This document shows positions 1 through 64,000 of a DNA stretch of 64,000 bases, piece after piece. The first letter of the stretch is position 1. The number at the start of each line of letters is the position of its first letter. The translations under genes and the position numbers were made by a program. This DNA is from an uncultured Cellvibrionales bacterium (GTDB lineage Bacteria; Pseudomonadota; Gammaproteobacteria; Pseudomonadales; Dasaniaceae), in the NCBI GenBank assembly GCA_913019905.1, contig CAJVZD010000006.1, forward strand, positions 120,606 to 184,605. Reading direction: 5' to 3'. The notes under the pieces are model-generated. The model did no database searches. It saw only the letters and a program-made list of their open reading frames with translations, and was not told the DNA's origin.

Positions 1-215
1 ACGGCGGTCAGTTTTTCCGAGCAGAAAGTCAGTCGGACCTCATTCAGGCACATGAAGAAATTTCCCGGCTTGAACCGAGAAAATATGAAACGATTGCTTA
101 CAGCCCTAAATCGCAGCTGTTTTATTATCCGCTGGGCTTAGTCGCATTGTTATATATGATCCTCCATAGCACTTTGAGTTTGAGAGCTTTAAGTCGTCAA
201 GGCGCAGAGTCATGA
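1..215 (+). CDS. C-terminal fragment of a VWA/BatA-like membrane protein (5' end outside window)
   Basis: Open frame from base 3 (GGQFFRAESQSDLIQAHEEISRLEPRKYETIAYSPKSQLFYYPLGLVALLYMI...) ending TGA at 213-215, with a C-terminal TM segment; overlaps the start of the next Bat-like gene. Confidence 0.7.
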   Translation, partial: GGQFFRAESQSDLIQAHEEISRLEPRKYETIAYSPKSQLFYYPLGLVALLYMILHSTLSLRALSRQGAES

Positions 216-1876
216 ATGAATGGTCTGCACTCGCCGACTTTCATTTCCTACGTCCCTGGTGGTGGTTGGCAGCGATTCCCGGCTTGTTCACTTTTTATGT
301 CGTAAAAACAAGAACGCTAGAAAAATCCCAATGGCAGAATCTTATTGCGCCACACTTGCTGATAAAGTTGTTGGAAAGCAAAAAGTCTTTTGGTCTGTTT
401 CATCCCACCAGCGTCTTCTTGGTGGTGAATCTATTAACGGTTGTTGCTATGGCCGGACCCAGTTGGCAGAGGGAAATCTCGCCTTTTGCCGAAGACAATA
501 CACCTCTGTTGATTATTCTCGATGTATCAAGCAGCATGAATCAGCGCGATGTGAAGCCGAGCCGCTTAATTCGAGCAAAGCAAAAAGTTCAGGATTTGAT
601 GGCATTGCGGGCTAATTCGCCCACGGCATTAATCGCCTATTCGGGAACTGCTCATCGGGTAATCCCTTTAACTGATGACGCTAACGTTATAACTATGCTA
701 ATACAGTCATTGAATACTGAGTTGATGCCTGTTCCCGGCAAGTTTCTGGAAAAAACCATTGCTTCCATCGACAAGACAATGGGAAACAGTGGCAATATAT
801 TGGTCGTGACGGACGGTTTAGGGGCAGACAGTCTGCAAGGTTTTGGAAGCTTTTGCGCAACGTCCAGCCATCGATTTCTAATCTACAGTATTGAAGCGGC
901 GGGATTATCGTCAGCAGCTATTCCTACTGATAGTCGAGTATTGCAGGAACTCTCCGCCACCTGTAATGGTGTCTTTCAGGCAATGACCGTAGACAAAACC
1001 GATGTCGAAAGGCTCGATCGAGAATTACAGAGACACTTCACCTCTGGCGACGACAATAAACGCCCTTGGTTAGACGCAGGTTATTACGTTCTTTTTCCAC
1101 TGGCTTTTTTTACTTTGTTTTGGTTTCGCAGTGGCTGGACTCTGAACTGGGTTTTATTGGTTATCTTTGTTACGCCAGCATTTGACGGTTCTTCGTCCTA
1201 TGCCGACGACCTGGACTCTGAGGTCGAAAGTGGCATGCTTTTCCCGGCTGCTATCGCCTGGTTTAGTGAATTGTCGACCCGCACGCTTAATGATGCGAAA
1301 ACAGGGTTTCTTGACCTCTGGATGAGCAGGGATCAGCAAGGTCAATTTTTTACCAGCCGTGGGGAATTTAAGAAAGCAGCAACGGTTTTTTCGGATCCTA
1401 TGCGCAAGGGTGGCGCGTTTTATCTGGCTGAAGAATTTGATGCAGCCGCCGATGTTTTTTCGCAAATTGACAGTGTCGAAGGGTTATTTAATCGCGCGAA
1501 CGCTTTGGCGCACGCCCGGCGGTATGTCGCGGCAGTAAAGACCTATAACGGTGTGCTGGAGCGCCAACCACAGCATAGGGGAGCGCTTAAAAACAAAATC
1601 CATATTCAGGTGATCATCGACGAAGTTAATCAGATGAGCGAAGCGCAGCAACCTGAAGAGGGTGAATCTTCAAAGGAATTGGGAGGCGCGCCCAAAACAG
1701 GCGAGGGCGCAGAAAAGTTAAATTTTGACACTCAAAAAATCACACAGTATAAAGCGCAGGACATTCTCGACAATCCTGCTCTTAACGAAATATGGATGCG
1801 GCAGGTAGAGCCGGATCCAGCCAATTTTCTGCGAGTTAAGTTTTTAATGCAGCAAGAAGGGCGAAAGTCGCCATGA
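212..1876 (+). CDS. VWA domain protein with C-terminal TPR region (BatB/BatC-like)
   Basis: MIDAS-like DVSSSM motif, N-terminal and central TM segments, TPR-like repeat near 'GLFNRANALAHARRYVAAVKTYNGVL'. Confidence 0.85.
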   Translation: MNEWSALADFHFLRPWWWLAAIPGLFTFYVVKTRTLEKSQWQNLIAPHLLIKLLESKKSFGLFHPTSVFLVVNLLTVVAMAGPSWQREISPFAEDNTPLLIILDVSSSMNQRDVKPSRLIRAKQKVQDLMALRANSPTALIAYSGTAHRVIPLTDDANVITMLIQSLNTELMPVPGKFLEKTIASIDKTMGNSGNILVVTDGLGADSLQGFGSFCATSSHRFLIYSIEAAGLSSAAIPTDSRVLQELSATCNGVFQAMTVDKTDVERLDRELQRHFTSGDDNKRPWLDAGYYVLFPLAFFTLFWFRSGWTLNWVLLVIFVTPAFDGSSSYADDLDSEVESGMLFPAAIAWFSELSTRTLNDAKTGFLDLWMSRDQQGQFFTSRGEFKKAATVFSDPMRKGGAFYLAEEFDAAADVFSQIDSVEGLFNRANALAHARRYVAAVKTYNGVLERQPQHRGALKNKIHIQVIIDEVNQMSEAQQPEEGESSKELGGAPKTGEGAEKLNFDTQKITQYKAQDILDNPALNEIWMRQVEPDPANFLRVKFLMQQEGRKSP

Positions 1877-3243
1877 GGTATTTTGTCTTCCCCTGTGCAA
1901 GATTGTTAATGGCCGGGATTGTTGTGCTGTCGATCTGTATTGGTTTAGCTAGCCGCATGGCTGCTGCTGAAAATATCGATGGTCAGGGTCGAAATCAGGG
2001 CATTGGCAGTAGTGACTTACAAATTCTGCTCAATGACAATCAGTTAAGCCTAAGGGCCTTTCTATCGCCTGTTAAAAATATTACAGTAGGACAAAAAGTC
2101 ACGCTAACTATAGAAATCGCGACGACGCGGTGGTTTGCAGGCGGAACCAGAATCGGTCCATTGGATCTACATAATGTCGTCGTTGGTCCGCTCAGCGCTT
2201 TTGCGACAAATTTTTCTCGTCGTGAAAAAGGAGTCAGTTGGACGGTGCAGCATTGGACGCGAGATGTCTTCCTGCTTAACGCTGATCCCTTGACTATTCC
2301 ACCGATTGCGGTCGATATAACCGTCGCGGGAGAAAAAGGCGCTGTCATAAAGGGGCGTCTTTTTACCCAGTCACTACCGGTAAAAGCGTCAGTGCCAGCC
2401 GAAATGCAAGCGGTCGGCCAGTGGCTTAATGCAGAAGATTTTTCTATTGAAACAAGCTTTTCAAGCGCGCTTACCGAATTGCAAGTGGGCGATGTTATTG
2501 AACAGACGATTATTTCTCGAGCGGAAGGTGTGCCTGCTATGATGTTACCACCGCCCATTGAAATAACGATTGCAGGGTTAGGCCGTTACCAAAACCCTCC
2601 GGTACTGACCGATGAAACGAATCGTGGCGTTACCCGCAGTAAACGTCGGGACCTGATCACTTATGTCATCGAGAAGGCCGGACGATACACATTGCCAAAG
2701 CAAGAATTTCTTTGGTGGAATAATAAATTACAGAGAGCCGAGAAAATTAATTTCCCACAGCGAGAGATTTATACCGTTGGAACGATCTCAGAACAGGCGT
2801 CGGACGAAGATGTAGACGCGACCATGAGTACAGGTGGTCAAGGAGTCGCTGTTGTCATGGCTGCGTTCGCCGCCGTTATATTTTTACTGCTTAGTCTATC
2901 TTACTTTGTAAAATACAACGTCTGGATACAAGAGAACATCCGTCAGTTAAAACACCGGCGCCAGGTCATTACATTGTGGGCGGCGGGGGATCACACTGCG
3001 TCTATGGCGTTGTTTTATCATGGCATAAAGGACAGCGCCGCGCGGGATCGTATTGCTCCCGAGCAGGTACAAAAATTTGAACAGGTGTTGGAAAAAACCT
3101 ATTATTCCGAGAGTGCTAAAATGAAAATCCTTGAGAGCGATGTCTCTGCAAAAGACTTGTCGAGAATACTGTTTGGAACACCCATCTTGAAAAAAGGATC
3201 AAAGAACATTGCTAGCCGCAGTTCGGAGATCCGGCTGAATTAA
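1873..3243 (+). CDS. BatD-like protein (oxygen tolerance family)
   Basis: Signal peptide, beta-rich ectodomain, C-terminal TM; 4 bp overlap with the VWA/TPR gene. Confidence 0.75.
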   Translation: MRYFVFPCARLLMAGIVVLSICIGLASRMAAAENIDGQGRNQGIGSSDLQILLNDNQLSLRAFLSPVKNITVGQKVTLTIEIATTRWFAGGTRIGPLDLHNVVVGPLSAFATNFSRREKGVSWTVQHWTRDVFLLNADPLTIPPIAVDITVAGEKGAVIKGRLFTQSLPVKASVPAEMQAVGQWLNAEDFSIETSFSSALTELQVGDVIEQTIISRAEGVPAMMLPPPIEITIAGLGRYQNPPVLTDETNRGVTRSKRRDLITYVIEKAGRYTLPKQEFLWWNNKLQRAEKINFPQREIYTVGTISEQASDEDVDATMSTGGQGVAVVMAAFAAVIFLLLSLSYFVKYNVWIQENIRQLKHRRQVITLWAAGDHTASMALFYHGIKDSAARDRIAPEQVQKFEQVLEKTYYSESAKMKILESDVSAKDLSRILFGTPILKKGSKNIASRSSEIRLN

Positions 3244-3620
3244 GAGAGAGTATTTCCCTTGCTCTGTTTATCTAGTACTGCACCATGTTCAAGTCGCGTT
3301 GCTTTTTATGACCGTATTGTTGGATCGGAAAAATGCTGTGTTGGCCGCTCGGGAAAACGAACGGATGCCGCAGGACTATTTTAAGCGAGTTAAACTTGCT
3401 AGTGACATTTCGCCTCTGCACTTCACCGCTCCAATCGTTCCCGTTACTGTAACCTCTTTCGCACCTAACTTGTCTCAGAGTTTATTTCCAAATCTCAGTG
3501 GTACTCATTCGGGTGCTTTCGCAATTTTTTTGTGACACAAACTGCACATTGGCCAATTCCTCAAATGACTACTACGCTTTCGATTCAGACCAAAAATAAT
3601 TGAGTCAACAGGGAGTTCTT

Positions 3621-5117
3621 ATGCTGAACCGCAGGTCATTTTGTCAGTCAGCCATGTTTACCGCCACATCGGCCGCGCTTTTACCGATAAACCTCAGCTT
3701 AGCTTCGCCGATGACAAAAGTTATGGGCGATCTGGATGCAGTGACTATGTCGGGCAAGCAGGCAACGCTACGCCAAGCCGCCGTACAAGAGTTATCTGAT
3801 AGTTTGCGAGGCCCATTAATACTGCCCGGTAACGAGACTTACGAGTTGGCGCGACAAGTGTTAAATCCTGCCATTGATAAACGCCCTGCCTTAATAGTAC
3901 AGCCCACTGGCGTTACAGATGTTAGCTCTGCAGTACAGTTTGCACGGGACAATAATTTGGTGATCGCGGTGAAATGTGGTGGCCATAGCTCGTCGGGGAA
4001 ATCGACGTGCAATGGCGGAATGATGATTGACTTATCTCGCTTTCGCCACGTAAGAGTCAATCCAAAATCAGAGGTCGCCTACGTGTCAGGTGGCAGTTTA
4101 CTGGGGGAAATGGATCACGAATCCATGAATCATGGACTGGTGACGGTGTCTGGAACGGTGTCCCATACCGGCGTGGGTGGCCTCACAACCGGTGGTGGCT
4201 TTGGCCGTCTTGCCCGCCGTTATGGCCTGACCCTGGACAATGTTAGGGGGTTTGATATCGTCAGTGCCGACGGCAAATTGCGCCGTGCGAGCCCTTACGA
4301 AAATCGCGACCTATACTGGGGCGTGCGCGGTGCCGGAGGAAATTTCGGGGTGGTCACCTCCTTCGAATTTAACCTTCACAAAATGAACCGGAAGGTCATG
4401 GCAGGTAGTTTTGTTTATCCCATGAGCCGCCTTCGTGATGTTATGGAATTTTACAGTGACTTCTCAATGAATGCGCCCGATGAGTTACAGGCAGATTTAA
4501 TCGCTGGATACCGTCCTGGGGATACCAAAGGTTTTGTCGTATTGGCTCTTTGTTACAGCGGGCCGGGTGAAAATGTCGACAAAGTGATGGCTCCGATCAA
4601 GACGCTTGGCAAACCGGTCGCTGGAGGCATTAGATCAGTAGATTATGTGGCCTTGCAGCGCAGTGGCGATAATACGGCACCTCGGTCGACGGCGGCTTAT
4701 CTGAAAGGTGGTTTCGTGTCACAAATTACGCCGCAATTGATCGCTGCTTTAGAAGAGGCTCTACAGCCGAATCCCGACCGATCTGTGCAAATGATATTTC
4801 AGCAGGCCGGTGGTGCGATCTCCCGTGTACCCGCCGACGCGACCGCGTTCGCACATCGTTATGCTCAATACAATATGATTTTTACTGTAGGGTGGAAGCC
4901 GAACGCCTCAGCAGAGGATCATGTTCGGTCTATCAAGAAAAGCTGGAAAACCCTGATGCCTTTTACCGACGGTTTTTATGTGAATGAAGCCGATGATGAT
5001 AGTGCAAAACTGGTCAACAAAAACTATCGAGGCAACTTTGCTCGTTTGTTAGATATTAAAAAAGAATACGATCCAGACAATATTTTTCGGCTTAATGCCA
5101 ATATTCGTACTTCTTAA
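3621..5117 (+). CDS. FAD-binding oxidoreductase (berberine-bridge-enzyme-like), Tat-type signal
   Basis: NRRSF twin-arginine-like signal; CGGHSSSG and GGLTTGGGFGRLARRYGLTLDNV FAD_binding_4 motifs; C-terminal BBE-like 'NKNYRGNFARLLDIKKEYDPDNIFRLNANI'. ORF track starts at 3600 (TTG); ATG at 3621 preferred. Confidence 0.9.
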   Translation: MLNRRSFCQSAMFTATSAALLPINLSLASPMTKVMGDLDAVTMSGKQATLRQAAVQELSDSLRGPLILPGNETYELARQVLNPAIDKRPALIVQPTGVTDVSSAVQFARDNNLVIAVKCGGHSSSGKSTCNGGMMIDLSRFRHVRVNPKSEVAYVSGGSLLGEMDHESMNHGLVTVSGTVSHTGVGGLTTGGGFGRLARRYGLTLDNVRGFDIVSADGKLRRASPYENRDLYWGVRGAGGNFGVVTSFEFNLHKMNRKVMAGSFVYPMSRLRDVMEFYSDFSMNAPDELQADLIAGYRPGDTKGFVVLALCYSGPGENVDKVMAPIKTLGKPVAGGIRSVDYVALQRSGDNTAPRSTAAYLKGGFVSQITPQLIAALEEALQPNPDRSVQMIFQQAGGAISRVPADATAFAHRYAQYNMIFTVGWKPNASAEDHVRSIKKSWKTLMPFTDGFYVNEADDDSAKLVNKNYRGNFARLLDIKKEYDPDNIFRLNANIRTS

Positions 5118-5130
5118 CGGGGCCGACTTT

Positions 5131-6540
5131 TTACGCAGTTGAGTCACTGGGATGGGTTTGGTGCCAGGCAGTGACTGCTTGATAGGCAGCGCCGAGTTCA
5201 AGCAGACTGTTCTCTTGTAGTCGTCGCGCAACTAGTTGGAATCCGACCGGTGCTCCGTCAGCAGTGAAACCGCAGGGCATTGTTAAGGAAGGCGTTCGGG
5301 CGATGTTTACCGGCATGTTAAAACGAGAAACTAAAGCGGCGTTGGCCGGTGAAAGATCGTGACCGCCAATATTGGTATCTGCTGCGAGTGGAATGGGCAC
5401 GACCGGAGTGAGAATGGCAGAGACATTGTCGAATAATCGATCGAAGCTAATGGCGTATGCTTCCCGCTGGGCGATCCCAATGGCCAGTGCGCGACCGTCT
5501 ACTGTATTGCCAAATTCGAGTAATTTGCGTAAATCCGAACCGTAATCCTGCGCTCGACTCGGAAAAGTGTCGCCGTGAGCGTTGGCTACATCCGTCGCAC
5601 AAATGACCGACCAGGCACTCGCCGCAACTGAAACGTCAGGCAATTCGATCTCAACAATCACTGCTCCCTGTTCACGTAGTACGTCAATTGTCTGCAGAAC
5701 TAACCCGGCCATCGACTCGTCACCCGATTCTAATGCTTTGCGGTCAACCCCGATCCGAACAGATGTTGGCGTCGCTGAAAGTGGTGTTTTATCGGAATCA
5801 TCAGGCCATAGGCTTAGTGGGTCTCGCACATCGCCGCCCTTGATAATGTTATAAACGGCGGCGCAGTCGGCTGCGTTGCGAGCCATTGGGCCGATATGGT
5901 CAAGAGATGGACTGAGTGGAAAGACACCATGCAAGGGAACACGACCATGAGTTGGTTTCAGGCCGGTAAGGCCACAGCTCGCAGACGGGAATCGGATCGA
6001 TCCACCGGTATCTGAACCGAGAGACGCGAACGCTAAACCCGCGGCTGTTGCTACGCCTGAACCGCTGGATGAAATGCCGGTCCAGCGATCGGCAACCCAG
6101 GGATTAATGGGGGGTTCTACACTGGGGTGGTGAGTGGTATAGGCGCCTTCAGTCAACTTTACTTTACCGAGTATAACAGCGCCGGCCGCCTCTAGCCGTT
6201 CGACAACGCATGCTGATGTGCTTGCCTTGCCTTGTTTACCCAAGAATGATGTGCCTGCGAAAGTAGCTTCGTCCTTAATATCGCAAAGGTCTTTTATTGC
6301 GATGGGCACGCCGTGTAGCGGTCCGCGTGAGACTCCCGACCTCGTTTCAGCGTCTAATTCAGAAGCCTGCATCAGGGCCCGTTCCTTCAGCACGGAACAG
6401 TAAGGGCGAAGACGCGGATTGTGCGCAGCGATACGATTCAGCATCGCTTGCGTAACACCCTCACTGGAAAATTCGCCTCTTAAAATTCCTGAACCAATGT
6501 CGAGAGCGGAGAGCCAGTGCGCGGATTCAGGTAAAGTCAT
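5131..6540 (-). CDS. Amidase signature family enzyme
   Basis: GVPIAIKDLCDIK and GSDTGGSIRFPSASCGLTGLKPTHGRVP amidase signatures. Confidence 0.93.
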   Translation of the reverse strand: MTLPESAHWLSALDIGSGILRGEFSSEGVTQAMLNRIAAHNPRLRPYCSVLKERALMQASELDAETRSGVSRGPLHGVPIAIKDLCDIKDEATFAGTSFLGKQGKASTSACVVERLEAAGAVILGKVKLTEGAYTTHHPSVEPPINPWVADRWTGISSSGSGVATAAGLAFASLGSDTGGSIRFPSASCGLTGLKPTHGRVPLHGVFPLSPSLDHIGPMARNAADCAAVYNIIKGGDVRDPLSLWPDDSDKTPLSATPTSVRIGVDRKALESGDESMAGLVLQTIDVLREQGAVIVEIELPDVSVAASAWSVICATDVANAHGDTFPSRAQDYGSDLRKLLEFGNTVDGRALAIGIAQREAYAISFDRLFDNVSAILTPVVPIPLAADTNIGGHDLSPANAALVSRFNMPVNIARTPSLTMPCGFTADGAPVGFQLVARRLQENSLLELGAAYQAVTAWHQTHPSDSTA

Positions 6541-6602
6541 CTCAGGTTCTCATTTGGATTATTGTGGTAAGGTTTGCGCTGCGAGAGAGCGGACTTGCAC
6601 GG

Positions 6603-8024
6603 TTAATTTCGTCCCAGTGCCTTTAAATTTTCGTGATGTTGTGATCGATCGATTCCATACATTGAGATAAACGCAATCATGATCATCCATAAACAAAAGA
6701 GTGCCGGTGCGTACATCAATCCGAGGCTGAACACAGACTCTGCAGGCACGTCGCTTGGCACGGCCTCGCGGGGAAAATTGATCAGCGTTAACGCGGTGCC
6801 GGCAGCGACTACCCCGAGCCCCTGGACCATTTTACGAGTGAAAGTTATAGCGGCGAAAAAGACGCCTTCCGAACGACGCGACGTTTGCAGCTCACTGTGC
6901 TCGACCAAGTCGGCGATCATCGAAGCCATCAGGGTCTGATAAGTGATAATTAGAGCCACGTCAATAACCGTCACGATGGCAACAATTGGAAAAAGTATCG
7001 GGTCGCCATTGTCGGGCATTAAGTCAAACAATCGTAGTGCGACGGGTAACGGCGCGATGCTGAAAGCAAGAATTCCAATGCTGATACAACCGGCTTTTTT
7101 GCCGAACTTACGCGACACGATGGGTGAGATAACAAAGCCTAGAACGGCAGAAAGTACCACGGAAATGGAGATTATACTGATCTGTTGATTATCGAAACCC
7201 CAGTAGAAAGTTTGGATATAATAATTGAGACCGGCTGCGAGTCCGGTGCCAATAGCGCCAAATAATGCGGCTAGAAGAAGAGCGGCAAATGATTTATTCG
7301 CTAAGGTTTCCCAAAGATCAGAATAGATTCTGCGAATGGTAATCCGTGTTTTTGGCGGTGCGGGTTTTAAATGCGGAATCAAGTGGTGTGTGCCAAGAGC
7401 CGAAACCATAATTGCCATAAAAATGACTAAGCTTGCGACAAGCCCCATTTGTGAATAGCCTTCTTTATTAAACATTCCGTTGCTAATCGAGTCCGTCGGT
7501 ACCAGTAAGAATAAGGTCGCAAAAAAGGCCATTAAAGTCCCGCCGCTCCAACCAAAGAAATAGCGATAGCTCAAAGCGCTGGTGCGCTCATCATAATCAT
7601 TGGTCATTTCAGCCACCAAGGCGGAGCTGGGAACTTCATAAAGCGTAATGAGCGTTCGAACCGCGATGGCTATAACAACCAAATACCAGAAGAGGTCGTT
7701 ACCTTGAATATCGGCCGGCGGATTCCATACGAAATAATAAGAAACGGCTACCGGTATCGCGGCGAAGTACATAAATGGGTGGCGGCGACCCCATTTAGAA
7801 TGAGTATTGTCTGAAAAATATCCGATTAACGGGTCGCTAAAAGCATCAAACATCAATGCGCATAATAGAGCGAGGCTCACTAAACTGGCGTCTACACCAA
7901 TAACCGAGGAATAGAAGAACAGGAAGAAATAGTTAAAACCGCTATCTTTTACGCCGTAGGCTATCGATCCAAAGCCGTAGGCCATTTTCGTGAAAACGGG
8001 GATTCTTAGTGCATTGTCTGTCAT
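6603..8024 (-). CDS. MFS transporter, GPH (MelB-like glycoside/cation symporter) family
   Basis: About 12 TM segments; 'DAFSDPLIGYFSDNTHSKWGRRHPFMYFAAIP' GPH motif. Confidence 0.9.
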   Translation of the reverse strand: MTDNALRIPVFTKMAYGFGSIAYGVKDSGFNYFFLFFYSSVIGVDASLVSLALLCALMFDAFSDPLIGYFSDNTHSKWGRRHPFMYFAAIPVAVSYYFVWNPPADIQGNDLFWYLVVIAIAVRTLITLYEVPSSALVAEMTNDYDERTSALSYRYFFGWSGGTLMAFFATLFLLVPTDSISNGMFNKEGYSQMGLVASLVIFMAIMVSALGTHHLIPHLKPAPPKTRITIRRIYSDLWETLANKSFAALLLAALFGAIGTGLAAGLNYYIQTFYWGFDNQQISIISISVVLSAVLGFVISPIVSRKFGKKAGCISIGILAFSIAPLPVALRLFDLMPDNGDPILFPIVAIVTVIDVALIITYQTLMASMIADLVEHSELQTSRRSEGVFFAAITFTRKMVQGLGVVAAGTALTLINFPREAVPSDVPAESVFSLGLMYAPALFCLWMIMIAFISMYGIDRSQHHENLKALGRN

Positions 8025-8468
8025 GAATTTGCCTTTTGCCGTACGAATTATTGTTTTTTATTGATTTATTGTGAGACCAATTTTGAATTTCGAAAATAAT
8101 CCCGATAGCGAAAATAAACGGTTTTCACGGCACAAGCACGTTAAAAAAAATTAATCAGAACCGGATTTTGTTGTTTGCGGACCATCGGCTACGAAATGGT
8201 GAATGTTCGAGTCGTTGGTGTTAATCCTGTGTCCCCAATGCTAAAAGTTTCCGAGACTTCCGCACCGTAAATGAAGCCCGGAAAATGCAGAAAACTGACG
8301 TTCGCGACAATGGCGACCAATAATGTCGCGCGATAACGACTACATGGGTGATCAGTCTGATAAATACGCGCTTTGTGATTCGCTGTTCAGTATTTGTGCC
8401 CCAATCTCGACGACCGGGTAACCGCTTGTCCCCGTATAGAATACGAATTTAAGGAATCCCTATTTGGG

Positions 8469-9722
8469 CTATAGTGGGTTTCCATCCCGGCGCAGCTGTG
8501 ACGCTATGATTCCGTGGTCTAGTAAGAGTTCTATTACATTTCCCGAGCCAGTCAAATGGCCGGCACCGACCAGTACGAATATTGTTTGATCCTCAGTCTT
8601 TAATAGCTCGGCAATTTTATTGGCCATGCCAATATTGCGTTCATCTAATAGTCTGCGGTTCCAGGCTTTCATCGCAGGACTCACTGAGCTCGACTCGTTC
8701 ATTAGTGCCGCCAAACTTTTATCATCGGCGGTGTGCCATGCATCGACCATTTTTCCTACTATGTCGATCGCCTGAGTTTCGTTAAATACATCAGTCGCTT
8801 GCAAAGTTTGTAGATCAAACGGCATATCGGCGAGTAGCTGCAATTGAAATTCCAGAGTCTCAAGTTCCCCAATTTCTTTAGACTGCTGCATGGCGAGATT
8901 GGCATAGTGGGCGTCTATCCCCTGTTGCGGTAAAAAGCCCTGAGCCATGTATAAAGCGCTAATAACATTCAGTGCGAAACCTGCTGGTGTAAATTTTTGG
9001 ACCTGACGCCACTCAATCCCCAGTATATTCAACTCCCTTTTAGCATTGGCGAGTAGCGGCTCGGGCAGTATTTGGTCGAGTGTTTTTCCGTCAGGTAGGA
9101 ATAGGTACTGTTTTTGTAAAGACAATAGTTCCTGTGGTGAGGTCGCGGCGGGATTAACTTCCAGAACTAACAGCGAACTCTCATCAAATGCCTTGTTATA
9201 GGCGGCAGGTAAGGGGTAAAAACCTTGCTTAAAAAGATGGAAGCTACCGCCAATGTAAATGACGGCATTATTTTTCTGTAGACGCCAAACAAACGTCGGT
9301 TGACTAACGTCGCCGAGGTCTAGACGTTTTGCCAGGGCACGGCCCAGCTCAAACTCGTGGTCGTTTACTCTTACCAGTTCGCAGGGCGCGTTAATGTTCT
9401 GATGGTTTTTTTTCTGTTCGCAGTCTGCCAGGGCAGCACCGGCTGCGGGCAGCGTTCCGGGAGCTACCGAACTGCTGCCAATAACCCATTTCCCTTCCGT
9501 GTCCAACGCTATGGCAGCGGCCTTAGGACTGGACAGTTCCCGATACGTTTTTTTCCATCGATCAAATGCTTCTTCCGTCGCCTGCACTGGCAACCCCTGG
9601 AATGAGGCATTGGTGGCTAGCATATTCGTCGACGGTGACAGGGCTTTATTCTTGGATGGCGCCTGCGCACAAGCGCTTAATAATAAGCAAAGTCCGAGTT
9701 TGCTTAATGTTCCCAATTTCAT
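8469..9722 (-). CDS. TraB/GumN family lipoprotein
   Basis: Lipobox LLSAC; 'VIYIGGSFHLFKQGFYPLPAAYNKAFDESSLLVLEVNP' and 'FVLVGAGHLTGSGNVIELL' motifs. Confidence 0.88.
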   Translation of the reverse strand: MKLGTLSKLGLCLLLSACAQAPSKNKALSPSTNMLATNASFQGLPVQATEEAFDRWKKTYRELSSPKAAAIALDTEGKWVIGSSSVAPGTLPAAGAALADCEQKKNHQNINAPCELVRVNDHEFELGRALAKRLDLGDVSQPTFVWRLQKNNAVIYIGGSFHLFKQGFYPLPAAYNKAFDESSLLVLEVNPAATSPQELLSLQKQYLFLPDGKTLDQILPEPLLANAKRELNILGIEWRQVQKFTPAGFALNVISALYMAQGFLPQQGIDAHYANLAMQQSKEIGELETLEFQLQLLADMPFDLQTLQATDVFNETQAIDIVGKMVDAWHTADDKSLAALMNESSSVSPAMKAWNRRLLDERNIGMANKIAELLKTEDQTIFVLVGAGHLTGSGNVIELLLDHGIIASQLRRDGNPL

Positions 9723-9872
9723 TGAGGGGTGCCTGTGTCTGCCTTGGCATTTATAGGATTCATCTCAAATACTATGGGCTCCATTCAATCGCTTGTTAAG
9801 ACAGTGGTTTAGTTTCTATCACCCGAAAGTGTTTGATCGAGCATGACTTATCGGCTTTCCGGCTCTGTGAAA

Positions 9873-11204
9873 CTACCGGTTCCACATCCCCGGTAGTTGT
9901 CGAGAGCCCAATGTTTCTTGTCCTTTCTTGAGATGTTGTCGCAGTCGTTTAACGATTGCTGGGTTTTCACGGGCATAGCTGTAAGTTTCAGACGGGTCTT
10001 TTTCAAGGTTGAATAGTAATCCGACTGGACCATAGTAAGAATCGGGATGATCAAAGCTGGAGATCACAGTCTGGTATTTTGATTCTACGACCAATTTCCA
10101 ATGCCCGCTGCGGACACCGGCGATACGGTCCTTATCAAACAAAAAAAGCGCCTCGTGGGGGCTGGGTGTCTTGCCTTGCAACATGGGAAGAATATCGCGC
10201 CCATCGATTTCATTGCCGGAAGGTAGTGCGCTGTCGGCGGCAGCCAGCAGAGTCGGAAATAAGTCAATATTCATGGCAGGTTCTCCCGATACCGCAGCTG
10301 CTGGAATTGTACCTGTCCATCGAGCGATAAACGGAACTCGCATTCCCCCTTCCCAGGAAGACCCTTTACGGTCTCGAAATTGACCGCCGCTGCCCTCCCA
10401 CCAGGGACCGTTGTCCGAGGTAAAGATGACCAGTGTATTTTCATCCAGATTGAGTTTGGATAGAGTGTCGAGAACCTTTCCTGTGCTCCAATCTAACTCT
10501 TCGACTACATCACCATACAATCCCGCTTTGGATTTCCCTTCAAAGTCTTTTGAGGCAAAGAGAGGCACATGGGGGAACGCGTGAGAAAGGAACAAGAAGA
10601 ATGGTTTATGCTGATTCTTCTTAATAAAATCGATGGCTTTATCGGTATAACGTTTGGTTAAAGTATGTTGGTTGACTGGAAATTCGACCATTTTAGTGCC
10701 TTGGTATAGTTCTACTGGCGCCATATCGTTACTGTGCAGCATTCCATAAAACTCGTCGAAGCCGTGTAATGTTGGATTTCTCTCAGGCTCTTCGCCAAGA
10801 TGCCATTTTCCAATCAGTGCTGTTTGGTAATTCTGTTCTTGCAGTGCTTCGGCAATGGTGATTTCGCTTGCGTCAATACCGATGTCATTACTCGGTCTTG
10901 CGACGTCCTGCACGAGGTTAAGACGAATGGGGTAACGACCCGTCAACAAACCACCACGGGATGCGGTACAGACATTTGCGCTGGCGTAAAAACTATCGAG
11001 CCGCACACCCCCAGCAGCCAGCTTATCCAGATTCGGTGTGTTGATAAGGGTGGATCCGTAGGCGCCTAAGTCACCATAACCCATATCGTCGGCGAGTATG
11101 ATGATGAAGTTGGTATGATCTTTCGGGGCGGGCTCTGAAGCATTTACTGATAATTGGACAAAAATGCTGGCTATTAAAACCAATAAGAAAACTTTCTTTT
11201 TCAC
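9873..11204 (-). CDS. Sulfatase (type I, Cys-type formylglycine motif)
   Basis: Signal peptide; IILADDMGYGDLGAYG; ANVCTASRGGLLTGRYPIR (CxxSR); GKWHLG; FTSDNGPWWEG. Confidence 0.95.
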   Translation of the reverse strand: MKKKVFLLVLIASIFVQLSVNASEPAPKDHTNFIIILADDMGYGDLGAYGSTLINTPNLDKLAAGGVRLDSFYASANVCTASRGGLLTGRYPIRLNLVQDVARPSNDIGIDASEITIAEALQEQNYQTALIGKWHLGEEPERNPTLHGFDEFYGMLHSNDMAPVELYQGTKMVEFPVNQHTLTKRYTDKAIDFIKKNQHKPFFLFLSHAFPHVPLFASKDFEGKSKAGLYGDVVEELDWSTGKVLDTLSKLNLDENTLVIFTSDNGPWWEGSGGQFRDRKGSSWEGGMRVPFIARWTGTIPAAAVSGEPAMNIDLFPTLLAAADSALPSGNEIDGRDILPMLQGKTPSPHEALFLFDKDRIAGVRSGHWKLVVESKYQTVISSFDHPDSYYGPVGLLFNLEKDPSETYSYARENPAIVKRLRQHLKKGQETLGSRQLPGMWNR

Positions 11205-11371
11205 CTAAATCTCCGACAATTATTTTACTTTAGATTACCGAGTGTAGCGGGTTTCAGCGGCTCTGTATCTTCGACTGAGTGTCTCTTTGGATTTTCCCTT
11301 TTATTCTTTTACGCTGTTGCCGAAAATCGACCAACTAAGCTTAAATTAATTGCATGCCATAATCGTATCAA

Positions 11372-12052
11372 TCACTCGACCGTTGACGGCCCTAAGTCGA
11401 TTTCTTCACCAAGGCGCTCGGCCAAATCCGTCAACGCCTGTTCTAATGCGTTTACGCGGTTTTCTAGCTGGCTAATCGTTTGGGAGCTGGATGAGGCTGG
11501 CGCGCGTCGCGCGATAATGTCTTCCGCAGGACTCGATTCAACTTCTCCAGAAAAAAGATGTGCATATTCGTGATCCTGGCGACCAGCTTTTCGCGCCATC
11601 CTCGCCACGGCAGGTCCTCCTTCGCGCTCGATTAAACTATTGAGCGTATCGACCACTTGTTGGTTATCGCTAAAACTGTGAAGACGTCCGCTACGGCTTC
11701 GTAGCTCGCCAGGCGTTTGCGGACCTCGTAGCAGGAGCAAACAGATGATCGCATACTGAGCGGGGTCGAATTTATAGTCTCCTAAAAGGCTGTTGCAGAG
11801 CCGTTGCGAGTATTTTTCGGTATTGCTCTTGAAAACCTCTTCGGTAACAACCAAATGCCTCTCTTTTAACTGGCGACAATTGTTTTGTACCTCACGCTGT
11901 TCTAGATTCATGACCGGCTGCCGGCTCGATTTTTGGTTGCAAGCATTGGTCAGTGCGTTTAGGGTGAGAGGGTATTGATCGGGCGTGGTGACTGCTTTTT
12001 CGAGCAGGCAGCCGATGATTCGTGCTTCTTCAGGACTGAGCTGGATTTTCAT
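11372..12052 (-). CDS. yceH: YceH/DUF480 family protein
   Basis: 'LSPEEARIIGCLLEKAVTTPDQYPLTLNALTNACNQKSSRQPVM' matches the DUF480 N-terminus. Confidence 0.93.
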   Translation of the reverse strand: MKIQLSPEEARIIGCLLEKAVTTPDQYPLTLNALTNACNQKSSRQPVMNLEQREVQNNCRQLKERHLVVTEEVFKSNTEKYSQRLCNSLLGDYKFDPAQYAIICLLLLRGPQTPGELRSRSGRLHSFSDNQQVVDTLNSLIEREGGPAVARMARKAGRQDHEYAHLFSGEVESSPAEDIIARRAPASSSSQTISQLENRVNALEQALTDLAERLGEEIDLGPSTVE

Positions 12053-12274
12053 AGTTGAGCGAATCCGTTAGTTAATAGTTGGCGGTTTCTCAATGATAGT
12101 CTGTGGTCAATTGTGGGGGCTTCCTACGGGAAAAACCAGAGCCAAACCTGAATTAAACCTGAAATAGAGCATCGAATTGCTAAGAACCGGTGATAATTTG
12201 GGTTTCGCTCTAGGAATGTTCTGACAAAACATCTTAATATACGCTTCAAACAAATTAACGATAAGAAAAAATTT

Positions 12275-13240
12275 ATGAACATCATCATTACACTCATTGT
12301 CATTGCGCTTTTTTTTCATGTCTACCGTCAACACATTACGAATAAGGCTTTAACCGCTCTGCCTGTTGTTGCTTTTGACGGGGATATATACACCGTGGGA
12401 GAAACTGTTTTTGCGGTTCGAAGTGGTAGTGCGGATACGACGAAAACCATTGTTTGTTTTCCCGGTTTTACTGAAACAATGAGCTATTTTACCGATCTTT
12501 ATAAAGATGAGTCCTGTCAGCTTATTCTGGTGAATAACGCGCTTTATCATTCTCCGTTCGATCTTGGCAATGCGACTCCGCTGCAGTGGGCAGATAATCC
12601 TCACGAGGTAGCCACCATTGAATACGACGGTTTCTATTTGGCTAAAATTATCGACCAGTACGCAGCCGGTTCAAAAATAGTGGTCCACGGTCATTCAAGA
12701 GGAGGTGCCGTGGTACTTGATGCTGGACGCCAGTTTCCAGAAATAACGAAGACATCGGGCAAGGAAATAACGGCGCTATTGGAGGCGGCGGTGGTACCGA
12801 AAGGCACGACAGTTGCTCCAAACCCCGGGAAAATAGGTCAGTCGATACTGGTCTACCTGATGCCAATTGGATTCAATCTCTACGCGAAAGTATCTCGGGA
12901 GCGTTTAGCGAAAATGCCTATGATGAGCCCGACGAATGAATTAAAAACAGCCATGATTATGAGGAATTTTCGATCGCCGAAGTTCTATTGGGTGTACCTT
13001 ACGAATGTCGTCAATATACCGGAGTGGCAGGAGCAGCAATCGCACTCACTTTATGAAAACTACCATAAAGTGGTATTAGTTCAAGGGTGTCGCGATGATG
13101 TGTTGGTGAACGAGACGATGGAGGCAAGTGCGCTGGCTGGAGCGAAATTGAATAGTGAGGTTGAGATTATTAAGACCGAAAATACCAACCACTTTGTAAC
13201 ACTTGAGCAGCCTCATTATATTAGAGCGGTCGTTGCTTAG
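12275..13240 (+). CDS. Alpha/beta hydrolase
   Basis: GHSRGG nucleophile elbow, N-terminal TM/signal. Confidence 0.75.
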   Translation: MNIIITLIVIALFFHVYRQHITNKALTALPVVAFDGDIYTVGETVFAVRSGSADTTKTIVCFPGFTETMSYFTDLYKDESCQLILVNNALYHSPFDLGNATPLQWADNPHEVATIEYDGFYLAKIIDQYAAGSKIVVHGHSRGGAVVLDAGRQFPEITKTSGKEITALLEAAVVPKGTTVAPNPGKIGQSILVYLMPIGFNLYAKVSRERLAKMPMMSPTNELKTAMIMRNFRSPKFYWVYLTNVVNIPEWQEQQSHSLYENYHKVVLVQGCRDDVLVNETMEASALAGAKLNSEVEIIKTENTNHFVTLEQPHYIRAVVA

Positions 13241-13265
13241 AACGGGTGTTCAAATTCGAGTACAA

Positions 13266-13568
13266 TCAGAATTGTTTCAGAACTGAAATACCGCGATTAT
13301 TGACATTCCAGGAAACACCCTTGTGTTCGATCACAATTCCTAATCTCTTCTTTCCGTTGACTTTAGTTCGGCCAAGATAGATGCCTTTTGCAAGGGGAAG
13401 CCTGCGGGCTTTCTTATTGTAATTGAGATTGTTTGCTATTGCCGAGTTGTTAAATTGAAGCTTCAAGACTGTGTCTGCTTTTGCGGATTGCACGGTGATA
13501 ATCGCTAATATCATAAAGGCTGCAGCAACACGGCTGCCACGATTGAGAATTAGCTCCTTCACTTTCAT
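13266..13568 (-). CDS. Small secreted hypothetical protein
   Basis: N-terminal signal peptide; short basic mature domain. Confidence 0.55.
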   Translation of the reverse strand: MKVKELILNRGSRVAAAFMILAIITVQSAKADTVLKLQFNNSAIANNLNYNKKARRLPLAKGIYLGRTKVNGKKRLGIVIEHKGVSWNVNNRGISVLKQF

Positions 13569-13670
13569 GTCGATGCCTCTGTTGCCAGTAAGCTAACTAT
13601 AACAATATCAAAATATCGCTCAAGGCCGCATGTCTAATGTTGTGGCTTGGATCACACTGGCATTCCAGCG

Positions 13671-13709
13671 TTGAGTAATTTCCAAAATAAAATTTTGGAA
13701 ATTACTCAA
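13671..13709. repeat. Perfect 18 bp inverted repeat with 3 nt loop
   Basis: TTGAGTAATTTCCAAAAT-AAA-ATTTTGGAAATTACTCAA. Confidence 0.9.
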
Positions 13710-13871
13710 AGAGTGGCGGTTGATTCGCTCTGGAAGGTACGGTGATAGAGGTATGAAGCTTTTCATTGCCCCCCGGGTTTTCGGTACCAAGCTTAATAGA
13801 GATGACAGTTTTTGTAGTTCAGTGCGACGATGGGATCTCGCTGACATTTTCAAACTCGAATTTTGATCGGT

Positions 13872-14519
13872 TTAATCTTCTAAATCTAAGGCGGCGTTTC
13901 GAGCTAGCGTACGGCGCGCTGAACGCTCGAATTGTTCGTCTAGGTATGGCGACAATACATCGAAGATTTGGATCAATCCAGCAACCATATCTGTGCTCTC
14001 CACCTGGTAGGTCTCCGAGGATATCTGGATGTGACGAATCCAGTTACTCCAGATTAGCCATGTATTTAACGCCAATGAATTATGGCCGTTTTCCCCCCGA
14101 GGTTTGACCATGTTGCCATCCCGTACCAGTTGGATGGTTATACTTGCCAGGTTCTCCAATGCCCATGCCTGCAAATCTCGATATCTTAGCGCGAGCGCAT
14201 TATCTTTACGCAATAAATGCAGTAATCCACCGAATATAAAGCGGTATTTCCAGGCTACGCTCATGCTGCGTTGATAGAAGGCAACGAAGCGTGACGTGCT
14301 AATAGGTGGGACGACGTCCTCGGCAATGACTGCACGTATTTCTATCTCAAATCGATCGAATAGGGCTTGGATAATGTCCTCTTTATTTTTGAAGTGATAA
14401 TAGAGATTACCTGGACTAATTTTCAGGCTTTCGGAAATTTGGGTTGTGCCAATGTTGTGTGCGCCTTGTTCGTTCATTAAGCGGCGGCTTTCCTCGATGA
14501 TTCGTTCGCGATTCGTCAT
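13872..14519 (-). CDS. TetR family transcriptional regulator
   Basis: N-terminal HTH 'NIGTTQISESLKISPGNLYYHFKNKEDIIQALFDRFE'. Confidence 0.93.
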   Translation of the reverse strand: MTNRERIIEESRRLMNEQGAHNIGTTQISESLKISPGNLYYHFKNKEDIIQALFDRFEIEIRAVIAEDVVPPISTSRFVAFYQRSMSVAWKYRFIFGGLLHLLRKDNALALRYRDLQAWALENLASITIQLVRDGNMVKPRGENGHNSLALNTWLIWSNWIRHIQISSETYQVESTDMVAGLIQIFDVLSPYLDEQFERSARRTLARNAALDLED

Positions 14520-14585
14520 TCAAAACCCTTCTGTTTATTTTCCTGTACCAGTCCAGCCCAGTACAGTGGAAAGGTTGACAATGAC

Positions 14586-14635
14586 ACAATTAGAGGGAAT
14601 ACTCTAATCAAATTTAGAGTATTCCCTCTAATTGT
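14586..14635. promoter_or_regulatory. Candidate double TetR operator in divergent promoter
   Basis: Perfect 22 bp inverted repeat ACAATTAGAGGGAATACTCTAA-TCAAAT-TTAGAGTATTCCCTCTAATTGT; each arm contains TTAGAG-N6-CTCTAA. Confidence 0.6.
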
Positions 14636-14659
14636 AAATAAGCAGCCACGAGAGTAAGT

Positions 14660-15547
14660 ATGTCCGATTCAATTGTGCAGAGTCAGCATGGGCCACGTAT
14701 GACCTTACGCCGCATGCCCTTTTCCTATGAGAAACCCGGTAAAGCGCATTGGAATAGTGGTAAGCCGGAGTTTTCTCAGATTGTTAATGCAGCATCCTTA
14801 GCTATGCCCTATTTGGAGCCTCATCTCATTCGCTCTATGCGCCGCGCCCGACCAAAAATTACCGATCCGATCCTGCTGGAACAACTGGACCAGTATGTGT
14901 ATCAAGAGGGTCAACACTACCAGCAACACAAGAAATATAACGATAGTATTGCCTCTGAGTACCCCTGTGTACACGGGATTGAGGAAGTATTGGCAGCCGA
15001 TTACAAACGCTTAGACAAAAAGTCTCTTAGATTCCGGCTGGCTTATGCGGAGGGTTTTGAATCTATGGCATTAGCCATTGGCAATATGTTAATAACGGAC
15101 CGGGAATTTCTTTTTGGGAATAGCGACTCAACGGTTACGTCCCTCGTTTTATGGCATTTTATTGAAGAAATTGAACATAAGAATGTTGCCTTTGATGTAT
15201 TCGATCACCTGTATGGTAGTTACTTTTGGCGGATTACGGGGTTCTTGTATGCAACCGTCCATATTTTTTGGCGCAGTCGGCAAGCTTACAAGCGCCTTCT
15301 GCAGCAAGATGGGCTGTGGCAAAATCTCAAGAGCCGTTGGCGTCTCGCCGGTTTGTTGTTGAGAATTTTCAAAAAACTCATTCCACGGTTACTGCCTGTT
15401 TTCAGGCCGGGTTATCACCCGGAACAAATATCGGATCCCCAGTGGGCATTAGACTGGGCTGTCATGTTTAACGCTGATCCCGAGCTAACATCAAAACTAG
15501 ACACTTGCCGATTTGATGAAGATTCCCCGGCATCTTTGCCGAATTGA
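14660..15547 (+). CDS. Metal-dependent hydrolase family protein (PF10118-like)
   Basis: 'YVYQEGQHYQQHKKYN' and 'WHFIEEIEHKNVAFDVFDHLYG' His/Glu motifs. Confidence 0.82.
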   Translation: MSDSIVQSQHGPRMTLRRMPFSYEKPGKAHWNSGKPEFSQIVNAASLAMPYLEPHLIRSMRRARPKITDPILLEQLDQYVYQEGQHYQQHKKYNDSIASEYPCVHGIEEVLAADYKRLDKKSLRFRLAYAEGFESMALAIGNMLITDREFLFGNSDSTVTSLVLWHFIEEIEHKNVAFDVFDHLYGSYFWRITGFLYATVHIFWRSRQAYKRLLQQDGLWQNLKSRWRLAGLLLRIFKKLIPRLLPVFRPGYHPEQISDPQWALDWAVMFNADPELTSKLDTCRFDEDSPASLPN

Positions 15548-16077
15548 AAGGAAACCTTATGACTAACGTGACGCAAACAGTTAAAAATTATCAAACCATT
15601 ACACCTCGCATGCAGGCTTTACTGTTCTTAAATGGTCTCGGTCTCTTTGTGGTTGCGATTGTATTTGGCTGGGTATGGTTTTTCCATCTATTGGGCGAAG
15701 TTGTAGTGTGGCCGTTACCGATTCAAATCGAAGTGGATATACCCGGTGATTCCAGGGCGTTTCGAATGGGGCATATGGAAGCTATTACACAAGGTCTCTT
15801 ATTGATGGCCTTGGCTTTTGGCGGTCAGTTTATGAGGCTTAGCGCCAGAGAGTTTAAAGCCTTGTGGTGGACCGCTTTGATCACCGCCTGGTTGTTCACG
15901 CTGCCGGCGATGGCAAACACATTTTTTGGCACACGTGGACTCGCCTTCGGAGGTGGTCCATTTAAGGCTAGCTTAGCTAATGACGTTATATTCTTGTTTG
16001 GCTGGCCGCCGATTGTATCGGTGCATGTATTATTCGGTTTAGCCTGCTTAGGCGTATTCAGATTTCTTCGCACTTAG
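15544..16077 (+). CDS. Hypothetical 4-TM membrane protein
   Basis: Overlaps upstream CDS by 4 bp; four hydrophobic segments. Probable start 15559 (MTNVTQ). Confidence 0.7.
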   Translation: MKGNLMTNVTQTVKNYQTITPRMQALLFLNGLGLFVVAIVFGWVWFFHLLGEVVVWPLPIQIEVDIPGDSRAFRMGHMEAITQGLLLMALAFGGQFMRLSAREFKALWWTALITAWLFTLPAMANTFFGTRGLAFGGGPFKASLANDVIFLFGWPPIVSVHVLFGLACLGVFRFLRT

Positions 16078-16323
16078 GTTTCCTGGTGGTGAGGTTTCTT
16101 AGTGCTTCGATTTCTGGGCACTTAGATTTCCTTATATTTTTTTATTACCCCTGTTACGTCTATAGATATCGCGGCTTCACGGAGAGAGTCGCTTGAAAAA
16201 CTTTTCCCCCGCAGCCGCTTATCTCAAGCTGTTCGAGCCGCCGTTATTTGATGATTACAACGACTGCCGATCAGCGTTTTCCCGTTAATCTTAAGCAGGA
16301 TTATCAAGCCTCCGTTCATCCCA

Positions 16324-16629
16324 CTATTTAACAGCTTCAGCAGAGTGCTTTTTTCCGGTCGCAAGATACAGTAACGGCGCTAATGAGCCGGTGAAGAGGG
16401 TAGCCACGACCCATGGCCAGGGGTTTCGATTGGCCTTCTTCGCCTCTGGGATTAACCAACTCAATACGAGAACGAGCGCTATGACGAGGTCGGCTAGTAC
16501 TTGCCAGCCTGCCGGGCTATGGCGTTGGTAATCAAAAAGTCCAATAAAGCCTACCTCCGAAACGGCATAGAGGCTTAACAGGCTAAACGGGATGAGAATT
16601 AACAGGCTCATTGTGCGTTTGTTGCTCAT
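16324..16629 (-). CDS. Small 3-TM membrane protein
   Basis: Three hydrophobic segments; divergent from XRE regulator. Confidence 0.65.
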   Translation of the reverse strand: MSNKRTMSLLILIPFSLLSLYAVSEVGFIGLFDYQRHSPAGWQVLADLVIALVLVLSWLIPEAKKANRNPWPWVVATLFTGSLAPLLYLATGKKHSAEAVK

Positions 16630-16682
16630 GGTGCTCTCCTTTAATGTAAGTTCGGGTTATTATTCTCTCAAATATGACTAGC

Positions 16683-16707
16683 TTCAATAACCTCGGAGGT
16701 TATTGAA
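16683..16707. promoter_or_regulatory. Candidate operator palindrome upstream of XRE regulator
   Basis: TTCAATAACCTC-G-GAGGTTATTGAA, perfect 12 bp arms, in the divergent intergenic region. Confidence 0.6.
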
Positions 16708-16753
16708 GGTGAGTCACTGTCGGGTGAGAATAAATTTATTCAAGGAGCGTTTT

Positions 16754-17572
16754 ATGGCCCATATTGCTGCACAAAATTTTATGCATATTTGCCGTCACTG
16801 GCGGGCATATAGAAAGTTCTCTCAATTGGATTTGGCGTTGGAAGCCAATGTTTCGCAACGGCACGTGAGTTGGTTGGAAACGGGCCGAAGTCTCCCCAGT
16901 CGGGAAATGGTGATACGTTTGTCAGAGGCGTTGGATATTCCGTTGCGAGAAAGAAACAGCGTGTTGCAATCTGCAGGGTTCTCAGCAGCCTATAGCGAAA
17001 AAGAGTTAGACGAGCCTTCAATGGCGCCTGTGTTAGATGCGCTAAATCATGTCTTGCAACATCATAATCCATTGCCTGCTGTGGTAATAGATCGTTTTTG
17101 GAATGTAAAAAAGAAAAACAAGGCGGCAGATTTGCTGTTGGGAATCGCTGGTGACCCCGAGATCTTTCTCCAAGCATCCGGTGGCGGCAGTGAATTTAAT
17201 CTGGCTTTACTGACTTTGCACCCCCAGGGATTAAGACCCTTTATCGTTAACTGGGATCAGGTTGCGCCCGCCTTCGTCCGGCGCCTGAAAAGTGAATCTT
17301 TGGCTTTGGGGGATCCCGCTGTTCAACAGACATTTTCCGAGTATATCGAGCTCGCGGGACCGGTAAACGACAGTGATCCTCATTTCGAAAGCTTGCTGCC
17401 GGTGCTACCGCTGGAGCTAAATATAGACGGTTTAGAGCTGAGTTTATTTTCAGTAATGTCAACCTTTGGAACACCTCAAGACATTACGACCGACGAACTG
17501 CGAATAGAAGCTTTCTACCCCACTGACGAAAAAACTGCGCGGTTTTTCAGAGAGGTCGATCGAGCGAAATAG
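16754..17572 (+). CDS. XRE family regulator with MmyB-like ligand-binding domain
   Basis: HTH 'WRAYRKFSQLDLALEANVSQRHVSWLETGRSLPSREMVIRLSEALDIPLRERN' followed by MmyB-like C-terminus; ORF track start 16703, ATG 16754 preferred. Confidence 0.9.
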   Translation: MAHIAAQNFMHICRHWRAYRKFSQLDLALEANVSQRHVSWLETGRSLPSREMVIRLSEALDIPLRERNSVLQSAGFSAAYSEKELDEPSMAPVLDALNHVLQHHNPLPAVVIDRFWNVKKKNKAADLLLGIAGDPEIFLQASGGGSEFNLALLTLHPQGLRPFIVNWDQVAPAFVRRLKSESLALGDPAVQQTFSEYIELAGPVNDSDPHFESLLPVLPLELNIDGLELSLFSVMSTFGTPQDITTDELRIEAFYPTDEKTARFFREVDRAK

Positions 17573-18204
17573 AAAATCGTTCAGCGCTTGATGTGCTATG
17601 AGGATCGATAAGGAGTTTGACCGCTGTTCTGCAGTCACTACCGCAATTTCGATTTGTTTACGAAGAGAGTCGAGGTACCAGTTCGTAGCTTTCCGGGGTT
17701 TGGTGCGGTGGAAGTGTTCGTAGATAATGAGAAGTTTTTTGGGAGTTTGGTTTGGACTGTATTTTCGCGAACATCCTTCATATTTTAATAGCTTGGTTAT
17801 GATACCGTAAACGGTTCGGTTAATGGGTTCGTTAAGGATCGTAAGTAGTTAAGTTATCCGCTTCGAATTGACTAGTTTCGTTAGCTATAAGTCTGTGCCA
17901 TTTACAAGCTTAATTTTTTTTGCTAGATTAAATGGGTTGGCAAGGATGCTGGTAGTATACGTTGAGTAAAGGAATCTCTCCTTATTTCCTCCTGCACCTA
18001 TTCCCACTATCTTTTGCCTGCAATTAAAAGTAGCAGAATTAGGACTGAAATTCAGAATTGAATCCACAGAAGTTGTATTTTACCGTCCGCTGACATTATC
18101 CGTTGGATGGCTGTTCATCAGCGAAACGTGAACAGCTCTCCGCTGTACGTGCAAGCGGGATCATCACAAACCACCGTTCTTGAATCATAAAACAAGGAAG
18201 TGTT

Positions 18205-18678
18205 ATGAAAACCTTAGCAATATTAGTAGTCACATTCTCAATCTTTCTATCAACTGGCTGTTCTACGCTGCCCTCGCCGGAGGAAATGAAGGTCGAAGCT
18301 GCAAGCTTTGAATTGCCAAAACTCCCCGAGATGGGTAAGGCTATCGTGTATGTTGTTCGTCCGGCTAGTCTTGGTGCATTGATTCGTTTCAATGTATTTG
18401 TTGACGATAAACTCCCGGAGTCCGAGATGGGTTATACAAGAGGCAGCCAATATATCTATTTCAATTTAGAGCCGGGGTCCCATCAAATACTATCTAAGGC
18501 GGAAAATTGGGCTGAAACAAACGTTGAAACGAGCGCAGGCGATGTTGTTTTTATTCAACAGGAACCCAGCATGGGCATTTTTCTGGCGAGAAATTCCTTG
18601 CTGAGGTTACAAGGCTACGAAGGAAGGTATCATGTCAAACACCTAGGTCTCGGTACCATTAAGAAGGTCGATAAGTAG
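18205..18678 (+). CDS. DUF2846-like lipoprotein
   Basis: Lipobox LSTGC; 'GKAIVYVVRPASLGALIRFNVFVDDKLPESEMGYTRGSQYIYFNLEPGSHQILSKAEN'. Confidence 0.75.
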   Translation: MKTLAILVVTFSIFLSTGCSTLPSPEEMKVEAASFELPKLPEMGKAIVYVVRPASLGALIRFNVFVDDKLPESEMGYTRGSQYIYFNLEPGSHQILSKAENWAETNVETSAGDVVFIQQEPSMGIFLARNSLLRLQGYEGRYHVKHLGLGTIKKVDK

Positions 18679-18881
18679 TTGACCTCTTGAGTGGCGGACC
18701 TCTATTGAATTATTTTTCATAATCTTTCGGTCTATTTTCTATCGTGATCGTTTTGGTCACTGGCAGACTCACAGCGTTTCCTTGTGTTTATGTCCGTTTT
18801 ACCGTGTGGGTGTATTGATTTTCCAGAGACACGAAACAGAACTTCTACGAGTATTTCTGAGCGATGAGTCTTTGCATTTTT

Positions 18882-19535
18882 TCATGAAGCCTGATTTGGA
18901 TTATCGGGCAATTCCGTAGTGGCAGTAATTTTATAAGCACATCGCCTTGCTCCTTCAATAATATGCTCCTCACGCTGGACCAAGGCATGGCCTTCTAATA
19001 CGGTTTGAAATAAGCGGAGTTCAGATCGACAAAAATTCAGACATTGACTGGCCGCAGCACATATCGGGCAATGGTTCTCCAATAGCCAGAAAGTGGAAGG
19101 ATCGTCCTTCACTATGGTTGCCATATAACCTTCATTCGTACGAAGTTGCGCTAGCAATTTCAGTTTAGCTGCAAGACCGGTTTTATTGGCAAGCGTTTCA
19201 CTGTATAGCTTTAGGGATTCTTGTTCTCGGTGTTCGATCAATTTGTCGAGGCCGCCGTCACCAAAAATAGTTTTGACCGAATCAATTAGCTGGACGGTAA
19301 GTTCTTCATGGCCATTGGCAAAGTGGCTGTTGCTTTTAGTCGTCAGTGACCAGTTGCGGGTCGGGCGTCCCCGGGATGCTTTTTTATCCTCGTGGCTAAC
19401 GTCGCCATCGTCTTCAAGGGCCTGAAGGTGTTGCCGCACACCCATGGTCGTCAAATTCAGCGCTTGAGCAAGGTCTTTCGCTGTCGATGCGCCGTTGGTT
19501 TTGAGTATTTGGATGATCTTTTCATTAGTTTTCAT
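18882..19535 (-). CDS. Winged-helix regulator with C-terminal Cys motif (SufR/DeoR-like)
   Basis: N-terminal wHTH 'STAKDLAQALNLTTMGVRQHLQALEDDGDVSHED'; 'ENHCPICAAASQCLNFCRSEL...RRCAYKI'. Confidence 0.85.
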   Translation of the reverse strand: MKTNEKIIQILKTNGASTAKDLAQALNLTTMGVRQHLQALEDDGDVSHEDKKASRGRPTRNWSLTTKSNSHFANGHEELTVQLIDSVKTIFGDGGLDKLIEHREQESLKLYSETLANKTGLAAKLKLLAQLRTNEGYMATIVKDDPSTFWLLENHCPICAAASQCLNFCRSELRLFQTVLEGHALVQREEHIIEGARRCAYKITATTELPDNPNQAS

Positions 19536-19572
19536 TGATTCTCTCCTGCCTCCATTATTGCCAAAATCTTAG

Positions 19573-19662
19573 TTAAGTAAAGTTTTTTGTTTATAAACGC
19601 TTTACTTTTTTATGTAAAGCATTTATCTTACAAATAATAAGTAAACATAAAAATTTACTTAA
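19573..19662. promoter_or_regulatory. Cluster of GTAAA/TTTAC motifs in divergent promoter
   Basis: TTAAGTAAA (19573-19581), GCTTTAC-N8-GTAAAGC (19599-19620), AAGTAAA, TTTACTTAA (19654-19662). Confidence 0.5.
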
Positions 19663-19714
19663 GTGTAGGGGCGGCGGAAAAACGACGCGTCCAACAACGT
19701 TTCGGAGGTCTTAA

Positions 19715-20323
19715 ATGAAGTTATTAGTCGTCAGTGGCAGTCAGCGGGTTCAGTCCCAAAGCAATAAAGTGGCAAGCTATTTGGCAGGAGCCGCGCATGA
19801 GTTTAATGAGATGAGCCAATTGGAATTGTGCCGGTATGGATTACCTTTTTGGGATGGTGAGCAGTCGAGCAAATTTGACGAAAGCCATTCTTGGGAAATG
19901 ATTAGCTCTAAATTATCAAGCGCCGATGCAATGATCCTTATTACTCCCGAGTGGGGTGGTATGGCAAGCCCGCTGCTTAAAAATTTCCTATTGATGTGTG
20001 ACTTGCAGGATACCGCTCATAAACCCGCATTGTTAGTGTCCGTGTCCAAAGGCGTTAGCGGTGCGTATCCGATTGCAGAATTGCGAATGAACGCCTTAAA
20101 GAATAATAAGATTGTTGCAATTCCCGACCATCTTATTGTCAGAAATGTAGCGGAAGTGTTAGGTGGTGCAGACATTATTACCGAGCGAGAGAGGAATTTG
20201 AAGGCGCGGATAAATTATAGCTTAAATATGCTGTATCAATACGCCAAAGCCCTAAAGACAATTCGCACTCAACATCAGTCGGAACCTTACCCAAAACAGC
20301 AAGAATATGCCTACGGCATGTAG
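19715..20323 (+). CDS. NADPH-dependent FMN reductase family protein
   Basis: 'LLVVSGSQRVQSQSNKVASYLA' and 'ILITPEWGGMASPLLKNFL' flavodoxin-like motifs. Confidence 0.87.
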   Translation: MKLLVVSGSQRVQSQSNKVASYLAGAAHEFNEMSQLELCRYGLPFWDGEQSSKFDESHSWEMISSKLSSADAMILITPEWGGMASPLLKNFLLMCDLQDTAHKPALLVSVSKGVSGAYPIAELRMNALKNNKIVAIPDHLIVRNVAEVLGGADIITERERNLKARINYSLNMLYQYAKALKTIRTQHQSEPYPKQQEYAYGM

Positions 20324-20349
20324 TTTAACTTTATATTTGAGGAGATATC

Positions 20350-20763
20350 ATGAATTTAAATCAAGTCACATTACCTGTAGACGATATGAAAGCCGCCACC
20401 GATTTTTATGAAACGCTTGGGTTTATTCTAATAGTTGATACGCCACATTATGCGCGGTTTGAATGTCCGGCGGGTAGCAGTACTTTCTCTCTGTCGCTGA
20501 CAGAAGGTGAATCTCAACACGGGGCGGTTATTTACTTTGAACATGAGAACCTGGACATATGGGTTAAAGCTCTGACTGCAAAAGGCATAGAGTTTGACAC
20601 TGAGCCCACCGATCAGTCGTTTTTGTGGCGGGAAGCAGGCTTGCGCGATCCTTCCGGAAATAAAATTATACTCTATTGGGCAGGAGAAAATCGTCTGAAT
20701 CCGCCCTGGAGAATAAGCCCCAATAGTGCGAACAGTGAGCTGGGCGCACATTCGAAAAATTAA
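20350..20763 (+). CDS. VOC/glyoxalase family protein
   Basis: 'VDDMKAATDFYETLGF' and 'LRDPSGNKIILY' VOC motifs. Confidence 0.88.
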   Translation: MNLNQVTLPVDDMKAATDFYETLGFILIVDTPHYARFECPAGSSTFSLSLTEGESQHGAVIYFEHENLDIWVKALTAKGIEFDTEPTDQSFLWREAGLRDPSGNKIILYWAGENRLNPPWRISPNSANSELGAHSKN

Positions 20764-20804
20764 ACGGTAGAGACTTAACTTACAGAAATAAAGAGGATAT
20801 TGAC

Positions 20805-21221
20805 ATGCTCCAGTTAGAACACTTAAATTTAGTCGTGAGAAACATCGCTGCGGCTTTAACGTTTTATCAGGCTGCTTTCCCCCATTGGCGTGTTCGGGGC
20901 GGCGGTGAAAATGATTGGTACGGAAAACCAAGGAATTGGCTGCATTTTGGTGATGATTATCAGTATCTTGCGTTTGCCGACAATGGCGTTGAGGAAAATA
21001 GAAACCTAAAAGAGCATCAGGTTGGCTTAGCTCATTTTGCCTTCGTAACTAGTGACATCAATGGTCTGATTGAACGATTAAAAGAGGCTGGTTTCGAGAT
21101 CTCAATCGATGGTGCAGATAATCCCTATCGGAAAAATGTGTATTTTATCGACCCGGATGGTTTCGAAGTCGAGTTCGTTGAATACTTAAGCGACCAGCCG
21201 GAGCTACGAAATCAGTACTGA
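20805..21221 (+). CDS. VOC/glyoxalase family protein
   Basis: 'EHLNLVVRNIAAALTFYQAAFPHW' and 'YFIDPDGFEVEFVEY' VOC motifs. Confidence 0.88.
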   Translation: MLQLEHLNLVVRNIAAALTFYQAAFPHWRVRGGGENDWYGKPRNWLHFGDDYQYLAFADNGVEENRNLKEHQVGLAHFAFVTSDINGLIERLKEAGFEISIDGADNPYRKNVYFIDPDGFEVEFVEYLSDQPELRNQY

Positions 21222-21322
21222 TGACATTGGTATATGAGAGTGAAGCGGCCTGCGAATTCATTATATGCTGGTATAGAGGGTAGGCAGGTCTTAGACAAAT
21301 TCGAGAAGTGATGCCTGCAAAA

Positions 21323-21353
21323 GAAAAAGCCCCGCTTTAAGTGGGGCTTTTTC
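21323..21353 (+). terminator. Rho-independent terminator (usable on both strands)
   Basis: GAAAAAGCCCCGC-TTTAA-GTGGGGCTTTTTC. Confidence 0.9.
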
Positions 21354-21433
21354 TATTCTTTGGTGAATAAATGGATGTTAGTTTTCTACGTGGGCTACTA
21401 AAGCTAATCAGTTATTTTCAATAGAGAGCTTAG

Positions 21434-22735
21434 TTATTGCCCAGCCTCCCTGTGCTCAAGTTTGAGACCGATGGCAGTTCCCTTTGCAAATCCCTTCCAA
21501 TAGCTGTGTTTCTTGGTTTTTTTGCCCGCTGCAACTGAATAGATTCCGTTGCGTGATTCAGGGACCAAATCCAGCCATGATTGGCTTTCTGCATTACCTT
21601 TGAGGTGTAAATCGAGAAAAGCTGTTATGAAATGGTCCATGATATTGTTCATCCTGCGATTATCCCAAACAGGGTCCGTGTAGTGACTCGCTCCGGTTTT
21701 ATCGTCATTATTGGCAATTTCCAGTGGCATTGGAATGGGGGCGCCCGCGCTGTGACCTGCGTTAATAAAAGTTAATAAATACCGATCGCTGTTGGTGGCG
21801 TTGTCATAGATGGTACGAACACCGTCTTCATAGCCCGCGACCTTGTCTAAGCTTCCGGCAACATAAAGGGTTGGGGTAGTGACTCCACGTAAGTCATTCT
21901 TTTTCCACATGCCCGCAGCCATACCCCAGGGGGCGATCGCCACACCCGCTTTAATTCTGGAGTCGAGGTTTTTTTTAAAATCCGGGTTGTCGAATGTGTG
22001 CTGAAGTAACATTTTGTTGGGTGGAGCAATGGGTAGAGCAGCGACGTCCGTGTTATATCCGCCTCCCAGATTGTTCATTAGACCATAGCCGCCCATTGAG
22101 AACCCGACCACCGCCGTTAGACTGGTGTTTAACGAGCCCGCCAAAAAACTGCTCGAATCACCATTCATTGTGTCTATTTGGTTCAGGACAAAACGTTGGT
22201 CCAGGGCGCGGTTATAGAGGGTACTGGAAAACGCCTGCTGGTCTTCATAGGTGCTATCCGTATGGTCAATCGAAACAACAACGTAACCTTTGCTCGCCAG
22301 GTTTTCACCTAAATGACTTAAGAGATAACGGTTACCAGGATAACCGTGTGAGATGATAACCAGTGGGTAGGGTATAGCTGTTGCTAAAATGTTAGCTTCT
22401 CGGACTGCCTTGCCATATAGAGTGGCTTTAACCGCTGTATTTCTTGTTGTCGACGTGTATTGGCCACCGGGTTGCTGTCCTTCTTGTAATTGTGCGGGAT
22501 ACCATATCTCGACAGTGAGGCTTCGATCGTAGTAAGCCGTTGCCTCTCCCGACCTCGTATTTAAGATGTCAGGACGATTTTGGTCGATCACCGTCATCGT
22601 GCGGACGCCGATATTTAGCTCGCCAAAATTGGCGAGCTCAGGGGCGTCGTGACGGACGGTGTCTATGCGATTACCTTGAGCATTTGCGAATATGGAAAAC
22701 GAAGCGATTAATAGCAATTGACAAAATCTGTTCAT
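21434..22735 (-). CDS. Secreted alpha/beta hydrolase (dienelactone / PAF-acetylhydrolase-like)
   Basis: Signal peptide; 'YPLVIISHGYPGNRYLLSHLGENLASKGYVVVSIDHTDSTY'; GFSMGGYG. Confidence 0.87.
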   Translation of the reverse strand: MNRFCQLLLIASFSIFANAQGNRIDTVRHDAPELANFGELNIGVRTMTVIDQNRPDILNTRSGEATAYYDRSLTVEIWYPAQLQEGQQPGGQYTSTTRNTAVKATLYGKAVREANILATAIPYPLVIISHGYPGNRYLLSHLGENLASKGYVVVSIDHTDSTYEDQQAFSSTLYNRALDQRFVLNQIDTMNGDSSSFLAGSLNTSLTAVVGFSMGGYGLMNNLGGGYNTDVAALPIAPPNKMLLQHTFDNPDFKKNLDSRIKAGVAIAPWGMAAGMWKKNDLRGVTTPTLYVAGSLDKVAGYEDGVRTIYDNATNSDRYLLTFINAGHSAGAPIPMPLEIANNDDKTGASHYTDPVWDNRRMNNIMDHFITAFLDLHLKGNAESQSWLDLVPESRNGIYSVAAGKKTKKHSYWKGFAKGTAIGLKLEHREAGQ

Positions 22736-23191
22736 GCGATACGACCCTAATTATCTCGTCTGTTGTTGGCAAGTCACAGTGTACAACAGGACAGGGCGTT
22801 TGCCAGTGCAATATCGGTAACCGCGCAAGATCTGTATGCCGAGAATGTTGTGATGCGCAATTGAACAGATGCTGTTCGACGCGATGGCAAGTCACTTGCT
22901 GCTACCACTACATATACCCTCATTGCCAAATCTATAACGGCACAATAAAGGGTCGTTTTGCTTCACCCGTTTTGGATGAACGTGATACGTCTGCGTTAAG
23001 CGTCGGTCGGTTTCCGTCGTATTTTGGTGCGTTGTCGTAATCTTTTGGTGCGTTATGTGTAGTGTCTGCGCGCTGCTTTCGCAGTGAGGATGGCAGCCAT
23101 GCGGAAAAAATGTTCAGCCCTGCGCGATTTTGGAAGTATGGCTCATATATTGCTTAGACCGTGTCAATTACAGCGAATAGGGTTCTGGAAT

Positions 23192-24670
23192 ATGTCGGTC
23201 GATAAGTTTAAAGTCTTCAATTTGCAGGATGAGCGAGTTAAGACGCTGCATTTTTCGTGGATCGCATTTTTTATTACGTTTTTCATGTGGTTTTGCCATG
23301 CGTCATTAATGCCTTACATACAAGATACTTTCGGCTTGTCTAATGCAGAGGCGAAGGCATTACTGTTCCTAAATGTCGCTTTGACTATTCCAGCCCGTGT
23401 CTGGGTGGGCTCTTTGGTTGACAAATATGGGCCGCGCCGCATGTACAGTGGACTCCTTGCTGTGTCCGGTGTCATTTGTATTGCTTTTTCGGCCGCACAA
23501 AACTATGAACAGCTGGCGGCGGCGCGATTTCTTTTGGGATTTTCGGGTGCCGGCTTTGTTATTGGTATACGCCTTGTTACGGAGTGGTTCCCTGCAAGCC
23601 AAGCCGGTGGCGCTCAGGGAATTTACGGGGGCTGGGGAAACTTTGGTGCTGCGGTCGCCAATTTCGTATTGCCGGTAATGACCGTATATTTCGCGGCTAT
23701 CATGACTGATGGCTGGCGCGGTGCAGTGGCTGTTGCCGGTGTCATTTCCATTATCTATTCTGTTATTTTTTACATCAATGTGCGTAATACTCCCAGAGGT
23801 GCAACGTATTTTTCACCGAAAAAACTGGGCCCGATGGAAGTTACAAGCCGAGGAGATTTTATCCTATTCATGGTGATGACTGCGCCGATTTTTATTGCGA
23901 TGGCGATCATTTGTTGGCGCCTATCACCAGCTGGAGTAGCACTTCTATCAGAGTCTGTCACCTATGCAATTTGGGTTTGTTTGGGGCTATGGTTTGTCGT
24001 TAGTATGTACAATAGCTTTCTCTTTAATCGCGATAACCTAAGTAATAGCGTAGCAAAAATACATCGTTACAAATTTAAGCAAGTGGCGATGTTGGATCTT
24101 GCCTATGCGGTCACGTTCGGTTCGGAGGTGGCGATAGTTTCCACGTTACCGCTATTATTTGTTACCGAATATGGTTATACACCATCAAAGGCAGCTCTGT
24201 TGGCCGGTATTTTTATGGCAATGAACCTAATCGCGCGTCCTGGCGGAGGGTATTTGAGCGATATTTACGGGCGCAAGAAAACGCTATTAATGACGGTTAT
24301 CGGTTCTGCTATTGGTTATTTGGGTCTTAGTCTTATGACACCGAACTGGGAGTTTTGGCACATTGTTGTTGTCGTTGTGTTCTGTTCATTCTTCGTGCAA
24401 GCCGGTGCGGGTGCAACTTTTGGTGTGGTTCCAACGATTAAACGTCGATTGACTGGCCAGATCGCGGGTATGACAGGATCTTATGGCAATGTGGGTGCGG
24501 CGTCGTTTTTACTCGTGAATTCCTTTTACGAATCCTCCGTTTTCTTTTTTGTAATGTCTGCCAGTTGTTTCGTTGTATTCGGGCTACTGCAGATGTTTTT
24601 GGAAGAGCCTAAAGGACAAATTGCAGAAATAGATGAAGACGGTTCGGTTGTTTTAATCGATGTGGGCTAA
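23192..24670 (+). CDS. MFS transporter, NarK/NasA-like (nitrate/nitrite porter family)
   Basis: 'SLVDKYGPRRMYSGLL', 'GFSGAGFVIGIRLVTEWFPASQAGGAQGIYGGWGNFGAAVANFVLP'; ORF track start 23084, ATG 23192 preferred. Confidence 0.85.
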   Translation: MSVDKFKVFNLQDERVKTLHFSWIAFFITFFMWFCHASLMPYIQDTFGLSNAEAKALLFLNVALTIPARVWVGSLVDKYGPRRMYSGLLAVSGVICIAFSAAQNYEQLAAARFLLGFSGAGFVIGIRLVTEWFPASQAGGAQGIYGGWGNFGAAVANFVLPVMTVYFAAIMTDGWRGAVAVAGVISIIYSVIFYINVRNTPRGATYFSPKKLGPMEVTSRGDFILFMVMTAPIFIAMAIICWRLSPAGVALLSESVTYAIWVCLGLWFVVSMYNSFLFNRDNLSNSVAKIHRYKFKQVAMLDLAYAVTFGSEVAIVSTLPLLFVTEYGYTPSKAALLAGIFMAMNLIARPGGGYLSDIYGRKKTLLMTVIGSAIGYLGLSLMTPNWEFWHIVVVVVFCSFFVQAGAGATFGVVPTIKRRLTGQIAGMTGSYGNVGAASFLLVNSFYESSVFFFVMSASCFVVFGLLQMFLEEPKGQIAEIDEDGSVVLIDVG

Positions 24671-24732
24671 CGACGAATCGGTTGGGGACATGCTGTCAAT
24701 GAACGTATAGCCCTTTAGATTTAAGGTAAACT

Positions 24733-24761
24733 AAAAAAGCCCCGCATGTACGAGGCTTTTG
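24733..24761 (+). terminator. Rho-independent terminator
   Basis: AAAAAAGCCCCGCATGTACGAGGCTTTTG just after the MFS gene. Confidence 0.8.
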
Positions 24762-24839
24762 TAATAATATTTTGTCGGGCGTGCAGGAGAAAGCATCTGA
24801 AAAAATCACATTGTGATATTAGTGCCTTCCCGGTCTCTA

Positions 24840-25127
24840 CTAGCTATTTGCCATTCGTTCTTTATAGGTTCGAACAGCGACATTAAACTCTTTGCCGACT
24901 CTCTTCATGGCTTTGACCATCCGGTTGTGAGCTTTGTCACTTGAAACGCATTCCAGATAAGTATTTGCTGCAGAAAGATACGCCTTAACATCATTCTTTG
25001 CTTTAACCATTTGTGCTGTAACGGCTGTAGCGGCATCCGGAAGTACCGGTGCATCGGGTTTAGAGCACGCGTGGGTCATGCCAGAAAACAGAACAGTAGA
25101 TAATACGATAGCAGTAACTTTAATCAT
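24840..25127 (-). CDS. Small secreted hypothetical protein
   Basis: Signal peptide with Cys (GMTHACSKPDAP); helical mature part. Confidence 0.7.
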   Translation of the reverse strand: MIKVTAIVLSTVLFSGMTHACSKPDAPVLPDAATAVTAQMVKAKNDVKAYLSAANTYLECVSSDKAHNRMVKAMKRVGKEFNVAVRTYKERMANS

Positions 25128-25752
25128 TGTGTAATTCCTCTTTTATGTCCGTGATCCCACGGTGTCTGCTTATAAAGCAATAAGTGAAGGTGATTCCTAA
25201 GGTTTCACAATAATAATATCACCGAAAATCAAAAAAAAAATAAGGAGGAATACGCGATTTTGTAGGTGTTTTTACCTAAGCGTGGTGGTTTTACGGGCTG
25301 TCTCTAATGATTTTGTGAAAATTTCCCGAATGAATAACAGTAATAACGACTTTTCAGCTTTATTGTTTTTGTTTTGCGCGATTTGAAAGGTGGATGGTCG
25401 GGGAAGTAATGATATCTGATCGAAATATGGGTGGAAGGATGCCTATACGCAACTCCCAACAATCAGCAAACGGCGCGATAACTGATTAGAAACGCCGTTC
25501 GTCAGGTGGTTATTCAGGGCAGTGGTTAAAAACATCTGAATAGTTTTTGGATTAATCCTGATAATTGCGCGGTTCATCTATTGTTGGTCCTCTAGGGAAG
25601 AAACTTGATGAATGGCAGATTGACAATTAACTGAAAATAAAACGACGGGATTTTTGGAGTACCGCGTATAAGTTTTATAGACGAGCAAACGAAGTAATGA
25701 TGAGTTAGGTGTTTGGGCGTTTAAATATCACTCACAACCCAGGGATAAAACC

Positions 25753-26241
25753 ATGAAAACGAACAATATTGTCAAGATCGCCGCGATCGCTTTCACCGCT
25801 TCGGCTTTAGTTTCGACTGCTTATGCTGAGCGCCACGGGAAGTCTATGTTCGGTCGTATTGATACCGACGGTGACGGTCTTGTTAGTCAGCAAGAATTTC
25901 AAGAGCGAGGCAGCGACAGATTCGAAAAGATGGATACGGACGGTGATGGGACTGTTACACTGGATGAAGTTGACGCCAAAATCGCTGAAAAGATAGCCGA
26001 AAGGCAAACGACAATGGCCGCAAGACAGGAAGAAATGCAGGTCAGGATCAAAGAGAGATTTACCTCCGCAGACCAAAATGAAGACGGAATTGTTACAGAA
26101 GAAGAATTGCAGCTTTCGGAATTCAGTCGTATCGATAGTAATGCCGACGGCTTTTTGTCAAAAGAAGAGTTGAAGGACGCGAGATTAAAGCGAAAAGGCC
26201 ACAGAAAACAGCAACGACGTGAGAAGGGTGGAGCGTCTTAA
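25753..26241 (+). CDS. Secreted EF-hand calcium-binding protein
   Basis: Signal peptide; four EF-hand-like loops DTDGDGLVSQQE, DTDGDGTVTLDE, DQNEDGIVTEEE, DSNADGFLSKEE. Confidence 0.92.
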   Translation: MKTNNIVKIAAIAFTASALVSTAYAERHGKSMFGRIDTDGDGLVSQQEFQERGSDRFEKMDTDGDGTVTLDEVDAKIAEKIAERQTTMAARQEEMQVRIKERFTSADQNEDGIVTEEELQLSEFSRIDSNADGFLSKEELKDARLKRKGHRKQQRREKGGAS

Positions 26242-26280
26242 TTAGGCTCCACCACGATGAGATATATCTGAGGCGTATTA

Positions 26281-26856
26281 ATGGTCAAGGAGCTGGACCC
26301 GCAAGCGGTCAAAAAGATGCTTGCCGGAAATGCAGATGCATTTCACCAAGTCCTCGACTTCCATATGGAGACGGTTAGTCGTTATGTGCAAAGAATGACG
26401 TACAATAGGGCTGACACCGAGGATATTGTTCAGGAGACTTTTCTTCGGCTTTGGTCAACTCGACACAGGTATGATCCGGCAAAAGCCAAGCTGACGACCT
26501 GGATTCACAAGATTGCCCATAATTTGTGCGTCGATAGTCTGAGGGTGTCCAAGCCGGAGTTAAGGATAATTGAAGAGCCGGCTACTAATGGTCCAGATAG
26601 TGACTATGACCAGCGCTCACAATCGCAAATAGTTGCTCAGGCGCTGTCCCAGTTACCAGAACGGCAGCGAAGTGCTGTTGTCATGTGCCATTATCAAGGG
26701 CTCAGTAATCGAGAGGCTGCCGAGATTATCGATGTATCGATCGATGCATTGGAGTCACTCCTAAGTCGCGGTAGAAAACAGTTGAAGAAAACGCTGGAAG
26801 TTCAAATCAGTCACCCGACTAAGTGGGAACCATTATCGACGGAGAGGATAAAGTGA
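26281..26856 (+). CDS. ECF-type RNA polymerase sigma factor
   Basis: Sigma region 2 'NRADTEDIVQETFLRLWSTRHRYDPAKAKLTTWIHKIAHNLCVDSLR' and region 4 'LPERQRSAVVMCHYQGLSNREAAEIIDVSIDALESLLSRGRKQLKK'. Confidence 0.95.
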   Translation: MVKELDPQAVKKMLAGNADAFHQVLDFHMETVSRYVQRMTYNRADTEDIVQETFLRLWSTRHRYDPAKAKLTTWIHKIAHNLCVDSLRVSKPELRIIEEPATNGPDSDYDQRSQSQIVAQALSQLPERQRSAVVMCHYQGLSNREAAEIIDVSIDALESLLSRGRKQLKKTLEVQISHPTKWEPLSTERIK

Positions 26857-27308
26857 ACCTCGGCAGGCTGCGGGAAATTATCGATAGTTACGGTGCATGC
26901 GAAAAAAACTGGCCATCGGACGAGCGGGTTGCTGTTCTAGCACTGCTGGATGAATCGGCAGATGCGCGGGCATTGGTAAGCGCTGAAACTGCGTTTGATA
27001 CCTTGCTGGACACGTTTGAGGTGTCAGACGACCTGATAGCGCAAGACCACTTAAAGCGGAAGATTTTGGCTAATGTGAAACAAGGCCTTGTCGGAAGAAT
27101 TATCGAGTGGTTAACGCCAGAGCTGGAATCGATGCCTTCATCCTTCTGGCGCCCTGCTGTAGCGGCAACCATTCCCCTAATCCTAGGTATCGCGATCGGA
27201 ATTAACACCGTCGAAGACGTATCCGCAGTCGATGACTTTTCCGAGTCTGAAACTCTATATTTATTAGCTATCTCAGGAGAAAATAATGGAGGCTGGTACG
27301 ATGAGTAA
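26853..27308 (+). CDS. Putative anti-sigma factor (single TM)
   Basis: GTG start overlapping the sigma stop (GTGA); single C-terminal TM 'PAVAATIPLILGIAIGI'; position directly after the sigma gene. Confidence 0.7.
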   Translation: MNLGRLREIIDSYGACEKNWPSDERVAVLALLDESADARALVSAETAFDTLLDTFEVSDDLIAQDHLKRKILANVKQGLVGRIIEWLTPELESMPSSFWRPAVAATIPLILGIAIGINTVEDVSAVDDFSESETLYLLAISGENNGGWYDE

Positions 27309-27795
27309 TCGAACCTGGCTTATCGCTCTGTTGATAATTTCTATGGGCATAAACTTACTGATTGTTGGGATTTTCGTTGGTCGACAAGGATTCGCACATC
27401 GCCCCGACCGAGGTCATTTTGACTGGATGGCTAAGGATTTGAATACCGCAAAGCGAGAGGTTGTTCGAAACACAATGCGAGCGCACATGCGTGAATCTGC
27501 GCCATTGCGCAAGGAGCTTCGATTCGCGCAACGAGAGCTGCGGGAGGCCGTGAGTGCTGAGATGTACGATGAGAAGGTTGTTGCTAGTGCATTTGCAAAA
27601 GTCAGGGCCGCATCGGAAAAATTTCAGGCTACGATGCACGGTGGGATGATGAAGACTTTTTCAGGCTTAGACCGAAAAGATCGTCTCAAGGTTTATCGAA
27701 TGTTGTCAATGCGGGAGCGCGGTCACGGTCGTAATAAAGGAGCCCATCGGCCAACTAATAATGAAACAGCAGCTGATTTTTCCAATCCTGATTGA
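27301..27795 (+). CDS. Periplasmic heavy-metal-sensor-like / Metal_resist family protein
   Basis: N-terminal TM, helical 'HMRESAPLRKELRFAQRELREAVSAEMYDEKVVASAFAKVRAASEKFQATMHGGMMKTF'; overlaps upstream gene. Confidence 0.75.
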   Translation: MSNRTWLIALLIISMGINLLIVGIFVGRQGFAHRPDRGHFDWMAKDLNTAKREVVRNTMRAHMRESAPLRKELRFAQRELREAVSAEMYDEKVVASAFAKVRAASEKFQATMHGGMMKTFSGLDRKDRLKVYRMLSMRERGHGRNKGAHRPTNNETAADFSNPD

Positions 27796-28103
27796 GTGAA
27801 AGATACTTAACTGGCTTTGAGGCTCTGTTCTGCAGGTGCTGATCTAAGCGGGTAACCGTCGGCACGTTCTGTTGCATAGTACTTGTCTAGTTTTGCTTCA
27901 AGAATCAGTGCTTAATCTACTTTATTGAGTGCCTCAATATTCGGTATCGTGTCATTAAAGAATTGCGGCTTGTTATCTTTAAATAAGAAATGTCGGAATG
28001 TTCGGCCGCCATATGTCCAAGACATTAGCTCTTTGATACTTATTGACCGCAGCCGCATTGGGCTACAAAAGAAGGAATTAACCTCTAATGTTAGAGCGCC
28101 ACT

Positions 28104-28472
28104 ATGACTGAGTATGAAGGGCTTCAAAAGTTGTTGCGGGAATTCTCGAAAGAGAGGGAGTGGGATCAATTCCATTCTCCCAAGAATCTGGCAATTGCTT
28201 TATCTGTAGAGGCTTCAGAGTTACTGGAAATTTTCCAGTGGTTAACCGAAGCCGAATCGTTAGACCTGTCAACGGAAAAGCGTCAATGTGTCGGAGAAGA
28301 GATGGCTGACGTTTTTTTGTATTTGCTGAGACTTGCCGACAGAATGGGAATTGATTTGACGAACGAGGCTGAAAAAAAGATCGAAAAAAACCGAGGAAAA
28401 TATCCAGCGGATAGAGTTCGTGGCAGTTCGAAGAAGTATACAGAATATCGCAGTAAGACCAGCGGGAAATAG
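28104..28472 (+). CDS. MazG-like nucleotide pyrophosphohydrolase
   Basis: 'FHSPKNLAIALSVEASELLEIFQWLTEAES...EEMADVFLYLLRLADRMGIDL...EKNRGKYPADRVRG'. Confidence 0.93.
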   Translation: MTEYEGLQKLLREFSKEREWDQFHSPKNLAIALSVEASELLEIFQWLTEAESLDLSTEKRQCVGEEMADVFLYLLRLADRMGIDLTNEAEKKIEKNRGKYPADRVRGSSKKYTEYRSKTSGK

Positions 28473-28650
28473 AAAATCTGGCCGGGCTTGGCTTGTTTCG
28501 GAAATAATTGGTGAAGTTTTTTGGGTTGGCTGCGTGTTAATGTAATTTACGCCGCATGACTCGATTTTCCACGAGGAATAGGCGGCAAATAACCATCGCT
28601 GGTAAAAGACCCCTGCTACTATTCCCCGTGGATTGTCCGGAATTGTAATT

Positions 28651-28710
28651 CCTGTAGTTACGGTTCCTGTAAACATGAAGCCTGTGACTATAGCGCCTGT
28701 GTGACGTTGT
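28651..28710. repeat. Degenerate 15 bp tandem repeat, about 4 copies
   Basis: CCTGTAGTTACGGTT / CCTGTAAACATGAAG / CCTGTGACTATAGCG / CCTGTGTGACGTTGT; CCTGT every 15 bp. Confidence 0.6.
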
Positions 28711-29086
28711 AAAGAAGATAAACCGCCGAACCAAAACCTAGCAACAGAGTACCAAATGCGCCGACTATGCGAAACGGATTTGGACCACCTAGTGTTAACC
28801 CCACCGCGTGGGCAATACGAACACCAACAAAGCCCAGGCCAAGACTTAATATCAGCATAGAACCACCCGACATCATTTCCAGTAATGCCAAAACGGTGAT
28901 AAAAATGGGAGCGTTTTCTGTTAAATTACCGTGTCGGCGAATAAGCATTAAGAGGTCATCATGTCCACCGTCCCCTAGGCTTTGTTCATATTTTCCCCGT
29001 CGTAAACCGACAGTCATCATTAAACCCATTTGAAACATCATAATGATTGCAGCGGTCAGTGCGGTGTAAAGCGGTAGATGAGCCAT
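28688..29086 (-). CDS. MAPEG family membrane protein
   Basis: 'RRHGNLTENAPIFITVLALLE' and 4-TM layout; ORF track start 29101. Confidence 0.87.
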   Translation of the reverse strand: MAHLPLYTALTAAIIMMFQMGLMMTVGLRRGKYEQSLGDGGHDDLLMLIRRHGNLTENAPIFITVLALLEMMSGGSMLILSLGLGFVGVRIAHAVGLTLGGPNPFRIVGAFGTLLLGFGSAVYLLYNVTQAL

Positions 29087-29311
29087 GTCGTTTCCTTTCA
29101 TTTTAAGAGAAAGGGAAGTCTAATGGAGTTTACTTGACCTGAATATGTCCATTGATGTGCCACGCTGTTACAGTAATGGTCCGCGGTAAATACAGGGATT
29201 TCATTAATCGACAGAGTGTCTCGAGAATGACCGCTCAAATTGAAACCTAACTGTTGGTGTACTAGTAGCGGTAACAAAATACTTCGCACGAGTAGACTAT
29301 CAACAGTGAGC

Positions 29312-30055
29312 TTAGTCAGAGATTAATTGGACTTTCTGCGGAATCCATGGCCTTATCCAAGGGGTAGGTTCCAAGTTAAGGTCTGCTGCTTTGAGGGCAT
29401 CTTTAGCTTCCGAGTAACTCGAATAAATCCCGAAGATCAAAATATACCAACGTTTGTCCTCTTGAATTAGAGCGAACTTTTGAGTGGGAATATGCGAGAG
29501 TTCTTGTCGATAGTTGTCGAGTGCCTCAATATTGCGAACGGCAAGTAGCTGCACCGCATATTGTTTATGGCTTACGCCCTTATCGTTTTTCGTGCCTGTA
29601 ATACCTGCCGAGCGCGTTCCCTGTGGGTCGACGCTTTTTGCGGCCTTATAATCGCCAGCAATTCCATCGTCACTGGACAGGCTTTCTGCTTTTGCCTCTG
29701 TGGTGGTAACAGGTTTATCCAGTTGAGTGGCTGAACTCTTTACCCTTTTTGGGATGGTCGCTGCTTCTCGGCGCGTGCTGGAGGTTTGATTCTCTCTCGC
29801 TAATTGCGCTTCCAAAGTCGATTGTCTGCTACAAATCCAGTGTAGAGACGGGTCTTCATAGCAATGCCATTTTTTGCCTTGTCCCCTTTCTTGGCCCATC
29901 GTATCGCTTTCGGCGGTCGGCCTTTTGGTAATGCCGGTAGAACTGCAGGCAATTAAAAAAAGAAACACGAAAACAACAACTAATAGATTCTTCACAACTT
30001 CACTTTTTATCGAATGTTTGTCTAAGAGAATAGTGGCAATTGACCAATGGTACAA
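29312..30055 (-). CDS. SPOR-domain-like lipoprotein/membrane protein
   Basis: N-terminal TM with Cys (LIACSS); C-terminal 'YAVQLLAVRNIEALDNYRQELSHIPTQKFALIQEDKRWYILIFGIYSSYSEAKDALKAA'. Confidence 0.8.
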   Translation of the reverse strand: MYHWSIATILLDKHSIKSEVVKNLLVVVFVFLFLIACSSTGITKRPTAESDTMGQERGQGKKWHCYEDPSLHWICSRQSTLEAQLARENQTSSTRREAATIPKRVKSSATQLDKPVTTTEAKAESLSSDDGIAGDYKAAKSVDPQGTRSAGITGTKNDKGVSHKQYAVQLLAVRNIEALDNYRQELSHIPTQKFALIQEDKRWYILIFGIYSSYSEAKDALKAADLNLEPTPWIRPWIPQKVQLISD

Positions 30056-30531
30056 ATGATAGCACTTTCGAGAGGAGGAATTGACGACAAACGCATAAAT
30101 TAATATCGTGAGTTCAAACTCATGTACTCAAGTCACGGATATTTAACCCTTAGACGCCGTACGCGGAAGAGTTAGGTATATAGTTGACTGAGTTTTCGAG
30201 ACTAAATTTGAGACAGCAGAAGCTGAGTGAAGTTGCCTAGAATCGCGTTCGACTGATGAACCGCACACCGCTATTAACGAACCAAACACTGTCGTATGGG
30301 GAAACTTGTCACTTTTCACGGAATAGATTATCGTCAACTTGGTGTTGTACAGAACGTTTTACTAATGTCGTGCTTACGATCGATTCTTGTACAGTGCTGG
30401 GATGGTCTCAACAAGCTTAGCCCGTACAGTTAGGGTTCCTACGGCCGACTTGAAGACCAATTAATCTATGCTTTGTGTTTCCTGTTGAAACGTATTAGCG
30501 CAAGAAGACAAAGAATGCGAAGCCAATCAAT

Positions 30532-30957
30532 ATGATGTATGTGTTCCTGATTAACAGTTTAGTCGTTGCTATATCGGTGATCGTTCATTATGAGTTTCTA
30601 TACCGTTTGACCTTGTATATTCCAAAGATGGAAATAAACCATCGATATAGAATCGTGATCGGGGTTTTTGGTGCGTTAGTGGCGCATGCCTTCGAAATCT
30701 GGATTTTTGCGTTTACCTACTTTTTTATGAACCGAGCGGATGGTTGGGGAGAACTTAGTGGAAGCTTCAATGGCAGCTTGATGGACTGCGGATATTTTTC
30801 GTTCACCGTGTTTACTACACTAGGCTTTGGCGATATCCAGCCGATGGGCGATATACGATATTTGACTGGAGTAGAGTCGTTGACCGGTTTGGTCTTAATT
30901 ACCTGGACTGCTTCCTTTTTATACTATGAAATGCAGCGTTACTGGGGCGCTCAATAG
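30532..30957 (+). CDS. Two-pore-type ion channel family protein
   Basis: TM segments flanking 'FTVFTTLGFGDIQPMG' pore/filter motif. Confidence 0.8.
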   Translation: MMYVFLINSLVVAISVIVHYEFLYRLTLYIPKMEINHRYRIVIGVFGALVAHAFEIWIFAFTYFFMNRADGWGELSGSFNGSLMDCGYFSFTVFTTLGFGDIQPMGDIRYLTGVESLTGLVLITWTASFLYYEMQRYWGAQ

Positions 30958-31195
30958 AGCGCTTAATCGGGGGCGGTAAATAGTACCGTATTTCTCGCAT
31001 ATATCGTTCTTCCTTCCTAAAAACTGACATGTAAGAGACATCTTTCGTTTTGGGCTCGTTGAAATGAGCTAAAAGGGCTGAAGTTGAGCTTGCTCCAAAT
31101 GCCTGCTCCCTTAGTTTTCAGTTAGTTCTTAGAATCTGTTAGTGTTGATGCTTTTCCCTTCTAACAACATCAAAATAAGTTATGAGTAAACTATT

Positions 31196-32212
31196 ATGGA
31201 AAACGAACTAACAACAAATCACCTTAACTTTAACGGACAAGTGGCCCTGGTCACTGGCGCCGGCCGCGGGCTCGGACGGGAGCACGCTTTATTGCTTGCT
31301 GCGCGCGGTTGTAAAGTTGTTGTTAATGATCTCGGTAAAGCTTATGACGGAACCGGCAGCGCCGAGGGTCAGGTCGCAGACGAGGTCGTTGAATTAATAA
31401 GGTCCGCCGGTGGAGAGGCGGTCGCTAATTACGACTCTGTAGAAGAGGGAGAGCGTATTGTTGAATCGGTTCTTGCCGCATACGGACGTCTCGATATCGT
31501 TGTGAATAATGCGGGTATTCTAACACCGGAAGTATGGTCTGAATTAACTTTAGAGTCATGGCAGCGTACGATTAACGTAAACCTCACCGGTGTCTTTTCC
31601 GTGATGAAGGCGGCCTGGCCAGTCTTCGTTGAACAAAAGTACGGGCGCTGCATTATGACTTCTTCGCCTGCAATATTTGGAGCAGGTGTGGCGGCCTATG
31701 CAGCTAGTAAAGCCGGAGTGATTGGCCTTGCTAATTCTTTACAATTTGAAGCAAAAAAACTCAAACTAGACATCAAATGTAATATTCTGGTTCCGCAAGC
31801 TGATACCAGAATGACGCGGGATTTCGGCACAGCAATAGATCAGCGACGTCTGGAACAAGGAAAGTCTGCGGCACGAAGTGTTCCGGAAGAGGTCATGCAG
31901 AGATTGTCTCCGGACAAAGTATCTGCAATGGTCGTCTGGCTTGCGCACTCGAGTTGTGACGCCGAAGCCTCAATGCACGAAGCTGGCGGTGGCTACTTTG
32001 CGCAATTGCGCTGGGCTCGGTCTGCCCCTTTGTACGCGACTGAAATAGAGGGTGTTGATGGTGCTCCCGTGCCAGAAAATGTAAGAGATGGTCGGCAAAC
32101 ACTGACGGATTTTGAAAGCGGAGATATGCCATTATCCGGCGATGGGTCTATGGGTTCTCCAAGCGCGCTTGAGCGAGTGTTTGCGCATTTGAAATCGCCG
32201 CCAGAGGTCTAA
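31196..32212 (+). CDS. Short-chain dehydrogenase/reductase
   Basis: TGAGRGLG, NNAGI, YAASKAG motifs; 'VVNDLGKAYDGTGSAEGQVADEVVELI' resembles 17beta-HSD4/MFE-type SDRs. Confidence 0.93.
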   Translation: MENELTTNHLNFNGQVALVTGAGRGLGREHALLLAARGCKVVVNDLGKAYDGTGSAEGQVADEVVELIRSAGGEAVANYDSVEEGERIVESVLAAYGRLDIVVNNAGILTPEVWSELTLESWQRTINVNLTGVFSVMKAAWPVFVEQKYGRCIMTSSPAIFGAGVAAYAASKAGVIGLANSLQFEAKKLKLDIKCNILVPQADTRMTRDFGTAIDQRRLEQGKSAARSVPEEVMQRLSPDKVSAMVVWLAHSSCDAEASMHEAGGGYFAQLRWARSAPLYATEIEGVDGAPVPENVRDGRQTLTDFESGDMPLSGDGSMGSPSALERVFAHLKSPPEV

Positions 32213-32411
32213 ACGAACAGATAACCTGTAACTCAGGGTGTCATCAAAGAGTCTCTTGCCGGACCCGCCAAAGAATTTTCGACGGGTCGTAGCGCAAAAA
32301 AAAGTTGGTGCCAGTATGTTATACCTAAAACAAGCTAAGTCGGACGAGCAGTGAGTTTACAGCGCGCATGGACACGATTTCTTATTTGATAGAAATCACC
32401 TTCGATAATCG

Positions 32412-32852
32412 TCATCTTCCCGACGGTATGGTACCGCAATCAAATTGGTTATTTCTGACCCAGGTGAGCGCAGCGAGTCGACTATGGAATACCTCAGCGG
32501 GAATGTTCGGGGAGTATCTGTCGCGAGAGTAATTATTTGCCCACAAGGTATTGGCATTATGGCTTACAAAAGCAATAGCGGTGAAATAAAGCGGAGCGTG
32601 CTTGCTGACAAATTGCATTAATGCATCATCGACGGAGTAACTATGGATTCGGTCAAAGATAAGCGGTACTTTGACTGTAAATAATTCTGCGACGGCTACC
32701 AAAAACTCCGCGCCTTCGTCTTCCTGAAGGTGATTGACGTCATAGTGGCGATGATACAGGTAGCTGTCTTCGACCCAATACATCACGCCCGCGTCGTTTT
32801 TGTGGATAAGTTGTACTGTGCTGTTTTCGTAGTTCAATCGGATCTGTCTCAC
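32412..32852 (-). CDS. Hypothetical STAS-like protein
   Basis: 'FTAIAFVSHNANTLWANNY...NIPAEVFHSRLAALTWV' looks like DUF/STAS-like small proteins. Confidence 0.55.
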   Translation of the reverse strand: MRQIRLNYENSTVQLIHKNDAGVMYWVEDSYLYHRHYDVNHLQEDEGAEFLVAVAELFTVKVPLIFDRIHSYSVDDALMQFVSKHAPLYFTAIAFVSHNANTLWANNYSRDRYSPNIPAEVFHSRLAALTWVRNNQFDCGTIPSGR

Positions 32853-33070
32853 GTAATGAATAGTTTTTTAGTAACACGTGCTTCATAATCTTCCTGAAAA
32901 TTACTGCCGTGACGAGTGCTGTTGATTTAACGCGGTGAAACCCAATTTCGTTTCGACCTGATCAATAGGCTCCCAAACGAGGAAAAAGCGTTGCTATCGC
33001 AGCGACATTAGCAGGCGGGATTACTGAATAATAATCGGTTTTTACGGGTATTATAATGACTTGGTAGGCG

Positions 33071-33109
33071 TCACAAAATACAGCCTCGAATTAATCGAGG
33101 CTATTGTGT
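33071..33109. other. Stable hairpin in large intergenic region
   Basis: TCACAAAATAC-AGCCTCGA-ATTAA-TCGAGGCT-ATTGTG with 8 bp perfect stem (33082-33102 region). Confidence 0.5.
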
Positions 33110-33737
33110 TTGGCTGCATCTCTCCGGTGTTGGTAATCTAAATAAATAAGAGTGATTAGCCGTGTTAAGATTTCGCGGTCATAATATCATGCAGGAAATA
33201 GTGGTAAATACGCGCGATTACCTGTTGGAATAAGTGTTACCACTTAATTGCGAGTTGTCATCGGTCTAATCCAGCCGACAATTTTATATAGAATACTTAA
33301 TACACATCAAAGATCTCATCTCGTGACGCCTATATACTGATATTCGTGGCAAATGGGTTGATCTAAGTTGTTTTTTTTACCTGAATTGAGTCCTCGCTGC
33401 GGTAGTGTATTGACACTTTCACGAGTGATTGTTGGTGACGGTCGCTGGTTCAAAGATTTTCTCTTTTGTTGAAAAACAGGTATTATTGTTCAGGGATTGA
33501 GTGCCGCTGCATTCGAGAAGGTCGACAGTCCCTTTATGTGAAAATGAAAGTCGCTTTTAAATACGATACTTCACTTGAATTGACTCTAAATACCTGCTTT
33601 TTGACCGTTAATGCGTCGACACCGATGTTCGGACCATCTCCATATCCGTGATAATTTCAGCATTTACAGCGTAGATGGTTTTTACGTTGCTTAGTTCGCT
33701 GTTACTTTTTCTCAGTCCAAGGCTTTTGTGACCGATT

Positions 33738-35117
33738 GTGCCCAATAAAACCCAAATAAAGAAGATTAAGCAAAGTGGATTGCAACGCCAGTTTGCAATA
33801 TCCCTAGCAGGTGCAAGTAGTGGTGCGCGCTTATTGAGCAATCGTGCGGCTAGTTTGTTTTTGTCGGCTGATGATAGGAGAGAATCTCATCAAAAGGCCT
33901 TAGCAAGGGAAGCGAAGCTATTTACTCAGCAGCTTGGTGAACTCAAGGGCGCTTACGTTAAAATTGGTCAGATGATGGCACTGTACGGCGATGGCCTGCT
34001 ACCCAAAGAAGTGACCGATGCCCTACACCATCTTGAGCACAAAACCAGCAGTTTAGAATGGCTGTCGATTGAACCCGTACTAAAGACGACGCTGGGTAAT
34101 CGGTATTGCGAATTGCAGATAGATCAAAAGCCGGTAGCCGCAGCCTCTTTGGCCCAGCTACACCGTGCGACCTGTGTTAAAGACGGCCGTTCCCTTTGTA
34201 TCAAGGTGCAATACCCGGGCGTTGCTGAAACCATCGATTCAGATTTCAGAGGGCTGATGCAGATGTTACGTTTGACTCGCTGGGTTCAATCCGGACGAGA
34301 TGTCGAAATATGGATGAAGGACATCAAGGCAATGCTGGTCGATGAGGTCGATTACCTGCGCGAAAAACGAATGACCGAGCGGGTTGCAGAATTGCTCAGC
34401 GGCAATGGGCGATATATTGTGCCGACTATTGAGGGACGTTACTCGACCGAGAATATTCTGACAATGGATTATATTGAAGGATATGAAGTGACAAATCCTG
34501 CCATTTCTCGGCTGTCGCAGGGTCGACGAAATGCTCTGGCCATCTCGATGCTGGACGTCTTTTTTAAAGAAGTATTCGAGTGGGGGATCATGCAGACCGA
34601 CCCGAATTTTGGGAATTATCGCGTGCAGCTATCAAAGCCTAACGATAGCGATATGGCGGATGTAGACAAATTGGTGTTGTTGGATTTTGGTGCCGTGCGT
34701 GAGTTAGACGCGACGTTTCTGACGGCCTTGCGAAAAACAATCATTGCATCCTATCGGCAAGATAAAGCGCAGGTAATAGAGGGCGCGATTGAACTTAATT
34801 GTTTGCGAAATACTCATCCTGAGCGAGTAAAAGAGTCCTTTGCTGACTTTTGTATGCTTTTGATGGAGCCTTTTCGAAAAGATAAATCTGACATACCCCA
34901 TTTCGCATTAAACTCGAAGAATCAATATAAATGGCATATGTCTAATCTCATGAAACGCGCTGGGAAGCTCGGCGCAAAATCTGTGGCAGTCGAAGGATTT
35001 AGTCCTCCACCCAAAGAATTTGCTCTTATCGCCCGTAAGCTAAGTGGAGTATTCACCTTTGTGACGACCCTGCGAGCGGAAATTAATGCTTACAAAATTA
35101 TCGAGAAGTATTTGTAG
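33738..35117 (+). CDS. ABC1/AarF (UbiB-like) atypical kinase
   Basis: 'GAYVKIGQMMALYGDGLLPKEVTDALHHL', 'PVAAASLAQLHRATCVKDGRSLCIKVQYPGV', 'QTDPNFGNY', 'LVLLDFGAVREL'. Confidence 0.93.
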   Translation: MPNKTQIKKIKQSGLQRQFAISLAGASSGARLLSNRAASLFLSADDRRESHQKALAREAKLFTQQLGELKGAYVKIGQMMALYGDGLLPKEVTDALHHLEHKTSSLEWLSIEPVLKTTLGNRYCELQIDQKPVAAASLAQLHRATCVKDGRSLCIKVQYPGVAETIDSDFRGLMQMLRLTRWVQSGRDVEIWMKDIKAMLVDEVDYLREKRMTERVAELLSGNGRYIVPTIEGRYSTENILTMDYIEGYEVTNPAISRLSQGRRNALAISMLDVFFKEVFEWGIMQTDPNFGNYRVQLSKPNDSDMADVDKLVLLDFGAVRELDATFLTALRKTIIASYRQDKAQVIEGAIELNCLRNTHPERVKESFADFCMLLMEPFRKDKSDIPHFALNSKNQYKWHMSNLMKRAGKLGAKSVAVEGFSPPPKEFALIARKLSGVFTFVTTLRAEINAYKIIEKYL

Positions 35118-35310
35118 TCAATTGATGTGACACTAATGCGTTGGATGCAAATACGTTTTTATAGCGTGGTTGACTTTCCATAACAGCTTTTTCACTCCTT
35201 GAGATAGTCGCAATTTTCGCTATCGTCGCGAAGGTGATCTTTCCTTGTACAGTGATTCTTAGATCTCGTCAGTATGAAATGTCTTAAGAATGTTAACTAT
35301 GTTTTTGGCA

Positions 35311-36174
35311 TTACTGTTTAAATTCCGTCATTGTTTCGGTGAAGGCAGTCATGCTGGGTTTAATTGAATCCTTCCTCCAGATAAGGCTGGTTGAGGATTT
35401 TCGCCACTTGGGTGGAAGGGCGTGAATTTTTAAAGCGGCCGAAAAAGGATAGATGTCGACCACAGCTTGCGGAATTATTCCTACTCCCATACCTGCAGCA
35501 ACGCAACTCAGCATGGCATGGTAAGAATTAACCTCCACCACATTGGCAATTAATGAACTTTCTTTTAGCCACTCACTCATGCGTTTGCGGTACATACATT
35601 TTGGGCTAAATCCGAGCAAGGTGGGCTCTATGCCCAGATCAAGCGGGCTCTTTATTTTTGGGTGCGTGGGGTCAGAGACGAGTACCAGATTTTCCTTAAA
35701 CACTGTTGTAATAGATAGTCGGTCATCTCTCTCCGGATCAGATACTAATGCAATGTCCAGATCACCCGCGAGTACCTTTTCGATCAACGCTCCCGTGGGG
35801 TTACTTTTAACCACTATTTCCACGTCGGGATATTGTTGATGAAAGGCCATCAATGGTTCTATCAAACGAGTTGCCGCAGCCATTTCTATGGAGCCGATCC
35901 GCAATAACCCTTTGGGTTTATTATTTTGGAATTGCTCTTTAGCTTCTTGCGCCAAGCCAAGTATCTTGTCCGCGTATTCGAGTAGCTGTTCACCCGCTGG
36001 GGAAATACGTAAACGTCTTTTTTCTCGAATAAAAAGTCTTTGTGCCAGCTCTTGTTCCAGCTTTTGGATCCGAAAGGTTACATTGGATGGTACCCTGTGG
36101 AGCTTATTTGCCGCCTTAATAATTCCTCCCGTTTCTACCACGGTTTTAAAAACATGCAGGTCGGAGAGTTCCAT
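35311..36174 (-). CDS. LysR family transcriptional regulator
   Basis: N-terminal HTH 'FKTVVETGGIIKAANKLHRVPSNVTFRIQKLEQELAQRLFIREKRRLRISPAGEQLL'. Confidence 0.95.
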   Translation of the reverse strand: MELSDLHVFKTVVETGGIIKAANKLHRVPSNVTFRIQKLEQELAQRLFIREKRRLRISPAGEQLLEYADKILGLAQEAKEQFQNNKPKGLLRIGSIEMAAATRLIEPLMAFHQQYPDVEIVVKSNPTGALIEKVLAGDLDIALVSDPERDDRLSITTVFKENLVLVSDPTHPKIKSPLDLGIEPTLLGFSPKCMYRKRMSEWLKESSLIANVVEVNSYHAMLSCVAAGMGVGIIPQAVVDIYPFSAALKIHALPPKWRKSSTSLIWRKDSIKPSMTAFTETMTEFKQ

Positions 36175-36188
36175 TTAATATTCTCTAC

Positions 36189-36219
36189 TAGTGAATTATA
36201 TATGCATTATTATTCACTA
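36189..36219. promoter_or_regulatory. Candidate LysR-type binding site
   Basis: TAGTGAAT-N15-ATTCACTA in the divergent LysR/EamA promoter. Confidence 0.5.
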
Positions 36220-36288
36220 TAAATGAATTAGTTGGCAAGTTATTATGAGTTCTTCTTTCAGAACAGTCACTATTTCGAGCAACACTTT

Positions 36289-37203
36289 ATGAATAATATT
36301 GAACGTCAGGGTTATATCTACGTCTTGGCTGCGGTTTTAATTTGGTCTGGATTTATTCTTGTGTCGCGTATTGGGGGTATTAGTCCACTTTCTCCCTATG
36401 ATGTTATCGCCATTCGCTACGTTACTTGCACGGCAATTTTGTTACCACTTTGGTGGTTTAAGTTTCGTTTTGAATTACTGGACTTGAAGCTGTTTGTGAT
36501 AAGTTCGATCGGAGGTTTAGCGTATGCTCTGTTGGCTTTTAATGGATTTGAATTAGCAACGGCTTCTCATGCGGCGGTATTGCTGCCTGGCTTGATGCCG
36601 TTGTTTATCATTGTGCTGTCAGCTCTGATAAACAAAGAGCAGCACCGATTAGAGAAGTGGCTCGGGGTGGGGGTAATTAGCATTGGAGTCGCCGGCCTGT
36701 TATGGCAAAAAATCCCCAACAGCGATCTTATGTCTGTTGGTCATCTGTATTTAGTCGGAGCCGCTCTGTGTTGGGGACTGTTTTCTATTTTACTAAAGCG
36801 GTGGGATATATCGCCGTGGCAGGCTACCGTTAGTTTAGCGCTGATTACCTGTTTTCTTTATCTACCCGTATACCTGTTGTGGTTACCGAAAAATATTTCT
36901 GTGTCGAATCTGTCGGAGTTAGTCGGTGACATTGCACTACAAGGTTTTTATCAAGGTGTAATGGCAACGATTGTGCAGATGTTGTTCTACGTTAGGGCGG
37001 TTCAACTTATTGGGCCCGCCACGGTCGGAGCTTTTATGGCATTTGTGCCGCTGATAGCTGGGTTTTCTGCCATTGTACTTTTTGGTGAGGACTTGACTGC
37101 AGCGTTAGTTATCGGATTGGTTTTTGTTAGTGTCGGTGCCTGTCTTTCGTACAGCACCTTTTTTGGACCTAAAGGAAGTTATCATGCCCTACGTAAATAT
37201 TAA
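36289..37203 (+). CDS. EamA/DMT family transporter
   Basis: 10 TM segments in two EamA-like halves; ORF track start 36232, ATG 36289 preferred. Confidence 0.9.
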   Translation: MNNIERQGYIYVLAAVLIWSGFILVSRIGGISPLSPYDVIAIRYVTCTAILLPLWWFKFRFELLDLKLFVISSIGGLAYALLAFNGFELATASHAAVLLPGLMPLFIIVLSALINKEQHRLEKWLGVGVISIGVAGLLWQKIPNSDLMSVGHLYLVGAALCWGLFSILLKRWDISPWQATVSLALITCFLYLPVYLLWLPKNISVSNLSELVGDIALQGFYQGVMATIVQMLFYVRAVQLIGPATVGAFMAFVPLIAGFSAIVLFGEDLTAALVIGLVFVSVGACLSYSTFFGPKGSYHALRKY

Positions 37204-37381
37204 GATTACCGATGAAGATGTCAGTGCTGAACAAAAATCTGATTTGATTTGTGGCGTGACCCAGCTGTTGGTTGATGTGTTAAACAAAAATTCCGCAACG
37301 ACCGTTGTCGTCATTGATGAAGTGAATACAGATAACTGGGGGATAGGTGGGGAAGTGGTAACCGCGCTTAGGGCGCGATAA
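37184..37381 (+). CDS. 4-oxalocrotonate tautomerase family protein
   Basis: MPYVNIKITDEDVSAEQKSDLICGVTQLLVDVLNKNSATTVVVIDEVNTDNWGIGG; Pro after Met; overlaps transporter gene. Confidence 0.92.
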   Translation: MPYVNIKITDEDVSAEQKSDLICGVTQLLVDVLNKNSATTVVVIDEVNTDNWGIGGEVVTALRAR

Positions 37382-38513
37382 CGTCCAATTCAGCTGCTTG
37401 TGTTTTTTGTCTGTACATCGCCTGATCGGCCATCTTAATTACCTGTTTGAGGTCGGATTCTCCGTCAAACGGTGTAACGCCTATACTGGCTGAACACCGG
37501 TACTTGAAGGTTTGTTGTGAGTTACCCATTTCTTGCGTTAGTGAACAGCTAGTCTGCAGGGCTGATTCAATTTTTGTTGCGATTGAACGAGCAATCCTAA
37601 TTGATTTCTTTTCATCCGCATCGACTTCGGCAATGAGAGCTACAAATTCGTCGCCACCGAATCGAGCAACAACATCCGTTTCACGCAACGAAATTTCGAT
37701 TATTTGCGCCGCCTGCTGTAAAAGAGAATCACCAGCGTCATGGCCGTATTGATCGTTGACTGTCTTGAAGTTATCGAGGTCTATAAACAACAGGGTGCCG
37801 CAGGTCTTTGAACGGAAACAACGGGCTCTCTCTAGCTCGAAGCGTTGCATAAACCCTCGTCGATTGAGCATGCCGGTGAGGCTGTCGGTCGTTGAAATGG
37901 TTTCGAGCTGTATTTCATTTTTCGACGTAGCGTAATCCGATAAGAGTATTATTCCAACCATCAAAAAGGTGCTGGAAAGGATATTGGCTATCTCTAAAAA
38001 GGCCACGATATTTTGATCGAGCTCTTCGACCTCTGGATACGGCGGAAATGAGCCGGATTCACAAGCCACAAATAATAAAATATTGAGTGCAGATAAAAAT
38101 ATGATGGACCGCCATTGCTGTACGGGAAAAGTCGAAATAATAATTCCGCAATAACTCAGGAAGAAAAAGTGGGCGTTCAGGTCGTTACCTTGTCCAAAAA
38201 CGACAAGTAAGCAGATCATGCCAAGGGCATTCACGCTCATCATCCATCGGGCGAGCCGCAAATATCCACGGTGGTTTAAAACCATGGTCAATAAGTAGAC
38301 GGGAGCAAAAGTAAGTTGAATTGTCGCTGAATTTGTAAATACGATATTGCCGGTATCAGACAAAAGGTAAAATAGTCCATAAAGGGTAGCGGTGAGTACC
38401 GCGATGCCCGCTACGATATTACTATGATGTATTTTCCTCTTTTCAGTTGTGCTTTCGGCATGTTGCTCCCCGGCATGAAGAAGAGAAGAAAACGCTTTAT
38501 TGAAGTCCCCCAT
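37368..38513 (-). CDS. Membrane GGDEF diguanylate cyclase
   Basis: About 6 TM segments; RFGGDEF active site; RETD I-site five residues upstream. Confidence 0.95.
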   Translation of the reverse strand: MGDFNKAFSSLLHAGEQHAESTTEKRKIHHSNIVAGIAVLTATLYGLFYLLSDTGNIVFTNSATIQLTFAPVYLLTMVLNHRGYLRLARWMMSVNALGMICLLVVFGQGNDLNAHFFFLSYCGIIISTFPVQQWRSIIFLSALNILLFVACESGSFPPYPEVEELDQNIVAFLEIANILSSTFLMVGIILLSDYATSKNEIQLETISTTDSLTGMLNRRGFMQRFELERARCFRSKTCGTLLFIDLDNFKTVNDQYGHDAGDSLLQQAAQIIEISLRETDVVARFGGDEFVALIAEVDADEKKSIRIARSIATKIESALQTSCSLTQEMGNSQQTFKYRCSASIGVTPFDGESDLKQVIKMADQAMYRQKTQAAELDVIAP

Positions 38514-38968
38514 TTTTCTTACTCGGTTGTATTTACTCTATGAATGCTTATTCTTATTTCTTAATGGAAGAATAAACGTGTAATTTTGGAATGTCTAGCT
38601 ATATTAGCGAGGGAATAGATTGCATTGTTTTTCTTATTCATACTATTTACAGCGTGAGTATCGCTGCCCTATCACGAGATTGACAACGGGATTTATGCCA
38701 GCGATTCGAAGGGGAGCAGCGAGTATATTTCTAGGCTTTCAGCGGGTATTTACAGGGGGTCGTGACCGAAAAGGTCATTGATGAGAGAAATAGTCGCATG
38801 GTATTTGAAAGCAATCGCAAGCACCTGCCACCTTACTTCGCTGTGGCCGAAAGACTCTGTCGCGACTGCTTTTAATACGTTTACTGCTTTTTGGTAATTT
38901 TTACTATGCCGGCGATAGCGCGAGTGTCGTTACAGCTGCGCGTTTCACAGCATTGTTGCTCGGTTGAT

Positions 38969-39274
38969 TTAGTCTATCGTTTGGTAGATCTGATCAGCAA
39001 GGGTACCGTCTTTGTATATTCCCCCTGCTTCCTGGGACATTGCTTGATAGACATCATCCGATTCGATCTTTTCCATATTCGACTCGTAAGCAGCCAAACT
39101 ATCGTGGCGTGACGTCCATGCTATTGTGCGGGGGTTACCGCCGATTTGCCGCACCAACTGTACATCAAGACCTTGGGCTTCTTTGAGATGAGAGACAAAT
39201 TTTTGTGCCATTTCCAGGCCGGCTTGATCCTTTCCCGCTTGTAATTCTACGCTACGTACAAAGATAATAGTCAT
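38969..39274 (-). CDS. Dimeric alpha-beta barrel (NIPSNAP/antibiotic-monooxygenase-like) protein
   Basis: 'IIFVRSVELQAGKDQAGLEMAQKFVSHLKEAQGLDVQLVRQIGGNPRTIAWTSRHDSLAAYESNMEKI'. Confidence 0.6.
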   Translation of the reverse strand: MTIIFVRSVELQAGKDQAGLEMAQKFVSHLKEAQGLDVQLVRQIGGNPRTIAWTSRHDSLAAYESNMEKIESDDVYQAMSQEAGGIYKDGTLADQIYQTID

Positions 39275-39780
39275 GTTGAAACTCCCATTTTATTTTTTGA
39301 ACAAATGCTCCGTGACCTGTTCACTTGAGAACGGGATGCTCTCAATACTTAAAGTCTAGATAGCATCTTTTCGATGTCAAAAAATTTAATGCCTATACCG
39401 ACAAATGTTAAATTGACCGGCGTGTGAGGTGAGATTTACCGAGATCGAAAATGTGATCTGATCGCTGGTGGTAGCTAACTTTACTATCAAAAATTATTTT
39501 CTTCGCTGAAGACAAATCACATCGTTTAAGGGTAATATTAGTTACAAAAAATATAAGCAATTTGGACATTCATTCGGGTAACGGTAGATCGTAAAGCGGT
39601 ACCCTATGTAATGCGGAAACCTTAGTCGGAGGTCAGCTATTGGGTGTAAAAACCTTAGATTAGTCGACCGCCCTTATTAAAACCCGACTGCGTCAAATGT
39701 GTAGATACTTACGGGATACAACTGTTATTAGCAACCACGGTTTATAGATTACTGATCATAAAATGCTTTATGAAAATCAC

Positions 39781-39822
39781 TGCTTATAGATGAGTGCTTA
39801 TAAATGAGTGTACGTAAATGAA
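39781..39822. repeat. 14 bp tandem repeat, 3 copies
   Basis: TGCTTATAGATGAG / TGCTTATAAATGAG / TGTACGTAAATGAA, ending at the next ORF start. Confidence 0.65.
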
Positions 39823-40256
39823 TGAATTGGAGCAGTTCAATGGAAATATGCCAGTCGGATAATTGTTATAATGTTGGAATTAAAAATAAGTATGATTTCT
39901 ATTTTTGTAGTCGCTGTTCGGGAAGCGAAGATCCTGTCGAAGAAGTCGCAGCCGTTTTTGAAGGAAAAAAAGTGGTTCTGGGCGGCGTTTTAAGCGGCGT
40001 TGTGTTCGATAAGGCGGAGACTAATTATATTAACTCATTGCTTACAGCGGCGAACGATGGCAATGCAGAGAGTATCTGGAATGGCAGGTCAGCCCACCAC
40101 AGCACGCAACCCAGAAGCAATTTTACGGTTGTCTATACGCGTTCTAATACCGGCGATCTTTTGGTCATTGGGTACGGTTCTCACGGAAAATCTAATAAAG
40201 AGTACAAGATATTTTTCGACACAGGTGGTTCATCAAAAACCTGTACGCGAGTATAA
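39822..40256 (+). CDS. Hypothetical protein with N-terminal Cys pairs (possible zinc-binding knuckle)
   Basis: CQSDNC...CSRC arrangement; no recognised family. Confidence 0.5.
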   Translation: MNWSSSMEICQSDNCYNVGIKNKYDFYFCSRCSGSEDPVEEVAAVFEGKKVVLGGVLSGVVFDKAETNYINSLLTAANDGNAESIWNGRSAHHSTQPRSNFTVVYTRSNTGDLLVIGYGSHGKSNKEYKIFFDTGGSSKTCTRV

Positions 40257-40465
40257 CGCTAGTTCACTTTGAACACGGTTTTCTTTACACCTGAACGGAC
40301 GCTTCAAATTGACTGTTGGCTTACTACTAGCTTATTGTTTCTTGGCTGTCATTCTTGGTTGTCGTTCTGGGGTAAATCGTTTCAGCGGGATAGTGCGGCT
40401 CGGTTTTTATTTTTGCCGCTATCGTTTTCTATTCTGGGCAAAGGCAATATTCATAGCCCTGTTTG

Positions 40466-40687
40466 CTAACAGCCTCGTGTAATAACGTTATCTATTTCAA
40501 CGATATTATCGAGATCAAAATCGATGAAGCTTTCTAGGTCTTTGCGAGATCTTGTCTTGCTTATTTCTATTAAAACCGCGCTTAGGATCGCGTGAGCCAT
40601 GGTATCTGAGCTCATTGAAGAATTTTGTTCTGCGTCGTCAATTGCATCGACAACCAATTTAGTTGCTATCGTAGTTTCACCGCTCAT
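40466..40687 (-). CDS. Small acidic hypothetical protein
   Basis: Protein-like composition MSGETTIATKLVVDAIDDAEQNSSMSSDTMAHAILSAVLIEISKTRSRKDLESFIDFDLDNI. Confidence 0.4.
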   Translation of the reverse strand: MSGETTIATKLVVDAIDDAEQNSSMSSDTMAHAILSAVLIEISKTRSRKDLESFIDFDLDNIVEIDNVITRGC

Positions 40688-41000
40688 TTTTAGTGTATCC
40701 CTCATATATTTCTGTTTATTTACTCACATTTTGCTGCGTCATTTTGCCCGATATTGTGAAAAGCCGCAATACTGGCGTAACGCCCGTGCAGCAAAGTGAA
40801 TATTTGTTGATGTTCCCCTTGCTTCATTGTTGACCAAGAAGATTTTTGCTTGCTTGTTCTGAGAGCGGTGTCCGGTCACAGTGACGAGACAGCAGGGAAG
40901 CGGCGGCTTTTAGTCTGTGTGTTTTTCCGGAATTCCCGAACACGAATTAATCGATATTGATTAATAAGGCTTCGTATTAGTGATTAAAGTGGCAGCGTGA

Positions 41001-41492
41001 TTATTCGATTGCTTTGGAATTGGTCGTTTGGGATTTCTCCAACATCCACTGGGTAAATAGCCGTTGTTGGTATGGATAACGCCAGGTGTGGTTTGGGAAT
41101 TCATCGACAGCTAACCAGAATACATCTTGAAGTTCGAGACGGGGCGGAGGGTCTATCATACCGCGTGGATTGGATAAGCTGCATTTATAGAGATGAAACC
41201 CTGTGTCGAACTTGTCGACTAGTTCACCAACGTATACGTTCAATCCCGTTTCTTCCCAGGTCTCCCGATGAGCTGTACATTGCGGTGACTCTTTTTTGTC
41301 GCTACTGCCACCGGGTACGCTGATGTAGCTTTTGAAATCTTGGACGACCAATAGCCGCCCATTTTTTACCAACATACATCCCGCGCTCGCAGCTGGCAGT
41401 TGATTGTTGTCATGAGGACATGGAGGAGGAGTTTGGCCGCAGCCGTATGCCGACAGGCATACGGCAAGTGTCAGGGATAAACGGGAAATCAT
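41001..41492 (-). CDS. NUDIX hydrolase with N-terminal export signal
   Basis: Full Nudix box G-x5-E-x7-RExxEExGL (GSSDKKESPQCTAHRETWEETGL); N-terminal MISRLSLTLAVCLSAYGCGQ signal/lipobox-like; ORF track start 41528. Confidence 0.88.
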   Translation of the reverse strand: MISRLSLTLAVCLSAYGCGQTPPPCPHDNNQLPAASAGCMLVKNGRLLVVQDFKSYISVPGGSSDKKESPQCTAHRETWEETGLNVYVGELVDKFDTGFHLYKCSLSNPRGMIDPPPRLELQDVFWLAVDEFPNHTWRYPYQQRLFTQWMLEKSQTTNSKAIE

Positions 41493-41763
41493 CTTTGTTG
41501 TCTCTGCGCAAGATGGGCTGCAACCCAACTAATTTGTTTTGTATGTTTTGTATGTTTTGTGGATTCGGAAAAAAATAACACATTTTGCTTATTTTATTGT
41601 TAACCTGAGGCAGCGTCGTTGTCCGAAATCTTGAGTCGGCGGTCGAAATCATTTCAGGCTGACGGCTTCAGTTAATAGAATCCCCGATGCTGTTTGGATT
41701 TTCCGGTTCAAGCTAGTCCGTAAAAAAGCGGGACAAAAAACATCAGATTGATGACGCGACAGA

Positions 41764-41967
41764 CTAGTTTGTCTCTTCCTCCTGCGGTCTTTTTTTCTCG
41801 AGAGATTCATTTGCCAGTTCCCAGCCTTTTTCCCATTCGTAGTGTTTCCAGTTATTTATGGCATAGGGATTATCAACCATTTTTTTACCTTCCAGGCGGT
41901 CATCCCACCCGTAATCCAGAATGGTGTAGTCGTCTTCGTCGATGGTTTCTCTGCGCAGTGTTTCCAT
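41764..41967 (-). CDS. Small ribosome-modulation-factor-like (RMF/CrpP-like) protein
   Basis: METLRRETIDEDDYTILDYGWDDRLEGKKMVDNPYAINNWKHYEWEKGWELANE; G-x-x-x-x-x-G...NPY...W-x-x-GW pattern. Confidence 0.6.
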   Translation of the reverse strand: METLRRETIDEDDYTILDYGWDDRLEGKKMVDNPYAINNWKHYEWEKGWELANESLEKKRPQEEETN

Positions 41968-42051
41968 TTTGATCGCACTTCCTATTTTCAGAGTAACTAG
42001 TGATTTTAATAGTAGTTTATTCGTGAGCGAGCGGCCAGAAAAGCTACCATG

Positions 42052-42093
42052 GATGTTGACAGTATGTGATGTTGACAGCACACGATGTTGAAG
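42052..42093. repeat. 16 bp tandem repeat, about 2.5 copies
   Basis: GATGTTGACAGTATGT / GATGTTGACAGCACAC / GATGTTGAAG. Confidence 0.55.
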
Positions 42094-42211
42094 CTCGCTA
42101 TGTTTAAGTCTGTGATCTTTAAGAAAATGGTATCGACAAACTTAACTGACAGAAGAGAAAGGCACTGAATCTGCAAGTCTGCTGTTGTGACTGATACTCC
42201 TGTCTAATAAA

Positions 42212-42829
42212 TTACTGCTGTAAAATTGTCTGTACAGAAAATCGAGCGAATTCCCTAAGGTTGGCGTCGGCCTCACCGGCTCGAGCCCGCAAAGCTAAAC
42301 TATGCAGCACAGCCTGCAATAACTGGGCGGTTAATTCTGTGTCCAGACCTCGCTTAAGCGCACCTTTTTGAGCTGCGTACTGGAGATGTTGCTGAAGGCG
42401 ATCATCAACTGTCGAGATGAGGGTTTCGAGGTCTTTTCTAACCTCAGGGTGTGCAGCTGTCTCTACCGGTGCTGTACACATCATCAAGCATCCCAGGCTT
42501 GGGTCTGTTCCACAGTATAAATCCACTGCCAGGTCATAAAATTTCATTAACCCTTGTTTAATGTCCGGCGTTTGGGATAAAGCGCTTTCTATAGCCATAC
42601 TCAACTGGCCACAAAATTGTGCTAAAACTTTCCGATAGATAGCTTCTTTGTCGCCAAAGGCGTTGTAGATGCTCGGTCTATTCATCGCCATTGCCGACGA
42701 TAAGTCATCTAGGGACGTGGCAGACAAACCTTTCTGCCAGAAAAGTGGCATTGCTTTCTGTAGTGCTAGCTGTGGGTCGAACTCTCTCGGTCTTCCGCGT
42801 GCTTTAGTCATATTTGTACTGGTTCGCAT
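42212..42829 (-). CDS. TetR family transcriptional regulator
   Basis: 'GRPREFDPQLALQKAMPLFWQKGLSATSLDDLSSAMAMNRPSIYNAFGDKEAIYRKVLAQF'; ORF track start 42991, start near 42829 preferred. Confidence 0.94.
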   Translation of the reverse strand: MRTSTNMTKARGRPREFDPQLALQKAMPLFWQKGLSATSLDDLSSAMAMNRPSIYNAFGDKEAIYRKVLAQFCGQLSMAIESALSQTPDIKQGLMKFYDLAVDLYCGTDPSLGCLMMCTAPVETAAHPEVRKDLETLISTVDDRLQQHLQYAAQKGALKRGLDTELTAQLLQAVLHSLALRARAGEADANLREFARFSVQTILQQ

Positions 42830-42901
42830 AAAAATGTTGAAAATTAGATTTATATGCGAGATAGTACAATTATCAGTCAGGAAATACAAAGGAGCGCACT
42901 T

Positions 42902-43825
42902 ATGCCTCGCATTGATAACACTCTTAGCCCATTGGTTCCAAAGCTCGAAGGATTTCACCTGTTTCACTTTGATGGTGCACCCTGTGCGCAACGTGTTAGA
43001 TTTGCTATTGCAGAGAAAGGACTCAGGCGAGGTCGCGAAGTAAAGTTTGACGCAGATGATCTAAAATCCTGCGAAAGTGAAGAGGGTGCCTGGACTAGCC
43101 GCATTGTGTCATTGATAAAAAAAGACCATATGTCGGATTTTTACGCAAGAATTCAGCCTAATCTCGTTGTACCAGCGCTGGTCCATGACGGGGTTCTGTA
43201 TACAGAATCGATGGATATAGTCGCCTATATCGACGAAACGTTTGGTGGTGAGCCGCTGGTTCCAAAACACAATGAGCCGCTTATGGCAGAGGTCCAGCAG
43301 CTCACTGAATTGGGAAAAAGCCTTCATCGCTCTATTCGTTTTGTGACGTTTAGATGGGGATTGGGGCGACTCGGTATGTTAAATAAAAAAGAGGAAGAGC
43401 AACTTAAAGCTCTGGTCAAACAGGGTAATGATCAAGAGCAATTGGTAGATTTTTATGTTGGTTATGACCGGAAAGCGATATCGGATGACGTTTACCAAAC
43501 ACATCTCGATGCCTTAGCCGCCGGATTTACCTTACTCGAAAAAAGGTTGGGTGAAGGTCGAAGTTTTGTCGCCGGTAATACGCTAACGATGGCAGATGTT
43601 ATCTGGGCGATGAAAGTGCTGAGACTCGATGAATGTGGCTACCCATTTTCAAAATGTTATCCTGCAGTTTATGAATGGTTTCAACGTATAGAAAAACGGC
43701 CCGCGTTCCAAACCGGTGTCATGGCGAAAAATCGTGGGTTTAATAGAGCCTTTCGATTTAAATCTAGGGTTGAAAACATGTTTGGCATCGGTTTAGAAAA
43801 GGCGGTAATGGGCGGGCTCGCATAG
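42902..43825 (+). CDS. Glutathione S-transferase family protein
   Basis: 'FHLFHFDGAPCAQRVRFAIAEKGL', 'VPALVHDGVLYTESMDIVAYIDETFGG', 'AGNTLTMADVIWAMKVLRL'; ORF track start 42854. Confidence 0.9.
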   Translation: MPRIDNTLSPLVPKLEGFHLFHFDGAPCAQRVRFAIAEKGLRRGREVKFDADDLKSCESEEGAWTSRIVSLIKKDHMSDFYARIQPNLVVPALVHDGVLYTESMDIVAYIDETFGGEPLVPKHNEPLMAEVQQLTELGKSLHRSIRFVTFRWGLGRLGMLNKKEEEQLKALVKQGNDQEQLVDFYVGYDRKAISDDVYQTHLDALAAGFTLLEKRLGEGRSFVAGNTLTMADVIWAMKVLRLDECGYPFSKCYPAVYEWFQRIEKRPAFQTGVMAKNRGFNRAFRFKSRVENMFGIGLEKAVMGGLA

Positions 43826-44215
43826 TTAACTATCTGTGGATCGTGTTACTCCTGTTTTCAGCAGTGGATACCAACCTTCGGCGTGCACTTGAGCTTGCTC
43901 GCCTATCAAGAGCTTCAATTAGCTCCCATTTTGCAAGGCTCTAAAATGTCCATTTAGTATTCGCTGGAGATATCTATCCATTCCTGGGAATGCAAACCGT
44001 ATCGCCTTCTGCTAATTGGAACCATTAGTCTGTATTTTCTTTACATCGCTGTCTTTTAGTCAGCCAGTTCTATAGCTTGGTTGAATATGATGTTATTTGT
44101 GCAATAAATAGTCAGTTGATCTCGACATTGTGACTACAAGTCTTTATAGTTCGCGCCCTTTGTCTTTCCCTTTGTGCCATATTCAGTCTGGTCTCTAACT
44201 TTCAGGAATAATCCA

Positions 44216-45820
44216 TTGATATCCACTGCAAACATCACCATGCAATTTGGCGCTGAGCCACTATTCGAGAACATATCTGCGAAGTTTGATAACGGTAATC
44301 GTTATGGCCTGATTGGTGCGAACGGTTGTGGCAAATCTACTTTTATGAAAATCCTCAGTGGAGACTTGGTTCCGACTTCTGGAAATGTGTCGATTAGCCC
44401 TGGATGCAAGGTGGGAACACTGAGTCAGGATCAGTTTGCCTTTGAGGAATACAGTGTCGTTGACGCTGTTATTATGGGCGACGTGGAGCTGTGGAAGGTG
44501 AAGCAGGAACGTGACCGCATCTACGCTTTGCCGGAAATGTCCGATGAAGACGGTATGAAAGTTGGTGAATTGGAAGTCCTGTTCGCCGAAATGGACGGCT
44601 ACACTGCAGAGAGTCGCGCCGGTGACATTTTGTTGCAAGCAGGTATTGACGAAACGTTACATTTCGGTTTGATGAATCAAGTGGCTCCCGGTTGGAAGTT
44701 ACGGGTATTGTTGGCGCAGGCATTGTTCTCCAATCCGGATATTCTGTTGTTAGACGAACCGACTAACAACTTGGATATTAATACTATTAGTTGGCTTGCG
44801 GATGTTCTTAATCAACGTAAATGCACCATGATTATTATTTCTCACGATCGACATTTTTTGAATTCTGTCTGCACTCATATGGCCGATATCGACTACGGTG
44901 AATTGCGGGTTTACCCGGGCAACTACGAAAAATTCATGGCGGCCTCATCGCTCATACGCGAACAGCTCTTCACTGAAAATGCCAAAAAGAGTGCAGAAAT
45001 TGACGAGTTACAACAGTTTGTTAATCGTTTTTCGGCCAATGCCTCTAAGGCTAAACAAGCCAGCTCGCGCGCAAAGAAAATGGACAAGATAAAACTGGAT
45101 GAAGTCAAGTCTTCCAGTAGAGCCACACCGTCTCTTAGTTTTAAGCAAGACAAAAAGCTTCATCGACAAGCGCTGGTCCTTGAAGGCCTGTCTCATGGCT
45201 TTGACAATGAAACATTGTTTACCGGTGGCGAATTAATTTTGGAAGCGGGTGCAAGATTAGCTGTACTCGGAGAAAATGGCGCAGGTAAAACGACATTGTT
45301 ACGCTGTTTGGTGGATGAAATTAAAGCGAATAAGGGCGATATAAAATGGGCCGAGAATGCGTCGTTTGGTTATTGTCCTCAAGATAGTACTGCGGATTTC
45401 GATTGTGATCTCAATCTGTTTGACTGGATGTCACAGTGGCGCACACCGAAACACGATGACTTGATGGTTAGGGCGATGCTGGGCCGTTTGTTATTTACTG
45501 CCGATGATGTGAACAAAAAAGCGCGTGTTTGCTCTGGGGGAGAGAAAAACAGATTGTTGTTTGGGAAGTTAATGATGATGGATATCAATGTTTTGATTCT
45601 GGACGAGCCCACCAACCACCTTGATATGGAAGCGATCGAAGCATTAAATAATGCGCTTTTGACCTATGACGGAACCTTGATTTTTGTCAGTCATGATCGC
45701 GAGTTTGTGTCGTCTTTGGCGACCCGTGTTGTGGAAATTAAAGATGAGACAGTGGTGGACTATAAAGGGAGTTATGAGGAATATCTTGCCAGTCAGGTAG
45801 AATCGCTGAAAGTAGCTTAA
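44216..45820 (+). CDS. ybiT: ABC-F family ATPase, YbiT-like; probable TTG start
   Basis: Two Walker A motifs ([18 protein letters not shown]); '[30 protein letters not shown]' closely resembles E. coli YbiT from memory. Confidence 0.95.
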
Positions 45821-46064
45821 CTCGACTAAATTGAATGTCTGGCTTAACGCTCGGGATTTTCGCTGAAAAATTGCTGGGTGTCGAGTGGTGATAAATGATG
45901 ACTGAAATGGATATGAATATCCTTGTATTGGTGGGTATCACTATCGGCGGTAACTCTCCTATCCTAATCGGGTCCTGTCAATAAATTTGAGTTACTTCAG
46001 GCAAAATGCGCTAAAAGTCAGCATAACGTTTGCCGCTCATTGCCCCATTCGTCTGACCTGTGTC

Positions 46065-46430
46065 TTAAACTTCAACAAATTCCTGCCATGAGAGCAGTGC
46101 TTGCTTAAAATCCTGTAGGCCACAAGTGGCGTATGATTCGTCTTCGTAAAGTCTGGTATCTTCAGGAAGTGCTTGAGCTTGATCAATATCCAACGCTAGC
46201 GCCATCACTTCAACTTGCTCCAGATCTATAAGCAGCTTCGAATCTTCGCCAAACAATTGCCGGCTACTGACTCGCTTCTGCTCAATTTGAGTCACTATAT
46301 CTAAAAGATCGTCAATCGGATGTTGGTCTCGTCCCAGTTCTTCGGAGAACCAGCGACCCAGCGCTTCAAAACCCATGGAAAACTCTGCGATTGGTCGGTC
46401 GTATTCGTCTAAGGTAAATTCGTAGTCCAT
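46065..46430 (-). CDS. yacL: UPF0231/YacL-like protein
   Basis: MDYEFTLDEYDRPIAEFSMGFEALGRWFSEEL...YEDESYATCGLQDFKQALLSWQEFVE matches YacL pattern. Confidence 0.85.
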   Translation of the reverse strand: MDYEFTLDEYDRPIAEFSMGFEALGRWFSEELGRDQHPIDDLLDIVTQIEQKRVSSRQLFGEDSKLLIDLEQVEVMALALDIDQAQALPEDTRLYEDESYATCGLQDFKQALLSWQEFVEV

Positions 46431-46841
46431 TGGTTTCTCTGTGTCGCTTTCTCTGTGTCGTTTTCCGGTCGGCTATTCTACCTGAAATAACGGTGTTACA
46501 TCGTTATCAATGCCGATTTAGACCAAAAAACTGTTGACCGGGTCTTTGTCGAACCGATCCGTTGCTGAAGGCCCATCTCTTATGGATATGATGGATACGT
46601 AACCACTGCCATAAGTTGAAGAGTTTATCCCCGTCATTCTATTTTTTTTCGCGCAAGAGACATCCCGAGTTAATGATCAGTTTACGGTCATTCGAATGGG
46701 GGCAAAATTCCGTTTACTTATAAAATCTGGGTATTAGATTGTTATTTTATATATCCATGCGCTTATGCACAAAAGATATATGTTAGTTGTAACAATGCTT
46801 CCTATACTTAATCAGTACACATGATGTTCCTTCACTAGGAT

Positions 46842-47582
46842 ATGCTAATGAATACTCAATCTTACATTCAATTTGCTCTGCTCAAATTAGTCCTTGTTAC
46901 CTCACTGATAGCGGTTAATCCTGTTGTCATCGCCGCCGACGATGAGGCAGTCAGCAAAAGCTTGACGACGCTTTTCAGGGCGTCCCGTAAAGTGATTTCC
47001 GATAATCAGTCGATGATTAATGACGAATCTAAAGGCGAAAAGGGGCTTAGTGGAGCAGCAGTTGCCCAGATGGCGATGGATAACTATCAAAAAGCAGCGG
47101 GGTCGCCGTTGGCAAAGAATCCCGCTGAAAATGCCATGCTTGCTGCGGTAAAAGAAGTAATGGCCGATGCCCAAGATCTGATAAATCAGCAAGGGGTCGG
47201 TTTTAAAGGTTTTTTACCTGCTGTCTTCGCCCGCCAGGTTGCGACAAGATTCAGTCAGAAGATGAGTGGCAGTATGACTATCAAATTGACTGCACCGAAA
47301 AAATACGTACGTAATCGCGCCAACCGCCCGGACAAATGGGAGCATAACATTATCGAAGCGAAATTCAGTAGCGAGGGTTATGAGAGAGGAAAACCGTTTT
47401 CTGAATCAGCAGCGATCAAGGGAAAAATGGCCTTTCGGTATATCTTGCCAGAATATTATGGCGAGTCTTGTCTCGGCTGCCATGGCAAACCAGAAGGAGA
47501 GCTGGATATCACCGGCGGCAAAAAAGAGGGAGGAGTATTGGGAGAATTAGGGGGTGCTATTAGTTTGGCAATTTTTAAATAG
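46842..47582 (+). CDS. Periplasmic DUF3365 (Tll0287-like) c-type heme protein
   Basis: Signal peptide; 'FRYILPEYYGESCLGCHGKPEGELDITGGKKEGGVLGELGGAISLAI' with CxxCH heme site. Confidence 0.87.
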   Translation: MLMNTQSYIQFALLKLVLVTSLIAVNPVVIAADDEAVSKSLTTLFRASRKVISDNQSMINDESKGEKGLSGAAVAQMAMDNYQKAAGSPLAKNPAENAMLAAVKEVMADAQDLINQQGVGFKGFLPAVFARQVATRFSQKMSGSMTIKLTAPKKYVRNRANRPDKWEHNIIEAKFSSEGYERGKPFSESAAIKGKMAFRYILPEYYGESCLGCHGKPEGELDITGGKKEGGVLGELGGAISLAIFK

Positions 47583-47697
47583 CGGGTTATTGAAAATGGC
47601 TGTTATCCGATGGGCTTTCGTGGCGTTGCTGTGTCGGTTGAGAACAATCATTAATGGCACCAAGATTTCAGACTGAATTCCTACTAATGAGTAGCCT

Positions 47698-49413
47698 ATG
47701 AATATTCGTGACTTGTCCATTGGTATCCGTATTATCGCTTTTACCGGTATATTTGCGGGCGTCATTTTGTCAGCTTTGTCCTATCTGGCTTTCGCACTGT
47801 ACGGTAGTGTTAGTTTAAGCCAAACACAAAATGAACTCGTGGATTTACAGCAGCGCGCTTTGGAACAGCAAGCTGTTCTGCTCTCTGATCAAAAGGTCAT
47901 TTTTCAGCGACTGAATAACGTGACGGAATTGAGTTTTCAGTTCGCCGACGTACGTTATTGGCTCGCCGATTTATCGGTTAGTTGGCTTAATGACTCTGAG
48001 GAAAATGCGGAAAGTGCACTGAGTGCAGTGGTTGAACTACTCGTCAATGTTCAGGACCGAGAATTGGCTGAGTCGATCGATGAGCGAGTTAATAGCTATT
48101 ATGAAAAAATGATAGCTGCTGTCGATGCGTATGTAGAAGAGAATCGTGTATTGGGGAACTCTTTAATGGCCGACGCTCGCCGGCAGGCTCTTACCATTGA
48201 TCAGGACCTCGCAGAGCTTAGCGATAATTTACAGCGGCGTAGTTCTGACATTACAGCAGAGCTCGGCCAGTCGGGTACAAAAGTAAACGAGGCCGGTGGC
48301 CTGCTAAGTCATGCGGCCAAGGAAGTGGAAGAGACCAGTGATAGATTGTTGAGTGTATCTTTGATCGTAATAGTCATTCTGGCGACAGTCAGCGTAATTT
48401 ACTCCTTGGTATTGAGGAATAATATCCACGGCCCGATTACCCTACTGAATCGCGCGCTGGAGCATATTGAACGCGACTCCGACCTTGTTTATCGAGTTGA
48501 AATGGATAGTAAAGATGAAATGGGGATGATGAGCCTGGCATTAAATAAAATGATGGCGCATTTTCAGACCGTGGTCACCCTGGTTCGCGACACTGCCATG
48601 AGTCTCCGGGCGGCCACTGAGAAAAGCCGTGTCGTGGTTGAGCGAACCCAGAGTGGAGCAGATCAACAACAGGCTGCGACCGAGCAGGTGGCGGTGGCAA
48701 TGAATGAGATGGTGGCGACGGTTGAGGAGGTTGCCAGACACGCCAATGACGCCTCTCAGGCGGCCGGTGCAGCCAGCGGTTCCTCCAGAGAAGGTCAGAA
48801 TATGGTGAGTGCAACGATCGCACTGATGGTGGAACTGTCTGAAAAGACCCACCAGGCACATGACGTAGTTTCTCGCGTTTCCGCAGACAGTGCCGATATT
48901 GATAAGATTCTCGACGTGATTCGAGGCGTTTCTGAACAAACTAATCTGTTGGCATTAAATGCGGCGATAGAGGCGGCAAGAGCGGGAGAGTCCGGGCGGG
49001 GTTTTGCTGTGGTCGCCGATGAAGTGCGTACACTTGCACAACGAACGCAGCAGTCTACGCAAGAAATTCAAGAAATGATTAGTCATTTGCAGGAGGGCTC
49101 AGTCAGTGCTGAAACGGTCATGGCAGCGAGTGTCGAGTTCACCAAAAAGGCTGTTGCCCAAGCAACGGAGGCGGGTGGAGTATTAGAAGAAATAACAACG
49201 GCGGTGCAGGGGATAGTCGACATTAATGTGCAAATTGCAACGGCAACTGAGCAGCAGGCTGCGACGGCTGAGGAAATTAACCGCAACATCACGACCATCA
49301 CCGAATACGCTGCGGAGACCTCAGCGGGCGCTCGCGAAACGAATAAAGCCTGTGCTGAACAAATTGCTCTATCAGAAGAGCTAACCGAACTGGTGAATAA
49401 GTTTAACGTTTAG
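47698..49413 (+). CDS. Methyl-accepting chemotaxis protein
   Basis: Two TM segments, HAMP, signalling hairpin '[45 protein letters not shown]'. Confidence 0.97.
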
Positions 49414-49638
49414 TGTGCTGAGTCGGGGTGCTTTGTTTTCGACGTCTTGCCGGGTTCGTCAGCTTGCGTGTTGGCTGAGATTGCAACGTAATCCGCAAGT
49501 AGACAAACCTTCTCTTGTCGACTAAAACTATTGACGTATACCGGAGGCGCCGATCCGCAAATTGTCTGTATTCTCAAGATATAATAGAGCGATAATTTTA
49601 CTCGGCTTGAGCCCTACTAAACACTCACATAAAGGAAA

Positions 49639-50895
49639 ATGGTGAAAATAATGAAAGAAGCGATGAAAGTCGGCGAGTTTCCCGACCCCTATACCATGCC
49701 ATTGGAAGATATTGACGTGAGTAGTCCAATGTTATTTAAAGCCGATGCATTTTGGCCCTATTTCGAAAGACTGCGGAACGAAGACCCTGTTCATTACTGT
49801 AAAAACAGTCCCTTTGGGCCCTATTGGTCAATCACCAAATTTAACGACATTATGGAAATTGAAAAAAATCATGATGTCTTTTCTTCTGAAGTGGGTGGTA
49901 TTACGATTTTTGAAAGAATGGATGATTTCAAAACTTCGAGCTTTATTCAGATGGACCCGCCAAAACATGACGCTCAACGGATGACCGTGACCGGCGTTGT
50001 GGCGCCGACTAATCTCGCTTTATTGGAGCCTATTATTCGCGAAAGGGCTGCAAAGATTCTCGATGAACTGCCCATCGGAGAAACCTTCAACTGGGTTGAA
50101 AAAGTGTCTATTGAATTAACCTGCCAGATGTTGGCAACGCTCTTTGATTTCCCATTCGAAGAGCGCCACAAGTTGGCCTACTGGTCCGATATGGCAACCT
50201 CTTCTGAAGTCAACGGAGGTACGACACCGGAAGCTCAGCGGCGGGAATCCTTGCTCGAATGTCTCGAGGTGTTTACTGGTCTCTGGAACGAACGCATCAA
50301 TAAGAAACCGGGAAACGATCTGATTTCGATGTTGGCTCATAATAAAGACACTCAGGATATGGACCCCATGGAGTATTTGGGGAACCTGATTCTATTGATT
50401 GTCGGTGGTAATGACACGACCCGAAATTCAATTTCCGGTGGTGTCTACTTTCTCAACCAATTCCCGGATGAATATGAAAAGCTGCGAAATAATCCCGCGG
50501 TGATTCCCTCCATGGTTTCTGAGATTATTCGATACCAAACCCCGTTGGCGCACATGCGCAGAACAGCAACACAGGATTACGTGATACGCGGAAAGCACAT
50601 TAAAAAGGGCGACAAGGTTATCATGTGGTACGTCTCTGCTAATCGCGATGAAGATGTTATCGAAAACCCCAACGCCTTTATCATCGATCGTAACCGCTCT
50701 CGCCACCATATGTCATTCGGGTTTGGCTTACATCGATGCATGGGCAACCGGCTGGCAGAAATGCAGTTGAAAACAGTTTGGGAAGAAATCATGAAAAGGT
50801 TTAAGTTTGTCGAAGTCGTTGGAGAGCCGGTTCGTGTTCAATCACCTTTTGTTAAAGGTTACGAGGAGCTTCCTGTTAGATTACACGCTTGGTAA
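49639..50895 (+). CDS. Cytochrome P450, CYP153-like
   Basis: GGNDTTRNS I-helix, ExxR (EIIRY), 'RHHMSFGFGLHRCMGNRLAEMQLKTVWEEI' heme-binding region typical of CYP153 alkane hydroxylases. Confidence 0.93.
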   Translation: MVKIMKEAMKVGEFPDPYTMPLEDIDVSSPMLFKADAFWPYFERLRNEDPVHYCKNSPFGPYWSITKFNDIMEIEKNHDVFSSEVGGITIFERMDDFKTSSFIQMDPPKHDAQRMTVTGVVAPTNLALLEPIIRERAAKILDELPIGETFNWVEKVSIELTCQMLATLFDFPFEERHKLAYWSDMATSSEVNGGTTPEAQRRESLLECLEVFTGLWNERINKKPGNDLISMLAHNKDTQDMDPMEYLGNLILLIVGGNDTTRNSISGGVYFLNQFPDEYEKLRNNPAVIPSMVSEIIRYQTPLAHMRRTATQDYVIRGKHIKKGDKVIMWYVSANRDEDVIENPNAFIIDRNRSRHHMSFGFGLHRCMGNRLAEMQLKTVWEEIMKRFKFVEVVGEPVRVQSPFVKGYEELPVRLHAW

Positions 50896-51048
50896 TTCTC
50901 TTACTAAATGATACTGCTGCGAATAATGTATTTGCGGTAGTACATTATCCTTCCCTCCCCATTTTCATATCGACTTTTTCTTCCAGTTACTAAGTCACCA
51001 AGGCAGCTGTCACCGGACCGCGGTGCTGGCGGCTTGTTCGAAAGATAT

Positions 51049-51678
51049 TTAACGAAGGGAGTGAATATAGGCGATGACATTGTCTGCTTCGCTCGTGTTG
51101 TTAAAGTGTTTGGAAGCCGATCGCATCCATTTTGCATAGATATCGCTTTTGAACTCGCTGCCGCGTAGTCCATTAGCGTAAAGCTCCATTTGGTGCTTTT
51201 GGTCGTAAGCGGTTAAGACTTTGAGATTGGGTGTTTTTAAATGCTCTAGTCCAGCAGCATCAAAACCGTGGCAGTCGGCGCAGTTTTGGCGATAGAATTC
51301 CCTTCCTGCGGATATATTGCCAGAAATCTTTTCCTGTCTATAAATGGGGCTTAGCGTTGAGATGTACGATGCTAGTCGATCAATTGATACCTCTGAAAGT
51401 AGTGCCGCCGAAGCCGCCATTTGGGACCCATGAACGTCCGCGGGATCGTATCCTCGTGTTCCTTTTTTGAAGCTTTGCAACTGGTGTTTTAGGTAAGTTT
51501 TATTTTGTCCTGCTAAGCGTGGTGCGTTCATTTCTCTTGTACCGTCAACATTATCCCCATGGCAAACTGTGCAGCTCGGAAAATCCACCGGTAATTTGTC
51601 GGCTGCCGCCGGCACGGTCGCGATTATAGCCAGGCCTATTAATAAAATTAACTGTGAGCCAATTGATTTACATCTCAT
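51049..51678 (-). CDS. Diheme c-type cytochrome (c4/c553-like)
   Basis: Signal peptide; two CxxCH (CTVCH, CADCH). Confidence 0.9.
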   Translation of the reverse strand: MRCKSIGSQLILLIGLAIIATVPAAADKLPVDFPSCTVCHGDNVDGTREMNAPRLAGQNKTYLKHQLQSFKKGTRGYDPADVHGSQMAASAALLSEVSIDRLASYISTLSPIYRQEKISGNISAGREFYRQNCADCHGFDAAGLEHLKTPNLKVLTAYDQKHQMELYANGLRGSEFKSDIYAKWMRSASKHFNNTSEADNVIAYIHSLR

Positions 51679-51690
51679 TAAGAAAAATCC

Positions 51691-52128
51691 TCAGTTCGCC
51701 GTAGGCTGTTTTTCATAGTTGCTTATACGCTCCAGTAGAGTCTGACGAACTTCAGCGACATTGATTAAAGGAAACTTCCTCAGCTCGCTGACCTCGTTGA
51801 CCGAATACGGTATAAAGTCCTTCGGTATTTCAGTCGGGCTAAATGTCAGCAGCATCCAGTTAATTAATTGTGTTAGTTCTTTGTCTGGTAAATCTGACTG
51901 AGCAGAGCCCGGTACTTGAATCAAATAATCTCTGCCACCTTCGACGGACAAAAATTTCCCCATGTGGTTCTTGATGGCAGGAACGTTGCGCCTTGGAAAA
52001 CCGCTACCATCGGGTAAGTGGCAGCCCTGACAATTTAGCATGTAATCGACTTGAACCGCTTCTGTTGCCTGGGATAAATGGCAAAAGCATAAGGTAATAG
52101 TTAGTAGTGTTAGAGTTCTAAAAAGCAT
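51691..52128 (-). CDS. Monoheme c-type cytochrome
   Basis: Signal peptide, single CxxCH (CQGCH); ATG overlaps the upstream mauA-like stop; ORF track start 52164. Confidence 0.88.
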   Translation of the reverse strand: MLFRTLTLLTITLCFCHLSQATEAVQVDYMLNCQGCHLPDGSGFPRRNVPAIKNHMGKFLSVEGGRDYLIQVPGSAQSDLPDKELTQLINWMLLTFSPTEIPKDFIPYSVNEVSELRKFPLINVAEVRQTLLERISNYEKQPTAN

Positions 52129-52652
52129 TATTCCTTTACACCGATAACGACAGAGAGCGAACAATGGTAGGGGGCGTCGGCTTGACTACCTGTGCACCAA
52201 TTTAGATTATTGGAATTTTGCGGGCGATAGATGGGCGTGTCTCGAGCATCTCGTTGGCAGGCACAGTTCCCACAACCGCTCTTCCCGCAGCAATCGTTGT
52301 AGGAAATGACGTAGTCCTTTCCGTCACTTGGATTCTGGCATGTACCGATCCATGTGATATCTGATACCACCGTTCCGGGAGGACAACTTGTCGCCGATCC
52401 GCCACAACAGCCACATAGGAAGCCATCGATCGCGCAATGTCGCCAATAATTACAATTATTGGGGTCACCTTCTTCTACCAGCGAAGACGGTTCTGCCGCA
52501 AACGCTCCGTTTCGAAAAACGGGTAACAAAGGGTATGCGGTAGCGCCGACCAGGAACACACCTATGCCTTGCAAAAAACCTCGGCGGGACGTTTGTCGAG
52601 CTTTTTTACGAGTTGAACGTTCTGTTATTTCGTCGAGCCACTTAGTTATCAT
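52128..52652 (-). CDS. mauA: Quinohemo-free TTQ amine dehydrogenase light (beta) chain, MauA/AauA-like
   Basis: Tat signal SRRGFLQG; 'CNYWRHCAIDGFLCGCCGGSATSCPPGTVVSDITWIGTCQNPSDGKDYVISYNDCCGKSGCGNCAC' and 'NWCTGSQ': Cys-rich fold with both candidate TTQ tryptophans; ORF track start 52880. Confidence 0.94.
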   Translation of the reverse strand: MITKWLDEITERSTRKKARQTSRRGFLQGIGVFLVGATAYPLLPVFRNGAFAAEPSSLVEEGDPNNCNYWRHCAIDGFLCGCCGGSATSCPPGTVVSDITWIGTCQNPSDGKDYVISYNDCCGKSGCGNCACQRDARDTPIYRPQNSNNLNWCTGSQADAPYHCSLSVVIGVKE

Positions 52653-52653
52653 T

Positions 52654-53253
52654 TTAATTAACTCCGGATTGGGCGGCGTTATATTCTTGAACCGTTGCGA
52701 CTCCAAGTTTTTGAACTTCAAATAAACTTTCGAGATGCTCTCGATTGTTAACAAGGCCGTGTGTGATGATTTCCCCGTCGACGCTAATGAGTACTCCATA
52801 AGGTAGTTTACTAATTCGATACGCAATGCCGACGTCGGCAGACAATATATAGGGGAAATGTTCGAGCTGGTGTTCTGCAATGAAACGTTGGTGCTCAGTT
52901 ATATCCCCGTCACTAGCAAAAATAATCTGCAACGTATCCCGCTCTTGCAATTGAATACTTTTCAATATTGGGAGTAGCGTTTTACAAACCGGGCATGTTG
53001 AGGAAAGAAAAAATAGAAGCGTGGTTCTATTGGAATTTCCGCCCAGAGTAATCGGTCCGCCATTTAGGCTATTAACATTAAATGTCGGTGCCGGATCACC
53101 GCTATTCACTGCCTGTCCTAAGGAGAGAGCACCGACAGGTTTGATGCGCTCGTGCAGTACGCCAATCTGTCTGGCAAGGGCATAAAGTGAAATACCCATG
53201 ACAATGATAATCACCCAGCTGACGATATTGGAAATAACAAGGGCGTCAATCAT
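52654..53253 (-). CDS. mauD: MauD-like thioredoxin-fold protein for amine dehydrogenase maturation
   Basis: N-terminal TM; CPVC motif in 'FLSSTCPVCKTLLP'; between mauE and mauA. Confidence 0.9.
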   Translation of the reverse strand: MIDALVISNIVSWVIIIVMGISLYALARQIGVLHERIKPVGALSLGQAVNSGDPAPTFNVNSLNGGPITLGGNSNRTTLLFFLSSTCPVCKTLLPILKSIQLQERDTLQIIFASDGDITEHQRFIAEHQLEHFPYILSADVGIAYRISKLPYGVLISVDGEIITHGLVNNREHLESLFEVQKLGVATVQEYNAAQSGVN

Positions 53254-53786
53254 AAGGAAAGCTCTTTTGATGTTAGTTGTTGGTCTATCAGAGTATTAGC
53301 AGTGAGGTACAGGAGGCTGAATTGCACGGCGCCGAATACAATGATGCCGTAATCATAGTAGCTGGTTTCGCGAAGCCCAACAGGCAAAAGTAAGCTGGTG
53401 GCCGCGACAGAAAGAAAAATGTTTCGCCAGACAAGTCCACTAGAGATCGTTTGTCGAAGTGCTCCGAAAGAGCAACCACAATCAATGTTGACATTACCCC
53501 GCTTAATATTCAAAGCCATCGCTATTGCGTATGTTAATAGAAGGCCGACCGCCAAAACGCAGCATATTGTTTGGGTTTGCGGAATTAGCAGCCCAGCGCC
53601 TACCGTTAGCTCGACTGCCGGAATTACACGCGCTGCTAACGCTATCAGCTTCTCGTTAACGATTTGGTAGCTTTGCAAAATACCTCTGAATTCATGCATG
53701 TTTTGGAGTTTTTGCCACGTGGATGTCAAAAACAATAGGCTTAATGCGAAACTGATTATGTAATGAAATACGGGATCATTTGTCAT
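53250..53786 (-). CDS. mauE: MauE-like membrane protein
   Basis: 4-5 TM segments; 'NVNIDCGCSFGAL' motif; between mauB and mauD. Confidence 0.88.
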   Translation of the reverse strand: MTNDPVFHYIISFALSLLFLTSTWQKLQNMHEFRGILQSYQIVNEKLIALAARVIPAVELTVGAGLLIPQTQTICCVLAVGLLLTYAIAMALNIKRGNVNIDCGCSFGALRQTISSGLVWRNIFLSVAATSLLLPVGLRETSYYDYGIIVFGAVQFSLLYLTANTLIDQQLTSKELSL

Positions 53787-53792
53787 GATTTG

Positions 53793-55004
53793 TTACCACG
53801 GCGCAATATCCAAAACAAACCCTTCCGGCAGAAAGGCAGTTCTATTCAAATGTTCACCGCTGTTAGCATCGTAAGTATTGGCGACTTGTTTCACCAGTTT
53901 TGAAATAGGCTCTTGCCCTTCGAAGATGTACATTAAAAACGTCATCCATGACGGCAGGGGTATATGAAATGCGAGGCTATACAGTCTCGGGTTGTTACCC
54001 TGACTTACATTAATCGACAAAGACAAATCTTTCAGTGGCAGTTCATTGATTTTCTTTTGTGTATTCACATCATAAACCCAGACATCGGTGCCAGGTTCTT
54101 CAAACGTGTGTGTTTCTCCAGTATGCATGAGCACATATAAATGCCCGTTCGCTTCGTGAGTGGCGGTGTGATGGAACCCACTAATAGTCCAATTGTCTTC
54201 CTGTTCTTTTTCATTTGCTAGCGGCCATGTTTCTACCAGTTTTATACTGTCTGGCTGCATTTCAATCGCGTAAACATTATTTTGGCGTGAAACAAAATAC
54301 CAGGTGTCTTCAATTTTTGACGCCGATATGGTCAAAAAATCATTAACGGGATCAAATAGTGGGGCAGAACGTTCCAAAAGAGATACCTGGCCGGCGTCGT
54401 CTAAGCGGATATGTAAAAATCCGCCGTTAGCACAAATGGAATAAAAATCGCGATTTCCGCCGGGGTATATTACCGAGCACCCGGGTGTGTCGATTTCTAC
54501 TACATATTCTGATGTATCGAGGTTAATAACTGAAATCGACTGAGCGGGCGTATAGTTGACCACCAACAAAAATTTTTCGTCCTCCGTGAGTGTTACAAGC
54601 CCACTACTTTTCACAGAGTTCATGCGTTTAGGGGGAATCGTTATTTCCCGTATTGGGCTTAGCGTGTGAGGGTCGTAAATAACAACGACGTCGCTGCGGG
54701 TGCCGCGAGTTCCACGGCTGAAATAGGTTTCGACCGTAATTAATTCCCCGCGCTTCTTCGCAGGAACAAGGGAGGTAAACCACAATCCAGTTGAGAGCTG
54801 GCCTAAAGTCTTACCTTGATCATCAAATAGAAAGGCTCTGCCATCCGTTTCATTAGGCATTCGTGATCCAGCCACCCAAAACCAATCTTTGCCGCTGTGG
54901 TCCGGTAGTGTTGCGACCGAGGCGGTTTCAGGAATAAATTCTGCTGTTGCCAAAAAGGGGATGCAGCTTACGAGAAAGACAAAAATCTGCTTTTTCAGAA
55001 TCAT
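53793..55004 (-). CDS. mauB: Amine dehydrogenase heavy (alpha) chain, MauB/AauB-like
   Basis: Signal peptide; beta-propeller 'HLYVLMHTGETHTFEEPGTDVWVYDVNTQKKINELPL'; first gene of mauBEDA order. Confidence 0.92.
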   Translation of the reverse strand: MILKKQIFVFLVSCIPFLATAEFIPETASVATLPDHSGKDWFWVAGSRMPNETDGRAFLFDDQGKTLGQLSTGLWFTSLVPAKKRGELITVETYFSRGTRGTRSDVVVIYDPHTLSPIREITIPPKRMNSVKSSGLVTLTEDEKFLLVVNYTPAQSISVINLDTSEYVVEIDTPGCSVIYPGGNRDFYSICANGGFLHIRLDDAGQVSLLERSAPLFDPVNDFLTISASKIEDTWYFVSRQNNVYAIEMQPDSIKLVETWPLANEKEQEDNWTISGFHHTATHEANGHLYVLMHTGETHTFEEPGTDVWVYDVNTQKKINELPLKDLSLSINVSQGNNPRLYSLAFHIPLPSWMTFLMYIFEGQEPISKLVKQVANTYDANSGEHLNRTAFLPEGFVLDIAPW

Positions 55005-55118
55005 CAGCGTTTTCTTTTTTAATGTTCAGCGAATAAGCACAAAGATACCGGTAAACTAGTAATCTATGAAAGTAGAGCCTATTATCAATACAATTGGACA
55101 TATGTCAAGATTATAATT

Positions 55119-55697
55119 ATGACGACTAAATCGCCTCCTAACGAAAAATTGAAAAGCCGTGAAAAACTGTTACGCGGCGCTTTGCTAGTGATTGCAACCG
55201 AAGGTGTTGATGCCATTACGCATCGCCGGGTCGGAAAGGCGGCAGGGGTCTCGCACGGAGTGGCGAGTTATCATTTCAAAACCCGCGATGATCTCGTCAA
55301 TGAAACGTTTTTGTTTCATCTAAATGAACTCGAGCAATTAGGTAATGAGATAGTACAGAATAGGGATGCGGCGAGTTTTGCTGGCGTTATTGATAATGTT
55401 GTTGAATTTGTCAAACGTGACCAGGCATCGCCGTACTGGGTGCGTGCCGATTACGAACTGATTCTGTACGCGTCTAGAAACCCGCCACTCGCAGAAACAT
55501 TTAGGGAGTGGGAAGAGGCTGTTACGTTTACCCTGGCAGATAAACTTCGAGCCATTGACGTGCACGACCCGATCCGTGCCGCCCGAATCGTGATTAACAT
55601 GATTCGAGCCTTTGAGCTGGAGTGTATGACAAACCCAGCATTAGGTTTGGAGGAATTTAGGAAACGCTTGGAACTGATCGGCTCGGGGTTTATTTAA
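55119..55697 (+). CDS. TetR family regulator, divergent from the amine dehydrogenase cluster
   Basis: 'RGALLVIATEGVDAITHRRVGKAAGVSHGVASYHFKTRDDLVNETF'. Confidence 0.93.
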   Translation: MTTKSPPNEKLKSREKLLRGALLVIATEGVDAITHRRVGKAAGVSHGVASYHFKTRDDLVNETFLFHLNELEQLGNEIVQNRDAASFAGVIDNVVEFVKRDQASPYWVRADYELILYASRNPPLAETFREWEEAVTFTLADKLRAIDVHDPIRAARIVINMIRAFELECMTNPALGLEEFRKRLELIGSGFI

Positions 55698-55712
55698 GAG
55701 CTACCCCGCCTG

Positions 55713-57350
55713 TCAGGCCGAGAGTTTAAAACCCTCGTAATTGTTCGTCACCACTGCATCGCAGTACTCACGATAAGTGCCAACGCCTCCGGCGTAGGGC
55801 ATAAAAATTCGAGGTTTACCGACAATATTGGCGCCCAGATACCAGGAGTTACACGATGGAGCGGTTAACATGGTGCCGTTCGCCACTTCGTTGACATGGG
55901 CAATCCAGTTTTCTTCCGCTTCTGCCGACGCTTCGATGAGCTGTAAACTATTTTGCGCCATGTGTTTTATACAATCGCTAATCCAGTCAACGTGTTGCTC
56001 GATGGAAACAATCATATTACTTAATACCGACGGGCTGCCCGGGCCGGTGATCGTGAACATGTTTGGAAATCCGTTAATTTGTAGTCCCAGGTAAGTTCGG
56101 GGACCGGCCTGCCAATGATCTGAGAGTTTTACGCCCCCGGCGCCGCGGACGTCCATCTTTAATAGGGCTCCGGTCATCGCATCGAATCCGGTTGCGTAAA
56201 CCAGTGCATCAAAATCGAATTGCCCCTGGCTGGTTTGTACGCCTGTTTCTGTTATTTTTTCAATGCCACCTTGCCGTAAGTCAACCAGTGTCGTGTTGTC
56301 GCGATTAAATGTGTCGTAGTAGTGAGTATCGATCACTGGGCGCTTGCAGCCGATAGGATAACCGCGAGGCATCAATCCTTCAGCAGTCTGCGGGTTTTTA
56401 ACCGTGCGGCTGATTTGCTCGCGATACATGTCGCAGGCGAGCTCATTTGCGCTCATATCAAGGCCAATGTCGATGTATCTGGGAATGGCAGAAAAACCTT
56501 CTTTGCTGAGTGCCGCTTCGCGCTCTTCTGCACTGGTTTCCAAAATGGCTTCGGTCGGTTCTACCGTATCGCTGCCTCCGAAGCCAAAACCATAGCCGAT
56601 GATACCGGCGATCGATTCGCGCTGGCGTTGACGAATGTCGGCGTAATTATCTTTGGCGTCTTCCCGAAAGTCTTCAGTAAGCGGCCTGTTGTGTGCGGGC
56701 ATGGTGTAATTCGGCGTACGCTGGAATACCGTTAAATGTTTTGCTTGTTCGGCAATGACTGGAATGGCCTGAATACCAGAAGAGCCCGTGCCGATAATTC
56801 CAACGCTTATGTTTTCAAAATCCACTCCTGTGTGTGGCCATTCACCCGTGTGGTAAACATCGCCTTTAAATGTCTCGGCACCGTCAATTTGTGGGGTATT
56901 TGGGACAGACAAGCAGCCGGTGGCCATGATGCAAAACTGACATATATAAGTTTCGCCAGCTTCTGTGTCAACGCGCCACCGCTTATCGCCGTCGAGAAAT
57001 TTCGCGGCACTGACCCGGGTATTGAATTGAATATCCGCGCGGAGCTCAAGACGATCTGCCACATGATTGGCGTACTCCAATATTTCTGGTTGTGCTGCCA
57101 TCACTTCGGTCCAATTCCACTCCTGTTGTAAGTCCTCTGAAAAGCTGTAGGAATATTCCATGCTGGGTACGTCGCAGCGCGCGCCAGGATAGCGGTTCCA
57201 AAACCAGGTGCCACCGACATCACTGGCCGCTTCAATGACCTTGACGCTAAGCCCCAGCTTTTTGAGGCTGTTGAGCATATACATGCCCGCAAATCCTGCG
57301 CCGACAATTATGGCGTCATATTCTGATGACTGATGATGAGCCTGGATCAT
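55713..57350 (-). CDS. Flavin-containing Baeyer-Villiger-type monooxygenase
   Basis: GAGFAGMY Rossmann; 'GGTWFWNRYPGARCDVPSMEYSYSF'; 'FKGDVYHTGEWP' BVMO fingerprint; GTGSSG; ORF track start 57395. Confidence 0.95.
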   Translation of the reverse strand: MIQAHHQSSEYDAIIVGAGFAGMYMLNSLKKLGLSVKVIEAASDVGGTWFWNRYPGARCDVPSMEYSYSFSEDLQQEWNWTEVMAAQPEILEYANHVADRLELRADIQFNTRVSAAKFLDGDKRWRVDTEAGETYICQFCIMATGCLSVPNTPQIDGAETFKGDVYHTGEWPHTGVDFENISVGIIGTGSSGIQAIPVIAEQAKHLTVFQRTPNYTMPAHNRPLTEDFREDAKDNYADIRQRQRESIAGIIGYGFGFGGSDTVEPTEAILETSAEEREAALSKEGFSAIPRYIDIGLDMSANELACDMYREQISRTVKNPQTAEGLMPRGYPIGCKRPVIDTHYYDTFNRDNTTLVDLRQGGIEKITETGVQTSQGQFDFDALVYATGFDAMTGALLKMDVRGAGGVKLSDHWQAGPRTYLGLQINGFPNMFTITGPGSPSVLSNMIVSIEQHVDWISDCIKHMAQNSLQLIEASAEAEENWIAHVNEVANGTMLTAPSCNSWYLGANIVGKPRIFMPYAGGVGTYREYCDAVVTNNYEGFKLSA

Positions 57351-57756
57351 GTGAATTTCCCCCTGGAACGTCCTCAGTCTTCGAGAAAATTCCATTGTTC
57401 CTTGTTATTGTTTATTTCGATGGCCGCTCTTTGTGAGAACTTGGCGGACCCTCGATTGGTTTTGTATCATATTTAAACTGATATCATTGCTGTAGTCTAC
57501 CCATGGACTTTTTTATAGCGCGATACGCCTGTGGGTCATTATTTTTTGTTCGTAAGCTCATCGGTGCGCAGCGGATTTGAAGTGGTTTTCGACTTTAACG
57601 GATGATTGCGAGCCGGTCACTATCGGGTAATTTGCCGACACCCGTTGAAAACTTTAGTAACTATTAACATTCTTCGTTATTTTTAAGCTTTTCCTTGCCT
57701 AAGCTGCCCGAAAACGCTTTAATTCCCGCCCCAGCAGAGCCAGTCCACGGATTTAG

Positions 57757-58542
57757 ATGTCAGTATCAAGCACCTCTTCGATAGAAACAGAATTAGCTAA
57801 AGTGAGTTTTCGTCTTAAAGGCGGTTTATTTCCTCTCACATTGCTTGAATTGCACTATTACGATAGCAGGCAGCTTCAGCGCGATCTTCATTTCAAGGTG
57901 AGCGAGGCTCCGGGTTTTTTTCAACAAACTCCGGTGATAATTGGTTTTGAGTCCTTTAGTGGTGATTTTCGGGATGTGCAGTTAGCCGAGTTGCAGCAGA
58001 TTTTAAGAGACCACGGTATGATTGCCGTTGCTCTGAAAGGAGCTAGCACTAGTTTGGAAGCACAAGCCAAAGAATGTGGCTTGGCGATTATGGCTGCCAA
58101 ATCTCGAACGCCTAAAAACAAAAATTCGGGTACCGAGGTTAATGTCGAGCCGACCTCCGTAGTCGCCGATCAGCCTGCAGTTCAAAGCGTTCCCAATGTC
58201 GCTAACAGTAAAGTTATCAGCACTCCCGTCCGATCGGGTCAACAGGTATATGCTCCAGGCGGTGACCTTATCGTTTTAGCCGCTGTTTCCGCAGGCGCTG
58301 AGATTCTTGCCGACGGCAACATCCATGTGTACGCACCACTGCGCGGCAGAGCGCTGGCCGGAGTGCAGGGGAATGAAAGCGCACAGGTTTTTTGTCACAG
58401 TTTGGAAGCTGAGCTCATTTCCATTGCGGGACATTTTAAGCTCGTCGAAGATTTAAAAAATGAACACTGGAAACAGTCTGTTCGTATTTCTTTGCAGGAA
58501 CAAGCGCTCTGCATCGCACCCCTGGTTAACGCCGGGCGATAA
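57757..58542 (+). CDS. minC: Septum site-determining protein MinC
   Basis: C-terminal 'PVRSGQQVYAPGGDLIVLAAVSAGAEILADGNIHVYAPLRGRALAGVQG'. Confidence 0.97.
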   Translation: MSVSSTSSIETELAKVSFRLKGGLFPLTLLELHYYDSRQLQRDLHFKVSEAPGFFQQTPVIIGFESFSGDFRDVQLAELQQILRDHGMIAVALKGASTSLEAQAKECGLAIMAAKSRTPKNKNSGTEVNVEPTSVVADQPAVQSVPNVANSKVISTPVRSGQQVYAPGGDLIVLAAVSAGAEILADGNIHVYAPLRGRALAGVQGNESAQVFCHSLEAELISIAGHFKLVEDLKNEHWKQSVRISLQEQALCIAPLVNAGR

Positions 58543-58577
58543 GCCAAATTAATAACGAATTACAGAGGATCCCTATT

Positions 58578-59393
58578 TTGGCAAAAATTATTGTAGTAAC
58601 GTCTGGCAAAGGCGGCGTGGGTAAAACCACCAGTAGCGCCGCAATTAGCAGCGGCTTGGCTATGCGCGGCAAGAAAACGGCAGTCATAGATTTTGATATC
58701 GGCTTGCGTAATCTGGACCTGATCATGAATTGCGAACGTCGTGTAGTTTACGATTTTGTCAACGTCATTAATGGTGAGGCGACGCTCAAACAAGCACTCA
58801 TTAAAGACAAACGTTGCCCCAATTTGTTTATCTTACCCGCTTCACAAACACGTGACAAAGACGCGTTGACCGTGGAAGGTGTCGAGCGAATTCTGAACGA
58901 ATTGGCTGCGGACGGCTTTGAATACATCATATGCGACTCACCTGCCGGTATTGAGCATGGCGCGTTTATGGCTCTTTACTTTGCCGATGCCGCGATTGTG
59001 GTTGCCAACCCGGAGGTTTCGTCTGTGAGAGATTCCGATCGCATTCTGGGTATATTGCAAAGTAAATCCCGAGCCGCTGAACTGGGAAAAACTGTTGAAG
59101 AAATGCTTCTTTTAACTCGCTACAATCCTGAGCGGGTAGAAAAAGGTGAGATGCTGGGTGTAGAAGATGTTCAAGAAATTCTCGCCACCAAATTGCTCGG
59201 CGTAATCCCTGAGTCCGAAACGGTTTTGAAGGCCTCTAATCAGGGCACACCGGTTATTCACGACGACCAAAGCCCCGCGGGACAAGCTTATAGTGATGCG
59301 GTTTCTCGCCTATTGGGAGAAGAGGTTGAGCATCGATTTATAACCGTGCAGCAAAAAGGTATGTTCAGCCGCTTGTTTAGGAGGAGCGCATGA
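58578..59393 (+). CDS. minD: Septum site-determining ATPase MinD
   Basis: [59 protein letters not shown]. Confidence 0.98.
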
Positions 59394-59638
59394 GAATATT
59401 TGACTATTTTCGCAGCCCGAAAAAAGAATCTGCGTCTATTGCAAAAGAGCGACTGCAAATTATTGTAGCCCACGAGCGTAATAAGCGAAATCAGCCAGAT
59501 TATTTGCCGATGTTACAACAGGAATTGTTGGCTGTCATTCGCAAGTATGTTGAAATTGAGCAAGATGATATTGAGGTGCAGGTTGATCAAAATGGCGGTT
59601 GTTCTGTGTTGGAATTAAACATTACTTTGCCGGGCTAA
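59390..59638 (+). CDS. minE: Cell division topological specificity factor MinE
   Basis: '[43 protein letters not shown]'; overlaps minD. Confidence 0.97.
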
Positions 59639-59740
59639 GTTTAGTTTTTCCCTCCGGCCGCAGGGCTCGGTTCTGGGTGCGAGGTGCTGAGTTCTTAGTT
59701 CTAGCTGGTGGGAGGCTTAAACAAAAATCAACGGTTGACT

Positions 59741-59900
59741 TAGTTAGTGGCCATCCAGAAATGGTGTTTTTCACTGATGTCTTTGCGAGCGTTAGCGCGG
59801 CAATCTCATCCAGCATTGGCGCGGGCTGCGGGAGATTGCCGCGCTTCGCTCGCAAAGACATCGTTGAAAACACCCATTTCTGGATAGGCACTAGTTAGTG
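59741..59900. mobile_element. MITE-like inverted-repeat element with 9 bp flanking direct repeat
   Basis: Arms 59755-59807 and 59832-59883 near-perfect inverted repeats; TAGTTAGTG at 59741-59749 and 59892-59900. Confidence 0.7.
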
Positions 59901-60064
59901 TGAATGCCATCCCATTATTCGTTCGAAATGGAGGGTGTGATGTTTAGCAGTGGTAGATTTTGAGCGACTATTTGTTCCGATTATTTGTCTTTTCTTTAAT
60001 TGATCCAAAATGAATATTGCGTAGAGCTTGCCATCGGCTTCAGGCGCTGTATAGAATCGTTCCC

Positions 60065-61444
60065 ATGAATGAAATCCTACGACAAGTTCCATCCGTTGAT
60101 GCGTTGTTACAGCGTTGGCCCGAAAAAATCGAGCGGTGGGGGCGCGAGCAGCTAACAGTCGCTATCCGCGATGAGTTAACGGTTTTACGAAAAGCCATCA
60201 CGACAGGAGCTGTTGAAGATGTCGATATTAGCCGTCTGTCAGCCTCGATTGATGGCGTTTTAGGTGCGAGAAACCAAAGCTCTTTGCTGGCGGTTCACAA
60301 CCTTACCGGCACCGTTTTACATACCAATCTCGGTCGGGCGAGCCTGCCGGCACAAGCGCTTGCAGCAGTTGTTAACATAGCGCAAGGGCCGAGTAATCTA
60401 GAGTTTGATTTATCCACAGGTGAGCGCGGTGATCGTGATAGCCATGTAGAGGCATTGATATGCGAGCTTACCGGTGCTGAGGCGGCAACGGTGGTCAACA
60501 ACAATGCGGCAGCGGTATTGTTAGTGCTCAACACGATCGGAATAAATCGTGAAGTCCCGGTATCTCGGGGTGAACTAGTCGAAATTGGTGGGTCATTTCG
60601 CATTCCGGAAGTCATGCAACGCTCTAATTGTAAGCTGGTTGAAGTTGGCGCTACCAACCGTACCCACCTAAAGGATTATCAAAACGCGATTACACCAGAT
60701 ACTGCGTTGTTGCTAAAGGTTCATACCAGTAACTATCGCATTGAAGGGTTTACCGAAACGGTTAGCGAGCGGGATATGGCTGAACTCGCCCATGCCCATG
60801 ATTTACCTTTTGTCATCGATTTAGGTAGCGGTAATCTGGTGGATTTCAAATCACTGGGACTACCTCCGGAACCAACCGCTGCCGAGTCAATAAATAATGG
60901 TGCCGACATCATCACCTTCAGTGGAGACAAGCTACTGGGAGGGCCGCAATGTGGGATGATCGCCGGTAGTAAAGAATTAATTCGTGCGATCAAGAAAAAC
61001 CCTCTTAAGCGGGCGTTGCGCTTGGATAAAATGACACTGGCTGCATTATCAGAGGTATTGAAAATGTACCGTGATCCTGCCAGTTTGACAAAAGAATTGC
61101 CCACTCTACGTCAGCTGACTCGATCAAAAGCCGATATTCAACAGCAGGCACAGCGTTTACTCCCGGGCTTGTCCGAAATCCTGGGGCAGTCCTTCGAGGT
61201 TACAGTGCAAGATTGTAGTAGCCAGATAGGTAGCGGCGCATTGCCGATAGAAACGCTGCCGAGTGCTGCCTTGGCTATCGCTTCGAAAGCAAACGTGGAT
61301 GCAGAAATTCGACAATTAATGATTGCGTTGAGACAGTTACCGGTGCCGGTTATCGCGCGTATTAGCAGTGGATTATTGTTATTAGATTTGCGTTGTTTGG
61401 AAAATGAAGAACAATTTTCTACCCAGTTGGCGGACTTACAGTAA
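60065..61444 (+). CDS. selA: L-seryl-tRNA(Sec) selenium transferase
   Basis: 'LTGTVLHTNLGRASLPAQAL', 'NNNAAAVLLVLN', 'FSGDKLLGGPQCGMI'; ORF track start 60017. Confidence 0.97.
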   Translation: MNEILRQVPSVDALLQRWPEKIERWGREQLTVAIRDELTVLRKAITTGAVEDVDISRLSASIDGVLGARNQSSLLAVHNLTGTVLHTNLGRASLPAQALAAVVNIAQGPSNLEFDLSTGERGDRDSHVEALICELTGAEAATVVNNNAAAVLLVLNTIGINREVPVSRGELVEIGGSFRIPEVMQRSNCKLVEVGATNRTHLKDYQNAITPDTALLLKVHTSNYRIEGFTETVSERDMAELAHAHDLPFVIDLGSGNLVDFKSLGLPPEPTAAESINNGADIITFSGDKLLGGPQCGMIAGSKELIRAIKKNPLKRALRLDKMTLAALSEVLKMYRDPASLTKELPTLRQLTRSKADIQQQAQRLLPGLSEILGQSFEVTVQDCSSQIGSGALPIETLPSAALAIASKANVDAEIRQLMIALRQLPVPVIARISSGLLLLDLRCLENEEQFSTQLADLQ

Positions 61445-63327
61445 TGATTGTCGCGACCGCAGGACATGTTGATCACGGTAAAACGTCTTTAATCAAGCGT
61501 TTAACCGGTGTTGATACAGACCGCTTGGAAGAGGAAAAGCGCCGAGGTTTGTCCATTAACCTCGGTTACGCGTACAGGCCTCTTTCTAACGGTAGTGTAT
61601 TGGGGTTTATTGACGTTCCCGGTCATACTCGTTTTATTAATACCATGATCGCCGGAGTAACCGGGATCGATTTGGGCATGCTTGTTGTTGCCGCAGACGA
61701 TGGGCCCATGCCGCAGACCAAAGAGCATCTCGACGTTTTGAGATTGTTGGGAGTGCGTGACTATCTCATTATCATTACCAAAACGGATCGAGTCGAAGAT
61801 GCAAGAATTGCAGAGGTAAGAGAGCAGGCTAAACTTTTGGTCGGCGATCAGGTTCCGGTATTTTTCGTCAGCAATATTTCTGGAGAGGGTATTGCCGAGT
61901 TGCAAGCGCATCTGGATGAGATTGCACAAAGACAGTCTGTTGTCGCTAATAGTGGCCACTTTCGGATGTCCGTTGACAGAGCCTTTTCTGTAAAAGGTGC
62001 TGGCCTTGTGGTAACAGGTACGGCGACCGCCGGAAAAGTGAGTGTAGGTGATACCTTATTACTGCAACCTCACGGAGCCAAAATGCGAGTTCGCGAGATT
62101 CACGCACAAGACCAACGAGTTGAGGAGGGTTATGCCGGGCAGCGTTGTGCGTTAAATATTGTCGGCGATATTTCACGAGACAGTATCGAAAGGGGCAACG
62201 TATTGGTTGCGGAACCACTAAATTTTCTCAGCCAGCGCTGTGATGTTAGGCTGAATTTGTTACCGTCTGCTCCCTTTGCTCTAAAACATCTATCTCCGGT
62301 AAAAATTCATCTTGGGGCAGGGCGTTATGCGGCTAGAATTTTCTTTCTGGAACATACGGGTAAGCTTGATCCAGGCGCTACCGCTCTCGCGCAAATCCTG
62401 TTTGATGAGCCAATCAGTTTGTGTCATGGCGATCGCTTTTTACTACGAGATGATAGCGAAAGTGTCAGCCTGGGTGGCGGCGTTATTCTTGACCCGTCTG
62501 CACCGAGAGTAGGAAAGTCTCGACCAGCGCGTCTGTCTTTGTTGTCGGCGATGGAGGCGGGAGATGCTTCGACGGTGCTGAGCTCTCTGGTGATCGACCA
62601 GGGAAACGTCGTCAATCTTAATGATTTTAAGCGTGATTGGAATATCCGCGATGACGAACAACAATCCCTTGTTTCTGAGAGGATGCGTTTGCAGGGCTCT
62701 CATTTACTATCAAAAGAAGTCTGGAGTCATTATAAAAAAGACCTAATCAACAAGCTAAGCGCATGGCATCAGGCTTTTCCTGGTCGCGATGGTATGCCGC
62801 CCAATGAGTTGCGTGGCGAACTGGAAGAAACACTTTTTGTGCCGCTTCTTACCGAACATATTAGCGATGGGGCAATCTTACTACGCGGGGGCTTGGTGGC
62901 GTTGAGTACGCATCGCACTGCGGTCTCGGAGGCCGATCTCGCTAACTGGAATATCATTGAAAAAGCATACGAAACGGCAGAAAATCATCTGCCACTGGTG
63001 TCTGAGTTGCTATTGCTGACAAAAATGCCAAGGTCGACTCTGTTAGGAACGATAAAGGCGGCTGTCAAAGCAAAGCGAATGTACAAATTGAATGATAACC
63101 GTTTTGGCCGGCCTTCTGAGTTGTTATCGATGGCAGAGAAAGTTCGCGTGCTAGGCGAGGGAGGAGCTGCATTCAGTGTTGCCCAATATAAGACCGAAAT
63201 AGGCTCGGGGCGCAAATTAGCGATAGAATTACTTGAATATTTCGACGGAATCCGATTTACTCAGCGCCGCGATAACGAACGTGTTATTCTAGATCCCTTA
63301 GTTCCTGACAAACTATTCCGTACCTAA
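61444..63327 (+). CDS. selB: Selenocysteine-specific elongation factor
   Basis: MIVATAGHVDHGKTSLIKRLTGVDTDRLEEEKRRGLSINLGYAY; wHTH C-terminus; 1 bp overlap with selA. Confidence 0.97.
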   Translation: MIVATAGHVDHGKTSLIKRLTGVDTDRLEEEKRRGLSINLGYAYRPLSNGSVLGFIDVPGHTRFINTMIAGVTGIDLGMLVVAADDGPMPQTKEHLDVLRLLGVRDYLIIITKTDRVEDARIAEVREQAKLLVGDQVPVFFVSNISGEGIAELQAHLDEIAQRQSVVANSGHFRMSVDRAFSVKGAGLVVTGTATAGKVSVGDTLLLQPHGAKMRVREIHAQDQRVEEGYAGQRCALNIVGDISRDSIERGNVLVAEPLNFLSQRCDVRLNLLPSAPFALKHLSPVKIHLGAGRYAARIFFLEHTGKLDPGATALAQILFDEPISLCHGDRFLLRDDSESVSLGGGVILDPSAPRVGKSRPARLSLLSAMEAGDASTVLSSLVIDQGNVVNLNDFKRDWNIRDDEQQSLVSERMRLQGSHLLSKEVWSHYKKDLINKLSAWHQAFPGRDGMPPNELRGELEETLFVPLLTEHISDGAILLRGGLVALSTHRTAVSEADLANWNIIEKAYETAENHLPLVSELLLLTKMPRSTLLGTIKAAVKAKRMYKLNDNRFGRPSELLSMAEKVRVLGEGGAAFSVAQYKTEIGSGRKLAIELLEYFDGIRFTQRRDNERVILDPLVPDKLFRT

Positions 63328-63370
63328 CGGTTAGTCAAAAGTGGCTTATTAATCGAATAGGCCATTCCAT

Positions 63371-63464
63371 GGAAGAGCGATGTCCCCGGTGGGGCGCCTG
63401 GTCTTCAAAACCAGTGAGGCGCTGATAAAGTGCCTGGTGGGTTCGACTCCTACCTCTTCTGCCA
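63371..63464 (+). tRNA. selC: tRNA-Sec (anticodon TCA)
   Basis: GGAAGAG acceptor, CTGGT-CTTCAAA-ACCAG anticodon arm, long variable arm AGGCGC-TGATAAA-GTGCCT, TTCGACT T-loop, encoded CCA; directly after selB. Confidence 0.95.
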
Positions 63465-63638
63465 TATTATGGTTTTATGTAATCCTATATTGTCCGCAAG
63501 CCCGCTAAATACACGGATTAGACCTTGTTTTAAGGTTTATTACGTCCAGCGAGATATTGTAACATCCAGCATTTAATGTCCAGATTCTAATGTGACGCTG
63601 ATCGTAACAACTGGCATCTAACAGGGGGTGTTGTTGCA

Positions 63639-63998
63639 ATGGCGAATACAACAAAGCCTTTGACGAATACCGAAATAAAACAATCTAAGCCAAAAGCCAA
63701 GGAATATAACCTCGCGGATGGTGGAGGGCTGTCGCTTCGTGTTAAGCCTAACGGTTCCAAACAATGGGTTTTCAACTACTCGCGCCCCTTCACTAAAAAA
63801 CGAGCAAATATAGGTTTCGGGTCTTATCCCGTTGTGGCACTAGCTGAGGCTAGGAAAAAGCGAATCAACGCCCGCGAGCTTCTAGCAAAAGAAATAGACC
63901 CGAAAGACCATAAAGACGAGCAAGATGCGCTACAGTGCAAAGCCCACAACGGCACGCTTGAGCATGTTGCTGGGCGTGGATTGAAATCAAAAGAATAA
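63639..63998 (+). pseudogene. N-terminus of P4-type tyrosine integrase; apparent frameshift near 63975, window ends
   Basis: 'LTNTEIKQSKPKAKEYNLADGGGLSLRVKPNGSKQWVFNYSRPFTKKRANIGFGSYPVVALAEARKK' (DUF4102 arm-binding domain); after 'HVAGR' another frame continues as WIEIKRIK, as expected for this family. Confidence 0.75.
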
Positions 63999-64000
63999 AA

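Follow-up and report, generated by a model that had tools for sequence, protein, structure and literature searches.

The aau cluster of Alcaligenes faecalis, as described by Chistoserdov in 2001, reportedly has the gene order BEDA, lacks mauF, mauG, mauL, mauM and mauN, and carries a small monoheme cytochrome gene (orf-2) downstream. To our knowledge, the way in which aromatic amine dehydrogenase (AADH) acquires its TTQ without MauG is an open question, and a full-text literature search, whose coverage lay outside the main reviews, retrieved no paper on MauG-free TTQ formation in AADH. In methylamine dehydrogenase (MADH), TTQ is finished by MauG from a mono-hydroxylated precursor (PMC7876137). 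QhpG, which acts in CTQ biogenesis (PMC7876137), provides another MauG-independent way to a tryptophylquinone; it is a cytoplasmic flavoprotein, whereas the protein considered here is a cytochrome.

Gene content and affiliation of the cluster

The window analyzed here is a 64,000-nt stretch of contig CAJVZD010000006.1 (GCA_913019905.1) from an uncultured Cellvibrionales bacterium of the Dasaniaceae, whose 6.4-Mb genome assembly (177 contigs) is 99.4% complete with 5.1% contamination. ORF and domain searches identified six genes, all on the minus strand, in the order B-E-D-A followed by a monoheme and a diheme cytochrome, together with a divergent regulator:

53793-55004, minus strand: heavy (large) chain of a TTQ amine dehydrogenase, AADH type, aauB (PF06433, 1.8e-35)
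53250-53786, minus strand: MauE/AauE membrane redox-associated protein (PF07291, 2.4e-26)
52654-53253, minus strand: MauD/AauD thioredoxin-like accessory protein with CPVC (TIGR02661, 192.2 bits, above the cut-off of 188.6 bits)
52128-52652, minus strand: light chain, aauA, 174 aa (PF02975, 3.7e-52, and PDB matches)
51691-52128, minus strand: monoheme cytochrome c, 145 aa (C33-Q-G-C-H37, Thermus c552 fold)
51049-51678, minus strand: diheme c4-like cytochrome c (PF00034, two CXXCH)
55119-55697, plus strand: divergent TetR-family regulator (PF00440/PF17940)

A first-pass annotation of the letters had proposed a TTQ amine dehydrogenase cluster in BEDA order with two c-type cytochromes and a divergent TetR gene, and domain matches recovered every one of these genes. 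Its span of 51049-55106 holds at the left end and has to be shortened at the right: with the heavy-chain start at 55004, the cluster proper covers 51049-55004. The light chain starts at the ATG at 52652, the longer ORF being an artefact of an upstream TTG, and the monoheme gene starts at the ATG at 52128, overlapping the light-chain stop (TAATG). Neighboring genes of the cluster overlap or lie no more than about 12 bases apart and are therefore likely to form a single operon.

The locus shares with the reported Alcaligenes faecalis aau cluster the BEDA order, the lack of mauF/G/L/M/N and the small monoheme gene downstream; unlike that cluster, it has a c4-like diheme gene next and a divergent TetR gene. 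With the mau clusters of Paracoccus and Methylobacterium it has in common the B-E-D-A core and a TTQ-type light chain, whereas those loci also contain mauF, amicyanin, mauJ, mauG and ferredoxin-type genes and contain no monoheme of the Met-less family described below. Neither the four genes that would mark a mau cluster (mauG, mauF, mauJ and amicyanin) nor mauM or mauN are found in the window cluster, which thus has the composition of an aau cluster.

The resemblance to AADH noted in the first pass is borne out by the heavy-chain scores and by the light-chain tree. Against the PDB, the heavy chain scores 172 bits with AADH and 90 bits with MADH. The light chain alone is ambiguous, with 155 bits for AADH and 157 bits for full-length MADH 3c75, a match that takes in the leader region; this leader carries a twin-arginine SRRGFL motif for Tat export. 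A phylogeny was also built from 113 light chains; its alignment has few columns, so that the inner forks are weak. The five sequences whose loci carry mau accessory genes cluster together in it, set off by a branch of 1.69 changes per site (support 100/100). The window light chain lies outside this MADH clade, beside that of Aestuariicella albida, and the group around these two consists of Pseudomonas and Oxalobacteraceae sequences. The cluster belongs to the AADH/aau branch and not to MADH, and both its layout and its missing MauG are ordinary for that branch, in which the mauG-free BEDA form is common; it is a known cluster type. Both tryptophans singled out in the first pass as TTQ candidates are retained (W101 and W152) and, like D76 and D120, are invariant in a 13-member light-chain alignment. 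A TTQ cofactor is predicted for the enzyme, in keeping with these conserved Trp and Asp residues, and aromatic amines are its putative substrates.

Among the other loci, the Thermomicrobium roseum plasmid NC_011961 (L185) carries MauE- and MauD-like genes together with four ORFs that resemble light chains, and no heavy-chain match was found near these ORFs.

A monoheme cytochrome accompanies AADH

In a first set of loci, the monoheme gene lies directly 3' of 87 of 102 light-chain genes: alone in 56, with a diheme gene in 19, and with a second monoheme between in 12. In one metagenome assembly (L038:10666-11556) the monoheme and diheme are fused in frame. No monoheme adjoins 14 of the 102 light-chain genes, three of which are MADH-type. 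The remaining AADH-type genes either belong to a second B-A copy, the genome having a full set elsewhere, or sit at a contig end, and in L090 the monoheme is encoded on another contig of the same genome; we therefore rejected these genes as exceptions.

The association is also strict in wider surveys. Among 369 genomes of the class, 10 encode an AADH-type light chain, and these 10 and no others give monoheme scores of 122 bits or more; the next best match reaches 53 bits, and the three MADH-type genomes of this survey give no monoheme match even with every candidate scored. A partly overlapping survey of 399 genomes of the phylum (E 1e-12) returned the monoheme in exactly 11 genomes, those with a full-length light chain. 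Fifteen of 72,556 plasmids encode the monoheme and all 15 encode a light chain; it was not found in the MADH-type plasmid records. About seven genomes have several B-A pairs for one E-D-monoheme set, an arrangement that fits a helper acting in trans and also a diffusible acceptor. Such extra heavy- and light-chain pairs occur in L055, L068, L073, L088, L092, L058 and L021/L029, and most of their light chains fall in one clade.

The monoheme lacks the axial-Met loop

A profile built from 85 monoheme homologues matches Thermus c552 on either side of a gap at the position of Met69. The AlphaFold model of the monoheme (pLDDT 91.9) has c552 (1c52) as its best PDB fold, with a TM score of 0.67 and an E value of only 2e-3. 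The spacing between a conserved Arg and a conserved Asn is 23 residues in 85/85 homologues vs 40-42 in the second monoheme, a paralogue that retains the Met in 12/12; the deleted axial-Met loop corresponds to about 18 residues, with Val72-Pro73-Gly74 in the shortened turn. No conserved Met or second His is present in the alignment of the 85 homologues, and the cytochromes of two MADH loci, compared by eye, have Met at the corresponding motif. The monoheme thus shares the fold, the CXXCH and the full-length profile match of Thermus thermophilus c552 and differs in having lost the loop that carries axial Met69 in 1c52. It is a derived relative of the Thermus c552-type class I cytochromes rather than a typical member. 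Its single CXXCH and the absence of a PF03150 match place it outside the MauG/bCCP family.

In the C14A/M69A double mutant of Thermus c552 the heme is five-coordinate (PMC10635480), and by analogy the monoheme probably also holds a five-coordinate heme. A sixth ligand could come from another residue or from a partner protein, the AlphaFold model containing no heme.

The diheme cytochrome and the proposed electron route

The diheme is c4-like, with two CXXCH domains and a Met at each; both motifs and both Met residues are conserved in 20/20 homologues, and from their position the latter are predicted to be the axial ligands. No PF00127 blue copper protein was found in the window genome, although PF00127 may miss some cupredoxins. 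Across genomes, the diheme is commoner where PF00127 proteins are missing (Fisher p=0.006, uncorrected for shared ancestry). The heavy-chain matches include PDB AADH entries 2h47 and 2iaa, which are AADH-azurin complexes. The variable Met-ligated cytochromes, or azurin, are best read as the putative acceptors of AADH.

Regulator and neighborhood

An imperfect palindrome (55104-55123) lies at the start of the TetR gene, and TetR is a possible regulator of the operon. The catabolic context suggested earlier from TetR, a P450 and a BVMO found no support: the flanks of relatives contain no equivalent of the window TetR, they gave a single weak match for the BVMO and no more than one close match for the P450, and we rejected all three as functional parts of the system. 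Annotation of the flanks for clues to the substrate gave a mixed picture (TonB receptors, aldehyde dehydrogenase and others). Elsewhere in the window, at 46842-49413, a gene for a Tll0287-like protein with CXXCH is followed by a chemoreceptor-like gene, a possible heme-based sensing pair.

Proposed maturation route and its alternatives

The first-pass suggestion that one or both cytochromes act as acceptor or in TTQ maturation gains support and can be divided, with the monoheme as the maturation candidate and the diheme as acceptor-like. We give about even chances to a scheme in which the monoheme is a five-coordinate helper that replaces MauG in TTQ maturation and the diheme is the electron acceptor. 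In this scheme the heavy and light chains would form a periplasmic aromatic-type TTQ amine dehydrogenase, MauE and MauD would serve light-chain export and disulfide formation, and TTQ would form without MauG. The open heme of the monoheme would react with O2 or H2O2 and so cause the two light-chain tryptophans to be oxidized and cross-linked, with electrons perhaps passing through partner hemes. The diheme, with both hemes Met-ligated, would take up electrons once the enzyme is reduced and deliver them to the respiratory chain, no azurin or amicyanin being recognized in this organism. The monoheme would have its role in TTQ maturation and its open heme in common with MauG; MauG, however, is a diheme protein of about 40 kDa from the bCCP family, and a single heme may not achieve its two-heme chemistry. 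The broader proposal, that loss of the axial-ligand loop has made the monoheme catalytic and that it synthesizes TTQ in every AADH-type enzyme, as a one-heme counterpart of MauG built on another fold, we hold more tentatively, at somewhat short of even chances.

The strongest rival is a specialized electron acceptor: the monoheme would be the obligatory first acceptor from AADH, handing on to the diheme, and TTQ would arise by autocatalysis or through MauE/MauD and periplasmic oxidants. Adjacency, co-occurrence and the monoheme-diheme fusion in L038 fit such a redox chain equally well, and co-occurrence together with Met loss is also compatible with a dedicated AADH redox partner that has an unusual heme. 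We nevertheless consider this rather unlikely: the axial-Met loop is missing in 85/85 homologues, in contrast to the variable second cytochromes beside them, which retain their Met, and the monoheme is also kept in genomes with azurin-like proteins, azurin being the partner in the PDB complexes noted above. The predicted open heme site would likewise permit a protective role (peroxidase, O2 or NO scavenger) or heme-based regulation of AADH in place of maturation; the strict co-occurrence with AADH light chains suggests an enzyme-specific function, and we judge a protective or regulatory role improbable.

It is also conceivable, if highly improbable, that TTQ in the window organism is made by an unlinked MauG-family diheme, as by MauG in MADH. 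The earlier statement that mauG is lacking holds for the 64-kb window, but the genome encodes one full CCP_MauG-family (PF03150) protein on a different contig (L001:1147-2469), besides a second, weak partial match. The L001 protein has Tyr at the position of MauG Tyr294, a heme ligand, and with this equivalent present we rejected its assignment as merely a canonical peroxidase; W199 of MauG was rejected as a discriminating test, three other mau-cluster MauG proteins also lacking it. Yet its scores, 168 bits with cytochrome c peroxidases and 149 with the di-heme enzyme 6e1c, place L001 closer to these proteins than to MauG (84), and its gene adjoins a diheme cytochrome c gene of its own. PF03150 was, moreover, not found in Aestuariicella, Pseudomonas BN411, GD03858, P. 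umsongensis, P. entomophila, P. marincola, G006, G438, G564 or G632, all of which carry the cluster; several are isolates, and G438 and G564 are single-contig genomes rated 100% complete. A MauG-family gene is therefore not needed for carrying the cluster. The first-pass annotation had counted a mauG homologue elsewhere in the genome that is required for activity as speaking against its reading: half of this is borne out, because L001 is there, but the cluster-bearing relatives named above have no MauG-family gene. In another locus, a MauG-like diheme gene (L036:13242-14642) lies about 2 kb downstream of the AADH cluster, with other genes between.

Significance

What is new here is the monoheme, a nearly universal companion of AADH that has lost the axial-Met loop and is a good candidate for the missing builder of TTQ. 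Attention is thereby drawn to a single small protein, chosen on structural grounds, and one deletion would put the question to the test. If the proposal is true, TTQ maturation would have two unrelated solutions, and AADH would show a second and simpler way in which heme can give rise to a protein-derived quinone, which would be useful for recombinant AADH production.
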